DNA of 50,722 bases from contig JAAZEB010000247.1 in assembly GCA_012512505.1 (NCBI GenBank), positions 1 to 50,722 on the forward strand, in the 5' to 3' direction. This DNA comes from Armatimonadota bacterium (GTDB taxonomy: Bacteria > Armatimonadota > JAAZEB01). Each line of letters opens with the position of its first letter. Within the stretch, counting starts at the first letter, position 1. The position numbers and the translations under genes are program-made. The notes beneath the pieces are model-generated. The model did no database searches, was not told the origin of the DNA, and worked only from the letters and a program-made list of their open reading frames with translations. Shown here piece by piece: positions 1 through 50,722 of this stretch.

Positions 1-3000
1 CGGCACGATGGCGATCAGGCGCTTGCCGGTGGGCCCCTCATTCTTCAACACCACCTCGCCGTCGGTGGCAACCGGACCGAAGTCGTGCAGCTTGCCGCCG
101 GCATCGGCGAAGAGGAACTCGGGCGACTGCACGAAGTTCACCCGCCGGCCCTCCACGTCGGTGCTGTACTCCAGGAAGCCCGAAGGATCGCGGGCCACCC
201 AGGCGTAGGGGCCCAGGTCGTAGTCGGTGCCGCCGACTTGCACCTGCCAGCGGTCGCGCGGGTGGTAGTTCACCCACACCTCCAGGCCGTTCTCGTAGCG
301 CACGCGCACCTGCCCGCGCGCGTTCACGCCCCGCGGCAGCGCCTGCGAGATTCCGAGGAACTCCTGCCCGTCCCTGTAGCCGATGTCGCGCACCGGCACC
401 TGCACGTAGCGGCGCTGCAGCGCCTGCATCAGGTAGAAGTAACGGCACGACTGGGCCACGTTGCTGAAGGGGAAGAAGCCGATGTGCCCGTAGGCGATGG
501 TGGCCGCCATGCAGTGGTACTCGTTCTCGCTCCAGTAAGCGGCGGGAAGCATGGAGATGTCCGCCGAGAGCGGGTGGATCTTGCGCAGGTCGAAGTCGAG
601 CAGCAGCGGCTGGCCGGCCGGGTCGGGCAAGCCCATCTGGGCGTAGCTGCCGTCGATCAAGCCCGCGTAGAAGCAGTGGTGAACGCCCTCGGAGAAGCAG
701 GGGCCGCCGTAGGCCTCCCGCTGCAGGCGGAGGATGCGCCCGTAAGCCTCGAAGGTAGTGCGCATCTTCGCCGCGCCGGGATGCCCCGCCTGATAGTCCA
801 CATAGCCCCACGGGGGCACACAGGTGTGCACGTCGCAGTAGGTGGTGTTCACCCCGAACTTGCGCACCTGGGCCGGCGCGTAGTAGGCAGCCATCTCCGC
901 CGCCTTCAGCGGGCGGATGCTGTGGGTGGGCGGCCAGGCGCGGTGCCACTCGCCGTTGGGGAGGCGCGTCACGTTCTCCTCTGCCCACGACTTGCCGAGC
1001 GGCGAGTAGTCGGTGTAGTTGTTGTAGGGACCCACATAGTAGCCGAGTGCCTTCACCGCCGCGTAGTACTCCAGCATCTTGGCATCGCCGCCGACGTCGG
1101 GCGGACCCTCGGTGGTCATCGTGTACTCCTCGGGGCCCTGACCCACATCGCCGCCCTGGGTCCAGCTATCTTCGTGCTGGGTCACCAGCAGCTTGTCGAT
1201 CCCATACTTGCGGTACTCCCGAAGCTGCCTCAGCCATGTATCGAAGCGGTCGGGCGCGATGCCGCCGAGATGGGTGTAGAGGTACTCGCGCAGCACGGCG
1301 GTGAGCGGCGTGAGTGGGTTCGGCAGGTTGGGAAGCACCTCCTCGAAGTGCGGCGAGACGGTGAGGAAGCAACGCTCGTAGAGCGGGTTGCGCGTGCCGT
1401 CGGTCTTCGGGATGTAGTAGGCGCCGCCGGTGTAGGAGACCTCCTGGGGCGAGGTCTCGGCAATGCCGCCGTAGAACTGGGAACACTCGGTGACGTACCA
1501 GTCAATCAGGTGGCTGGCAAACAGGCCCCGGTCGTAAAGGATGCCGGCGCCGCCCTGGCCCATGACGGTGTAGTAAGGCACGCGGAACACCTTGCCGTCC
1601 ACCAGGCCGGTGGCACGGCCCAGGGAGAGCTGCGCCACCTCCGGCTTCTCGCAGCGCCACTCGTGGATGAGAGAGTTGCCCTTGGCCCGCAGCGTCAGGG
1701 TGAACTCCAGGCGCTGCCGCCCCAGCGACCACCGCCAGCGCGTGGTGAGCGTCTCCCCCTCCACCGTCGCCGCGAGCAGCCGGTGCCGAAGGCGGTTATC
1801 GGTGGGCAGAATTAGCTCCTTTCCCACCTGCCACCAGAGGCCGGCACCCTCGGCCGGACGGAAGCTCACCTCACCGCGACGGCAGGTCAGGCCGCTCAAC
1901 GAGCCGGTTTCCGGCACATAGCGGTACTCCAACGGCTCGCCCTCACCGGCGCAGGTGAAGACGTAGGCGTTGCCTTCCTGCCGCAGCGTGTTGCGCACCG
2001 GCGCCAGCACCGAGGGCAGAATGGTGTCGGGGGTGGTGGGGAACGGCAGGCGCTCTGGGATCGGCTGGTAGGTGAGCTTTGGCGCCTCCTCCTGATAGAA
2101 GGCGACCGACTCGAAGTAGAGCACGCGCGGCTCGCGGTTGCCGCAGTTGCGGATCTCGATGCCGGTGAAGGCGGCGGGGAAGTCGAGGCGGCCATCGCGG
2201 TCGCCACCCCAGGCGTGGTGGCTGACATCCTCCGTGGTGTCGGCACCGATCAGCTTGTGCAGCACGCCCCAGAACTTCCAGTTCACCGTGCCGAGGGAGA
2301 CGCGGTGCTCCTCGCCGGTGGCGTCGCGCACGGTGACGGCGATCTCCACTGGGGGAGTGCTGGGGTCGGGCACCCAGGCCCAGTTGTTGCCAAACACCCA
2401 GAGCTGCACGGCGTTGAAAGCGCCCTGGATCGGCACCGGCTGCTGGGGGCGGAGGGCGATCCAGCCGCTGCCATCCGCCGAGGAGTAGGTGAGCCGGGCG
2501 GAGTAGCGCTCGAAGAGCGGCTCCTCCTCAGAGCGCTCCAGCGTCGCCTTCATCCCGCCGTGGCAGTACACCTCCCAGCCGGACAGGTCGGCGAAGGTTA
2601 CCTGCGCCGGGTGGGCGCGCTCGCGGTCGACAAACCCGCGCAGTTTGGGGCGGATGCGCGCCGGCTTCTCCTCGTGCGTTGCCGGCACAACCGTGGGCTT
2701 CAGCTCCGTCACGTGCGTAGCCTCCAGGTCATCAAAGTAAAAGGTAAACGGGCGCGCCAGCCGCGGCTCCGACTCCTGCTGGGCGACGAAGAGGAGCTGC
2801 GAGACGCGCGTCAGGTCGATCCGGCCATCAGCATCTACCGACCAACTCGGCTGCCGGAACTCACGCACCGGCGGGAGGGTGACCGTCTGCCAGCGCTCGC
2901 GGGCATAGACCTCGGCGGGAATGTCGGCCATCCAGTGCGAGTCGCCCCCACCTTGCCGCCCACCCGCTTCAATCAGGATGAGACCCCCGTGCGGCCGCTG

Positions 3001-3303
3001 CGCCCGCCGGCTGCCGTAGATGCGGAAGCGCAGGCGCGACTCCGGAGAAAGGGTGATCCCCTCCAAGTGGGTCATCCAGGAGGCCCGAACCATGTTCTCC
3101 GTTTGCCTCAACATGGTGACGGCCAGCGCCCGCTTCCCGGAGCGCGCCCGCTGGCGCGTGATTGTCACTTCTGGGATCAGACCCTGCTCCGCCCTCCACG
3201 CGTAGGGCCGCCCCTCGAAGTCATCGATCAACACCCAGGATGGTTCCCCGGCGGCGGGCAGCATCAGCGTGAGTATCAGAAGCAGACAGGCAGCAACACG
3301 CAT
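1..3303 (-). CDS. Large secreted glycoside-hydrolase-like protein (3' end outside window)
   Basis: One frame stays open for 1101 codons from ATG at 3303 to the window edge, so the C-terminus is missing. A strong AGGAGGTGAGGAG-type ribosome-binding site precedes the start. Residues 1-17 form a signal peptide (RVAACLLLILTLMLPAAG). Residues 20-500 look like beta-rich carbohydrate-binding or lectin-like modules (LIDDFEGRPYAWRAEQG, FYFDDLEATHV). Residues 600-950 look like a TIM barrel, with YCDVH (Asp824) and CFSEGVHH (Glu872) as possible nucleophile and acid/base. The overall plan recalls GH101-like or DUF5696 proteins, but I cannot assign a family. Likely substrate: a polysaccharide or glycoconjugate outside the cell. 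It is probably transcribed alone; the repeat-rich region lies upstream. Confidence 0.8.
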   Translation of the reverse strand, partial: MRVAACLLLILTLMLPAAGEPSWVLIDDFEGRPYAWRAEQGLIPEVTITRQRARSGKRALAVTMLRQTENMVRASWMTHLEGITLSPESRLRFRIYGSRRAQRPHGGLILIEAGGRQGGGDSHWMADIPAEVYARERWQTVTLPPVREFRQPSWSVDADGRIDLTRVSQLLFVAQQESEPRLARPFTFYFDDLEATHVTELKPTVVPATHEEKPARIRPKLRGFVDRERAHPAQVTFADLSGWEVYCHGGMKATLERSEEEPLFERYSARLTYSSADGSGWIALRPQQPVPIQGAFNAVQLWVFGNNWAWVPDPSTPPVEIAVTVRDATGEEHRVSLGTVNWKFWGVLHKLIGADTTEDVSHHAWGGDRDGRLDFPAAFTGIEIRNCGNREPRVLYFESVAFYQEEAPKLTYQPIPERLPFPTTPDTILPSVLAPVRNTLRQEGNAYVFTCAGEGEPLEYRYVPETGSLSGLTCRRGEVSFRPAEGAGLWWQVGKELILPTDNRLRHRLLAATVEGETLTTRWRWSLGRQRLEFTLTLRAKGNSLIHEWRCEKPEVAQLSLGRATGLVDGKVFRVPYYTVMGQGGAGILYDRGLFASHLIDWYVTECSQFYGGIAETSPQEVSYTGGAYYIPKTDGTRNPLYERCFLTVSPHFEEVLPNLPNPLTPLTAVLREYLYTHLGGIAPDRFDTWLRQLREYRKYGIDKLLVTQHEDSWTQGGDVGQGPEEYTMTTEGPPDVGGDAKMLEYYAAVKALGYYVGPYNNYTDYSPLGKSWAEENVTRLPNGEWHRAWPPTHSIRPLKAAEMAAYYAPAQVRKFGVNTTYCDVHTCVPPWGYVDYQAGHPGAAKMRTTFEAYGRILRLQREAYGGPCFSEGVHHCFYAGLIDGSYAQMGLPDPAGQPLLLDFDLRKIHPLSADISMLPAAYWSENEYHCMAATIAYGHIGFFPFSNVAQSCRYFYLMQALQRRYVQVPVRDIGYRDGQEFLGISQALPRGVNARGQVRVRYENGLEVWVNYHPRDRWQVQVGGTDYDLGPYAWVARDPSGFLEYSTDVEGRRVNFVQSPEFLFADAGGKLHDFGPVATDGEVVLKNEGPTGKRLIAIVP

Positions 3304-3600
3304 CGGCAGAGTTCTCCTCACCTCCTGGGCCGCGCGGCCCGCCTGGCGAGCCGCACCGGACGCGAATGAGGCCGCGGATAGCCGCCAACAAACCGCGCTG
3401 GCGCCCATCCGCGGCCTATCCGGCTGGCCCTCCAGGGCTATTGGTCCGGCGGCCCTGGCCCTTTGGCTTCCTCGTCCTGATGGAGGACACGGGCTAACGT
3501 CCCGTTCTTGCGCCCGTGACAGAACTCCTGCCCCTTGCGGCGGGGGGATGCGTGCCACCCCTGGGCCTGGCGTAGGAGGGGTTTCCGCCCCGACAGCGGC

Positions 3601-3700
3601 TTGGGGTGCCGCGAACCGTGCACGAACCGTAGGGGCGAAGCATTGGCGGGCCAAGCGTACCGCGGCGCAATCGGTCCGACCCGCCAATGCTTCGCCCTAC
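3601..3700 (+). repeat. Dispersed hairpin repeat, copy 1 (flank left of hairpin)
   Basis: A 22-base arm (3629-3650, containing GCGAAGCATTGGCGGG) faces a 21-base arm (3680-3700). They pair perfectly except for one bulged G, around a 29-base loop. The 28 bases before the hairpin contain TGCCGCGAACCG. A second copy of arms, loop and flank occurs at 50574-50675. The element is non-coding and resembles a miniature transposable element or large REP-like hairpin, but no terminal duplication is obvious. Confidence 0.8.
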
Positions 3701-3784
3701 CCCGCCTGGAGATCCACGAACACCCACGGAGGGGCGCTCGGCCCGAGGTAGGAGGGGCCACCGACGCCGAAGGGACGTTACCCC

Positions 3785-3978
3785 TCCGGGTAATTGCCGG
3801 AGTGCCCGAGCCATCGGGCTTCAGAGTTTGAAAGCCGCATCGCTGCGGCGCTCCGTTGCTTTCTCCGGGTGATTGCCAGAGTGCCCGAGCCATCGGGCAT
3901 CGGAGGTTTGGAAGCTGCATCGCTGCGGCGCTCCGTTGCTTTCTCCGGGTGATTGCCGGAGTGCCCGAGCCATCGGGC
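3785..3978. repeat. Tandem repeat, ~80-bp unit, 2.4 copies
   Basis: Units start at 3785, 3864 and 3944 (79 and 80 bp), each beginning TCCGGGT; the third is cut after 35 bases. Every full unit holds two small hairpins: GCCCGA-GCCA-TCGGGC and GCCGCA-TCGC-TGCGGC. In unit 2 the second stem has one C-to-T change that leaves a G-U wobble. A CGGAG/CTCCG pair encloses both hairpins in unit 1, allowing a three-way junction. Confidence 0.85.
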
Positions 3979-4266
3979 TACTGCCAGGCGGCCGCGTCGC
4001 CACGGCACCCCGCTGCTCTACCCGGGAAATGGCCTCTTGCCACTCGTCTCCGGAGTCAGGCCGGCCGCGAAAGGCTATTTCCAGGGCAGGGCATGTGGGT
4101 ATTCCCCTACCGCTCCCTTGGGAAGCCACTTACGAACAAACTAGAGATACTCCTGATTGACACCCTGCCGGGAAGGGCAGACAATGGAAGCGTCAGCGTC
4201 TGGCGCGAGCACGCCGGGCCCCACTTCTGGTGCCAACGGCGAGCACTGTCCAGCAGGAGGCAAACC

Positions 4267-4969
4267 ATGGCAGCTCAGGCTCGGCGGGTGGCCGCGCGCC
4301 TTGCCGCCATCAGCTTCCTGCTGCTTGGGCCGTGCGTGGTGGCGGCCGAGGCGGCAGCGGACACGCCAACCACTCCGCGTCGCGTCTTTGGTCTCCACCG
4401 TCTGCGGTCGTTCAGGGCGTGTGCCTCACCGGAGGACTCCGCGCGGCTCTGTCTCTCCTTCTTGCAGGAGGAGATCGCCAACCCAACGACCAAGACCCGC
4501 GGCTTGGGGAACGGCTTCATCACGCACGAGTATGTCCTGGCGCAGATCGTGCTGGCGGCGGCGCAGGCCTCACCTCAACGTTCTGCACCAGGCTGCCCGC
4601 GGCGCGCGCGCCGGCAGCTACCGGGACTGCATCGGGCTGACGCTCGGCCTGATGGGCGACCGCACCGTGGTGCCATTCCTCATCAACTACGCGGCGGATG
4701 AGACGAATCCGCCCAACCTGCGCGAGCGCGCCATCCGGGCCCTGGGCGAGTGCCCGGACGCGCGGGCGATCCCGGTTTTGGCGACGGCGCTCAGTGACCC
4801 CTACTACGTCTACTTGCAGGACCGCATGGTCTATGTGATCCGGGTCACGGCGAGGTCATCGTTGCTGCGCCTCAAGGCCGCCGGCATCGCTCTCCCCGCC
4901 GATGTCGAACATGCCCTAGCGCAGGTCGTCACCTGGGAGCAATTACCACCGGACGCGGTCATCCCCTGA
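4267..4969 (+). pseudogene. Secreted HEAT-repeat protein gene split by a frameshift
   Basis: ATG 4267 follows AGGAGG (4255-4260) at a good distance and encodes a signal peptide (VAARLAAISFLLLGPCVVAAEA). The frame is sensible up to about 4567 (YVLAQIVLAAAQA). It then becomes nonsense, while the next frame continues the same protein (LNVLHQAARGARAG) to the stop at 4969. One extra base near 4568-4575 explains this. The C-terminal half has HEAT-like units (RERAIRALGECPDARAIPVLATAL). The intact protein would have about 233 residues. Either the gene is broken or the assembly has an indel. It resembles the HEAT protein at 28596-30116 only in repeat type. Function: probably an extracytoplasmic scaffold; not known. 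Confidence 0.7.
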
Positions 4970-5049
4970 CGGAAGCCAGGCACCAACAGAAACCGCGGCG
5001 CGGAGGGGTGCGGGGCACGCGGCACGCCGTGGGGCAGGAGCCCGGCCGC

Positions 5050-7650
5050 CTATGAGATATCGACCAGCGGCAGCTCCACGGTGAAGCGGCTTCCCTTGCC
5101 GATGCCTTCGCTTTCGGCCCACACGCGTCCGCCGTGCCGCTCGACGATCCCCTTCACCAGCGCCAGCCCCAGGCCCAGCCCGGGCGTGGTTCCTTTATCG
5201 GCGGCACCGCCTTGCCGAAACATGTCGAAGACGTAGTCGAGTTCGTCGGGGTCGATGCCGATCCCGGTATCGACGACGGTGATGCAGCCCTTTCGCCCGG
5301 CGGCCGGCGCCGTGCCGCGCTCGCCACACTCCTCCGCCTCCACCCAGACGCGGCCGCCGGCGGGGGTGAACTTGATCGCGTTGGCGAGCAGGTTCATCAC
5401 CACCTGCTGCAGGCGGTCGGCATCCCCGAGCATCAACAGGCCGGGCGCCACGTTCCAGGTGAGGGTAAGACCCGCCTTTGCCGCCTCGGGTACCTGCGCC
5501 TGGGCCGCCACCTCCACCACCTGATCGAGGCGGAGCGGGGCGTGCCGAAGCTGCAGCTTGCCCCGCTGCAGGCGCGAGAGATCCAGCAGGTCGTTGATGA
5601 GCCGGGCCTGCAGCGCTGTGTTGCGCTCCACGATCTCCACCGCCCGCTCGGTGCGGCGGTCTCCGGCACACGACTGGCGCAGGAACCCCACCCCGGCGGT
5701 GATGGCGTTCAGCGGGTTGCGCAGCTCGTGCGAGATGATGGCCACGAACTGGTCTTTCGCCTGGTTGGCCGCCTCGGCGGCCGCCTTCGCCTGCTGGGCC
5801 TCGGCGTAGAGGCGCGCGTTCTCGATCGCCAGGCCGGCACGCCGGCCCAGGTCCTCCGCCAACGCCAGGTCTTCCGCGTCATAGCGGCGGCCCGGCCGGT
5901 CCGAGGCCAGCGACAGCGCCCCCAGCACGTGTCCGCCCACGGCCAGGGGCACGATCATCAGCGAGCGCAGCCCCATCTCGCTCACCAGGCGCCGATGCTC
6001 TTCGTTCTGGGTGATCGCCCGCACCGTCTCCTCGGTGACGTCCGGTACCAGCAGCGAGCGTCCGGTGCGCAGCACTGCCGGCACCCCTTGCGCCTGGGTG
6101 GGGTTGGGAGGATAGCGCCGCAAGGAGTCCGCCAGCCACTGCTTGGCTGGATCGGCGTGCGCCGTCAGCGCCCGGGTGACCGTGCCGTCGGTCTCCACCA
6201 GGTCAACCATGGTGTGGTCGGCCACATCGGGGAGGGCCAGGCGGGCCACGCGGCCGAGGGTATCGCCGTAGTCGAGTGAGGAGGCGAGGACGCGGCTGGC
6301 CTCGACGAGGAAGTGAAGGCGCGCCTCGGCGGACTTCCGCTCGGTAATGTCGCGCACCACGCTGATCAGGGTGCGCACGCCCCCGATGGTGGCTCCCCGA
6401 GAGCTGACTTCCACCGGGAAGGTGGTGCCATCGCGCCGGCGGTGAACCGTCTCGAACAGGATGCCGTGAGCGTCGGCCTGTGCCATCTGTTCCTCGGTGA
6501 GCACTTCGGTGCCGGGCGCGCGCAGCTCATGTACCAGCATGCCGCGCAGCTCGTCGCGGGAGTAGCCGTAGGCCAGGGTCGCGGCATCATTGGCTTCCAG
6601 GATCTGCCCGTTGTCGCGCCGCATAAAGAGGATGATATCGCGGCTGTGCGCGGAGAGGAGCTCGTAGCGGCGCAGCCCTTCCTCCGCCTCCTTCTGGTCG
6701 TGGATATCGGTGGCGGTGCCGTACCAGCGGATGATGTGGCCGGCGGCGTCGCGGGCGGGCACACCCCGGCTCAGGTACCAGCGGTAGGTGCCATCGGCGC
6801 GCCGAACGCGGTGCGCCATCTGATAGGGGGTGCCGGTGCGCACCGCGTGTTCCCAGGCGGCGAGGGTGCGCTGCACGTCGTCGGGATGCAGCACCGGTTC
6901 CCAGATCCAGTTGCCGTCGGCATCCTGCCGGATGCCCTCGAACTCGCACACGCGGTCGTTGTAGTAGTCCACCGTGCCATCCGGGCGGGCGGTCCACACC
7001 AACTGGGGCATCGCGTTCGCCAGTTCGCGAAAACGCTCGTTGCTGCGGTGATCGGCCCTCCGGGTGGCCGCGGTCGCCCGCCGCTCCCGGCGCAGCTCTT
7101 TCCGGGCAACCAGGAGCTGGGCCACCGCCTCTTGCCGCCGTTCCTCGGCGGCCACGCGCGCCGTCGTCTCGATCAAGGTGATCAAGATGCCGGCCGTGCC
7201 GCCGCTATCGGCGCACACGGGGCTGTAGGTGAGGGTGAAGCGGCCCTCCTCGCGGCGGCCGTTGCGCTCCACAACGCGACGCTGATCGGCGCGGCAGATT
7301 GGTTCGCCGGTCGCAAGCAGGCGCGCGTAAAGCAGCTCGTCCTCGGGCCAGGCCTCCGGCCAGCACTCACGCGTCGGCTGGCCCATCGCCCGCGGGTGTC
7401 TGTGGCCGGCAATGGGGAGGTAGCCGTCGTTGTAGATCTGGACGAGCTCCGGCCCCCACAGCAGGAGCATCGGCAGCGGCTGTGCCAGCAGCAGGTTTAC
7501 CAGCGTGCGCAGGGAGTGTGGCCAGGTCGCGCGCGGCCCCAACGGCGTGGAGCTCCAATCGAGGCAGCGAATCCGGTCTGCCGCCTCGCCGCGACCACAC
7601 AGCCACTCTTGCTCCAGAGCGGTGCCTTGCTCCGGGTCCTGTTCCGGCAT
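5050..7650 (-). CDS. Soluble PAS-PAS-PAS-GAF sensor histidine kinase
   Basis: This 866-residue protein has no membrane segment, so it senses cytoplasmic signals. In order: an N-terminal PAS-like module (about 30-165, starting DWSSTPLGP), PAS with PAC (205-330), PAS with PAC (335-455, VVRDITERK), GAF (460-625), HisKA with FVAIISHELRNPLNAI (His641), and HATPase_c with N box (NLLANAIKFT, about 753), G1 (DTGIGID, about 794) and G2 (GLGLGL, about 824). ATG 7650 follows GGAGGATC, and a promoter lies at 7703-7732. No response regulator is adjacent, so its partner is encoded elsewhere. The ligand is unknown; the GAF and PAS domains could bind small molecules, heme or flavin. Confidence 0.93.
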   Translation of the reverse strand: MPEQDPEQGTALEQEWLCGRGEAADRIRCLDWSSTPLGPRATWPHSLRTLVNLLLAQPLPMLLLWGPELVQIYNDGYLPIAGHRHPRAMGQPTRECWPEAWPEDELLYARLLATGEPICRADQRRVVERNGRREEGRFTLTYSPVCADSGGTAGILITLIETTARVAAEERRQEAVAQLLVARKELRRERRATAATRRADHRSNERFRELANAMPQLVWTARPDGTVDYYNDRVCEFEGIRQDADGNWIWEPVLHPDDVQRTLAAWEHAVRTGTPYQMAHRVRRADGTYRWYLSRGVPARDAAGHIIRWYGTATDIHDQKEAEEGLRRYELLSAHSRDIILFMRRDNGQILEANDAATLAYGYSRDELRGMLVHELRAPGTEVLTEEQMAQADAHGILFETVHRRRDGTTFPVEVSSRGATIGGVRTLISVVRDITERKSAEARLHFLVEASRVLASSLDYGDTLGRVARLALPDVADHTMVDLVETDGTVTRALTAHADPAKQWLADSLRRYPPNPTQAQGVPAVLRTGRSLLVPDVTEETVRAITQNEEHRRLVSEMGLRSLMIVPLAVGGHVLGALSLASDRPGRRYDAEDLALAEDLGRRAGLAIENARLYAEAQQAKAAAEAANQAKDQFVAIISHELRNPLNAITAGVGFLRQSCAGDRRTERAVEIVERNTALQARLINDLLDLSRLQRGKLQLRHAPLRLDQVVEVAAQAQVPEAAKAGLTLTWNVAPGLLMLGDADRLQQVVMNLLANAIKFTPAGGRVWVEAEECGERGTAPAAGRKGCITVVDTGIGIDPDELDYVFDMFRQGGAADKGTTPGLGLGLALVKGIVERHGGRVWAESEGIGKGSRFTVELPLVDIS

Positions 7651-7702
7651 CTGCCGATCCTCCAGTCCATATCATTCCCCACGGCGACCGTCGTTCAAGT
7701 CC

Positions 7703-7732
7703 ATTATAGCCGCTTCGCGGCCCGCGGTTCAA
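7703..7732 (-). promoter_or_regulatory. Sigma70-type promoter of the sensor kinase gene
   Basis: On the minus strand TTGAAC (7732-7727) is followed after 18 bases by a perfect TATAAT (7708-7703). Predicted start of transcription is near 7696, leaving a leader of about 46 bases. Confidence 0.7.
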
Positions 7733-7827
7733 GCAGGCAGGGCGCAGACTCGCGCACGACCGGCTATAGGCATCGCCCGGGCGGATCACCAGGGCTGGCT
7801 GCTCCCGCGTTTCGGGGGCTTCGGCCG

Positions 7828-7857
7828 TTGACACCTCGAATGAATGCCTGGTAGAAT
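7828..7857 (+). promoter_or_regulatory. Sigma70-type promoter of the small unknown gene
   Basis: TTGACA (7828-7833) and TAGAAT (7852-7857) are separated by 18 bases, and TGG before the -10 box gives an extended -10. It diverges from the kinase promoter, with about 95 bp between the two -35 boxes. Confidence 0.7.
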
Positions 7858-7895
7858 ACCGGCAGAAGGGACCAAGCGGGCGCCACCCACCAGTG

Positions 7896-8189
7896 ATGCA
7901 ATGTTACGATAAACTACAATTGTTGGATCGCTATACCGCGGCCCTTTACGCTGCATTCCGGGCGATGCTAGCCGGCAGGCCGGACTGCACTTACCACAGC
8001 TACCGTGCCATGGCGGACCTGTGTCGTCAACTCTTGCACGAGGCCGGCTACTCCCGCGAGGCGATCACCGCGGCACGCCAACGTGCTGATGAAGCCTACC
8101 GCGATCTGATCAACGTGGGAGCCACAGAACGCACCCGCTGCCTCGATGCCCTCGTGGTCGACCTCCTCTGCCTTGGCCCCGACGCCTGA
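7896..8189 (+). CDS. Small protein of unknown function (97 aa)
   Basis: I do not recognise the family. The protein is probably all-helical and soluble (LLDRYTAALYAAFRAMLAGR, YREAITAARQRADEAYRDL), with four cysteines and no signal peptide. A good promoter (7828-7857) and a downstream hairpin terminator (8192-8220) show it is a separate transcription unit, which supports it as a real gene. The start could be GTG 7893 or ATG 7896; no clear ribosome-binding site precedes either, so translation may be weak. It is divergent from the kinase gene and might share its regulation. Confidence 0.65.
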   Translation: MQCYDKLQLLDRYTAALYAAFRAMLAGRPDCTYHSYRAMADLCRQLLHEAGYSREAITAARQRADEAYRDLINVGATERTRCLDALVVDLLCLGPDA

Positions 8190-8191
8190 TT

Positions 8192-8220
8192 GCCGGCCCG
8201 CCGGATGCCCTCCGGCCGGC
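8192..8220 (+). terminator. Hairpin terminator after the small gene
   Basis: GCCGGCC (8192-8198) pairs with GGCCGGC (8214-8220), and the inner CCGGA/TCCGG with loop TGCCC gives an alternative stem. It begins three bases after the stop codon. There is no T-tract. Confidence 0.55.
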
Positions 8221-8346
8221 CCGGGAACCTTCTGGCGCCGCCCATCATCCTAAGCCTGGTTGTGAATCATTGCGGAGTGACCGCCCGCCCGGAAGCCGCG
8301 GCGGGCGCCATTCCGGGAGAGGGGCGCTGAAATCGTACCGAACGCC

Positions 8347-8661
8347 TTGCCGCAGCCGCTGTCGGTAGAGATCCGGCGCAGTGGATCGACGATCCACGTG
8401 GAGCTGGCGGGCACTCTTGATGCCGAAGGCGCCGCGCGCGTGCGCGCGCACTTGAAGCCGGCCCTCAAGGATAGTCCGGACCGGGTGGTGCTCAACCTGC
8501 AGGCGGTGGCATACGTCGACCAGTCCGGCATCGATGCCCTGGTGCATGCCGGGCGCGTGGCGCAGCGGTTGGGTGGCCGCCTGGTCCTGGACCAGTGCCC
8601 GGAGCAAGTGTCACGCCTGCTGACGGCACTGGGCCACGACCGTCTCCTGGCACGTTCATAG
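8347..8661 (+). CDS. STAS-domain protein, anti-sigma-factor-antagonist type
   Basis: The 104-residue protein is a single STAS domain. It shows the usual beta-alpha order (VELAGTLDAEGAARVRAHL, DRVVLNLQAVAYVDQSGIDALVHAGR). Ser60 in VDQSG is at the site phosphorylated in SpoIIAA-type antagonists, so partner switching with an anti-sigma kinase is plausible. No such kinase or sigma factor is next to it. The only usual start codon in frame is TTG 8347: a TGA at 8278-8280 closes the frame upstream. The purine-rich GAGAGGGG lies about 22 bases before it, further than usual, so the start is uncertain. A strong hairpin (8687-8715) follows. Confidence 0.85.
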   Translation: MPQPLSVEIRRSGSTIHVELAGTLDAEGAARVRAHLKPALKDSPDRVVLNLQAVAYVDQSGIDALVHAGRVAQRLGGRLVLDQCPEQVSRLLTALGHDRLLARS

Positions 8662-8686
8662 CTTCGCCGCGCGGCGCGGTGCCAGT

Positions 8687-8715
8687 TCGGCGCCGGCTGC
8701 TGGGGCCGGCGCCGA
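8687..8715 (+). terminator. Strong hairpin after the STAS gene
   Basis: A perfect 11-bp stem (8687-8697 with 8705-8715) surrounds a 7-base loop, TGCTGGG. It lies directly before the next promoter's -35 box and so could separate the two units. Confidence 0.6.
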
Positions 8716-8716
8716 G

Positions 8717-8746
8717 TTGACCCACTTTCCGCCGGTAAGATATAAT
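8717..8746 (+). promoter_or_regulatory. Sigma70-type promoter of the secreted TPR gene
   Basis: TTGACC (8717-8722) is followed by 18 bases and a perfect TATAAT (8741-8746). Transcription should start near 8753, giving a leader of about 130 bases. Confidence 0.8.
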
Positions 8747-8752
8747 GACGCC

Positions 8753-8882
8753 GGCTCCCCAGTAGCCGCGGGGATCACAGGTCGCGCGCTGGCGCGGCGA
8801 ATCCCGGGCACCGCGAATGCCCATGCGCGGTAGACAACCCACTGATGGTTTCCTGACCAGCACCCGAAAGGCACAACGCACC
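8753..8882 (+). promoter_or_regulatory. Long structured leader of the TPR gene
   Basis: GGGGATCAC (8770-8778) and GCGAATCCCGG (8797-8807) can pair through GGGAT/ATCCC around a CGCGC/GCGCG hairpin. Next come two stems that exclude each other: GGGCA/TGCCC and ACCGCG/CGCGGT (8810-8834 area). The same two boxes in the same order occur in the leader at 24815-25037. It is not a match to any riboswitch class I can name with confidence. Confidence 0.35.
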
Positions 8883-10817
8883 ATGCAGCGACGGGCGGTT
8901 GTCCTCTTCTTCTTCCTGGGTATGGCTCTTCCGTGGCCGGCGGCGGCTGCCGAAGCCCCCGCGCCGCTGGCGATTGTCGCGGCGGTTCCCGCTGCCGCCG
9001 GCGGCCTCCGCATTCCTGATCCGCTCACCGCGGTCACCGCGGACACCCTGGGGCGCGCCCTCGCGCAGATCGCGGGCGTGACCATCGCCAGCCCCAGCGG
9101 CGTCTATCACGCCTCCCTGGCCGTCGGTAACGAGGGCGTCACCACCCCGGAGATCGCCGCGAAGACCGCTCAGCGGCTGCAGGCACGCCTCGCCATTCTG
9201 GTGCAGGCCGCCGTGGCCGACCAGGGGTTGACGCTGACCGGCACCCCCGCCCTCCCGGAGGCGGGCCGCGGTAAGGCGCCGGCGCCGTTCCAGGCAGCCG
9301 GCAAGCTGCAGATCGACACCGACCGCTTCACCATCCTGAGCGACTTCGTTCAGGCCGCCATCAAGGCGCTGGAGCTCAAGCCCACCGCGGAGGAACAGCA
9401 GCGGATCAATCGGATCGTGCGGGCAACGGCCTCGCCCAAGGCGTTTGACCTGTATGCCGAGGCGCGCCAGCAGATGCTACTCGGCTCGCTGGAAGGCTAC
9501 CAGACCGCCGTGCTGCGCCTCCAGGAGATAGTCCTCGGCACCGGTGCTGGCAACGCCATCCCCCCGGTGGACGACCGCTTCGCGCTGGCGCACGCGGCGC
9601 TGGCGGAGTCGGCGGCGCTGCTCAGCATGCAGCAGGCGCTGGTTGGCTTGCGCGACAACCGCCTGAAGACGATGGCGGTGCGCGCGGCGGAGGCTGCCGT
9701 CAAGCTGGAGCCGGGCCTGCCAGACACGCACCGCGCGCTGGCGTTGGCCTGCGCGCTAGTCGAGCGGCACCGGCAGGCGGAGCAGGAGGCCCGGGAGGCG
9801 CTCCGGATCAAGCCGAACGACCCCGGCGCCCACCTCTGGCTGGGCGTGGCCCTCGGCGGTGATGGCAAGGCCGAACTGGAAACAGCCCTGAAGCTCGACC
9901 CCAGCCTGGGGCTGGGCCACCTCTTCCTCGCCGTCCTGGCCGCCGCCGAGGGCAACAAGGAGGTGCTGGCAGAGGAGTGCCGCAAGGCGCTGGCGCTCAG
10001 CCCGGCCGACCCCTCCCCCTCCCTGCTGCTGGGGATGATCTACACCGGCGAAGGCAAGATAGACGAGGCGGTCGCCACCTACAAACAGGCGCTGATCGCC
10101 AACCCGCGCGCCGCCCTGGCGCATGGGGCACTCGCCCGCATCTACTACCGTCGGGGGCAGAAGGAGCTGGCCACCGACTCCTTGAAGCAGGCGTTTGGCC
10201 TCGATTCCCGCATCGCCCAGATGATGCGCGAGCAGGCGGCCACCTACCAGCAGGCGGGCAACTGGGAAGAGGCCGAGAAGGAGTACCAACTCATCCTCCT
10301 CGGCGACCCCAACGACCCGGAGTCGCTGCGCGGCCTCGGCACGCTGGCGCTCGACCGTGGCCGGCTGGAGGATGCCGAGCGCTACTATCGCCAGGCACTG
10401 ACGGTGAGCCCCAAGGACGTGTGGGCCTGGATCGGTCTGTCGCGCTGCCACCAGCGGCAGGGGAAGGACGAGGAGTCGCTTCAGGATCTGCGCCGCGCCG
10501 TTGACCTACAGAACGAGGATGCCACGGTGCGCGGCGCCCACCTGGAGCGCGGCCGGGCCTACCTGGCGCTCGGGCAGGCCTACCAACAGCGCAACCGCAC
10601 CCAGGAGGCCCTGGAGGCCTACGACAAGGCGGTGGAACTGCTGAACACGCCGGACGCTCATTTCCTGCGCGCTCAGCTCCTCGAAACGGCGCAGCCGGCG
10701 CAGGCGCCCGCGGCCTGGCAGGCGTTCCTGGATGCCGTCGAGGTGATCGGCGGCCCGAAGAGCGACCGCGACAAAGAGCGCGTGGCCTACGCCCGGCAAC
10801 GCCTGCGCCGCGAGTGA
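8883..10817 (+). CDS. Secreted TPR-repeat protein
   Basis: The chosen start, ATG 8883, gives a clean signal peptide (RRAVVLFFFLGMALPWPAAAAEA); an earlier in-frame start at 8817 would bury it. The mature part, about 620 residues, has an N-terminal alpha/beta region (25-170, with a stretch resembling an OMP-assembly or CsgG/TolB-type N-domain, tentative) followed by about nine tetratricopeptide units from 190 to 610 (for example ALAHGALARIYYRRGQKELA). TPR proteins of this size usually act as periplasmic scaffolds. It has its own promoter (8717-8746), and a GC-rich nested hairpin separates it from the convergent ABC gene. The partner is unknown. Confidence 0.88.
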   Translation: MQRRAVVLFFFLGMALPWPAAAAEAPAPLAIVAAVPAAAGGLRIPDPLTAVTADTLGRALAQIAGVTIASPSGVYHASLAVGNEGVTTPEIAAKTAQRLQARLAILVQAAVADQGLTLTGTPALPEAGRGKAPAPFQAAGKLQIDTDRFTILSDFVQAAIKALELKPTAEEQQRINRIVRATASPKAFDLYAEARQQMLLGSLEGYQTAVLRLQEIVLGTGAGNAIPPVDDRFALAHAALAESAALLSMQQALVGLRDNRLKTMAVRAAEAAVKLEPGLPDTHRALALACALVERHRQAEQEAREALRIKPNDPGAHLWLGVALGGDGKAELETALKLDPSLGLGHLFLAVLAAAEGNKEVLAEECRKALALSPADPSPSLLLGMIYTGEGKIDEAVATYKQALIANPRAALAHGALARIYYRRGQKELATDSLKQAFGLDSRIAQMMREQAATYQQAGNWEEAEKEYQLILLGDPNDPESLRGLGTLALDRGRLEDAERYYRQALTVSPKDVWAWIGLSRCHQRQGKDEESLQDLRRAVDLQNEDATVRGAHLERGRAYLALGQAYQQRNRTQEALEAYDKAVELLNTPDAHFLRAQLLETAQPAQAPAAWQAFLDAVEVIGGPKSDRDKERVAYARQRLRRE

Positions 10818-10829
10818 CAGAGAGACGAT

Positions 10830-10909
10830 GGCCCCCCTGGCCCCCCGAAACCGGGGGGTAGTGGCGTAATGTGGGAGAGCCCCCCCAGCATTGGGGGGGA
10901 AGGGGGGCC
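10830..10909. terminator. Nested G/C-tract hairpin element between convergent genes
   Basis: An outer stem of GGCCCCCC (10830-10837) and GGGGGGCC (10902-10909) encloses two hairpins: six C with six G (10841-10858), and seven C plus A with T plus seven G (10880-10899). It would work on either strand as a bidirectional terminator and also looks like a mobile palindromic element. Confidence 0.65.
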
Positions 10910-10938
10910 GCGCCGGTCGGGGTGGCTCTTGGTCGCGC

Positions 10939-11610
10939 CTAATCGCGGGGGCGAATGCGGCCATCGCGCAGCTCGACCACCCGGTCGGTCTGCTGTGCCA
11001 GTGACAGGTCGTGCGTGGCGATGAGGATCGCCAGCCCCTCGCGCTGCAGGTCGCGCAGGATCGCCAGGATCGCGTCGCGCGAGCGGTGCTCCAGCCGGCC
11101 GGTCGGCTCGTCGGCCAGCAGCAGCTTTGGCTGGTTCACCAGTGCCCGGGCGATGGCCACCCGCTGCATGTCGCCCCCGTTGAGCTGGTCCGGGAAGGCA
11201 TCGGCGTTCGCCCCCAGGCCCACCTTCTCGATCAGCGCCGCCACGCGCTCCGGGTCGCGCCGCCGGGCGAAGACGAGCGGCAGCTCGATGTTCTCGCGCA
11301 CCGTCAGCGTCGGGATCAGGTAGAAGAGCTGGAAGATGAACCCGATGCGGTCGCGCCGGAACGCCACCAACTCCTTCTCCGGCAGCGCGGTCACCTCGGT
11401 GCCCAGCACCCGCAAGCTGCCGCGGCTGGGCCGGTCGAGGCAGCCCACCTGATTGAGGAAGGTGGTTTTCCCTGAACCGGATCGCCCGACGATGCCTACC
11501 ATCTCACCGCTTCGCACCGTCAGGCTCATCCCGGCCAGGGCGTGGATCTCCTCCGCGTCCCGCCGGTAGGTCCGCCACACGTCTTGCGCCTCCAGCACCG
11601 TATCGCTCAT
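10939..11610 (-). CDS. ABC transporter ATP-binding protein, LolD/MacB type, with altered signature
   Basis: The 223-residue ATPase starts at ATG 11610 after GGGAGGAGAGAG. Walker A is GRSGSGKT (42-49), Q-loop Gln94, Walker B LLLADE with Glu168, and H-loop His200. The signature reads LNGGD (143-147) instead of LSGGQ, and the usual TGNLD reads TGRLE. It is the last gene of the run that begins with the permeases upstream and lies 13 bases after the other ATPase. With that ATPase it should energise the FtsX-type permeases. The altered signature suggests it may be the weaker half of a heterodimer with one active and one degenerate site. Confidence 0.93.
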
Positions 11611-11623
11611 CTCTCTCCTCCCG

Positions 11624-12367
11624 CTACCGCTGCTCTCTGCCCGCGCACTCGCACACCCGCCCCTCATCCAGCCGCACCACGCGATGCGCGTGTGTCGCTA
11701 CCTCCTGATCGTGCGTGGCCAGGAGGATGGTGAGTCCTTCGCCGGCTAACTCCTGGAAAAGCCGGAGAATGTCATCGCGGGTGCGCGTGTCCAGGTTGCC
11801 GGTGGGCTCGTCGGCCAACACCAGGCGGGGGTGGTTCACCAGGGCGCGCGCCACCGCCACGCGCTGCTGCTCGCCGCCCGACAGCTCCGCCGGCCGGTGC
11901 CCGACCCGGTGCCCGAGGCCCACCCGCTCCAGCAGCTCGCGCGCTCGGGCGCGGTTTGGCTTGCCGGTCCAAAGCTGGGGCATCGCCACGTTCTCCAGGG
12001 CGGAGAGGGTTGGCATCAGGTAGAACTGCTGGAAGATGAAGCCGATGTTCTCCCGCCGGATCCGGGCCAGGGGCTCTTCACTCAGCCTGCCGGCGCCCTC
12101 CCCCACCGGGTGGCCCACAACCGTCAGCCGCCCGGAGGTGACCCGATCCATCAGCCCGAGCAAGTTGAGGGTGGTGGTCTTGCCGGCGCCGGAGGGTCCC
12201 AGCAAGCAGACGAACTCGCCAGGCATCAAGGTAAGGTCCACCCCCTTCAGCGCCTGGATCACCTCCGCGCCTCGCCGGTACGCCTTCACCACCTTCTCGG
12301 CTCGCGCCACCACTGCTGGCGTCTGCCCGCTTTCCTCGCCGCGGACCGCCACGGTCTTCTCCGCCAT
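11624..12367 (-). CDS. ABC transporter ATP-binding protein, LolD/MacB type
   Basis: The 247-residue ATPase starts at ATG 12367 behind GGGAGGAGAGTG. All motifs are canonical: GPSGAGKT (Walker A), [15 protein letters not shown] (signature), [12 protein letters not shown] (Walker B and D-loop) and ATHD (H-loop). The N-terminus has about 25 extra residues ahead of the domain. It lies between the permease gene (48 bases upstream) and the second ATPase gene, so it is the natural energy source for the two permeases. MacB/LolD-type systems move substrates by mechanotransmission across the envelope rather than through a classic channel. Confidence 0.95.
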
Positions 12368-12415
12368 CTGCACTCTCCTCCCGCGTGGGTGGCTCCTCAT
12401 CACTCTCCCAACCGC

Positions 12416-13618
12416 CTACTCCGTTCGGATCGCCTCCATCGGGCTGACGCTAGCGGCGCGCCAGGCGGGATAGGCTCCGGCGACCACCCCGAGGCCCACC
12501 GCCAGGAGCATCGCCGCCCCGAAGACCGGCCAGGAGAACCCGATCAGCGCCCCCTTCGGCACGGAGATCAACGCCGTCTTTGCCAGCACCCCCTTGATGA
12601 ACGCCTCGGTGCCCCGGCTGGCCACCAGCGCCAGGGCGGTGCCCGCCAGACCACCAGCGGCGCACATCAGCACCGTCTCCGCCCAAATCAAGCGGAAGAC
12701 GTCGCCCGCGCTGGCGCCGACCGCCTTCATCATCCCGATCTCCCGGGTGCGCTCGAAGACAGCCATCAGGATCGTGTTCAGCACCCCCACGGTGCCAATC
12801 GCAATCGCCACCAGGACAATCGCCAGCACGAACACCTTGGTGTTTTGCACCAACTGCCCCATCGTGCTTAGCAACTCGGTGAGCGGGAAGACGTTCATGT
12901 TCGCCTCAGACCGCTTCAGGGCATCCACCACCGGCGCCACGTTCGCCACGTCACTCACCTTCACCAGGATCACCACAATCCGCTCGGGCAGGTGGAACAC
13001 CCGCTGCAGCGTCGCGAGCGGCAGGAAGAAGAAGCCATCGTCCTGGGTGGCGGTGGGCTCCAGGATGCCGCCCACGCGGAAGGTGGCGTCCACAGTGAAG
13101 TTGCCGCGCGCCTCGTAGATCCGGTAGGGATCCCCCACCTTCAGCCCCAGCGCCTCGGCGACGCTGGCCCCGACGATCAGCGAGTCCTCCCCGGTGAACC
13201 AGCCGCCCTCCCGGAAGCGCCAGTTCTGGCGCAGGTTGCGGAAGTGCTCGTCTACCCCCAGGAAGATCTGGTTCTTTTCCTGGGCATTCTTGGCGATGAT
13301 CGCGTCCATCAGGATGCCGGCGCTCTCAGCGATGCCGGGCACCGCCCGGACCTTCTCCAGGTACTCTTCCTTAAGATAGCGCGGCCACTTGCCCCCGTGC
13401 AGCACGATGGTGGAGGCCTCGTAGGGGCAGCCCTTGGGCACCACCATGATGTGCGCGCCCAGGGCGTTCAGGTCTTCACGCAGGCCCTTCTCGTAGCCCT
13501 GCTGGAACTCCAACAGGCTGTAGAGGACCGCGATGGCGACGGCCACGCCAGCCACGGTGAGCGTAGTGCGCACCGGCCGCCGCCGTAGGTTCTTCAGTGC
13601 CAGGCGGAACCATACCAT
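12416..13618 (-). CDS. FtsX/MacB-type ABC permease with GCPYEA motif (first of pair)
   Basis: This 400-residue permease starts at ATG 13618 (GGAGGTGG upstream). It has one N-terminal membrane helix (about 20-38), a periplasmic domain of about 220 residues, then three helices (about 270-390) with the FtsX signature (NTILMAVFERTREIGMMKAVGA). The periplasmic domain begins with a conserved stretch, GCPYEAST (Cys64). The partner permease upstream has the same motif at the same residue. The gene sits 22 bases after that permease and ahead of the two ATPases, so all four probably form one transporter. The substrate is unknown; a metal, a thiol compound, a cofactor or a lipoprotein are options. Confidence 0.93.
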   Translation of the reverse strand: MVWFRLALKNLRRRPVRTTLTVAGVAVAIAVLYSLLEFQQGYEKGLREDLNALGAHIMVVPKGCPYEASTIVLHGGKWPRYLKEEYLEKVRAVPGIAESAGILMDAIIAKNAQEKNQIFLGVDEHFRNLRQNWRFREGGWFTGEDSLIVGASVAEALGLKVGDPYRIYEARGNFTVDATFRVGGILEPTATQDDGFFFLPLATLQRVFHLPERIVVILVKVSDVANVAPVVDALKRSEANMNVFPLTELLSTMGQLVQNTKVFVLAIVLVAIAIGTVGVLNTILMAVFERTREIGMMKAVGASAGDVFRLIWAETVLMCAAGGLAGTALALVASRGTEAFIKGVLAKTALISVPKGALIGFSWPVFGAAMLLAVGLGVVAGAYPAWRAASVSPMEAIRTE

Positions 13619-13640
13619 ATCTCTCTCCACCTCCCCCGCG

Positions 13641-14903
13641 CTACTCGGCACGCAGCGCCTCGATCGGCCGGGCCCGCGAGGCTTTCAGCGCCGGGTAGAT
13701 CCCGGCGACCACGCCCACCACCAGCACGAACAGCAGGCACAACACGAAGAGGCGCGGCTCCAGGGCGACCACGCTACCTTTCACCCCCGCCAGCAGCTCC
13801 ATGCGCGCCATCGCCCCCTTCAGCACCCCCTCGAGGGCGCGGGCACCGACCACCGCCAGCGCCAACCCAACGCCCCCGCCGATGCCCACCATCAGCATCG
13901 TCTCCAGCCAGATGAGCTGAAAGACGTGGCTCTGGCCGGCGCCGGTGGCGCGCATCACCCCGATCTCCCGCGTGCGCTCGAAGACCGACATCAGCACCGT
14001 GTTCAGCACCCCCAGGGCGCTGATGGCGACCACCACGAAGACGATGGAGAAGATGAGCGTTTGGGCTGAGCCCAGCAGGTTCTGCATCGTGCCGAGAAGC
14101 TCGCCCATCGCCACCACCTCGGCGCCCTCAATCGTCTCCAACTGCTCGGTGATGGCATTCGCCTTCGCTGGGTCGCTGAATCGGATCTGCACGGTGGTGA
14201 TCTGGCCCGGCTGGGCGAACATCGCCTGCGCGGTTTTCAGCGGCACGAAGAAGAAGCCATCATCCTGCTGCCCGGTTGGCGCCAGCACGCCCACCACCTT
14301 CAAGGCGCGGTCGAGCTCGGGGATGTAGATCTCGTCGCCGACGCCGGAAAGCTCGATGAGCGCGGCGTCAAACCCCAGGATGACGGCGTTTGGGTCGGCC
14401 ATCGCCCGGACGAAGTCGGCTCGGGTCATCAAGTTGGCGGGGTCGGCAGCCAGCTTCTCCCAGTCATTTTGCAGCGTCTGCGCGTCGAGGCGCACCTTGA
14501 GGATCTTCCACCAGTTCTTCAGGTCGAAGGTGCGTTCGTCGATGCCGAAGTAGACATCGGCCCGTCCCTCATCAGGGCGACTGATGGCGCTCATGAACGC
14601 CGGCGCGGCAATCTGGATTCCGTCGATCTGATCCACGGTGGCGACGGTGCGCTCCGGCAGGTGGTTGTCGATCTTGCCGCCCTTCATCAGCAGCGAGGCG
14701 GCCTCGTAGGGGCAGCCGATCGGCAGCACCATGGCGTGGACCCCCATCTGCTGAAGCTGCCGGTTCAGCGCCTGGCGGTAGCCCTTGTTGAACGCCAGCA
14801 GAGTGAACAGCACCGCCACCGCCACGGCGATGCTCAACACCGTCAACCCGGTGCGCACCCGGCGATGAAGTAGATTCCGCAGCGCGAAACGTAAGTATGG
14901 CAC
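13641..14903 (-). CDS. FtsX/MacB-type ABC permease with GCPYEA motif (second of pair)
   Basis: The best start is GTG 14903, nine bases after GGGAGGG; GTG 14909 is too close to it, and ATG 14939 would add a non-hydrophobic tail. The 420-residue protein repeats the plan of its neighbour: helix at 20-38, periplasmic domain with GCPYEAAS (Cys64), then three C-terminal helices with NTVLMSVFERTREIGVMRATGA. Its periplasmic domain is about 20 residues longer (around FDLKNWWKI and DFVRAMADPN). The two permeases likely form a heterodimer. About 200 bases with repeats separate it from the OB-fold gene upstream. Confidence 0.92.
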   Translation of the reverse strand: MPYLRFALRNLLHRRVRTGLTVLSIAVAVAVLFTLLAFNKGYRQALNRQLQQMGVHAMVLPIGCPYEAASLLMKGGKIDNHLPERTVATVDQIDGIQIAAPAFMSAISRPDEGRADVYFGIDERTFDLKNWWKILKVRLDAQTLQNDWEKLAADPANLMTRADFVRAMADPNAVILGFDAALIELSGVGDEIYIPELDRALKVVGVLAPTGQQDDGFFFVPLKTAQAMFAQPGQITTVQIRFSDPAKANAITEQLETIEGAEVVAMGELLGTMQNLLGSAQTLIFSIVFVVVAISALGVLNTVLMSVFERTREIGVMRATGAGQSHVFQLIWLETMLMVGIGGGVGLALAVVGARALEGVLKGAMARMELLAGVKGSVVALEPRLFVLCLLFVLVVGVVAGIYPALKASRARPIEALRAE

Positions 14904-14944
14904 AAGCACTCTCCCTCCCGTGGGGGATGGTAGCGGCATCAGGG

Positions 14945-15053
14945 TCGGAGACCCTCCTACATCAGGTGCGCGGTCGGATCGCCGGCGACCCGCCGGCCCG
15001 CCGTAGGAGGCGTCTCCAACACCGGTCGGTCGGAGCGCCGGCGTCCCGCCGGC
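14945..15053. repeat. Two copies of a dispersed palindromic repeat
   Basis: The 27-base core (14971-14997 and 15027-15053) begins CGGTCGGA and ends in the perfect hairpin GCCGGCG-WCC-CGCCGGC. Each copy has a GGAG/CTCC-rich stretch just upstream, and a third copy lies at 50696-50722. It occupies most of the gap between the OB-fold and permease genes and may act as an intercistronic hairpin. Confidence 0.75.
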
Positions 15054-15111
15054 CGCCGTTGGGCCAGCGCGCTCCTCCTATGGACCACGTCCCCCGGCGG
15101 CGCCGACGCCG

Positions 15112-15498
15112 CTAGAGCTTCGCCCCAATCGCGGCGATCTGGGGCGTGCCCGTTTCGCTGACGGACACGGAACCCCGCACCGTGATCTCCGACCCGGTCT
15201 TGCCCAGGGGCATCGCCCACCCGGACGCGGCGGTATCAAAGCGGATGCTGCCAGTGCCGTCGTTCACCACGCCCCAGCACCCGGAGGAGGGGCACTCCTC
15301 GGTCAGCTTGCCTTTCACCACCACCTCTTTGCCATTGTAGGCTTCTGGATTGGCCGTCAATTCGCCAATCGTGGTGATGGTGGCCTCCGCCGGCACACCC
15401 TGCCCCAGGTCCGCCTGGCCCCCAGACGGGCCGGCCACCAGGTAGATCGCGGCGGCCAGCACCGCCAGCACGACAACAACGATCGCTGCGCTCTTCAT
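15112..15498 (-). CDS. Membrane-anchored or secreted OB-fold protein with C-x4-C loop
   Basis: ATG 15498 follows AAGGAGG and starts a 128-residue protein with an N-terminal hydrophobic helix (4-22). The rest fits a small OB-fold (ATITTIGELTANPEAYNGKE, EITVRGSVSVSE). A loop holds CPSSGCW (Cys69 and Cys74), as in DUF4920-like proteins; the two cysteines could form a disulfide or bind a metal. It lies ten bases after the porin gene stop, so the two are co-transcribed. It lacks the heme-binding His of CcmE, which has a similar fold, so it is not that chaperone. Role unknown, in the envelope. Confidence 0.8.
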   Translation of the reverse strand: MKSAAIVVVVLAVLAAAIYLVAGPSGGQADLGQGVPAEATITTIGELTANPEAYNGKEVVVKGKLTEECPSSGCWGVVNDGTGSIRFDTAASGWAMPLGKTGSEITVRGSVSVSETGTPQIAAIGAKL

Positions 15499-15508
15499 CC
15501 TTGCCTCC

Positions 15509-16582
15509 TTAGAACTCCACCAGGAGTTGTGCCGTGACCATCGTCTCATCCATACGCATGCCCCCCTCCCTGGCCCGGCTCTGTTGCAGGACCAGACGGA
15601 GGGTCTGCCGGTCGTTCAACTTGTGTTCCACGCCGGCCCAATAGCCGGTCAGCGCGCCGGAGAACTGGCTCCAGCGCTCCGTGCCGGCTTCCAGCGAGGT
15701 CTGATAGCTCAGGGGATAGCTCACCTGAAGCCAGTGCCCGTAGGCGCCCCGCCCGTCGTCATCGCCGGCCACCACCTCCGCACGCAGAAGAAGCGGGCCG
15801 CGAGAGTACTCCGCGTCCAGGGCCACACGCTGCTTGTGGCTGAACTCCAGCACCTGGGCGGTGCCCATCACTGGATCGGACATCAGCGAGAAGACCGGGA
15901 GCACGCCGGCAAGCGCCGAGAGGCCCAGCCGCAGTTCGTCGGCACCGACGGTGATCGTGCGGCTCAGGCGCGCGGTCAGCACCTTGTTGCCGTTGTTGTC
16001 GCTGCGGAAGGCGCCGTTCCCGGTGGTGAGGGCGACCTGGAACGTGGTCTCGCGGCCAAGGAACCCCTCCACCTCCACGCCCGGATCGATGCGCACGCCC
16101 ACGCTGTAGCGGTAGAGCGTCTGCACCGGCCGGGTGTGCGTCTCGTAGTCGGGCAGGTTGCCGAACGGGATCACGAACTGCCCGAGTTTCACCGTTGGTT
16201 CGCCCAGCTTCCGCCGGTAGATGGCGTAGAGGTTGCCGAAGTGCATGTCGCGCCCCCGCCCCTCCATCGAGGTGTAGAGCGGAATCTGGACGGCATACTC
16301 CAGGTGCTGGCCAATCTCGCCGGTGATCTCCGCCTCGGCGGCCATCACGTCCAGCGTGGTCGGACCCTCGCTGCTGCCCATCGCCCGGGTATCAAGGCGG
16401 TAGCGAATCTGGTAGCGCCGCCCAGTGGGAGAGTCCCGCTCGCCGGCGGCCGCTTCCTCCGTCACGGCCGCCGTCACCGCCGGCGGGGCGGTACTCTCGG
16501 CGTCTACCGCCAGCACGGCCGGCCCTCCTGCTGCCAGCAGCGCCAGCGTCGGCGCCAGCCATCGTGCCCGCAATGCGTCCAT
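15509..16582 (-). CDS. Outer-membrane beta-barrel, porin-like
   Basis: The 357-residue protein has a signal peptide (WLAPTLALLAAGGPAVLAVDA) and then alternating amphipathic strands typical of a 14-18-stranded barrel (for example FGNLYAIYRRKLGEPTVKLGQFVIPFG). It ends in LLVEF, a C-terminal aromatic residue as recognised by the Bam machinery. GQFVIPFGNLPDYETHTRP resembles the pore-facing region of phosphate- or anion-selective porins, but this is weak. It lies between the FMN_bind-like gene and the OB-fold gene on one strand. It could be the outer-membrane exit or entry path of the ABC system downstream, or simply share its regulation. Confidence 0.83.
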   Translation of the reverse strand: MDALRARWLAPTLALLAAGGPAVLAVDAESTAPPAVTAAVTEEAAAGERDSPTGRRYQIRYRLDTRAMGSSEGPTTLDVMAAEAEITGEIGQHLEYAVQIPLYTSMEGRGRDMHFGNLYAIYRRKLGEPTVKLGQFVIPFGNLPDYETHTRPVQTLYRYSVGVRIDPGVEVEGFLGRETTFQVALTTGNGAFRSDNNGNKVLTARLSRTITVGADELRLGLSALAGVLPVFSLMSDPVMGTAQVLEFSHKQRVALDAEYSRGPLLLRAEVVAGDDDGRGAYGHWLQVSYPLSYQTSLEAGTERWSQFSGALTGYWAGVEHKLNDRQTLRLVLQQSRAREGGMRMDETMVTAQLLVEF

Positions 16583-16641
16583 CGTGCATCGACCTTCCGA
16601 TCCATCCGGCCACTCGCGCCCGGCGGCGCGAACGCCGCGCG

Positions 16642-17211
16642 CTAGCCCAGTTCGTCTAGCAGCACCAGCAGCTTCTTCACCGAGAAGGCGACCGTGTGCG
16701 ACGACTTCTCCGCACCCTTGGCGGCGGGCTCGATGTCGCGGCCGATGGTGATCGGGTCCGTGGCGCGCTTACCCTCGAACTGGTCCAGGAACGCCTTGCC
16801 GCGCAGCGCCTGGCGGGCGCGCTCGCGGTCGCGCTGGATGCCCACGCCCTTCACCTTGCCAGCGTTGTCCACCGCCACCACCACCTCAATCGCTCCGTAC
16901 TGCCCTTTGCCAAGGTGGGTGAGGATGGTGCCCACGCGCTTGCCGTCGTCGAGGATGCGGTAGAACTTGAACTCGCTCTCGTCGGCATCGAGGCGGGCGC
17001 CGATGCGCTGCTCGATGGCGGCGCGGCGCGATCCAGGGCGCTTGTACTCCGTTTCGTAGGTATCCGCGCCGGGGAAGAACCGCTTGATGTCCTGGTCCGG
17101 CTTGCGCCACACGCACAGGGCGGCCTCCGCCGCGGGGCGCGCCAACAGGATGGCGATCCCACTCAGGGCGAGAACCGCCGCCAGGCGGCGGAACTGCTTG
17201 CTCTGTCTCAT
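16642..17211 (-). CDS. Secreted FMN_bind-like protein lacking the flavin-attachment Thr
   Basis: ATG 17211 gives 189 residues with a signal peptide (RRLAAVLALSGIAILLARPAAEA). Residues 70-185 fit the FMN_bind fold known from NqrC, RnfG and NosR (GAIEVVVAVDNAGKVKGVGI, then FLDQFEGK). In that family ApbE links FMN to the Thr of a D-x-x-S/T-G-A-T motif. Here the matching place reads KGAEKSS (166-172), with Glu instead of Thr, so covalent flavin is unlikely. It may bind a cofactor non-covalently or act structurally. It heads the porin, OB-fold and ABC run; 59 bases separate it from the porin gene. ATG 17226 is a possible alternative start. Confidence 0.68.
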   Translation of the reverse strand: MRQSKQFRRLAAVLALSGIAILLARPAAEAALCVWRKPDQDIKRFFPGADTYETEYKRPGSRRAAIEQRIGARLDADESEFKFYRILDDGKRVGTILTHLGKGQYGAIEVVVAVDNAGKVKGVGIQRDRERARQALRGKAFLDQFEGKRATDPITIGRDIEPAAKGAEKSSHTVAFSVKKLLVLLDELG

Positions 17212-17472
17212 CTGCTCTGCTCCCATGGGCGCCCACGAAAGCGCCCTCCATCCGCGAATCCGGGTAGGATTGATGACCCGGCGGGGCAGCCCGCCGCCAC
17301 TCCCGCCCGCGCCCCAGGCGCCTGGCGCCGCGCGCGCTGGCCGTTCACCAGCCGCGTGGGCTGCCATGTGTGGAAACGAAGGCATCAGGAGAAGGCGGGG
17401 TCGGTCGGTGCCGCCCCGGGCCTGTAGCACTCCTTTACCGGCCGAGTCGACCGGAATGGTGAACCTTCAGGC

Positions 17473-17988
17473 TCAGTGGGATGGGGGAGCGCGACCGGCA
17501 TCCGGCCGCGAGGCACATTGAGACCTGGGATTCAGGACCAGGTCCGGGGGAATCTGGAAGGTAACGCGCGAGGGATCGAGCACCACCGGCACGGGCAGCA
17601 GGGCTGCCTGGGGCAGCACGCACACTAGCGGCGCGCGCCCCCGCTTGGCGGCGGGCTCGAAGCTGGCCGGCATCTCATCGGGGGCCGGCTGCGTGACGCA
17701 GGGGCAGCTCATCCCGATGGGCGTCGGCGACGCCGACACCGGCTGGGCGGATCCTGCCGAGTGAGCGGCAGCACCATCGTGGCACGAGGAACTGGCCGCG
17801 GTGGACGCGCCTAGCGTGCAGCAACAGCCAGCCATCGTGGCGTTCGACGCGCACCGGCAGGCGGCCGGCACCGCGTCTCCCTCCCGGGATGGGCAGGGCG
17901 AGCCGAGAGTGCTCGCCACTGGTCCCAAGAAGAAGGCGACCAATGCCAGCAGCGCCGTCAGTCCACGTTGTGCTCTTGTTCGTCTCAT
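17473..17988 (-). CDS. Secreted cysteine-rich protein of unknown function
   Basis: The 171-residue product has a clear signal peptide (GLTALLALVAFFLGPVASTLG) and eleven cysteines, several clustered (CRC, GCCC, SCPC), with SSCH and Pro-rich linkers. Such patterns are common in small periplasmic metal-handling proteins found near copper or heavy-metal genes, but I do not recognise a defined family. Start ATG 17988 (or GTG 17994) has no strong ribosome-binding site. It points the same way as the FMN_bind-like gene, 261 bases upstream of it. The gap between them contains a 12-bp palindrome (CCAGGCGCCTGG, 17314-17325) and no obvious promoter. Confidence 0.65.
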   Translation of the reverse strand: MRRTRAQRGLTALLALVAFFLGPVASTLGSPCPSREGDAVPAACRCASNATMAGCCCTLGASTAASSSCHDGAAAHSAGSAQPVSASPTPIGMSCPCVTQPAPDEMPASFEPAAKRGRAPLVCVLPQAALLPVPVVLDPSRVTFQIPPDLVLNPRSQCASRPDAGRAPPSH

Positions 17989-18070
17989 CGCCACAGGGTC
18001 ACCGCCCGCGCGGTATCACCTGTAGAGACACGGCGGCACACCCGCTGGTTCCGGGGGGATTTTGGCGGGC

Positions 18071-18259
18071 CTATGCCAGGGGGCGCTTGAAGAAGTAAGT
18101 ATAGGCCACGACCGCCACCAGTTCCCAGCCCTCCTGCCCGAACTGGTTCAGAACTTCGGGGTCCTCCCGCTTCCCCAGTTCGGGGGCGGGCTTCCCGTCC
18201 ACGACCCAGCCGCCCACGTGCTCGCTGCGATAGACGATCTTGTACTCCCAACGCTGCAT
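18071..18259 (-). CDS. DUF4177-like small protein
   Basis: ATG 18259 after GAGGG gives 62 residues. The sequence MQRWEYKIVY, then GQEGWELVAVV and YTYFFKRP, fits the small DUF4177 family (a WEYK start, an EGWEL centre and a basic end). Members are mostly cytoplasmic, of unknown role, and occur alone. It lies 29 bases after the glycosyltransferase gene and probably ends that operon. Confidence 0.85.
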   Translation of the reverse strand: MQRWEYKIVYRSEHVGGWVVDGKPAPELGKREDPEVLNQFGQEGWELVAVVAYTYFFKRPLA

Positions 18260-18288
18260 CGCATGGCCCTCCGCCAGCCGGCCGGCGC

Positions 18289-19326
18289 TCAGGGGGACTG
18301 AACGACGCGCGTGATGCGCGCCACCCAATGCGCCAGCGTCATTCCCTGCTCCACCAACTCCCGGCCCCGCCGGCCCATCGCTGCCGCCTCCACGGGGTGA
18401 TCCAGCAGATAGTTCAGCGCCCGTGCCAGCGCCACGGCGTCGCCGGGAGGCACCCACAGTCCGGCCTCGCCGTCGGCGAACGCTTCCTTGAGGCCGGGGT
18501 TCGCCGTCGCCACCACCGGGCGCGCCATCGCCATCGCCTCCAGCAACGCGGTGATCCCCGCCTGGAAATCGACCGCCGCTACCGGCACCGCCACGACCCG
18601 CGCGCGCCGATAGAGATCGCGCAGCTCCGGGTAACTGACCCCGGGCAGGAAGGAGACGTTCCCGCCGGCCGCCGGGCCAGCGGCGTCGCCGCGCTGTCTA
18701 GACCAGGGGCTGCGGGCGAGAATGCGAACAGGGCAGTCGAGCCGCGCGGCGGCAGCGGCCAGGGTGGCGTAGTCGCGCCGCTCGCGCCCGACGCTGCGCA
18801 CCAGCCGCTCTGGCTCGGTGCCATCGGGGCGGAAGAAGTGGGCGTCGGCGTGGAAGGCGATGCGGTGAATGCGCTCGGCGGGCAGGCCCAGGCGGCTGAG
18901 GCACTCTGCCTGCACCCCGGCGTAGCAGAAGACACCGCCGATCTGGCGGCGCACCCCGGGCCAGCGCAGCAGGGCGCGCTTCCAGCGTGCCGTAACCCGG
19001 TGGGCGATGAAGTAGACGGGGGGCGAGCCGTGCCCGGCCAGGAGGGCGCACAGCGGCAGGCCCAGCCGCTCCGAATCGCATACAAACCGGTCCACCGCGT
19101 GGCGACGCAGGAAGGCGGCGGCAACCTGCGGCAGCCAGGCGGCGCCGCGCCGCAAACCGCGCCGAAGCGCCGGCGGCAGCGCGCGGGTGGCTGCCGCACG
19201 GTCGAGGATGGTGGCGCCGAGAGCGTCGGCCAGGGCGTGGTAGTCCGGCGTGGGTCGCCGGCCGGAGGCCGCCTCACACCGGTCGGCCGGCCGGTCTTCG
19301 GTCGAGATCAGCAACACGGTGCGCAT
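18289..19326 (-). CDS. Glycosyltransferase, GT-B fold (GT4-like)
   Basis: The 345-residue protein has the two Rossmann-like halves of GT-B enzymes. The C-terminal donor-binding half shows FLPGVSYPELRDLYRRARVVAVPV, then GITALLEAMAMARPVVATANPGLKEAF with the E-x7-E type region, and DGEAGLWVPPGD, all typical of GT4. The N-terminal half is shorter and Arg-rich. It should transfer a sugar from a nucleotide donor to an unknown acceptor, perhaps cell-surface polysaccharide. ATG 19326 has GGGAGAG in front and lies inside the 3' end of the kinase gene (53-base overlap, different frame), implying translational coupling. Confidence 0.88.
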   Translation of the reverse strand: MRTVLLISTEDRPADRCEAASGRRPTPDYHALADALGATILDRAAATRALPPALRRGLRRGAAWLPQVAAAFLRRHAVDRFVCDSERLGLPLCALLAGHGSPPVYFIAHRVTARWKRALLRWPGVRRQIGGVFCYAGVQAECLSRLGLPAERIHRIAFHADAHFFRPDGTEPERLVRSVGRERRDYATLAAAAARLDCPVRILARSPWSRQRGDAAGPAAGGNVSFLPGVSYPELRDLYRRARVVAVPVAAVDFQAGITALLEAMAMARPVVATANPGLKEAFADGEAGLWVPPGDAVALARALNYLLDHPVEAAAMGRRGRELVEQGMTLAHWVARITRVVQSP

Positions 19327-21610
19327 CGGGCTCTCCCTGTTGGGGGAGGCCCTGCACGCTCTGTGCCAGCGGCAGCACCAAGGTGAAGGTGGCGCCAGCG
19401 CCGGCCGTGCTGTCCACCAGGATGGTTCCCTGATGCGCCTCGGCCACCCGGCGGGCGATCGATAGGCCGAGGCCGGTGCCCTTCGTCTTGGTGGTGAAGA
19501 GCGGCTCGAACAGGTGAGGCACCACTTCCGCGGCGATCCCCGGCCCGGTGTCGGTGACCGCCACGCGCAGGGTGTCCTCCTCGCGCCCGGCCCGGAGGGT
19601 GAGCTTTCCCTGCGCCGGCATCACCTGCACCGCGTTCTCGATCAAGCTCCCCAGCGCCCGGGCGATCTGGGCGTGGTCTGCCAGCACCGGGGGCAGGTCC
19701 GGCTCCACCTGCACCTCCATGGTGATGTGCGCCGGCACGCGGGCATTGGCCAGCGCCAGCCGGATCAGCGGTTCGATGGCCACCGGCTCGAACTGGGGGG
19801 GCGCCTCGCGGGTGAAGTCGACGAGGTCGTTGATGATCCGGCTGGCGGCAGCCACCTGGCGCCCGACGGCGTCGAGGTGGCGCTGGCGCCGCTCGGCGGA
19901 GCAGCCCTGCTGCAGCGCGAAGTGAGCCACCTTGATCACGTTGAGGGGATTCCGCAGCTCGTGGGCGACGGTGGCGGCAAGCTGGCCGATGGAAGCCAGG
20001 CGCTCGGCGCGGAGCAGCTCGCGGTGCGCCTCCTCGAGTTCGCGCGTCTTTTCTGCCACCCGGTGCTCCAACTCGCGGCTCCAGGCTTCCAGGGCAATGC
20101 CGGCGCGCTGCGTTTCCTCAAACAGCTCGGCGTTATCGATGGCCGCCGCCGCCCGGTCGGCCAGCAGCACCGCCAGGGTGAGGTCCTCCTGCGTGGGCAG
20201 GTGCGCGGGGTCGCAATAGGCGGCGACCAGGGCGCCCCGGGTGCGGTCGCGCAGGCGCAGCGGCGCCACCACCAGCGCCCGGATGCCAGCCTTGCGCACG
20301 TATTCCGCCGGCACGGCCGAGGGCATGGCGTCGTGCCGCGCCAGCAGCGGCTCGCCGGTCTTCAGCACCGTGCCGATTGGCCCCACGCCGTAGCGCGGCG
20401 GGTTGGCCTCGAAGTACTGGTGCAGGCCGCTTCCGGCACCGGTCCTTGGCTCGCGGCTGGCCGCGACCCGGACGGCGTCGGGATCGGGCTGCAGCATCAC
20501 GAGTAGGCAGGCATCGCCCAGCATCTCCGCCGCCTGGGAGACCACCGTCTCCATCGTGGCGCACACATCGAGGCGGGCACTAAACTGGCGGCCGGCCTCG
20601 GCCAGGAAGGTGGCGCGGCGTTCGGCGCGTTCGGCATCGGCGCGCAGGCGCTCCAGCGCGGCGACGTGGCGCTGCGCCTGCGAGTAAAGGCGGGCGTTGT
20701 CGATGGCCAGGGCGGCGTTGTTGGCCAACTCCTGCAGCACCTGCAGGGCATCGGCGCCCGGCCGCTTGCGCAGGCCGGCCACCAGCGCCCCCACCGGGGC
20801 GCCGCGAGCCACGAGCGGCACCACGGCGGCAACGGGGGCCCCGGTAATGTACTGGCGCTCTCCACCGCTGCCATCCCCCGGCCGTAGCAGGTCGGCGACG
20901 AGGATCGCCCGGCGGTGGATGCACTGCGAGAGGGTGTGTTCGGAATCAAGGCGGATGCGGTTGGCATCGGCGCGCACCCGGTGCTTCGGTGAGGTCGCCA
21001 GGGCCGCGGCCAGGGACAGCGGCTCCTGCTCCCGGTCGACCAGCCAGACGGCCACCGGGTCGGCCCGGGTAAGGCGCTGCGCCTGTGCCAGGGCGGTTTG
21101 CAAGACCTGCTGCAAGTCGAGCGTGGAGAGGACGGTGGAGGAGACGACGCGCAAGCCTTCGAGCACCCGTGCCCGGCGCGCATCGCGCAGCACGGCCCGC
21201 CGCAGTGCGGCGACGGCACCGGTTACCAACGCCAACGAGAGCGCGAAAGCGACCTGTTCCAGCCAGGTGGGGGAGACCGCCGGCTGGCGGTCGGCGACGC
21301 CGCTCCAGCGGACCATCGCTTCAACGAGGAAGGAGAGCGCGGCCACCCCCAGGGGCAGCGGCATCGGCAGAACAAAGTAACCGAGCGCCACCGGCAGCAG
21401 GTAGAGGCAGCCCAGGTGGCCGCTTCCTCCCGTCAGCACATCCACCACGGCCGCCCCGGCCAGCAGCACCAGCGTAGTCGCCAGCGCCAGGCCGTGGCGG
21501 CACCAACCGCGCGCCAACGCCTCCAGCAGAAACCTCGCGGGGGACCGCGACGGCCCCATCTCGAGCGGATAGACCTGCGTGCGTGCCAAGACACTCCCCA
21601 TGCCAGGCAA
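19274..21610 (-). CDS. Membrane sensor histidine kinase with two GAF domains
   Basis: The 778-residue protein has about four membrane helices near the N-terminus (40-150), then GAF (about 165-310, ending NNAALAIDNARLYSQAQ) and GAF (about 330-500, DRAAAAIDNAELFEETQ). A coiled coil (505-535) leads to HisKA (LAATVAHELRNPLNVIK, His550) and HATPase_c (ENAVQV, DTGPGI, GTGLGLSIA). The last 28 residues after the catalytic domain are charged and overlap the start of the glycosyltransferase gene. The start is uncertain: ATG 21610, 21601 and one further in are possible, none with a strong ribosome-binding site. The dehydratase gene is 29 bases upstream. No response regulator is adjacent. Confidence 0.92.
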   Translation of the reverse strand: MPGMGSVLARTQVYPLEMGPSRSPARFLLEALARGWCRHGLALATTLVLLAGAAVVDVLTGGSGHLGCLYLLPVALGYFVLPMPLPLGVAALSFLVEAMVRWSGVADRQPAVSPTWLEQVAFALSLALVTGAVAALRRAVLRDARRARVLEGLRVVSSTVLSTLDLQQVLQTALAQAQRLTRADPVAVWLVDREQEPLSLAAALATSPKHRVRADANRIRLDSEHTLSQCIHRRAILVADLLRPGDGSGGERQYITGAPVAAVVPLVARGAPVGALVAGLRKRPGADALQVLQELANNAALAIDNARLYSQAQRHVAALERLRADAERAERRATFLAEAGRQFSARLDVCATMETVVSQAAEMLGDACLLVMLQPDPDAVRVAASREPRTGAGSGLHQYFEANPPRYGVGPIGTVLKTGEPLLARHDAMPSAVPAEYVRKAGIRALVVAPLRLRDRTRGALVAAYCDPAHLPTQEDLTLAVLLADRAAAAIDNAELFEETQRAGIALEAWSRELEHRVAEKTRELEEAHRELLRAERLASIGQLAATVAHELRNPLNVIKVAHFALQQGCSAERRQRHLDAVGRQVAAASRIINDLVDFTREAPPQFEPVAIEPLIRLALANARVPAHITMEVQVEPDLPPVLADHAQIARALGSLIENAVQVMPAQGKLTLRAGREEDTLRVAVTDTGPGIAAEVVPHLFEPLFTTKTKGTGLGLSIARRVAEAHQGTILVDSTAGAGATFTLVLPLAQSVQGLPQQGEPDAHRVADLDRRPAGRPV

Positions 21611-21639
21611 AGCGACACGGTATAGGGCTCGCGGTTTTC

Positions 21640-22752
21640 CTACCAGTCGGCGACCGACCCGTCGCGGTGGAACAGCGGCGGGTTGCGGTAGGCGTGGCCG
21701 AGCTTGCCGGCCACCGCCTCGTCATCCAGCTCGATCCCCAGCCCCGGGCCGGTGGGCAGGTCAATGTAGCCATCCCGGACCACGAACGGCTGGCGCAGAT
21801 AGCCCTCGCCCAGGCAGACCTGTTCCTGGCAGAGGAAGTTGGGGATACAGGCATCGAGCTGCAGGCAGGCGGCCAGGGCAATCGGCCCCAGCGGGTTGTG
21901 CGGCGCCATGGCCGCGTAGTAGACCTCGGCCATGGCGGCGATCTTCTTGCACTCGAGGATGCCGCCGGCGTGGCACAGATCCGGCTGCAGGACGGCGGCG
22001 GCCTGCTTCTCCAGCACTTCCCGAAACCCCCACTTGGTGAAGAGGCGCTCGCCGGTGGCAATCGGGATGGAGGTAGAGCGCGCTACGGTGACCATCACGT
22101 CGGGGTTCTCGGGCAGGCAGGGCTCTTCGAGGAACAGCGGGTGATAGGGCTCGAGGGCACGCGCCAGGCGGATCGAGAGCGCCGGGCTGAGGCGGCCGTG
22201 GCAGTCGTAGGCGATATCGACGTTCGGGCCAACGGCCTCGCGCATCGCGGCGAAGGTGGCTACCGCCGACTCGATCCAGCCGGGGGTCTCCAGGATCTCG
22301 GCGGGGCCGGGCGCCCCCGTCTTCAGCGCGGTGAAGCCGCGATCGGCGGCTGCCTTCGCCGAGCGGGCGGCTTCCTCCGGCGTGCCGCCGCCGCAGTGGC
22401 CGTAAACGCGGATCCGGTCGCGACAGGCACCGCCCAGCAGTTGGTAGATCGGCACGCCCAGCGACTTGCCGAGGATGTCCCACAGGGCAATCTCAACGCC
22501 CGAGAGGGCACTGGTGAGAACCGGCCCTCCCCGATAGAAGCCATGACGGTAGATCGCCTGCCAGTGGTGCTCGATGCGTCGGGGGTCCTGGCCGACGAGG
22601 TACTCGCCGATCTGCTGCACTTCCTGGGCAACCGCGTCGTGGTGGCCCTCCACGATCGGCTCGCCGTAGCCGACAATCCCGGCGTCGGTGTGGATCTTGA
22701 GGAAGCACCACCGCGGTTGCACCAACATCGTTTCCAGACGGGTGATCTTCAT
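21640..22752 (-). CDS. dgoD: D-galactonate dehydratase
   Basis: The 370-residue enzyme belongs to the mandelate racemase branch of the enolase superfamily. It converts D-galactonate to 2-dehydro-3-deoxy-D-galactonate in the De Ley-Doudoroff route. Residues match the E. coli enzyme even in numbering: Mg ligands Asp183, Glu209 and Glu235 (AYDCH, FLEEP, TGER), bases His185 and His285 (APHNP). ATG 22752 follows GAGGAGAG. It heads an operon with a sensor kinase and glycosyltransferase rather than with the other galactonate genes (dgoK, dgoA), which are not in the window. Substrate range among related sugar acids cannot be fixed from sequence. Confidence 0.92.
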   Translation of the reverse strand: MKITRLETMLVQPRWCFLKIHTDAGIVGYGEPIVEGHHDAVAQEVQQIGEYLVGQDPRRIEHHWQAIYRHGFYRGGPVLTSALSGVEIALWDILGKSLGVPIYQLLGGACRDRIRVYGHCGGGTPEEAARSAKAAADRGFTALKTGAPGPAEILETPGWIESAVATFAAMREAVGPNVDIAYDCHGRLSPALSIRLARALEPYHPLFLEEPCLPENPDVMVTVARSTSIPIATGERLFTKWGFREVLEKQAAAVLQPDLCHAGGILECKKIAAMAEVYYAAMAPHNPLGPIALAACLQLDACIPNFLCQEQVCLGEGYLRQPFVVRDGYIDLPTGPGLGIELDDEAVAGKLGHAYRNPPLFHRDGSVADW

Positions 22753-22860
22753 CGGCACTCTCCTCTGGCGCGTCGCTCCACACTCCCATACTCCCTCGCC
22801 CCCCTCCACTCCTGCTTCTGGCACCGAAATTGCGCGTTGCCGGGCCGGAGGTGAAATGCC

Positions 22861-23625
22861 ATGCGCATCTCAACACTGGCGTGCGGTCTGCTCTGTGCCG
22901 CCCTGGCCTGGGCCGGCCCCGCGGCAGCCCAGCGCGGTCCGGGCGTGGAGGAGGCCGGGGAGGAGCAGCGGTTTGTCCCCGCCGGCCTGGTGCTCAACCC
23001 GACCGCCTACATGCTGCCGGCGAACCAATGGCTCATCGGGGCGGGCACGTTCCAGCAAGCCGTGGTCACCGGTTCCAGCGACCGGCAGTACTCGGCCAGC
23101 CTCTTCCGAGGCTTCAACCGTAACTTCCACGCCGGGGTGTTCTGGACCGGCGTGAGGCGAGACCGGATCGGCCGGGATGACATCGTCGAGAGCTACTTCG
23201 GCGCCAGCGCCCAGTATCAGTTCGTGAACGAGGGGCGAGGGCTGACGCCGGCGCTGTCGCTCGGCGGCTACGCCTACACCGGCCCGGGCTCCGGCGCCAC
23301 CACCTACCTGGTCGCCAGCAAGAACCTGTCGGGGGAGGTGCGGCCCGGCGCCATCTTCCTGCATGCTGGCGCCCGCTGGGACACGTTTGACAACGACCTG
23401 GTGGATGGCAGCGCGATCCGCCCGTTCGTGGGCGCCAACTTCCTGCTTACCGAGAATCTGGCCCTGCTTGGCGAGTTCCGCTGGAGCCACTTCGGCGAGA
23501 CGGACGATCCCTGGTCGCTCGGCGCGATCTACAACATCGGCGGCGGCCTGGCGATCACTGCTGGCGTTCAGGACCCCGGATCCGGCGATACCAGCCTGTT
23601 CGTGGGCCTGACCCTCGTGCCGTAA
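22861..23625 (+). CDS. Outer-membrane beta-barrel-like protein
   Basis: ATG 22861 follows GGAGGTGA and starts a 254-residue protein with signal peptide (STLACGLLCAALAWAGPAAAQ). The rest is Gly- and aromatic-rich with alternating strands (YSASLFRGFNRNFHAGVFW, RPFVGANFLLTENLALLGEF), as in 8- to 12-stranded barrels. It is divergent from dgoD, with 108 bases between the two starts and no obvious promoter pair. A strong hairpin (23806-23835) lies after it, so it is probably expressed alone. The function is unknown; it could be a structural barrel or a small channel. Confidence 0.8.
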   Translation: MRISTLACGLLCAALAWAGPAAAQRGPGVEEAGEEQRFVPAGLVLNPTAYMLPANQWLIGAGTFQQAVVTGSSDRQYSASLFRGFNRNFHAGVFWTGVRRDRIGRDDIVESYFGASAQYQFVNEGRGLTPALSLGGYAYTGPGSGATTYLVASKNLSGEVRPGAIFLHAGARWDTFDNDLVDGSAIRPFVGANFLLTENLALLGEFRWSHFGETDDPWSLGAIYNIGGGLAITAGVQDPGSGDTSLFVGLTLVP

Positions 23626-23805
23626 CCGCCGTGGGAGAGGCTCCGGGACAACAGCTCACACTCGATCACAGTCGGTCTGCCGGGCGGTCGCGGCCGGAGG
23701 AGCGACCCAACACGCCGCGCGGGTCTGCGTTGGGGCCGCGCTCCGTCCCGGCCCGCCCCGCTGCTGCCACTGGGGGATGGAATGGCCCCATGGCGCAGCC
23801 GATCA

Positions 23806-23835
23806 GGCCTCGCGCGGCCGAACCCGCGCGAGGCC
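23806..23835 (+). terminator. Perfect 12-bp hairpin between outer-membrane and M28 genes
   Basis: GGCCTCGCGCGG (23806-23817) pairs perfectly with 23824-23835 around the six-base loop CCGAAC. No T-tract follows. Between 23626 and the M28 start (283 bases) I see only this hairpin. Confidence 0.5.
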
Positions 23836-23908
23836 GCGCCCCTTCACGCGTGCCGGCCGAGTGCGGATCACCGCCGCTGCCCAACCCGGCTGGCGGGAGC
23901 AAGCACCG

Positions 23909-24844
23909 ATGAGCACCGCTGTTTGCCCGCGCCGCGTTCTTGCCGCCGCCGGCATCGCCGGCGTCTTCTTGCTGCTGGGTAGCCCGGGCGTACGCCCGGA
24001 GCCGCTGCCGTCCCCACCGCTCCCTGAGCCGGACGCACGCCGCCTGGCCCGCGACGTCGCCTACCTGGCGACTACCATCGGCCCCCGCCCCGCCGGCAGC
24101 CAGGCCGAGCAGCGTGCCGCTGAATTCATCGCCACCCGCCTGGCCACGCTCGGCTACACGGTGCGCTGGCAGCCCTTCCCCCTGCCTGGGGGGCGACAGT
24201 CCGCCAACGTGATCGCCACCCGGGGCGACCAGCCACCGCAGTTGCTCATCGGCGGCCACTACGACTCGCGCCCGCGCGCGCCCGGCGCCGAGGACAACGC
24301 CTCTGGCATTGCCGTCATCCTGGAGGTGGCCCGCCTGCTAGCCGAGCGGGACCTACCGGTACAGTTTGTGGCCTTTGGCGCCGAGGAGCGCGTCGTCAGC
24401 GGCCGCAACGGCCACCACTTCGGCTCGCGCTACTACGTGCGCACGGCGACGGCGGCTCACCTGGCCGGGCTGCGCGGGATGCTGTGCATCGACTGCGTCG
24501 GCAGCGGCACGCGCTTCCTGGTGCAGGGGTGCGCTAGCGATGACGGCCGCCTGGCCCGGCACTGCCGGGTGCTGGCCTGGCGCCATGGCCTTACCCCCGG
24601 CGGCGGCCCGGCGAGGCTGAACAGCGACCACGCCGCGTTCGCCCGCGCCGGCGTGCCAGTGGCCTACTACCACCGCCTGCCCCATCCCCAGACCCACACC
24701 CCACACGACCTGCCCTACCGCGTCCGGCCAGAGTTCCTGCAGGAGACCGCGACCGCCGTCCTCCTTGCCAGCGAGGATCTGTGCGCTCCGCTGGCAGCCC
24801 TTTGGCCGCGGGAACCGGCCGCCGGGGGATCACGTTCCGGTTAG
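23909..24844 (+). CDS. Secreted M28-family zinc aminopeptidase
   Basis: The 311-residue protein starts at ATG 23909 (GGGAGC upstream) with a signal peptide or membrane anchor (VLAAAGIAGVFLLLGS). The di-zinc ligands of the M28 family are all present: His117 in GGHYDS, Asp129 in EDNASG, Glu160 (with the general base Glu159) in FGAEE, Asp195 in CIDCVG, and His263 in THTPHD. It should release N-terminal amino acids from peptides outside the cytoplasm. Its 3' end overlaps the possible leader RNA of the thioredoxin gene. It differs from the membrane-inserted M28 protein at 34419. Confidence 0.92.
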   Translation: MSTAVCPRRVLAAAGIAGVFLLLGSPGVRPEPLPSPPLPEPDARRLARDVAYLATTIGPRPAGSQAEQRAAEFIATRLATLGYTVRWQPFPLPGGRQSANVIATRGDQPPQLLIGGHYDSRPRAPGAEDNASGIAVILEVARLLAERDLPVQFVAFGAEERVVSGRNGHHFGSRYYVRTATAAHLAGLRGMLCIDCVGSGTRFLVQGCASDDGRLARHCRVLAWRHGLTPGGGPARLNSDHAAFARAGVPVAYYHRLPHPQTHTPHDLPYRVRPEFLQETATAVLLASEDLCAPLAALWPREPAAGGSRSG

Positions 24845-25033
24845 CGAGGATCCTTACACTCGCACGGGGAGCGAATCCCGGTGCCGCCGGGAGGTCTCTA
24901 ACCAGACAGAGGGAACTATCAGGGGGCGACTCCTGTCACAGTACTGCGGCGCGTCGTGCCCGTCGCCACGATGCCAGAATGCCGGCAGGGAAAGCCACCT
25001 GCCTCAGGTACCGCGCGACGGCAGGAGAGGGAG
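24815..25033 (+). promoter_or_regulatory. Structured leader of the thioredoxin gene, possible riboswitch
   Basis: GGGGATCAC (24825-24833) and GCGAATCCCGG (24871-24881) flank a GCGAG/CTCGC hairpin; the order GGGGGA ... GGGG-GAATCC ... GACAG loosely recalls the ydaO (cyclic-di-AMP) riboswitch. Near the gene, CCTGCC (24998-25003) can pair with GGCAGG at 24984-24989 or with GGCAGG at 25020-25025, and the latter holds part of the ribosome-binding site. The start of the element overlaps the M28 stop codon. Confidence 0.35.
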
Positions 25034-25037
25034 AACA

Positions 25038-25604
25038 ATGCGACTACTGAAGTGGGGGATTGTGGTGGGGCTGGGCCTCGCGCTGATCCCCGCCCTGCGG
25101 GGCGACCGGGATGGCGTTCGGGGGCCGGAGCCGGGCGCCGCGGCACTGGCGGCGGCGGCCGACAAGGAGGCGCGCTCACAGGAAGCGCCCAAGGCGGCCG
25201 ACTTCGTCCTCCCCGATCCGGAGGGGAAGAAGGTGCGCCTGCGCGACCAGCGGGGCAAAGTGGTAGTCCTCAGCTTCTGGGCCACCTGGTGCCCGCCCTG
25301 TCGCGAGGAGATGCCGCACCTGCAGGCGCTGCACACCAAGTACAAGGGCAAGCCGGTGCGGGTGATCGCCGTCAACCTGGACCAGCAGGGCAAACCGCTC
25401 CGCGAGTGGCTCACCGAGCGCAAGCTCACCTTCACCACCCTGGCCGATACCAATCAGAAGGTGGCCGCGCAGTATGGGGTTCAGGGCATCCCGACGCTGC
25501 TGGTGCTCGATCAGCAGGGCACCATTCGCCACCGGGCCGAAGGGTTCGACCCGAACATGGAGAAGGAGCTGAGCACGCTGATTGACGGTCTGTTGAAGAA
25601 GTGA
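25038..25604 (+). CDS. TlpA/ResA-like thioredoxin
   Basis: The 188-residue protein starts at ATG 25038 after AGGAGAGGGAG and has an N-terminal signal anchor (KWGIVVGLGLALIPALRG). The thioredoxin domain (50-188) shows the redox motif WCPPC in VLSFWATWCPPCREEMP and the cis-Pro in GIPTLLVL. Such proteins reduce disulfides on the outside of the membrane, for example during cytochrome c maturation. Here there are no cytochrome genes nearby; the M28 peptidase gene is upstream. The leader before it can fold in ways that open or hide the ribosome-binding site. A strong two-way terminator follows. Confidence 0.93.
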   Translation: MRLLKWGIVVGLGLALIPALRGDRDGVRGPEPGAAALAAAADKEARSQEAPKAADFVLPDPEGKKVRLRDQRGKVVVLSFWATWCPPCREEMPHLQALHTKYKGKPVRVIAVNLDQQGKPLREWLTERKLTFTTLADTNQKVAAQYGVQGIPTLLVLDQQGTIRHRAEGFDPNMEKELSTLIDGLLKK

Positions 25605-25618
25605 GCCGGCATTTGGCA

Positions 25619-25669
25619 GCCGCGGCACGCCGCCCCGTTCGGCAACCGGGCGGGGCGCTGTGCCGCGGC
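25619..25669. terminator. Bidirectional terminator between convergent genes
   Basis: A perfect 10-bp outer stem (GCCGCGGCAC, 25619-25628, with 25660-25669) encloses an inner GCCCCG/CGGGGC stem. It sits in the 72-base gap between the convergent thioredoxin and STAS genes. Confidence 0.7.
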
Positions 25670-25676
25670 GTCGGCC

Positions 25677-26027
25677 TCAGTTGGCGGTGAGGACCTCCTG
25701 CACCCCCAGGATGCCCAGCACCCGCGACACCCAGGGCGTGGCGCCGCGGATCGCCAACTCGCACCCCCGGGCCTGCATCGCGCGCCGCTGGGCGTAGAGC
25801 CACTGCGCCGCCCGAATGTCCACCAGGTCCACCCCACTCAGGTCGAGCTCCACCCGCCGCACGCCCCCCTGCTCCAGCTCCGCCAGCATCCGGCCCAGCG
25901 AGGGGTAGCTGCACCGGTCCAGATCGCCCGCGAGGACAAGCGCCACCGGGTCGAGGCCGGCACACTGCACCCGCAGCATTCCTGGTACCAGGTCTTGCGT
26001 CATGCCAGCACCGGTCCCCACTCCCAT
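25677..26027 (-). CDS. STAS-domain protein without phosphorylatable Ser
   Basis: ATG 26027 after GGGACGGAG gives 116 residues: one STAS domain with a short N-terminal tail. The core is clear (VALVLAGDLDRCSYPSLGRML, VRRVELDLSGVDLVDIRAAQWLY). At the place of the Ser in SpoIIAA (usual D-S/T-S/T-G) this protein reads DIRAA (70-74), so phosphorylation-based switching is unlikely. It could be a constitutive antagonist or a structural STAS module. It is the last gene of a minus-strand run; a weak hairpin lies upstream. Compare the STAS protein at 8347, which keeps the Ser. Confidence 0.85.
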   Translation of the reverse strand: MGVGTGAGMTQDLVPGMLRVQCAGLDPVALVLAGDLDRCSYPSLGRMLAELEQGGVRRVELDLSGVDLVDIRAAQWLYAQRRAMQARGCELAIRGATPWVSRVLGILGVQEVLTAN

Positions 26028-26161
26028 GCTCCGTCCCTTCCAGGCTGAGGCGTTATCCAGACGCGCCCTCAGAATCATGCCGTTGCTGCCCCACGCCGCA
26101 CCGACACCCGCGCGCCTGGGCGATTTCCTCAAAGGACGACCTTCCCGTTCCCCTGGTTCAG

Positions 26162-26180
26162 CCTGCTAGCGCTCTGCAGG
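26162..26180 (-). terminator. Weak hairpin after the TPR gene
   Basis: CCTGC (26162-26166) pairs with GCAGG (26176-26180) around nine bases, 18 bases after the TPR stop codon. It is short, and read-through into the STAS gene is possible. Confidence 0.3.
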
Positions 26181-26197
26181 GAATCCCGATCCCCCGC

Positions 26198-27109
26198 TCA
26201 GGTGGTGCGCCCGCGTGGCAGGCGCGGCGGAGACAGCGGCGCCTCCCGCGGCTGCGCCGGAGGACCGACCTCCTCCGCGTCGTCATCGGGCGCCGACGGC
26301 CGCCTCACTCCCGGGGGTACCAGCGGCACGGGGAGACGCCGGCCGGCCCGCACCTGCCGGAGGGCCGCCTGCACCCCCGGCAGCTTCGGGTCCTGACGGG
26401 CGGCCTTGCCCAGCTCTACCAGCGCCGGGTCGCGCAGGCCGGCGCGGGCAAGGGCCACACCAAAGTGGAAGCGCACCTCGGCATCGCCAGGGAGGGCGGC
26501 GACCGCCCGACGAAGCTGCCGGATCGCCGCCGTCAGATCCCCTCGCTGGTAAAGCGCCCACCCCAGGCTGTCGATGATCGCGCCCTCTTCCGGCGCCAAC
26601 TGCAGCGCCCGCTGCAGTAGCTCCACGGCCAGGCCGATGCGGTATCCCCGGTACGCGTAGAAGTAGCCAAGCGCGTTCAGCGCCTGTGGATCCCCCGGCC
26701 GCCGGCGCAGCGCCTCCCGGTAGGTGGCTTCCGCCTGCTCGTCGCGGCCGGTCTTCTCGTAGGCGATCCCGAGCAGCACACGCGCCGGGTGCACCGGGTC
26801 GGCGGCCACCGCGCGCGAGAGATAGTGCTCCGCCTTGCGCCATTGCTGGGCCTGCAAGAAGCGCGCTCCGATCTGGAACAGATCATCCGGCGCGTTTCCG
26901 CGCTGCGCCAGGAAACGCCCGTAGGCGCCCTCGGCGCGGCTCACCTCGCCCAGGCTCAACCACTGATCGCCGATGGTGAGCGCCGCGCGCGGGCTCTGGC
27001 GCGCCCAGGCCGCCAGAGCCGCGATGCCAAGCAGCACCACGAGCAGCAGTGGCCACGCCCGCCCAGCGCGCCCCGGCGTCAACTTCCCTGGCACACAGCG
27101 TGCGAACAT
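26198..27109 (-). CDS. Membrane-anchored TPR protein
   Basis: The 303-residue protein has one N-terminal membrane helix (WPLLLVVLLGIAALAAWA, 19-36), about six TPR-like units (45-245; for example ALNALGYFYAYRGYRIGLAVELLQRAL), and a Pro-rich C-terminal tail of about 50 residues (VPLVPPGVRRPSAPDDDAEE). The helix should place the repeats outside the membrane. It lies 61 bases after tsaC on the same strand. The role is probably scaffolding; the partner is not known. AGGGGG lies ten bases before ATG 27109. Confidence 0.87.
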   Translation of the reverse strand: MFARCVPGKLTPGRAGRAWPLLLVVLLGIAALAAWARQSPRAALTIGDQWLSLGEVSRAEGAYGRFLAQRGNAPDDLFQIGARFLQAQQWRKAEHYLSRAVAADPVHPARVLLGIAYEKTGRDEQAEATYREALRRRPGDPQALNALGYFYAYRGYRIGLAVELLQRALQLAPEEGAIIDSLGWALYQRGDLTAAIRQLRRAVAALPGDAEVRFHFGVALARAGLRDPALVELGKAARQDPKLPGVQAALRQVRAGRRLPVPLVPPGVRRPSAPDDDAEEVGPPAQPREAPLSPPRLPRGRTT

Positions 27110-27170
27110 TCGTTGCGACCCCCTGCTGGTAGTACGACGGCGGGGCAGCCGATTCCTGCCGTCGCGGCCA

Positions 27171-27836
27171 TCAGTCGCTCAGGTTCGGAAGGTAGGGCCG
27201 CAGCGCCACGGCCGGCACGGCGCCATGGCGCACCACGCGCGGCGGCTCCACCGTCAGGTCCACCACCGTGGAGGGCACCTGCAGGCGGGCCGGCCCGGCG
27301 TCCAGCACCAGCTCGATGCGCCCGCCCAGGTCGGCCATCACGTCGTCGGCGGAGACGGCGCTGCGAGCGCCGGAGCGATTGGCGCTCGGCGCCGCCAGCG
27401 GCACGCCAACGGCCTCGATCAGGGCCCGGGCCACCGCGTGGTCGGGCATGCGCACCGCCACCGTGTCCCCGCCGGCGGTCACACTGTCGGGAAGCTCTGG
27501 CCGGCGGGGCAACACTAGCGTCAGCGGTCCGGGGAAAAAGCGTGCCATCAACTCCCGGGCCACCGGGGGCACGGCACGCGCCACGAGCGCCACCTGTTCG
27601 ACGCGCGCCAGGTGCGCGATCAGCGGCTTCCCCTCCGGCCGGCCCTTGACCGCGAAAACGCGCCGCACGGCGGCATCGTCGGTAATGACCGCCGCCAACC
27701 CGTAAACCGTCTCGGTCGGAAAGGCCACCACGCCCCCGGCGCGCAGGATGGCGGCCGCCTCAGCGATCACCGCCGGGTCCGGCCGCTCGCGATCCACCGG
27801 CAGACGCCGGGTGTGGATCGTCTGGCTCTCTACCAT
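27171..27836 (-). CDS. tsaC: Threonylcarbamoyl-AMP synthase (TsaC/YrdC/Sua5 family)
   Basis: The 221-residue protein makes L-threonylcarbamoyl-AMP from threonine, bicarbonate and ATP, the first step of t6A synthesis at position 37 of ANN-decoding tRNAs. The YrdC core is complete: GGVVAFPTETVYGLAA (34-49), KGRPEGKPL (64-72), and APSANRSG (about 149-156). The C-terminal Sua5 domain is absent, so it is the short TsaC form. ATG 27836 is only five bases after a -10-like TATAAG (27842-27847), with no well-placed ribosome-binding site, so a leaderless message is possible. It lies in a run of envelope genes. Confidence 0.93.
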   Translation of the reverse strand: MVESQTIHTRRLPVDRERPDPAVIAEAAAILRAGGVVAFPTETVYGLAAVITDDAAVRRVFAVKGRPEGKPLIAHLARVEQVALVARAVPPVARELMARFFPGPLTLVLPRRPELPDSVTAGGDTVAVRMPDHAVARALIEAVGVPLAAPSANRSGARSAVSADDVMADLGGRIELVLDAGPARLQVPSTVVDLTVEPPRVVRHGAVPAVALRPYLPNLSD

Positions 27837-27841
27837 ATTCG

Positions 27842-27847
27842 CTTATA
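27842..27847 (-). promoter_or_regulatory. Possible -10 box of a leaderless tsaC transcript
   Basis: TATAAG on the minus strand ends five bases before the ATG. No -35 box is visible at the usual distance, so this is tentative. Confidence 0.35.
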
Positions 27848-27907
27848 CCCTCTCAAAAGGGACGATACTCCCTGCCCGCGGAGCGCCTCGCCGGGCGCCC
27901 CTCACCG

Positions 27908-28582
27908 TCACGGCTCCCTCAACCGCTGCCGCAGTGTCTCCTGGAACTCGCGCCAGGGGAAGCCATCGCCGGGGCATGCCGTCTGGCCCACCTCGCTGTG
28001 GCGATAGACCTGGCGTGGGGAGATCCCGTACTTGCGCGCCAGGCGCACGCACAGGTCGGTGAGGGCCGCCAACTGCGCCGCGGGCGGGCGCACCGGCCCC
28101 TGGCGCCCGTGGGGGTTCTCGGCGCGGGAGAAGTTCCCCACCAGGCAGAGGCCCAGCGAGCGGTCGTTCAGGTGCCGGGCATGCGCCCCGATGCAGCCCT
28201 CCGGCCGCCCCGGCTGCACCGTGCCATCCTGAAGCACCACGTAGTGGTAGCCGATGTGGTAGACCTTGCCACGGTAGACGGTGCGGAAGCCCCGGCGCGC
28301 GTGCATCGCGTCGATGGCCTCGGCGTCGATGGGCCGGCCATCGACGCTCGGCGGGCTGGCCGAGTGGTGGATGATGATCGCCCGGGGTCCGGGGGAGAAG
28401 AGGCGCCGCAGCCGCGGCGGGCGCGCCCACGCCCAGAGGGCTGCCAGGAGGGCGAGGAAGAGCAGCAGCCAGCAGCCGCAGCCCCGGCGCCGCAGAGCGC
28501 GACGGCGCCGCGACCGCTCCCGGTCAGGCCTGGCTGCCGGGCGGGTCGGGCGCCGTCGGTATCTGCGGCGAGAAGTGGGCAA
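27908..28582 (-). CDS. N-acetylmuramoyl-L-alanine amidase, membrane-anchored (Amidase_2 fold)
   Basis: The 224-residue protein has a very Arg-rich cytoplasmic tail (1-34), one helix (37-53) and an Amidase_2/PGRP domain. Zinc ligands are His72 (IIIHHSA), His195 (YRHSEVG) and Cys203 (TACPG). Tyr112 and the peptide-binding region (GYHYVVLQDG, NDRSLGLCLVGNF) are also present. It should cut the bond between MurNAc and L-Ala in peptidoglycan. The start appears to be TTG 28582, since no ATG or GTG precedes the helix in frame; it follows the HEAT gene stop by 13 bases, so translation may depend on coupling. Confidence 0.9.
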   Translation of the reverse strand: MPTSRRRYRRRPTRPAARPDRERSRRRRALRRRGCGCWLLLFLALLAALWAWARPPRLRRLFSPGPRAIIIHHSASPPSVDGRPIDAEAIDAMHARRGFRTVYRGKVYHIGYHYVVLQDGTVQPGRPEGCIGAHARHLNDRSLGLCLVGNFSRAENPHGRQGPVRPPAAQLAALTDLCVRLARKYGISPRQVYRHSEVGQTACPGDGFPWREFQETLRQRLREP

Positions 28583-28595
28583 GGGGGGCTAACGT

Positions 28596-30116
28596 CTAGC
28601 CGACGCGGCGCCCCTCGCGGACCTGCCGGAGGGCGCGCTCGGCGGCACTGCGGAGGGTCCGGTCCGTCTGCGCGCTAGACAGGTTCTCCAGCAGCCGCAA
28701 AGCACGGGTGTCGGCGATGGAACCTAGGGCAAGCACGGCGCGCTGCCGGGCGGGCAAGCTTCCACCCTTCTCCGCCGCTGCCATCAGCGCCGGCACGGCG
28801 GCGGCACCGATCTTCTCCAATGCCGCCTGCGCGTAGAAAGCGCTCGAGGACTGCGCCCCCTGGCCGAGCATCTTCACCAGGCCAGGGATCGCCGGCTCAC
28901 CCACGATCGCCAGTGAATCGCGCGCCTGGATGGCGACCCGCCAGGCCCGGTCTCCCAGCGCGCTCAACAGCGGCGCCACCACGCGGGGGTCGCCAGCACG
29001 GCCGAGGGCTTCGGCGGCCATCCGCCGCACGTTCTCGTCGGGGTCGCGGAGGGCGCTGGCAATCACGCCGACGCAGCGCGGGTCGTCGATGCCCTGGAGC
29101 GCCTTGAGCGCGCCGACGCGTACCTCATAGCGGTCCTCCTTCAGCAGCCCGGACAGGGCCGACACCGCCGGCGGGCCAATCTTGGCGAGCGCCTCCACGG
29201 CGGCATCGCGCAGCGACTCGTCGTAGCCTTTCAGGTAGCCCTGGAGAAGCGCCACCGCGCGCGGGTCTCGCAGTTCGCCCAGGCCGACGATGGCGTTGTT
29301 CACCACGGCCGGATCCTTCTCGCTGAGGGTGGCCCGCAGGAGGGAATAGGCGTCCGGGTGGCGCAAGCGACCGAGGGCTACCAGCCCGGCCTGCCGGATC
29401 GCCGGGTCCACCTTCGGGTCGTTGAGGGCGGCGCGGATCGGGCCCGCCGCCGTCTGGGCGTTCAGCCGGCTGAGGATATCCATGGCGCAGGCCTTGGTGC
29501 CGGCGTCCGCGTCCTTATCGGCCAGCTTCTTCATCAGCCAGGGCACCGCCCCCTGCCGCAGCGTCGTCACCACCTGGGTGACCCCGGGGCGCGCGGCCGG
29601 AGTGGCGATGGCATCAATCAGCGGCACGCTGGTGGTCGTTTCACCCTTCACCGGCGCCAGCGAGGGCATCCCGATGCGGATCAGCGCTTGGGCGGCCCGG
29701 TTCTTCACGTTCAGGTCCGGGTTGCTCAACGCCCCGACCAAATTGGGGATGGAGGTCGGCTGCATCTTCTCCAGCGCGAACTGGGCCTCGTTTTGGACCG
29801 TCGGGTTGCGGTCCTTCATCAGGTTCACCAGTTCGTCGGCCGCCGCGCCCGTGTTCATCTCGCGGAGGGTGACGATCATCGGGCGCTTCACCGGCACCGG
29901 CTGCCGGCTGAGAACGTCCGTGAGGATCTTCCACTCCATCAGCTTCTCGGTGCTGCGCAGGCGCACGGCCGTGTCCGGGCTCCGCAGGCCGGCGATCACG
30001 CTCTTCTTGTGGATGCTCTTGCCAACCAGGTAGATGATGATCGCCACGACGATGGCGCAAACGACCAGAACGCGGCGGTTGCTGCCGCTGGCCTCCGGCT
30101 CGGATACTTCAGCCAC
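28596..30116 (-). CDS. Membrane-anchored HEAT-repeat protein
   Basis: GTG 30116 follows AAGGAGGTC and encodes 506 residues. After a short N-terminal tail one membrane helix (RVLVVCAIVVAIIIYLVG, 15-32) is followed by about 13 HEAT or PBS-lyase-like repeats of 30-31 residues (for example DPDENVRRMAAEALGRAGDP). Such arrays bind proteins. The helix puts the array outside the cytoplasm if the N-terminus is inside. It is the first gene after the strong minus-strand promoter at 30241-30269 and leads the amidase, tsaC and TPR run, which suggests a cell-envelope role. Confidence 0.92.
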   Translation of the reverse strand: MAEVSEPEASGSNRRVLVVCAIVVAIIIYLVGKSIHKKSVIAGLRSPDTAVRLRSTEKLMEWKILTDVLSRQPVPVKRPMIVTLREMNTGAAADELVNLMKDRNPTVQNEAQFALEKMQPTSIPNLVGALSNPDLNVKNRAAQALIRIGMPSLAPVKGETTTSVPLIDAIATPAARPGVTQVVTTLRQGAVPWLMKKLADKDADAGTKACAMDILSRLNAQTAAGPIRAALNDPKVDPAIRQAGLVALGRLRHPDAYSLLRATLSEKDPAVVNNAIVGLGELRDPRAVALLQGYLKGYDESLRDAAVEALAKIGPPAVSALSGLLKEDRYEVRVGALKALQGIDDPRCVGVIASALRDPDENVRRMAAEALGRAGDPRVVAPLLSALGDRAWRVAIQARDSLAIVGEPAIPGLVKMLGQGAQSSSAFYAQAALEKIGAAAVPALMAAAEKGGSLPARQRAVLALGSIADTRALRLLENLSSAQTDRTLRSAAERALRQVREGRRVG

Positions 30117-30499
30117 TGTTGACCTCCTTGGGCGGTGGGGGGACCCCGATCGGCTGGGGCTTGGCAGGCTGCAAGACGCTCTCCCCAGGGGCCGCGAATC
30201 CTATCCACACGGACGTGAGGGCACCCTGGAATTCGCAGCCATTATGCCACAGGGCCCCTGCTTTGTCAACCCTCGCCTGCCCGCAAGCGCCCGGGCAGGA
30301 CGCTGCCTTACGGGCGCCGAACGAAGCATCGGGGGCGGCTGCCGGCACCCGGTGGTGCCACGGCGGGCACGCGGGTGCTGCCTGCGTTTCTTTCGCCGCC
30401 GAGCCGACCGATCCCTGCGGCGGATGGCCGACAGGCACAAACAGCGCGCCTCCCCGGCGCGGCCGTAAGCGCCCTTTCTTGAATTCTACGGGAGACGAT
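30117..30499. other. Divergent intergenic region (383 bp)
   Basis: It holds the minus-strand HEAT promoter (30241-30269) and a small hairpin (CGCGCC 30445-30450 with GGCGCG 30456-30461). I see no credible gene and no good plus-strand promoter in it. Confidence 0.6.
30241..30269 (-). promoter_or_regulatory. Near-consensus sigma70 promoter of the HEAT-amidase run
   Basis: On the minus strand TTGACA (30269-30264), a 17-base spacer and CATAAT (30246-30241) match the ideal promoter in 11 of 12 positions. Transcription should start near 30234, about 118 bases before the HEAT start codon. Confidence 0.8.
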
Positions 30500-32614
30500 A
30501 TGGTACACACCCTCACCAGCACGAAAGCGCCGCTGGAGGTGCAGGTTGAGCCGCTGCCAAACGACCTGCGCCTCCTCCTGAAGCTGCGTGACGGCGCCCG
30601 CGCCACGCACGCCGTCACCTACTCGCAGCTTACCGCTTTCTCCTGGCAGCGCCCCTGGTCGCTGGTGCCCGGCGAGGTGGAGGGCATCACGGTGAAGGCA
30701 ATGGGGCCTCACGCCCTCCTGGTGGATGCCGAAGTCTCCGGCTTCCACGTGGAGGACCTCCTCTCCGTCTCCCGCGCCGGGCTGCGCCTCCGGCGCCGGT
30801 GGACCTACCGCGGCCTGGAACCGCGCTCGGAGGTAGTGGTCGGCACCTGCCTTCCCGCCGGCGAGGGCACCCGCGAGAAGATCACCCTGCCCCACGTGCT
30901 CTACAACAACAACCCGGCGGCCGACCCAAACCGACTGGTGCCGCACCTGCCCCGGGAGGCAGGATATGCTCTGGTCGTCGAGGAGCACCGCCTGCCGATC
31001 CCCGGGATCAACGTGGAGTGGGAGGTGGGCGGCGAGTTCTACGCGCTCACGCTGCTGGCGGTGCCGGCGACGGTGACGCTGCCGGGCGCGCAGCCGGACC
31101 ACGCCTGGTCGCTGGGCGGCGTGCATGCCGGCAGCCACCTCGAACTGGTCAGCCTCAGCGGGGTGGTGGCCCTGAACAACGAGAAGGACGTGATCTACGG
31201 CGCCCAGAACCGCGCCTTCCCCTACCCCGGTGGCGGCTACCTGACGCTGCAGCGCGGCGACGTGCTGGAGAAAACGGTGGTCATCGAGCTGCACCGCTGC
31301 GAGGCGGAGGGGCGTGGCTTCCGGCGCCTGGTGCGCGTCGGCTGGGAGGTGCTGCGGCCCACGGCGCGGCCGGCGCTGGGGCTGGAGCGCGCCATCGACC
31401 TGAAGCTGAACGCCCTGCAGAGCCGCTGGCGCGAGCAGCACGGCCACGGCGGGTTCACCTGGATCCCGGACACGCCAGCGGAGGGGAATGTCTACAACGC
31501 CCCGCCGGGGTTTCTCTTCGGGTGGGTTGGGCAGTCGCTGCGGCTGGCGTGGTGCGCGCTGGCCCACGGCCTCCGGGCGCGCGACAAGGGCTGGGTCGCC
31601 CGCGGTCAGGCAGTGCTAGACTGCTTCGCCGCGGCGCCGCAGCTTCCCGAGGCCCCCGGGCTGCGCTACCTTTTCTGCGACCTCCAGGATGGCGAGTGGT
31701 ACGCCGGCGAGTGGCGCGGGCGCGACCGGATCAGCACCCGCATGTTTGGCGAGGCGATCACCAACCTGGCCGATTGCCTCCTGCTGCTCCGGCGTCACGA
31801 GCTGCCGGTGAAGCAGCAGTGGCGCGATGCCCTGGACGAGGGCGCGCGCTTCCTGGCCTCGCCGCGCCGGCTCAATGAGGCAGGGATCTTCCCGATCTTC
31901 CTCACCCCGGCCGGCCGGCCGGCCGACGAGCAGATCGCCGCCGGCGGCGTGGCCTGCGTGACGGCGCTGTTGGCCGCCGCCGAAGTGACGAGCGACCCAT
32001 GGCTGCGCGCGCAAGGGCTGGAGCTGCTGCAGCGCTATTACGCGCACTTCGCGCGCACGCTGGAGCGACCGTTCAGCCGTGCCACGCTGGATGCCGCCTG
32101 CGAGGATAAGGAAGCAGGGATCTACTTCTTCCTGGCCGCCTACCGGGCGTTCGTCCTGACCGGCGACCGCGTCTACGGCGAGTACGCCCGTCTTGCCGCC
32201 GAGTGGATCACCACCTTCGTCTACTTCTGGGACGTGGCGTTCCGCCCCGGCAGCGCCTGCGCCATCAACGCCTTCCGCTCCACCTTCTGGCCGGGCGTCA
32301 GCGTGCAGAACATGCACCTGGATGTCTTCTTCCCCGCATTCGAGGTGTACGACCTGGGTCGACGCCTGGAAGACCGCCTGCTGCGCGACGTTGGCCGCGG
32401 AGTGGTGCAGGCGTGGACGCACGGGATCGCCCAGCGGCCGGGGCACTGGGGCTTCCCCACCCGGGGCGAGCAGGCGGAGCAGTTCAACCACACCAACTAC
32501 TTCCAGGGCCCCTTCACCGAGGCCGATTGGCGCGGCAGCGTGAACCGCTGGAACCCCTCCTGGATCATCGGCCTGGTGCTGCAGGCCGCGCTGCGGTTCC
32601 AAGAGGGCCGGTAG
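30500..32614 (+). CDS. Alpha/alpha-barrel protein, glycosidase-like (704 aa)
   Basis: ATG 30500 follows GGGAGA; upstream in-frame sequence has no signs of coding. There is no signal peptide, so the protein is cytoplasmic. Residues 1-300 form a beta-rich module ([33 protein letters not shown]). Residues 310-704 are helical with the pattern of an (alpha/alpha)6 toroid ([56 protein letters not shown]). That layout occurs in several glycoside hydrolase and lyase families; I cannot name one. With the sugar importer downstream it may process imported oligosaccharides. It is probably not co-transcribed with ispG, which has its own promoter. Confidence 0.85.
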
Positions 32615-32645
32615 GCCACCCGGTCAGACTCGGGTTCGGCAGCGT

Positions 32646-32674
32646 TTGCTTCGGGTTCGCCCCTGTGCTATAAT
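32646..32674 (+). promoter_or_regulatory. Promoter placing ispG transcription start at its ATG
   Basis: A perfect TATAAT (32669-32674) lies seven bases before the ATG at 32682. The -35 candidate TTGCTT (32646-32651) is 17 bases upstream and matches only three of six positions. The AGGGG between -10 and ATG is too close to the start codon to act as a ribosome-binding site. Confidence 0.6.
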
Positions 32675-32681
32675 CCAGGGG

Positions 32682-33884
32682 ATGAGCACTCAGGCAACAC
32701 CCAGCATCACGATGCCGCGACGGCGCACCCGCCCGGTGCGGGTTGGCAGCGTGACCATCGGCGGGGGGCACCCGGTGGTGGTCCAGTCGATGATCACCGA
32801 GCACACCCGCGACGTCGCGGCGTGCGTGGAGGCGATCCTGCGCCTGCACCGCGCCGGCTGTGAACTGGTGCGGGTGACGGCACCTACGCTAAACGACGCC
32901 CACGCCATCGGCGCGATCCGCGCGGAGCTGGCGCGGCGCGGCACGCCGGTGCCGCTGGCAGCCGATGTCCACCACGAGGGCACGCGCATCGCCGTGGAAG
33001 TGGCGAAGCACGTCGATAAGGTGCGCATCAACCCGGGGCTGTTTGTCTTCCGCAAGCGCCGCCAGGGCCAGGAGTACACGCCCGAGGAGGCACAGGCGCA
33101 CCGGGACGAGATCGAGCGCGACCTGCTCCCGGTGCTGGAGGCGTGCCGGGCGCACGGCACCGCCCTACGCATCGGCGTCAACCACGGCTCGCTCTCCGAC
33201 CGCATGCTGATGACCTACGGTGACACTCCCGAGGGAATGGTCGAGTCGGCCCTGGAGTTCATCCGCATCTGTGAGAAGCACGATTTCCGCGACCTGATCC
33301 TCTCGCTCAAAGCGTCGCGCGTGCCGGTGATGATTGAGGCCAACCGGCTGCTGGCACGTCGCCTGGCAGAGTTGGGCATGGATTACCCGATCCATCTCGG
33401 GGTCACCGAGGCGGGCGATGGCGACTACGCGCGGGTGAAGTCGACCGCCGGCATCGCCACCCTCCTGGCCGAGGGAATCGGCGACACGATCCGCGTTTCC
33501 CTGTCGGAAGACCCGATCCACGAGATCCCGGTCTGCTACGACATTCTGCAGGCGCTGGGCCTGCGCCGGACAAAGACGGAGTTCATCGCCTGCCCCTCGT
33601 GCGGGCGCACCCGCTTTGACCTGCCGACGGTGCTGGCGCAGGTGAAGGCGGCCACCGGCCACTTGGCGGGCTTGAATATCGCGGTGATGGGCTGCATCGT
33701 CAATGGCCCCGGCGAGATGGCCGATGCCGACTATGGCTACGTCGGCAAAGGTGACGGGATGATCTCCCTCTACCGGGGGCGCGAGATGGTGAAGGCGAGC
33801 GTGCCCCAGGAGCGCGGCGTCGAGGAGTTGGTGCGCCTGATCCAGGCCGACGGGCGCTGGGTGGAGCCCAAAGAGGAGGGTTGA
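32682..33884 (+). CDS. ispG: 4-hydroxy-3-methylbut-2-enyl diphosphate synthase
   Basis: The 400-residue enzyme converts MEcPP to HMBPP, the next-to-last step of the MEP isoprenoid pathway. It needs a [4Fe-4S] cluster, whose ligands here are Cys304 and Cys307 (CPSCGR), Cys338 (GCIVNGPGE) and Glu345. The N-terminal TIM barrel is complete ([24 protein letters not shown]). Length is typical for the bacterial two-domain form. Transcription seems to begin at its ATG. The stop overlaps the next start (TGATG), so the nuclease-like gene is translated with it. No other MEP gene is in the window. Confidence 0.97.
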
Positions 33885-34324
33885 TGTCCGCGGAGCGCGA
33901 GCACGACGTGGCGGTGGCGAACGTGGCCCACAAGATGCGCGTTGTGGTGTGGGAGGTACACGCCAACGTGGGCGACGCGCCCCGCCGGAGCATCGCCGTG
34001 CCGGGCGGAGCCACGCTCACGCCCGACATCGTCGCCTTCGAGAAGCACACCGGGCGCCTGGCAGCCATCGGCGCCGTGGAGACGGCCGCCACCCTGGCTG
34101 CCGGCTCGGCCGAGTGGAAGCAGTACCAGATGCTGGCGCCCAGGTTCTTCATCTACGTGCCCGAGGAGAGCCTGGACGAGGCCACGCGCCTCTGCCGCCG
34201 GTACAGCATTCCCTACACCGCCCTGCGTGCCTACTACTACAACGCGCGGAACCAGTTCGTGGTGGCCCGGGGCTGGCGCGTGCAACAGCGCAAACGCGCC
34301 GCCGGGGAACCGGGGTCGCCGTAG
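33884..34324 (+). CDS. Unknown protein with PD-(D/E)XK-nuclease-like core
   Basis: ATG 33884 shares a base with the ispG stop. The 146-residue protein has a core that reads like a PD-(D/E)XK nuclease fold: an N-terminal helix, a strand (TLTPDIVAFE) with Pro47-Asp48, then a strand AAIGAVETAATL with Glu66. The position that is Lys in active enzymes is Thr68. The next helix and strand (RFFIYVPEESLDEATRLCRRY) also fit. With Thr in place of Lys the protein is perhaps inactive, or the match is only in fold. Coupling to ispG is unusual and gives no clear hint of role. Confidence 0.7.
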   Translation: MSAEREHDVAVANVAHKMRVVVWEVHANVGDAPRRSIAVPGGATLTPDIVAFEKHTGRLAAIGAVETAATLAAGSAEWKQYQMLAPRFFIYVPEESLDEATRLCRRYSIPYTALRAYYYNARNQFVVARGWRVQQRKRAAGEPGSP

Positions 34325-34418
34325 GGGTAGCCCGGGCAGGTGGCCCGGGCGGGTGGTCGTTTACGGCGCCCCGCAAACAGCCCCGCAACCGGCGTCCAAC
34401 GCAGCCGGCGGAGGCCCC

Positions 34419-35576
34419 ATGAGCTTCGATGCAGAGCGAGCGCACCGCGAGATGCAGGCGCTGGCGTTTCCCCGGCGCTCCGGCAGCCCCGGGGCAGAGC
34501 AAGCTCGCGCGTATCTCCTGGCCCGGTTGCATGAGGCCGGCCTGACTCCCGTCCTCGAACCGTTCACCTTCTCCGGTCGGCTGGTCGAGCGCATTGTGCC
34601 GGCCGTGGTGCTCGCCGTGGCCGGCCTGGTGTTGGCGGCGACGCTTGCCTACTTCGTTTCTCCCGCTGGCTCACTGGCGCTGCTGCTGCTGGGCTTCCTC
34701 GCGGGCCTGCCCGCCACCCGCTGGAGCTACCGCGTGGAGCGCCTCCTCGATTCGGGGGAGCTGCGCCAGTCGGCCAATATTGTCGCGACGCTAACCGACC
34801 CCCCGCACCCCCGCCGGCATGTTCTGCTGATGGCCCACAGCGACTCGAAGTCGCAACGGCTCCCGATCGCGGTGCGAACCGGGGCCGCCCTGGGAGCGCT
34901 GGGGGGCGGCGGTCTCCTGCTGCTGGGCGCGCTGTGGGGCGTGCTCCGCCCGGGGGGGCCGCTGCCTGCCGGGGTGGTCGTTGGCGCGGGGCTGATATCC
35001 ACCCTTGGGCTGGGCGTGCTGGCGCTCAACCCTTCCGGCAATGCCTCGCCGGGAGCGCTGGACAACGCGGCCGGGGTCGGCGTACTTCTGGAGCTGGCGC
35101 GCGCGGTGCCGGCCCTGGGGCTGCAGCAGACGCGGGTGACGCTGGTGATCACCGGTGCCGAAGAGGAGGGCCTGGCCGGCGCGGTGCGCTTCTTTCAGGC
35201 GCATGAGGGCCGCCTCGGACCAGAAGCGGTGCTCATCAACCTGGACAGCCCCGGAGCCGCGCCCGAGGTGACCCTGCTCTCGGTGTTTGGCCTGCCGCCA
35301 ATGGGCGCCGCCCCGGACCTGGTGCGCCTGGCCCGCGCCGCCGCCCGAACCGCGGGCATCCCGGTCCGCACGCTCTGGCTGCCCGCCGGCGCCGGCACCG
35401 ATCACTTCCCGGCGGCGCTGCGCGGCATCGCGGCGGTCACCCTCGCCTCGCTCGGGCCCGCCTTCCGGCGGATCCACACGCCCCTGGACACGCCCGCGGG
35501 CGTGCTGCCGGAAGGACTGGGCAACGCCGGCCGCCTGGTCCTGGCGCTGCTGCGCGCCCTGGACACCGAGGAATAA
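34419..35576 (+). CDS. M28-family peptidase with membrane helices inside the catalytic domain
   Basis: ATG 34419 (GGCGGAGG upstream) gives 385 residues. Ligands of the di-zinc site are His140 and Asp142 (MAHSD), Asp215 (GALDNAAG), Glu248/249 (GAEEEG), Asp276 (NLDSPG) and His353 (RIHTPLD). Before His140 are two helices (58-80, 84-98). Between His140 and Asp215, where normal M28 enzymes have about 12 residues, there are 75, including two more helices (about 155-177 and 184-203). The active site is thus tied to the membrane. It should be an aminopeptidase or acyl-peptide amidase; substrate unknown. It lies 94 bases after the nuclease-like gene. Confidence 0.87.
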   Translation: MSFDAERAHREMQALAFPRRSGSPGAEQARAYLLARLHEAGLTPVLEPFTFSGRLVERIVPAVVLAVAGLVLAATLAYFVSPAGSLALLLLGFLAGLPATRWSYRVERLLDSGELRQSANIVATLTDPPHPRRHVLLMAHSDSKSQRLPIAVRTGAALGALGGGGLLLLGALWGVLRPGGPLPAGVVVGAGLISTLGLGVLALNPSGNASPGALDNAAGVGVLLELARAVPALGLQQTRVTLVITGAEEEGLAGAVRFFQAHEGRLGPEAVLINLDSPGAAPEVTLLSVFGLPPMGAAPDLVRLARAAARTAGIPVRTLWLPAGAGTDHFPAALRGIAAVTLASLGPAFRRIHTPLDTPAGVLPEGLGNAGRLVLALLRALDTEE

Positions 35577-35649
35577 AAGCGGCGAGAACAACGCCTGTTC
35601 CTCAGCAAGTTGAACAAGGAGCCTTTGAGTGAATGCGGAATAGAGAGCT

Positions 35650-36975
35650 ATGCGCACCGGTTGGTTGGCACTGGCATTGGCACTGGCAATCCCGCTCCTG
35701 GGCGGGTGTACGCTCGAGCGGAAGGACCCCCGCAAAGGGATCACCCTGGAGGTGGCCGTCTTTGAGGGGGGCTACGGGATCGGTTGGCATCAGGACGTGG
35801 CTCGCCGCTACGAGAAGCGGCACCCGAACATCCGCGTCAACCTCTGGGGGGATCCTCGGGTCGACGAGAAGCTGAAGCCGCGCATTCTGCGGCGCAACCC
35901 ACCAGACCTGGCAAGCTGCAACCTCCCCGTCTGGAAGCTGATCGTCGCGGGCAAGCTCTACCCTCTCGACGAGGCGCTCGACTCGCCCGCTTACGGCCAG
36001 AAGGCTACCTGGCGCGAGACGCTGGTGCCTGGCGTGCTGGCCTCCTACCAGTATCAGGGGAAGTCGTACGCCATGCCCACCAACCTGGGGGCCTGGGTGT
36101 GCTGGTACGACAAGCGTCAGTTCCGGCAGTACGGTTGGAAGGTGCCCCGCACCTGGGGCGAGTTCACCCGACTGTGCGACCAGATCAAGGCGGATGGCGT
36201 GGCGCCGATCGCCTTCCAGGGGAAGTATCCTTCCTATGCCTGGTCGACGCTGCTCAGTCTCTATCAGCGCCTGGTGCCGTTCGAGAAGTGGTACGAGATG
36301 CAGGACCTGAAGCCGGGCGCCTTCCTGGAGCCGGAGTTCATCCGCGCGGCGCAGCTCCTGCAGGAGATGGGGCAGAAGTACCTTCAGCCGGGCGCGATGG
36401 CGATGACGCACACCGAAAGCCAGCTTGAATGGGTGAACGGGCGCGCGGCGCTCATCTTCTGCGGCCTGTGGCTAAAGAACGAGATGAAGAACGCCATTCC
36501 TGATGGCTTCGAAATGGCCTGCTTCCCGGTGCCGATGATTGAGGGGGGCCGGGGTGATCCCAACGCCATCTACGGCGGTGGCGGCGAGAACATGCTGGTG
36601 ATGGCCGACTCGAAGCACCCGGAAGAGGCGCTCGACTTCCTGAAGTACATGATGAGCCTGGAGTGCTCGCGCACCTACATCCAGCGCCTGGACACCCTCT
36701 CGCCGGTGCAAAACGCGGTGAAGGGGCTGTTGATCTCCCCAGAGCTGCAGAGCGCGGTGGACGTCATCAACAAAAGCACCCGCATGTACTCCGACCGGCT
36801 GAGCGTGCTTTATCTGGAGTTCGCCAAGTCGCCGATGCCGGATGGGCTGGCAGCGCTCCTCAACGGCAAAGTCACCCCGGAGGAGTTCGCGCAGGGGCTG
36901 GAGGCGGCAATCGAGGCGGTGCGCCAGAACCCGGACATCTACAAGCCACCGGCGATGGGAGTGCCGCCCGCGTAG
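35650..36975 (+). CDS. Sugar ABC transporter substrate-binding lipoprotein
   Basis: The 441-residue protein has a lipoprotein signal (ALAIPLLGGC, Cys20), so it is tethered to the membrane. The rest is a family 1 extracellular solute-binding protein, as for maltose or oligosaccharides: EVAVFEGGYGIGWHQDVARRYEKRHPN, YAMPTNLGAWVCWYDKRQFRQYGWKVPRTWGEF, and a Gly-rich GGGGENMLVM hinge region. It starts the importer operon (two permeases follow). Only a weak GAGAG precedes ATG 35650. A hairpin directly after the stop may raise its message over that of the permeases. The sugar bound cannot be read from the sequence. Confidence 0.93.
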   Translation: MRTGWLALALALAIPLLGGCTLERKDPRKGITLEVAVFEGGYGIGWHQDVARRYEKRHPNIRVNLWGDPRVDEKLKPRILRRNPPDLASCNLPVWKLIVAGKLYPLDEALDSPAYGQKATWRETLVPGVLASYQYQGKSYAMPTNLGAWVCWYDKRQFRQYGWKVPRTWGEFTRLCDQIKADGVAPIAFQGKYPSYAWSTLLSLYQRLVPFEKWYEMQDLKPGAFLEPEFIRAAQLLQEMGQKYLQPGAMAMTHTESQLEWVNGRAALIFCGLWLKNEMKNAIPDGFEMACFPVPMIEGGRGDPNAIYGGGGENMLVMADSKHPEEALDFLKYMMSLECSRTYIQRLDTLSPVQNAVKGLLISPELQSAVDVINKSTRMYSDRLSVLYLEFAKSPMPDGLAALLNGKVTPEEFAQGLEAAIEAVRQNPDIYKPPAMGVPPA

Positions 36976-36978
36976 CAC

Positions 36979-37003
36979 GCGGTGGCATACGTTGCCACAC
37001 CGC
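36979..37003 (+). terminator. Intercistronic hairpin after the binding-protein gene
   Basis: GCGGTG (36979-36984) pairs with CACCGC (36998-37003), and GCA with TGC inside it, starting four bases after the stop. Such a hairpin is common between a binding protein and its permeases and would lower downstream expression. Confidence 0.55.
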
Positions 37004-37152
37004 CCGGCCCCGGACGCGCGCCGAACGTAGTGTCTCCTGAGGCAGGGAGCGCGCCTGTGCGCCGCTTGCTGTCTTCTGCCGCGCGCTGGTTGCCGGCACA
37101 CGGCACTCGTTCGGCCAACAGGCGCTACGAACCGCAAACCGCATAGGTGAGT

Positions 37153-38034
37153 ATGAAACGCAAGGAACAGAAGACGTTCATCGCCGCCTTTCTGCTGCCG
37201 CCGCTGCTGCTGTACGCTCTCTTCGTGCTGTGGCCGGCAGTCAACGCCTTCCGCTACAGCCTGACGCGGTGGGATGGCCTCGGCAGCGCCACCTGGGTGG
37301 GGCTCTACAACTTCCGCAACATCCTGGCGCGCAGCTCTGAGTTCATGCCGGCGCTGGAACACAACGTCTTCCTGATGGTGGTGCCGGGCATCATCACGCT
37401 CTCGCTGGCGCTCTTCTTCGCCTACGTGATCCACCAGCGCATCCGTGGGGCACGCCTCTTCCGCATCGCCTTCTTCTTCCCAAACATCATCAGCTCCGTC
37501 GCCGTTGCCCTGCTCTGGGTGCTGATCTACAGTGCCTCCGATGTCGGCTTGCTGAACAACCTGCTGCGCCTCATCAACCCGAAGCACGAGATGATCGCCT
37601 TCGCCGAGAGCAGCCGCCTGCTGTGGGCCCTGGTGCCGATGATCGTTTGGAGCGGCACCGGCTTCTACATGGTCCTCTTCCTGGCGGCGATGGAGAACAT
37701 CCCCGACTCCTTCTACGAGGCGGCGCGGCTGGACGGGGCCGGCTCGTTTGCCCTCTTCCGCAAAGTCACCCTCCCGCTGATGTGGGACGTGCTCACCACC
37801 GGCATCATCTTCCTGGTCATCGGCGGCCTGAAGATCTTCGATGTGATCTGGGTGATGGAGAACGGCCGGCCGACGACCACCACCCACACGATGGCGACGC
37901 TGATGTACTCCAAGGTGTTTGAGGAATACAACATCGGCTATGGCACGGCCATCGCCGTGCTTCTGTTCATTCTGGTGCTGCTGGCCACGATGGTCAGCTT
38001 CCGGCTCCTGCGTCGTGAGAGGCTGGAATACTGA
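37153..38034 (+). CDS. Sugar ABC transporter permease, MalF/UgpA type
   Basis: The 293-residue protein has six membrane helices and the BPD_transp_1 signature, the EAA loop (YEAARLDGAGSFALFRKVTLPLM, about 195-217), that docks on the ATPase. ATG 37153 is chosen; GTG 37147 adds two residues and lacks a ribosome-binding site. AGGTGA is close to the start. It is the first of two permeases; its stop and the next start overlap (TGATG). With its partner it forms the channel for the sugar delivered by the lipoprotein. No ATPase gene is in the operon, so a shared MsmK-like ATPase elsewhere is probably used. Confidence 0.94.
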   Translation: MKRKEQKTFIAAFLLPPLLLYALFVLWPAVNAFRYSLTRWDGLGSATWVGLYNFRNILARSSEFMPALEHNVFLMVVPGIITLSLALFFAYVIHQRIRGARLFRIAFFFPNIISSVAVALLWVLIYSASDVGLLNNLLRLINPKHEMIAFAESSRLLWALVPMIVWSGTGFYMVLFLAAMENIPDSFYEAARLDGAGSFALFRKVTLPLMWDVLTTGIIFLVIGGLKIFDVIWVMENGRPTTTTHTMATLMYSKVFEEYNIGYGTAIAVLLFILVLLATMVSFRLLRRERLEY

Positions 38035-38969
38035 TGCAGCGCATGCTTGGGGGCGCGGGCTCCGGCCTGAAGTACGCCATCCTGGTCCTCTATCTGCTGG
38101 CCGTCGTCTTTCCGATGGTGTGGGTGCTCTACACCAGCGCGAAAAGCACCCAGGAGATCTACCAGAACCCGTTCGGGCTGCCGGCCGCCGTCACCGCGCC
38201 GAGCGCCAAAACGCTCGAAACGCCGATTGAGAACTTCGAGAAGGCGTGGGTGGGCAGCCACTTCAGCAGCTACTTCGTCAACAGCGTGAAGCTGGTGTCG
38301 ATCAGCCTGGTGCTGATTCTGCTGCTGGGGGCGATGGCCGCCTACGTGTTGGCGCGTTTCGAGTTCCGGGGGAAGGGGCTGGTCTACTACCTCTTCCTCA
38401 GCGGGCTGCTAATCCCAATGCAGCTCATCCTCATCCCGCTCTTCTTCCAGTTCTCCGACATGGGCGAGGCCCTCACCCGCCTGCTCGGGCCGATCACGGA
38501 GCGCCTGGGCCTGGGCTACCTCACCGTCTCGCTGCACGACTCGCACCCGGGCCTGATCCTGATCTACGTGGCCGCCAGCCTGCCGTTCACCGTCTTCGTG
38601 CTCACCTCGTTCTTCCGCACCCTGCCTGGCGAGCTGCGCGAGGCCGCGATGATCGACGGCGCCAGCGAGTACCGCATCTTCTTCTCGGTGATGATGCCGC
38701 TGGGCAAGCCCGGCCTGGTCACGGTGGCGATCTTCAACTTCCTCGGCCTGTGGAACGAATACCTGTTCGGGTTGGTGTTCCTGAACAGCGACCATCTGAA
38801 GACGCTGCCTCTCGGCCTGGCAAGCATCAGCATGCAGGCGCAGTATAAGAGCGACTTCGGGCTGCTGTTCGCCGGCCTGGTGATCGCCATGGTGCCAACG
38901 CTGCTGGTCTACATGTTCCTCCAGGAGCGCCTCACCAAGGGGATCACTGTCGGCGCCCTCAAGGGATAG
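38034..38969 (+). CDS. Sugar ABC transporter permease, MalG type
   Basis: The 311-residue protein has six membrane helices, with a longer first periplasmic loop (60-85). The EAA loop reads REAAMIDGASEYRIFFSVMMPLGKP. Its ATG overlaps the stop of the first permease by one base, so the two are translated together. Together they complete a heterodimeric channel. The DUF6259 gene begins 29 bases after its stop, which makes one transport-plus-hydrolase operon likely. Confidence 0.94.
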   Translation: MQRMLGGAGSGLKYAILVLYLLAVVFPMVWVLYTSAKSTQEIYQNPFGLPAAVTAPSAKTLETPIENFEKAWVGSHFSSYFVNSVKLVSISLVLILLLGAMAAYVLARFEFRGKGLVYYLFLSGLLIPMQLILIPLFFQFSDMGEALTRLLGPITERLGLGYLTVSLHDSHPGLILIYVAASLPFTVFVLTSFFRTLPGELREAAMIDGASEYRIFFSVMMPLGKPGLVTVAIFNFLGLWNEYLFGLVFLNSDHLKTLPLGLASISMQAQYKSDFGLLFAGLVIAMVPTLLVYMFLQERLTKGITVGALKG

Positions 38970-38998
38970 GCACGGGGGGCCGACCGAGGGGCAGGGCC

Positions 38999-41212
38999 AT
39001 GAGGCGGTCAGCAACCCAACGCAACCGTTCCAGCGGCCGGCCAAACGCCCGGCATGGAAGGCGCTGGCTGCCGGCGGCAGCGACGCTGCTGGCCGCGGCT
39101 GCCGCGGCATCGCCAGGCCAGGGAGCGCCGCCGATGCAGGTCCTCTCCCGCGACACAAGCGTCCGCTTCACGCAGCAGGACGGGCGCGTGCTGCTGTTCG
39201 GTCTTGCCGACCGCGCCCGGCAGCGCGAGTTCGTGCCAGTCCCCTACCCCACCGGCGGCCTCTGGCGCGTGGAGCTGCGCCCACCGAACGGCGACGAGGG
39301 GCAGGCCGTGGTGCTGGACGCGAGCCAGCATCCACCGGCGCGCATCGAAACGCCGCGAGGGAAGCAGCGAGTGCGGATCCTCTGGCGCGGCCTGGCCGTT
39401 GGGTCTGAGCCCGACGCCCTCGACGTGGCGGTGACGATCTCGGCCGTGCCCCGATCCTCCCTCACGGACTGGCGCATCGCGGTGCGGAGCCGCTCGCGGC
39501 GCCTGGGGCTGTGGCAGGTGCACTTCCCGCGCCTGCAGGGCCTGGTCGTCGGCAAGGAAGGGCAGGCGGCCACGCCGATGGGCTTCGGCCTGGTGCAGGC
39601 CGACCCAGTCCACGACCCCCACTTCGGGTTCAGCGGCACCTACCCGCACTGCCTCTACTCGATGCAGTTCGCCTCGCTCTCCGAGGCTGGCTCCTGCCTC
39701 TACCTGGCCACCCACGATCCTCACGCCTGCGTGAAGCAGATGCGCTTCGAGCGCCTGCCAGAAGGCGAGGGCCTCTCCTACGAGGTGATCCAGCTTCCCG
39801 AAGACATGGGGGTGCCTGGGCGGAGCTACACCCAGCCGTATCCCTGCGTGGTGGGCACCCTGCCGGGCGACTGGGTGGATGCCGCCAAGGCCTACCGGCG
39901 CTGGGTGCTGGCCGAATCCGACTGGATGCGCGGGAAGAAGCCGCTGGCCCAGCGCCGTGACCTGCCCGACTGGCTGAAGCGCCTCCCCTACTGGGTCGGC
40001 TTCCATGGGATGACCGACGAGGGGATGGAGAAGATCGAGTCGCTTCTGCGCGCGATTGGCGTGCCGGCCGGCGTGCACCTCTACCACTGGCACCAGATCG
40101 CTTTCGACACCCGCTACCCCGACTTCTGGCCGCCCTTCGACCAGTCGTTCCGCTACGTGCGGCGGCTGCAGGAGCTGGGCGCCCGCGCGATGCCCTATAT
40201 CAACTGCCACTTGATGGACAAGCTGGCGGAATCCTGGCAGGCCGACCAGGCGTGGCGCTACGCCGCGCAGCTTCCGGGCGGGGGCTTCAGCGAGGAGCAG
40301 TGGGCCGCCGGCGACGCCGCGCAGCTCGTGGCGATGTGCCCGGCCACCGACTACTGGCAGCGCAAGTTCGATGCCCTGGTCGTGCAGCTCGTGCGCGATC
40401 TGGGCGCCGACGGCATCTACTGCGACCAGGTGGCGTGCGTCGGGCCAACGCTCTGCTTCAACCCGGCGCACGGCCACCCGTTGGGCGGCGGGAACCACTG
40501 GGTAAAGGGACACGCCCGGCAGATCGCCAACATCCGGCGGGCAGCGGCCACCGTGAAGAAAGACGTGTTCCTCACCACCGAGAGCGCCGCGGAGCCATAC
40601 GACTTCGATGCCTTCCTCCGCTGCAACGAGGGCGCACCCTTCCTGACGCCGATCTGGCAGATGGTCTACTCCGGCTACCGGCTGAGCTTCGGGTTCTACT
40701 TCTACGAGCCGCGCGAGTGGCTGGTGAAGCTGGCCACGCAGTACCTGTGGGGGGTGCAGATCGGCTGGGCCGGCCAGCACGCCCCGGAGGAGATGCCCGA
40801 GATCTTCGCCTTCGAGCGGGAGGTGGCGCGCGCTCGCGCCGCCGGCAGCGACTACCTGGCCCTCGGCGAGATGCTGCGCCCGCCCGTCCTCTCCGGCAGC
40901 AGCGCGCGGGTGAAGACGACCTGGCGCAACTTCGCCAGTGAGATCCCGATCGACTGGCCGGCCGTGCAGGGGAGCCTCTGGCGCGCGCCGGACGGCTCCC
41001 TCGGCCTCGCGCTGGTGAACCTCGACGCCGCAGCCCAGACGGTCACGTTCCAGGTGCCCCGGTCGGCAGGCCGCCTGGGCACGGGTTCCGTGAAGCTGCG
41101 AGCGATCTACCCCGCCGGCCTCTTCCCCGACAGAGCACTGAGCGGCAGCGTGCTGACCCAGGCCATCACGCTGCCGCCCCACTCCGCCGCGATGCTCTCG
41201 CTAAGCGAGTAA
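38999..41212 (+). CDS. Secreted DUF6259 protein, glycosidase-like
   Basis: The 737-residue protein starts at ATG 38999 with a long basic N-region and a signal peptide (LPAAATLLAAAAAASPGQG, to about 42). A beta-rich N-terminal domain (45-270) precedes a TIM-barrel-like domain (330-620). WVLAESDWMRGKKPL, LYHWHQ, and GARAMPYINCHL resemble the DUF6259 family. Asp476 in GIYCDQVA and Glu528 in FLTTESAAEPY are candidate catalytic residues, 52 apart. A C-terminal beta domain (650-737) follows. The gene directly follows the sugar permeases, so the protein probably cuts the polymer whose products they import. It is similar in layout to the protein at 1-3303. Confidence 0.9.
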   Translation: MRRSATQRNRSSGRPNARHGRRWLPAAATLLAAAAAASPGQGAPPMQVLSRDTSVRFTQQDGRVLLFGLADRARQREFVPVPYPTGGLWRVELRPPNGDEGQAVVLDASQHPPARIETPRGKQRVRILWRGLAVGSEPDALDVAVTISAVPRSSLTDWRIAVRSRSRRLGLWQVHFPRLQGLVVGKEGQAATPMGFGLVQADPVHDPHFGFSGTYPHCLYSMQFASLSEAGSCLYLATHDPHACVKQMRFERLPEGEGLSYEVIQLPEDMGVPGRSYTQPYPCVVGTLPGDWVDAAKAYRRWVLAESDWMRGKKPLAQRRDLPDWLKRLPYWVGFHGMTDEGMEKIESLLRAIGVPAGVHLYHWHQIAFDTRYPDFWPPFDQSFRYVRRLQELGARAMPYINCHLMDKLAESWQADQAWRYAAQLPGGGFSEEQWAAGDAAQLVAMCPATDYWQRKFDALVVQLVRDLGADGIYCDQVACVGPTLCFNPAHGHPLGGGNHWVKGHARQIANIRRAAATVKKDVFLTTESAAEPYDFDAFLRCNEGAPFLTPIWQMVYSGYRLSFGFYFYEPREWLVKLATQYLWGVQIGWAGQHAPEEMPEIFAFEREVARARAAGSDYLALGEMLRPPVLSGSSARVKTTWRNFASEIPIDWPAVQGSLWRAPDGSLGLALVNLDAAAQTVTFQVPRSAGRLGTGSVKLRAIYPAGLFPDRALSGSVLTQAITLPPHSAAMLSLSE

Positions 41213-41229
41213 GCCCCGCATCCGGGCCG

Positions 41230-41955
41230 TCAGGGGTTGATGAACCAGTTCTCCGGCTTCGACTGCCTGATCCACTTCGCATGCCCGTCGCAGAAGGCGG
41301 CGTTGAAGCCTCCCGAGTGCTTCTTGCCCACCCACCCGGACGGCTGGTCATTGGAGCAGTCACTGGGCGTCGGGTGGGCATCCGTGTGCTCGGGAGCCCA
41401 GATCTCGCCAAAGATCGTGGCCCCGGTGCGGCAGTAACCGGCGTCGAAGACGGCGATCACCTCGGCCGGCTTCTGGATCTGGGACAGGGAAACGCCCGGG
41501 TTCCCCCAGTTGTTCACGAACGGCGGGTTTTTGGTGCCCGCGTAGCCGGGCCAGGTGCCGACGACGCAGTTGGCGAGGTAGTCCTTTGACAGCACTGGCG
41601 GGTACTGCGCCGGCAGCCCCTCTCGCTTATAGGTGTAGGCGCCGTGGGGTCCGGAGCTGGGGCACTGAAGGAACTTGTAGTTCTTCACATAGGGCTGGAT
41701 GTCATCGGCCCACCAGGTAAGGTATACCTGCGTGGTGGGCGAGTGATAGCTGTAGTTGTACGGCAGGATCTCGTCGTAGTCCTGCGCGTACATGGTAATC
41801 CCCATGCCGATCTGCTTCAGGTTGCTAAGACAGTTTGCCTTGCGGGCGTTCTCCCGGGCGCGCGCGAACACCGGAAAGAGGATCGCTGCCAGGATGGCGA
41901 TAATCGCGATTACGACCAGAAGCTCGATCAGGGTGAATCCACGCCGACACTTCAT
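41230..41955 (-). CDS. DUF1559 (H-X9-DG) pilin-like protein
   Basis: ATG 41955 follows GAAAGGATAGG and gives 241 residues. The N-terminus is a type IV pilin prepilin site and helix ([19 protein letters not shown]), cut after the Gly and methylated at Phe by a prepilin peptidase. [18 protein letters not shown] follows. The C-terminal DUF1559 domain ends with the H-X9-DG motif ([14 protein letters not shown]). Such proteins are numerous in Planctomycetota and Armatimonadota, are secreted by a type II-like system, and may build surface fibres. The gene is convergent with the DUF6259 gene (17 bases between). Its promoter carries three 11-bp repeats. Confidence 0.95.
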
Positions 41956-42036
41956 CGTACCTATCCTTTCCGTGCGCAACCAGCCCGACCGCCGCTGGAA
42001 CACACGGAACCGCGACAGCGGGCCTCACAGATGCAC

Positions 42037-42081
42037 AGTATAGCCGCGCAGCATTAGAAATCGGTTAGAAGTTCATTAGAA
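42037..42081 (-). promoter_or_regulatory. Pilin gene promoter with three 11-bp direct repeats
   Basis: On the minus strand the repeats TTCTAATGAAC (42081-42071), TTCTAACCGAT (42070-42060) and TTCTAATGCTG (42059-42049) are in tandem. The -10 box TATACT (42042-42037) lies six bases later, and no -35 box is present. The layout fits activation by an OmpR/PhoB-family regulator. A CATTAGA/TCTAATG palindrome (42074-42091) overlaps the first repeat and the stop of the next gene. Confidence 0.65.
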
Positions 42082-42085
42082 TGCT

Positions 42086-43366
42086 CTAATGTTCACACTG
42101 TTCCCATTCACGCAGGCAGGCAGGCGGCCAGTGAGAGCGGTAGTACTGGGTGCCAAGGCGGTCTAGGTGCTCGGTGAGGAAGAAGAACCCGCCGCAGCGC
42201 CAGTAGTTGCCGGCCTCTAGGTGGGCCAGGATAGCGCGCTGCAGGCTCGTTTGGCGCGGGGCGGTTGCCAGGTCGAGGGGATTGCGCAGGAAGATGAACC
42301 ACAGGCCGTCGTGGCGACCAGAAGCCACCGGGTAGAGATAGAGCTCGCGCTGGTGTTTCACCAGGTTGGCCTCGGGCCCCAGAATCTCTTCCAACTGCGT
42401 ATTGTAGAGCCACGACCAGCAGACAATCGCCTGGAACGGCTGGTCCGGGAAGTAGCGGCGGAAGAACTCCGTGCCCCGGCGCAGCGAGTCGGTGCAGCGC
42501 TCCGGGGTCATCCCGCCCCCGGCGGGGATGTGCATGTCGAGGACCAAGTCGCCCTTCTTCAGCACGCACTCCCACTCGGCCAGGGGCAAGCGCACCCGCC
42601 GCCGCTCCGCCATACCCCGGGGGCAGATCGGGTAGCCAATGACGGCATCCTCCTCGTGCTCCAGGGTGGCCGTCCAGCCTTCGGGGCAGGGGGGCTTGCC
42701 GCCGGTGCCATCGACGTAGCCCTCGCGGTCGAAGCGGGTGCCGGCGAGCGCCAGCGCCACCACCGCCCCGGTCTCGCGGTGGCGGTAGGCTTCCACGCCC
42801 CCCCAGTAGGGCTCGATCTTATACTCGAAGCGGCCGATGCGAAAGAGGCGGCCGGCCGGGTAGTAGCGCATCCAAGAAAGCGTGTTGGGAGTGACGCCGA
42901 GGCGGCCGCCACTCTGCCGGTGGTAGTTGCCGGCCACGCAGGCCACCTGGGAGAGCGTCTCACGGGTCACTTCCTCGGGCACGCCCAGGTGCTGATGCAG
43001 CGCGCGCACGCGCGGCACCATCCCCATGGTGATCAGCAGGTAGAGGACACAGGCAGACTCGCCCAGGACGCCTTCGAGGAGGGGTGCGCTCCCCGGCCAC
43101 TGATCGTGCTCGTAGAGGAGGCGGTAGCAGTGCCAGGCAAAGCAGCGTAGCGCCGGGTCGTCCGCCGCCCGCCGCGCCACGGCCAGTAGCTCCGGCTCGG
43201 TGGCCGGGTCAAGCCCGCACCAGTCGCGGCCCGCGCGCACCTGCTCCGGCTCCAGGAAGAAGGGAATGCGCTCTCCCAACCGCGCCAGGGAATCCTCCCA
43301 ATGCGGGCGGAAGGCCTCTTCCGCCTCCGGGATCTCCAGTCGGGCCAGGACCTCTTCCAGACGCAT
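42086..43366 (-). CDS. GNAT-like acyltransferase-domain protein
   Basis: ATG 43366 follows AGGAGGAG and gives 426 residues. The layout fits proteins with a GNAT acyltransferase N-terminal domain (about 10-120) followed by a GNAT-like C-terminal domain (120-300; VALALAGTRF, VIGYPICPRGMAERRRVRL), and then an unassigned region (DMHIPAGGGMTPERCTDSLRR, FQAIVCWSWLYNTQLEEILG). Members of this group occur in Firmicutes and soil bacteria, and the acceptor is unknown. No signal peptide, so cytoplasmic. It ends in the operator region of the pilin gene. It is divergent from manA, with 251 bases between their starts. Confidence 0.8.
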   Translation of the reverse strand: MRLEEVLARLEIPEAEEAFRPHWEDSLARLGERIPFFLEPEQVRAGRDWCGLDPATEPELLAVARRAADDPALRCFAWHCYRLLYEHDQWPGSAPLLEGVLGESACVLYLLITMGMVPRVRALHQHLGVPEEVTRETLSQVACVAGNYHRQSGGRLGVTPNTLSWMRYYPAGRLFRIGRFEYKIEPYWGGVEAYRHRETGAVVALALAGTRFDREGYVDGTGGKPPCPEGWTATLEHEEDAVIGYPICPRGMAERRRVRLPLAEWECVLKKGDLVLDMHIPAGGGMTPERCTDSLRRGTEFFRRYFPDQPFQAIVCWSWLYNTQLEEILGPEANLVKHQRELYLYPVASGRHDGLWFIFLRNPLDLATAPRQTSLQRAILAHLEAGNYWRCGGFFFLTEHLDRLGTQYYRSHWPPACLREWEQCEH

Positions 43367-43617
43367 GGCGTGCTCCTCCTCTTCTGAATGGCCGGCAGGG
43401 CCGGCACGTCGAGAGGATACGCCGCCGGTGGGCAGCACACCTGCCGCGCGGCGGAGCCCGCGCGCCCGCGGGTAGCCGTTTGGGTAGCCCTCGGAAGAGC
43501 CGTCAGGGTAGCCGCAAACGGCGCCCCCGTGGACCGGGCGTTCGCTTAGGAGGAGCGGTGGGCGAGGAGGGCCAAAGTGGGGTATACTGACAGCAATACG
43601 CCGTAAGAAAGAGAGTG

Positions 43618-44652
43618 ATGCTGATGCGGGAGAGAGCAAGCGAGATAGCGGCCGGTGGTTCGCTGCGCCTCTATCCTTTGAAGTTCCACGAGGTCTATCA
43701 AGAGCGGGTGTGGGGCGGCGACGGCCTGGCCCGGGTGCTGGGCAAAGAGCTGCCGGCCGGCGCGCCGATTGGCGAGTCGTGGGAGGTGGCGGACCACCCG
43801 CACGCCACCAGCGTGGTGCGCAACGGCCCCTATGCCGGCATGCGCCTGGATGCCCTGCGCGAGCAGTTCGGGGCGGAGCTGATCGGGGAGCGGGCGCTGG
43901 CGCTGGGCCGCGGCCGCCTGCCGCTGCTGATCAAGTTCCTCGACTGCCGCGACCGCCTCTCGGTGCAGGTGCATCCAGACGACGCCTATGCTGCCGCGCA
44001 CGAGGGCGGTTCCCTCGGCAAGACGGAGCTGTGGTACGTGGTGGCCGCCGAGCCGGGCGCGCGCATCTGGTGCGGCCTGAAGCCGGGGATCGATCGTCCG
44101 GCGCTGGAGCAGGCAATCGCGGCCGGCCGGGTGCCGGAGACCCTCGCCGAGGTAGAAGCGGCGGCGGGCGACTGCCTCTTCATCCCGGCCGGCCGCGTTC
44201 ACGCCCTCGGCGAGGGGCTGATCATCTGCGAGATTCAGCAGAACTCCGATGTCACCTACCGCTTCTACGACTGGGACCGCGTCGGGCTCGATGGGAAGCC
44301 GCGCCAACTGCACATCACGCAGTCGCTGGAGGTGATCGACTACGGGGCCAGCGAGACCCCCTATTGCCAGCCGCAGGTTTCCCAGATGCCGGGAGCGGTC
44401 GTGGCCCGCCTGGCCACCTGCCCCCAGTTCGCCGTCGAGAAGCTGACGGTGACCGGCCAACTCGCCTCAGACACGGGCGGCAGCAGCTTCCACACCCTCT
44501 CCGCGATCATCGGCGAGGGGTACGTTCGCGTTGGCGACCGCGACCCGGAGCCGATCCGTCACGGCGAGACGGTGTTGATTCCCTGCGCCGCCGGCGCCTA
44601 CACGATCGAGTCGGCCGGTAACCTGGAGCTGCTGCGCGCCTTTATCCCTTGA
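43618..44652 (+). CDS. manA: Mannose-6-phosphate isomerase, short type I form
   Basis: The 344-residue enzyme interconverts mannose 6-phosphate and fructose 6-phosphate. The zinc ligands are Gln117 and His119 (QVHPDD), Glu137 (GKTELWYV) and His195 (GRVHAL), and the catalytic Arg216 is in YRFYDWDR. The long helical insertion of E. coli ManA is missing, as in the short bacterial form (about 310-340 residues). Start options are ATG 43618 and ATG 43624; GAGAG precedes the first. A TATACT (43583-43588) could be its -10, but no -35 box is visible. Its stop overlaps that of adk by 11 bases, end to end. Confidence 0.94.
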   Translation: MLMRERASEIAAGGSLRLYPLKFHEVYQERVWGGDGLARVLGKELPAGAPIGESWEVADHPHATSVVRNGPYAGMRLDALREQFGAELIGERALALGRGRLPLLIKFLDCRDRLSVQVHPDDAYAAAHEGGSLGKTELWYVVAAEPGARIWCGLKPGIDRPALEQAIAAGRVPETLAEVEAAAGDCLFIPAGRVHALGEGLIICEIQQNSDVTYRFYDWDRVGLDGKPRQLHITQSLEVIDYGASETPYCQPQVSQMPGAVVARLATCPQFAVEKLTVTGQLASDTGGSSFHTLSAIIGEGYVRVGDRDPEPIRHGETVLIPCAAGAYTIESAGNLELLRAFIP

Positions 44653-45286
44653 GGAGGCGCAGCGCCAGCGCCAGAACCTCCTCGGGGCTGCCGGTGCCAT
44701 CCACCGGGCGCAGCAGGCCCTGCTGCCGGTAGTAGTCCGCCAGCGGCGCGGTTGCCTCCGCGTAGACACGCAGGCGCCGCCGAATCGCCTCCGGCTGGTC
44801 ATCCTCGCGCTGGTACAGCTCGCCCTGGTCGAGGTCGCAAATGCCTTCCTGCTTGGGCGGCTTGTTGTCTACGTGGTAGATCGCGCCGCAGGTGCGGCAG
44901 ACGCGCCGGCCGGAAAGGCGCCGGACCACGACCTCCTCCGGCACTTCGATGTCGAGCACCGCGTCCAGCGGCATCTGCTGCGCTTGCAGGAAGGCATCCA
45001 GCGCCTCAGCCTGGGGCACGGTGCGGGGGAAGCCATCAAGAATGAAGCCGGGCTTGCAGTCTGGCCGCGCCAGGCGTTGCTTCACCATGCCGATGACGAC
45101 TTCGTCCGGCACCAGCTCGCCGCGGTCCATGTATGCCTTCGCCTTGCGGCCGAGTTCCGAGCCAGCGGCCACTTCCTCGCGGAAGATGTCGCCGGTGGAG
45201 ATATGCACCACGCCGAGCGCGGTTGAAAGCTGCTTCGCCAGGGTACCTTTGCCGGCACCGGGCGCACCCAGGAGCACCAAACGCAT
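44642..45286 (-). CDS. adk: Adenylate kinase with zinc-binding lid
   Basis: The 214-residue enzyme balances ATP, ADP and AMP. P-loop GAPGAGKGT (7-15), the AMP-binding region (STGDIFREE, GFILDGFPRT) and the LID are complete. In the LID Cys130, Cys133, Cys150 and Asp153 (CRTC ... CDLD) form the C-x2-C-x16-C-x2-D zinc site of long-type kinases. ATG 45286 follows GGAGGATG. It is not next to secY or ribosomal protein genes, the common bacterial context. It converges with manA, and the two coding regions overlap by 11 bases, so no terminator lies between them. Confidence 0.97.
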   Translation of the reverse strand: MRLVLLGAPGAGKGTLAKQLSTALGVVHISTGDIFREEVAAGSELGRKAKAYMDRGELVPDEVVIGMVKQRLARPDCKPGFILDGFPRTVPQAEALDAFLQAQQMPLDAVLDIEVPEEVVVRRLSGRRVCRTCGAIYHVDNKPPKQEGICDLDQGELYQREDDQPEAIRRRLRVYAEATAPLADYYRQQGLLRPVDGTGSPEEVLALALRLLKG

Positions 45287-45378
45287 CTGTCATCCTCCAG
45301 CCGTTCACAGAATCAGCAAAGCGGCATGTTTCGCGTGGGATCCAAACGGGGGATACCGTGGGTCTCAATTCCGCGCGC

Positions 45379-45412
45379 GTGGTGGCGGTTCCTTGTGGCA
45401 TCCCGCCACCAC
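45379..45412. repeat. Perfect 10-bp inverted repeat in a divergent region
   Basis: GTGGTGGCGG (45379-45388) pairs with CCGCCACCAC (45403-45412) across 14 bases. It lies 20 bases before the -35 box of the spermidine-synthase-like gene and could be an operator or a repeat of unknown origin. Confidence 0.5.
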
Positions 45413-45432
45413 CGCCAGGGTTCCCGCTTTGG

Positions 45433-45462
45433 TTGACGCTCGCGGGGAGCGCATGCTATACT
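45433..45462 (+). promoter_or_regulatory. Promoter of the spermidine-synthase-like gene
   Basis: TTGACG (45433-45438), an 18-base spacer and TATACT (45457-45462). Predicted transcription start near 45469 leaves a leader of about 48 bases with GGAAAGG before the ATG. Confidence 0.7.
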
Positions 45463-45516
45463 GAGACGGTGTCAGGCCAGGGAGGGTGCCCCAAGAAACC
45501 GGAAAGGCGTGTGGCG

Positions 45517-46989
45517 ATGGCGTTGAGAATCGCGGTGTTTGGCAGTGGGGCGGTGCTGATGGCCCTAGAGATCCTGGCGTTCCGCATCATCGGCAAGACC
45601 TTTGGCACCGCCTTGCGCGAGACGACCGCGGTGATCACCGTCTTCCTCACCTCGATGAGCCTGGGCTACTACCTGGGGGGCAAGGCGGGAGACCGGTGGC
45701 CGGTGCCGCGCACCCTGGTGCTGCCGATGGCAATCGCCGGGCTTTCCATCCTCCTCATCCCCGGGTTGGACACGTTGATCGCCGAGCCGGTGTTCGATTC
45801 GTCGCTGCCGCTCAGCCTTCACGCGCTCACGGTGAGCGTGGCGCTCTTCGTGGTGCCGTCACTCCTGATGGCTAGTGTGTCGCCGATTGCCATTCGGCTG
45901 TTGGCCCAAACCGTGCAGCAAACCGGGAAGATCGCTGGCAGCGTCTCGGCGCTCTCCACCATCGGCAGCATCCTCGGCACGGTGCTGATGGGCTTCTACC
46001 TGATTGACGCCGTCGGCAGCGTGCGCCGACTGGTCTACGTGTTGGGAGGCGTGATGATCCTGCTTTCGCTGATTGCCGCCGCGGGCGTGCGCCGCAAGCT
46101 CACGATCGCCACCGGACTGGCGCTGGTGCTGCTGCCTGCCGCCGGGGCCTCCGCCGCCGTCGTGTTTGAGCGCGACAGCAGCTACCACCATATCGTGGTC
46201 CGCGACGAAGATGGGATGCGCACCCTCTACTTCGATAACGCCCCCCAGAGCCGGATGGAGATCAAAGACCCGATCGCCGGCGCCTTCGAGTACACCGACT
46301 TCCTGCACGCCGCCTTCCTCTTCCGCCCGCAGCTTCAGGACGTTTTGATGCTTGGCCTGGGCGGCGGATCGGTGCCTAAGCGGTTCCTGGCCGACTATCC
46401 GCAGGTGCGCATGGATGTGGTGGACGTAGACCCGGTGGTAATCGACGTGGCAAAGCGTTACTTCGCCGTGAAGCCCGGGCCGCGCCTGAACCTCATCCAC
46501 CAGGATGCTCGTGCCTATGTGAAGCGCTGCAAGAAGAAGTACGACTATATCCTGCTGGACGCCTACACCCGCTCCCGCTATGGCTCCAGCATCCCCCCGC
46601 ACCTGACAACGCGCGAGTTCTTCCAGCAGGTGAGCGCCATCCTCAAGCCGGGCGGAATGGTTGGCTACAACGTGACCGCCACCGTGAGCCAGTATAAGCC
46701 CGGCATCCTCCAGGCGTTGCTGAAAACGATGCAGACCGAGTTCAGCACCCCCTACCTCTTTGAGGCGGAGAGTAGCTGGAACACGGTGATCCTCGCCTTC
46801 AAAGGGGAGCACCGGCCCCTCAGCAAGGAAGCCCTCGGGCGCCGGGCCAAGGAACTGGTCGCCGCCGGCACGGTGAAGCTCCCCTACTTCGAGCACCGGA
46901 TGCGCCGTACCGTGCCGGTGCCCGACGTGAAAGCCGCCATTCTCCTGACGGACGACCACGCCCCCGTCGAGCGTCTGATGCGCGACTGA
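45517..46989 (+). CDS. Membrane protein fused to a spermidine-synthase-like domain
   Basis: ATG 45517, nine bases after GGAAAGG, gives 490 residues. About seven membrane helices (5-215; for example AVFGSGAVLMALEILAFRIIG) are followed by a SpeE-like methyltransferase fold (225-480), with the cofactor motif MLGLGGGSVPKRFLADYP and the acidic strand VDVVDVDPVVIDVAK. The catalytic-type Asp of polyamine synthases may be in LLDAYTRSRYG. This fusion is widespread as 'spermidine synthase-like membrane protein'; whether it makes polyamines is unproven, and no speD or other polyamine gene is near. It is expressed from its own promoter. Confidence 0.9.
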   Translation: MALRIAVFGSGAVLMALEILAFRIIGKTFGTALRETTAVITVFLTSMSLGYYLGGKAGDRWPVPRTLVLPMAIAGLSILLIPGLDTLIAEPVFDSSLPLSLHALTVSVALFVVPSLLMASVSPIAIRLLAQTVQQTGKIAGSVSALSTIGSILGTVLMGFYLIDAVGSVRRLVYVLGGVMILLSLIAAAGVRRKLTIATGLALVLLPAAGASAAVVFERDSSYHHIVVRDEDGMRTLYFDNAPQSRMEIKDPIAGAFEYTDFLHAAFLFRPQLQDVLMLGLGGGSVPKRFLADYPQVRMDVVDVDPVVIDVAKRYFAVKPGPRLNLIHQDARAYVKRCKKKYDYILLDAYTRSRYGSSIPPHLTTREFFQQVSAILKPGGMVGYNVTATVSQYKPGILQALLKTMQTEFSTPYLFEAESSWNTVILAFKGEHRPLSKEALGRRAKELVAAGTVKLPYFEHRMRRTVPVPDVKAAILLTDDHAPVERLMRD

Positions 46990-47101
46990 CAGGGTCCGGG
47001 AAACCGACCGACCGCAGCCCCGACGGCATCGGTGCTCTGCCGGCCCACGCCTACCCGCGCGTTTGCTCTAGGCGCCAGGGTGGGGTCTCATTCCCCTCCC
47101 G

Positions 47102-48292
47102 TCAGCCCGCGCGGTCTGGTACATGCTCCCAGCGGGGCACCAGGGTGCGGAAGAGAGCAAGCCCGGCCAGATAGAGCAACCCGGCCCCGATGAAGACCGA
47201 CGGGATCCCCAGGTGCGCGGCCAACTGCGTCGCCGTCACCGGGGCCACCAGCCCACCCAGCATGACGGCTGACGACTGCATCCCGTAGGCACGGCCACGA
47301 AACTCGTCGGGCACGCGCGTGCAGATGACGGCGCCGGTGGAGGGCGCCACGGCCGCCACACACAGTCCCAGGGCGAAGTAGAGGGCGGCAAAAAGCCAGA
47401 TGCTGTGGACGCCCGCCAGCACCGCCACGAAGAGGGCGCCGCCCGCGAAGCCGGTGGTGATCGCCCGGTGGTAACCACGGCGCTCGCCGAACAGCGACCA
47501 GCGGTGCGCCGAGAGCACGAAGGCGGCGGCCGGCAGCGAGAAGATGAAGCCGGTGAACCAGTCTGGCGCCCCACTGCCGATCTTCCCGAGGTGCAGCGCC
47601 AGCAGCGGCACGAGACTGGCCATCACGAAGCCGTTCACCATCACCACCAGCATCAGCGAGCTGAGCACGGGCGAGCGGAACGCCAGCACGAAGTCGTCCA
47701 GCAAACTTGAGCCATCATCGGCGGCGACCTTGCCGGTCTCGCGGACGAACAGCCAGACCAAGAGTACCGAGATGACAACGGCAGTCCCGGAGACGGTCAT
47801 CGCGCCCCGGTAGCCAAAGATGCCGGCCAGCAGGCCGCCGATGCCCGGCCCGACAATCTGCCCGGTGGCGGAAGCGGTCTGCGCGGTGGCCACGGCGCGG
47901 GGCGCCCGGTCCTGGGGTGTGCCGGTCGCAATCAGGGCAATGGCGCCGGGGATGAAGCCGGTGAGCGCCCCGTTGAGGAAGCGCAGAATCGCCAACTGCA
48001 TCGGCGTCTGACAGACGCTCATGCCGAAGTAGATCCCAGCCAGGCAGATCCCGGCGCGCAGCGTCATCGGCTTGCGGCCGTGGCGGTCTCCCAGCCGGCT
48101 CCAGAACGGCACCGCCACGATGCTGGCGAGCGACTGAGCGGCGAAGACATAGCCTGACCACTGGATCAGGTAGCGCTTGACGCCCATCTCCTTCAAGAAG
48201 AGGGGCAGGAAGGGCATGACCTGGCACCAACTGACGGAGGCAAGGAAGATCGCGAAGCAAAGAACATACAGGTTGCGCTCGTACTGTCTCAT
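47102..48292 (-). CDS. MFS transporter, drug:H+ antiporter type
   Basis: The 396-residue protein has 12 predicted membrane helices. The loop 2-3 signature GDRHGRKP (MFS motif A) and the helix 5 region TGQIVGPGIGGLLAG (motif C of antiporters) support an efflux antiporter of the DHA1 type. The substrate is unknown. ATG 48292 (MRQYERNLYVLC) starts the first helix. The 112-base gap to the convergent spermidine-synthase-like gene has only a five-base-pair stem (47024-47042). The 176 bases between this gene and the CocE-type gene upstream contain no gene or clear promoter. Confidence 0.92.
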   Translation of the reverse strand: MRQYERNLYVLCFAIFLASVSWCQVMPFLPLFLKEMGVKRYLIQWSGYVFAAQSLASIVAVPFWSRLGDRHGRKPMTLRAGICLAGIYFGMSVCQTPMQLAILRFLNGALTGFIPGAIALIATGTPQDRAPRAVATAQTASATGQIVGPGIGGLLAGIFGYRGAMTVSGTAVVISVLLVWLFVRETGKVAADDGSSLLDDFVLAFRSPVLSSLMLVVMVNGFVMASLVPLLALHLGKIGSGAPDWFTGFIFSLPAAAFVLSAHRWSLFGERRGYHRAITTGFAGGALFVAVLAGVHSIWLFAALYFALGLCVAAVAPSTGAVICTRVPDEFRGRAYGMQSSAVMLGGLVAPVTATQLAAHLGIPSVFIGAGLLYLAGLALFRTLVPRWEHVPDRAG

Positions 48293-48468
48293 TCACCACG
48301 CCTGGAGCCGGGCAGAACATCCCGCCAACCACGCTCACTCGCGGCACTGGCTCGCGCCGGCGTGCGAGACACCCTGGAGGATGCCCCGCCTCGCCGGGTG
48401 ACCACCGGTTGGCTCCCCTTTATTTTACCACAGATCCTAGCCTGATGCACGCGGCAGCAACCCTCCCA

Positions 48469-50457
48469 TCACGCCCCGCCATCCTCCCGCGGCACGCGGA
48501 CCGACCATTGCTTCCGGAAGGTTGGCTCGCCATCTACCGTCACCACCGCCTCCACCGTCTGGTGGAACGCGGCCTCGTCGCTCGCCGTCACGCACTGCGT
48601 CTCCACCACCACCTGCTCGCCCGCCTCCTCGGCCACATAGCGATAGCCCGACTCCACCACCGCGCGCGCCGGCTGCCTGGCGGAGATGGTGAAGCGCGAA
48701 GTATTGATGCCCGCCCCGCACTGGCACTCGTACTCCACCGTGGCGGTGCCCGCCACCAGGTCGTGCGTCACGACGTAGCGCGGCGGGGGCACCTCCTCCG
48801 GCGCCGGCAGTGGGTGGTGGGGAGAAGGCAGCAGGTTCGGCGGCGGCAGCGGCGGCTCCTGGGGCGGTGCCACCGGCAGGATCAGGTGAGAAGGATGGGG
48901 GCCGCCATAGTACAGTGTCAGGGTGCAGGGCTTTGGCGTGGGCCACACATTTTGCAGGTCGGCGCCAGCGATGCTCACCCGCAGGCGATGCCCCGCCAGG
49001 AAGCGATAGGCACACGCCAGGAGGTCCACCGTCACCACGTAACGACGGCCTGGCTCCAGTGGCAGCGGATGCGTGTGCGACTCCCGATGCGTCAGGTTCA
49101 GGTAGCCCTTGGTCACCAGCACCGAGGTGCCGTCCGGCGCCACGTCGCACAGCTTCACCACCACCTGCGCTACGTCGGCGCTGGCCGAGAGGCACAGCAC
49201 CGCCTGCGGCTGCCCGATCAGCTCCAGGTCGTCCGACAGTGGCTCGGGGGTAGTGTAGGTCAGCGAGCGGGCTTCATCGACGCGCTGGTCGAGCGGCATG
49301 CCCCAGGGCGGGAACGGCCCGCCGCCATGCTTGCCGGCTGCCACTCCCACCGTGGGGTCCACCTCCAGGCGCTCGTGCTCCTCGGTGGTGGGGGCCGCGC
49401 CCGCGTCGAGCCGACCGCCGGGATGCAGGGCGTAGGCCGTGGGGCACACGCGCGTGGGCGGCCAGGCATCCTCGTGGCGAAAGAAGCCCTTGTCCTCAAT
49501 GTACATGACCGAGGGCTTCTGGTACTCCCGGATGAAGAGGGCAACCGGGGGTTCGTCCAGCACGCCGGAGTCTTCGCACTTGAGGAACTGGCGGAACCAG
49601 CGCTCGCACTCGCGCAGGCCGTCAATGCGCGGGCCGGGGATCGCCACCTCCGGCCACATGTGCGACCACGGCCCGACCATCGCCCGCTTCGGCACGTTGA
49701 GCCGCGCGAAGGCGCGCAAGAGCGGCGTCGGGTACCAGTCGGCCCAGCCGCCGATGACGAAGACGGCGCAGTGGACACGGTCGTAGTCGGGCCGCAGCGA
49801 GCGCTCGCGCCAGTAGGGACCGTCGGTCAGGTGTGAGATAAACCCGAGGCCCCAGGGCACGTTCTCCTCCAGGCGCTGCCGCCAGATCGCCTCCCGCCGC
49901 TCGCCAGTGCCCTCGCGAGAGGGGGGCATCAGGTTGTAGGCGGCCATCAGGGGGGTGTAGTTCTCGTACATGTAGGGGCGCGGCGACCCTCCGGGGTTCG
50001 TCCACTCGGTGTAGACATCGTCGGTGCCAGAGCGGACGATGATCGCCTTCAGATGGGGCGGCGCCTGCTTTGCCACCTGCCAGCAGACCACTCCGCAGTA
50101 AGAGATCCCCCACATCCCCACGTTGCCGTTGCACCACGGCTGGGCGGCAGCCCACTCCACCATCTCGTAGCCATCGTGCTGCTCGTCCAGCGGGTAGACA
50201 TCGGCGGTGATGCCCTCCGAGTCGCCGGTGCCGCGCACGTCGTAGTTGATGCAGACGTAGCCGCGCTCCGCCAGGTAGCGGAAGCGCTCGGGCGGCTCGG
50301 TGTAGTTGCCCTTGTGGTACGGGGTGTACTCGATGACCGCCGGGAACTGCCCCTCCGCGTCGGGCATCGTCAGGTGCGCCGAGAGGGAGACGCCATCACG
50401 CATCCGGATACGCACGTGGCGCACCAGCTTCACAGGATAGATTGGTTCAATCGACAT
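48469..50457 (-). CDS. CocE/NonD-type alpha/beta hydrolase (X-Pro peptidase S15 family)
   Basis: The 662-residue protein has no signal peptide. The catalytic triad is visible: Ser119 (GMWGISYCG), Asp240 (GGWADWYPT) and His266 (GPWSHMWPE). The alpha/beta-hydrolase domain (1-310, with a helical cap around 130-225) is followed by the C-terminal jelly-roll domain of the family (about 395-540; LLACAYRFLAGHRLRVSIAGAD). A further 110 residues with a Pro-rich linker (PPQEPPLPPPN) and beta-rich tail are unusual for the family. Members cut X-Pro dipeptides or esters such as cocaine and beta-lactam side chains; substrate not predictable. AGGG precedes ATG 50457. Confidence 0.92.
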   Translation of the reverse strand: MSIEPIYPVKLVRHVRIRMRDGVSLSAHLTMPDAEGQFPAVIEYTPYHKGNYTEPPERFRYLAERGYVCINYDVRGTGDSEGITADVYPLDEQHDGYEMVEWAAAQPWCNGNVGMWGISYCGVVCWQVAKQAPPHLKAIIVRSGTDDVYTEWTNPGGSPRPYMYENYTPLMAAYNLMPPSREGTGERREAIWRQRLEENVPWGLGFISHLTDGPYWRERSLRPDYDRVHCAVFVIGGWADWYPTPLLRAFARLNVPKRAMVGPWSHMWPEVAIPGPRIDGLRECERWFRQFLKCEDSGVLDEPPVALFIREYQKPSVMYIEDKGFFRHEDAWPPTRVCPTAYALHPGGRLDAGAAPTTEEHERLEVDPTVGVAAGKHGGGPFPPWGMPLDQRVDEARSLTYTTPEPLSDDLELIGQPQAVLCLSASADVAQVVVKLCDVAPDGTSVLVTKGYLNLTHRESHTHPLPLEPGRRYVVTVDLLACAYRFLAGHRLRVSIAGADLQNVWPTPKPCTLTLYYGGPHPSHLILPVAPPQEPPLPPPNLLPSPHHPLPAPEEVPPPRYVVTHDLVAGTATVEYECQCGAGINTSRFTISARQPARAVVESGYRYVAEEAGEQVVVETQCVTASDEAAFHQTVEAVVTVDGEPTFRKQWSVRVPREDGGA

Positions 50458-50573
50458 TCGCTGCTACCCTGAAAATCGCCTCTTGTCGCCGGTCTAACAC
50501 CGGATTGGCGGCGCCCCCAGCTCCATCCTGCCGGGTGGCCATCCGCCGGGCCGTCCGCAGGCCTCCGGGGTTG

Positions 50574-50675
50574 GTAGAGGCGAAGCATTGGCGGGCCAAG
50601 CGTACTGCGCCGCAATCTGTTTGACCCGCAAATGCTTCGCCCTACGGTTCGCATACGGTTCGCGGCACTCCAAAC
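50574..50675. repeat. Dispersed hairpin repeat, copy 2 (flank right of hairpin)
   Basis: Arms 50574-50595 and 50625-50645 pair with two mismatches around a 29-base loop that differs from the loop at 3651-3679 in 5 of 29 positions, in the same direction. The flank follows on the right side and is the reverse complement of the flank left of copy 1 (24 of 29 alike). Confidence 0.8.
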
Positions 50676-50695
50676 CGTTGCCGGTGGGAGCCTCG

Positions 50696-50722
50696 CGGTC
50701 GGATCGCCGGCGTCCCGCCGGC
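50696..50722. repeat. Third copy of the palindromic repeat seen at 14971 and 15027
   Basis: The 27 bases match the repeat core at 14971-14997 except for one base, including the GCCGGCG-TCC-CGCCGGC hairpin, and run into the window end. The GGGAGCCTCG just before it resembles the GGAG-rich stretch beside the other copies. Confidence 0.75.

Follow-up and report, generated by a model that had tools for sequence, protein, structure and literature searches.

The window, a 50,722-nucleotide contig from the MAG of an Armatimonadota groundwater bacterium, contains an eight-gene operon which we interpret, with a probability of about 0.6, as a copper-type (thiophilic metal) detoxification or trafficking system, built on a type VII ABC heterodimer and headed by a periplasm-sensing arrest leader similar to CruR and CutF. 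This envelope machine is undescribed, and we know of no type VII ABC system with a role in metal handling; a literature search on FtsX together with YHS or copper found nothing relevant. The initial annotation had proposed a trans-envelope system handling a metal or a thiol compound. The metal half of that proposal is now backed by the leader family, which heads copper and heavy-metal efflux operons elsewhere, and by YHS, BlaI/M56 and ArsR/SmtB neighbours, and the thiol half has become the main rival reading.

All eight open reading frames assigned earlier to the minus strand at 10939-17988 are present (Table 1). Gene 2 starts at ATG 17211 and not at 17430, as the part upstream of 17211 lacks conservation, and gene 4 starts at 15498. 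A TPR gene on the plus strand (8817-10817) is convergent to the operon and lies outside it. Directly upstream of the leader there is a small DUF4177/Sp36-like gene (window 18071-18457; also L154:1688-1876), found in two genera of the family and absent in the third. The gap between genes 4 and 5 (14935-15110) is a dispersed repeat, with some copies in tandem and at least 50 matches listed in the genome, 76-93% identical excluding the self-match.

Table 1. Features of the operon in window coordinates.
Feature	Position	Strand	Description
Gene 1	17473..17988	-	Cys-rich leader of 171 aa with 11 Cys, probably exported (signal-peptide-like N terminus); probable RAPP arrest peptide that senses metal
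Gene 1 RAPP codons	17482..17493	-	Stop is 2 residues further on
Gene 1 invariant CxC	17698..17706	-	RAPP Arg is 69 residues downstream
Leader-to-operon spacer, 261 nt	17212..17472	-	Presumed control region
Gene 2	16642..17211	-	Periplasmic protein with the RnfG/NqrC (FMN_bind) fold; flavinylation motif missing
Gene 3	15509..16582	-	Porin-like beta-barrel, outer membrane
Gene 4	15112..15498	-	OB-fold protein, membrane-anchored, with CPSSGCW
Gene 5	13641..14939	-	Type VII ABC permease 1 (MacB_PCD + FtsX), GCPYEA
Permease 1 GCPYEA	14700..14717	-	
Gene 6	12416..13651	-	Type VII ABC permease 2 (MacB_PCD + FtsX), GCPYEA
Permease 2 GCPYEA	13415..13432	-	
Gene 7	11624..12403	-	LolD/MacB-type ABC ATPase
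Gene 8	10939..11667	-	Second LolD/MacB-type ABC ATPase

The leader peptide and its relatives

The product of gene 1, in which the initial annotation had noticed eleven cysteines (our count agrees) and overlooked the leader-peptide nature, ends in RAPP just ahead of the stop codon. Such a leader heads this operon in ten genomes, and all ten copies carry R[AG]PP at the C terminus and a hydrophobic, signal-like N terminus, with C44, C57, C95/C97 (the CxC), R166, P168 and P169 invariant. The leaders at the same place in the nine other genomes are 19-36% identical to the window copy and have the four cysteines and the terminal R[AG]PP in common with it, and little else. Since third codon positions are the most variable between the window gene and its L031 counterpart (identity 0.51/0.62/0.38 by codon position), gene 1 is coding and its frame is under protein-level selection. 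In the DNA examined 31 of 10,495 open reading frames end in R[AG]PP, and 20 of the 22 Cys-rich ones belong to the gene 1 family (repeat copies of a locus counted). No Pfam family matches gene 1 at E<=1.

RAPP is a ribosome-arrest motif, proven and structurally explained in other systems (PMC10951233; proven also in PMC9426467), and RAPP/RGPP peptides are enriched upstream of copper genes (PMC12992588). CruR of Bordetella (DUF2946) and CutF of Rhodobacter are copper leaders by experiment and share the build of the gene 1 family, whose export is probable: they are small exported proteins with a Cys motif and a C-terminal RAPP or Pro-rich stall motif, encoded by the first gene of a copper operon (PMC9426467, PMC9973294). 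The copper response of CruR requires both RAPP and CXXC (PMC9426467), while CutF requires its Cys motif and Pro-rich tail (PMC9973294). Gene 1, for its part, does not match the Pfam DUF2946 model, has four invariant cysteines and heads an ABC operon, a setting that goes unmentioned in the main text of both papers. ApdA, ApdP and the S. lividans arrest peptides are also similar: each is a small exported protein, encoded upstream of the gene it regulates, that has R[AG]PP close to its C-terminal end (PMC10951233, PMC12992588); beside them the gene 1 family, from Armatimonadota, is new, and arrest by it is putative. Judged by its sequence, gene 1 is a probable metal-sensing RAPP arrest leader; it resembles a sensor protein that is short-lived and brings the ribosome to a stall.

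What such a leader would sense is suggested by its relatives. A profile built only from the ten leaders of this operon and run against 291 genomes recovered 11 further RAPP leaders (lower-scoring matches without RAPP, L187 and L198-L201, were left out of the count), and 9 of the 11 head metal-type genes. YHS proteins lie downstream of three of the nine, in three genomes, and one of these sets was read through to a CopA-like ATPase (L207: YHS-YtkA and on to the ATPase, 604 bits). The other sets are OEP-MFP-CusA/CzcA (1323 bits, cut-off 701) with a P-type ATPase (L202), HMA-P-ATPase-MFP-RND with a Cu P-ATPase at 580 bits (cut-off 397; L205), YHS-MFP-RND (L204), one MFP-RND set, one HMA-MFP-RND set and, in L196, a small protein rich in Cys. 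By score, neither L204 nor L206 has an RND pump of the CusA kind. Because the sister leaders head clear export operons, it is most economical to infer that metal excess turns the present operons on, as with CutF, and because ordinary copper-export operons of related bacteria have a leader of the same family, protection of the cell against copper or a similar metal is the machine's probable role. The two other leaders (L210:5469-5822 and L208:1399-1806, in G288 and G227) have no evident operon, of metal type or other, behind them and are possibly relics. A second RAPP-ending open reading frame (L202:21-500, G014) precedes an ArsR-like gene; the leader that belongs to the CusA/CzcA operon itself follows 2.3 kb downstream.

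Gene 1 might instead monitor protein export (Sec/YidC) in the manner of ApdA and ApdP, with the operon acting as a general envelope-stress response. RAPP peptides of Actinobacteria and alphaproteobacteria do control sec genes (PMC10951233), and gene 1 looks exported; nevertheless, the invariant CxC and further cysteines at fixed spacing, the lack of a sec gene downstream and the metal genes behind the sister leaders make an export monitor quite improbable.

The metal-sensing reading is consistent with the position of the cysteines. The (last) CxC is found 63-69 residues before the RAPP arginine in 18 of 21 leaders, the remaining three having a cysteine at 60-66, and the spacing has a standard deviation of 7.0 compared with 24.6 for rotated sequences (minimum 12.4 in 2000). 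About 65 residues span the ribosome tunnel and the Sec channel, and therefore the Cys cluster would have arrived at the mouth on the periplasmic side by the time RAPP is in the peptidyl-transferase centre. The 45-residue spacing in CruR, by comparison, suits a cytoplasmic sensor at the tunnel exit. We propose that gene 1 belongs functionally with CruR and CutF, as a sensor that acts while nascent and under export: RAPP would stall the ribosome two codons ahead of the stop just as the CxC/CCC cluster, 63-69 residues nearer the N terminus, begins to leave the Sec channel on its periplasmic side, and metal binding at this nascent cluster would alter the stall and switch expression of the operon. 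The constant spacing leads to a clear prediction, namely that periplasmic metal is read by a nascent protein still inside the ribosome. Overall, the RAPP region shows weak masking of the Shine-Dalgarno (SD) sequence (combined p 0.008 across related loci, with three loci suggestive at p 0.01-0.04), and the window gave no such hairpin (p = 0.48), which leaves SD masking by the RAPP codons as a suggestive lead. RNA folds of the spacer regions gave no shared hairpin by eye, and there was no strong case for a rut-like C>G stretch.

The permease pair and its envelope partners

The assignment of two FtsX permeases and two ATPases holds, with Pfam/NCBIfam matches to MacB_PCD and FtsX for the former, which score best with LolC/E and MacB, and to ABC_tran (LolD/MacB type) for the latter. 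Both permeases carry GCPYEA, and its cysteine is residue 64 in both, as noticed earlier, if the starts are ATG 13618 (gene 6) and GTG 14903 (gene 5). In an alignment of 162 FtsX-type permeases every operon permease examined has a cysteine after the first periplasmic strand (GC[PA][YFM]), and about 95 others, MacB and Lol among them, all lack it. That GCPYEA is a general MacB trait, which the initial annotation had named as counting against its reading, is rejected, as MacB has FQGR or YPG at this site and the cysteine is confined to one subfamily. With the motif masked, the 62 GCx rows still form one clade (SH-aLRT 98), in which the branching of the permease 1 and permease 2 clades looks much the same, as if mirrored. 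Since each permease contributes one GCPYE cysteine, a permease dimer always has two, which may together form one bis-thiolate metal site.

The one exception to this pattern is a distant permease from a Vibrio campbellii plasmid (L120:3673-11397), which also has the cysteine, as GWCAYE; a Tn3-type transposase is found there beside ArsR (ArsR/SmtB), an OB-like protein, the permease, an ATPase, TlpA, SMR and a P-type ATPase, and the set is possibly a sister system. In a deltaproteobacterium (L047:2269-3645) two LolD-like ATPases are fused (459 aa), and there is an extra FtsX permease without GCPYEA.

Like LolCDE, MacAB, FtsEX and YbbAP, the operon combines FtsX/MacB_PCD permeases with a LolD-like ATPase. 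It differs from these type VII ABC systems in its GC[PA][YFM] signature, its own clade, a heterodimer with up to two ATPases and the lack of a MacA or TolC gene in the cluster. The scores with LolC/E and MacB, and the fact that the gene 4 homologue is a lipoprotein in several relatives, would also suit a Lol-like machine dedicated to sorting or activating the OB lipoprotein, or else the barrel, that carries no metal. We regard this as improbable, since it leaves the permease cysteines, CPxxGCW and the metal-type leader unexplained.

For the partner proteins, the earlier assignments stood for genes 3 and 4 and in part for gene 2. The gene 3 barrel has a homologue that scores above the Pfam Porin_4 cut-off. 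Gene 4 contains CPSSGCW and its OB fold is confirmed, with E. coli YgiW among the matches, although it stays below the family cut-offs (DUF4920 17.8 bits, cut-off 25; stress_OB 18.7, cut-off 35). Gene 2 had been called FMN_bind-like, which is correct for the fold: in Foldseek its AF2 model (mean pLDDT 86.8) matches only RnfG/NqrC proteins at E<0.001 (RnfG 9eri_G, E=3.4e-7). The Pfam FMN_bind model, however, matches neither gene 2 nor anything else in the genome, and at the aligned flavinylation site, [ST]GA[ST], the window family has KGAE or DGAD in place of SGAT; unlike for RnfG/NqrC, the cluster contains no ApbE. Gene 2 relatives on Ideonella and Sphingomonas plasmids adjoin ApbE (FAD:protein FMN transferase) and do carry SGAT or SGGT, and so by its sequence gene 2 is probably not flavinylated. 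The periplasmic redox role through flavin implied by the initial annotation is therefore rejected, the FMN_bind model being silent in the whole genome and the motif lost.

The same annotation had drawn a parallel to iron uptake of the P19/FTR1 type. In Campylobacter such operons combine two FtsX-type permeases with an ATPase and with proteins of thioredoxin or FMN type (PMC6083913; C. jejuni 1649-1656), a content that our gene set resembles. The present operon instead has an OB protein, a barrel and a RAPP leader and lacks P19, FTR1 and a DUF2318-type membrane protein; P19 and FTR1 are both absent from the entire genome, the FMN-fold protein has lost its flavin site, and the sole Iron_transport matches in the phylum (G017) come without such an operon. 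We have rejected the analogy, and iron uptake of this type is very improbable here.

For the metal-handling machine that we favour, we propose the following. The two permeases, with their MacB-like periplasmic domains, would form a heterodimer driven by one or two LolD-like ATPases, and this ATP-driven inner-membrane machine would act through force transmission. Metal or a metal-laden partner would be handed between the anchored OB-fold protein (CPxxGCW), the FMN_bind-fold protein, itself redox-dead, and the outer-membrane barrel in those operons that have one; the identity of the metal and the direction of transport we infer. Tentatively, and with somewhat less confidence than the metal reading itself, the set can be seen as a new ATP-driven class of envelope metal systems, combining a type VII ABC heterodimer with a GCPYE thiolate site, a flavin-less FMN_bind protein, an OB-fold metal carrier and a RAPP leader reading periplasmic copper. 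If true, thiophilic metal joins lipoproteins, drugs and cell division among the tasks of this class of machines, flavin-type folds are reused without flavin, and dozens of genes from poorly known phyla, so far labelled just 'hypothetical' or 'ABC permease', acquire one function.

Distribution and neighbouring genes

Relatives were found by a permease search and then by a gene 2 profile run through 291 Armatimonadota genomes. The profile hit 29 genomes, of which at least one (G258, L173) has the ordinary FMN_bind/ApbE kind with no cluster in the stretch read. The cluster occurs in about 25 Armatimonadota genomes scattered across many families, and conservation of gene order, on which the initial annotation had made its reading depend, is found in many of them, beyond what chance would give. 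There are two layouts: leader, barrel, FMN-fold, OB, permease 1, permease 2, ATPase, ATPase, and a shorter, OB-first one with OB, FMN-fold, permease 1, permease 2 and ATPase, without a barrel. Outside the phylum, single-permease sets are found in Omnitrophota, Kiritimatiellota, an Obscuribacterium MAG and a deltaproteobacterium, and a candidate division WOR-3 contig has the permease pair. A mobilizable Massilia plasmid from tungsten-mine soil carries the row ArsR/SmtB, barrel, FMN-fold, OB, permease (GCPMEA), ATPase and DsbD_N, adjoining recombinase and transposase genes. Such a patchy spread suits an accessory, transferable trait.

The neighbours of these operons provide a second, independent line of evidence for a thiophilic metal. 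YHS metal-binding proteins adjoin the operon in three lineages (L042, L055, L156), BlaI with an M56 peptidase that has a Cys pair in its N-terminal half in L041, L043 and L055, and ArsR/SmtB in L119. The leader is not present in OB-first operons or in those outside Armatimonadota, and where it is missing other Cys-bearing sensors (M56 with BlaI; ArsR/SmtB) adjoin; for these operons the metal reading is indirect.

Some neighbours, on the other hand, are of a sulfur type, and the main rival is that a thiol or sulfur compound (cysteine, a glutathione-like thiol, a persulfide) is moved across the envelope, with the cysteines serving thiol exchange as in CydDC. The cysteines in both permeases and in the OB protein would fit this, and so would DsbD_N in the Massilia row and a TauE gene that follows the porin in L160. 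In G001 (L031:2659-6903; names read from sequence) the stretch immediately ahead of the leader, which would fit as well, holds an Rrf2 regulator, two genes of cysK type and one of cystathionine gamma-synthase type. However, each sulfur-type neighbour is confined to one lineage, while YHS, ArsR/SmtB, BlaI/M56 and above all the Cu/RND operons of the leader family indicate metal, and we consider thiol transport unlikely.

Two further neighbours were seen. In the OB-first layout a prepilin-type ([25 protein letters not shown]) gene follows the ATPase in at least six genomes (L165, L167-L171), which may reflect a link to the operon or merely its abundance in the phylum. In Bacillota (L041:8281-8553, L043:6419-6700) a small membrane protein that belongs to no Pfam family and contains YGCHIEIEI is encoded beside BlaI, M56 and the GCPYEA permease.
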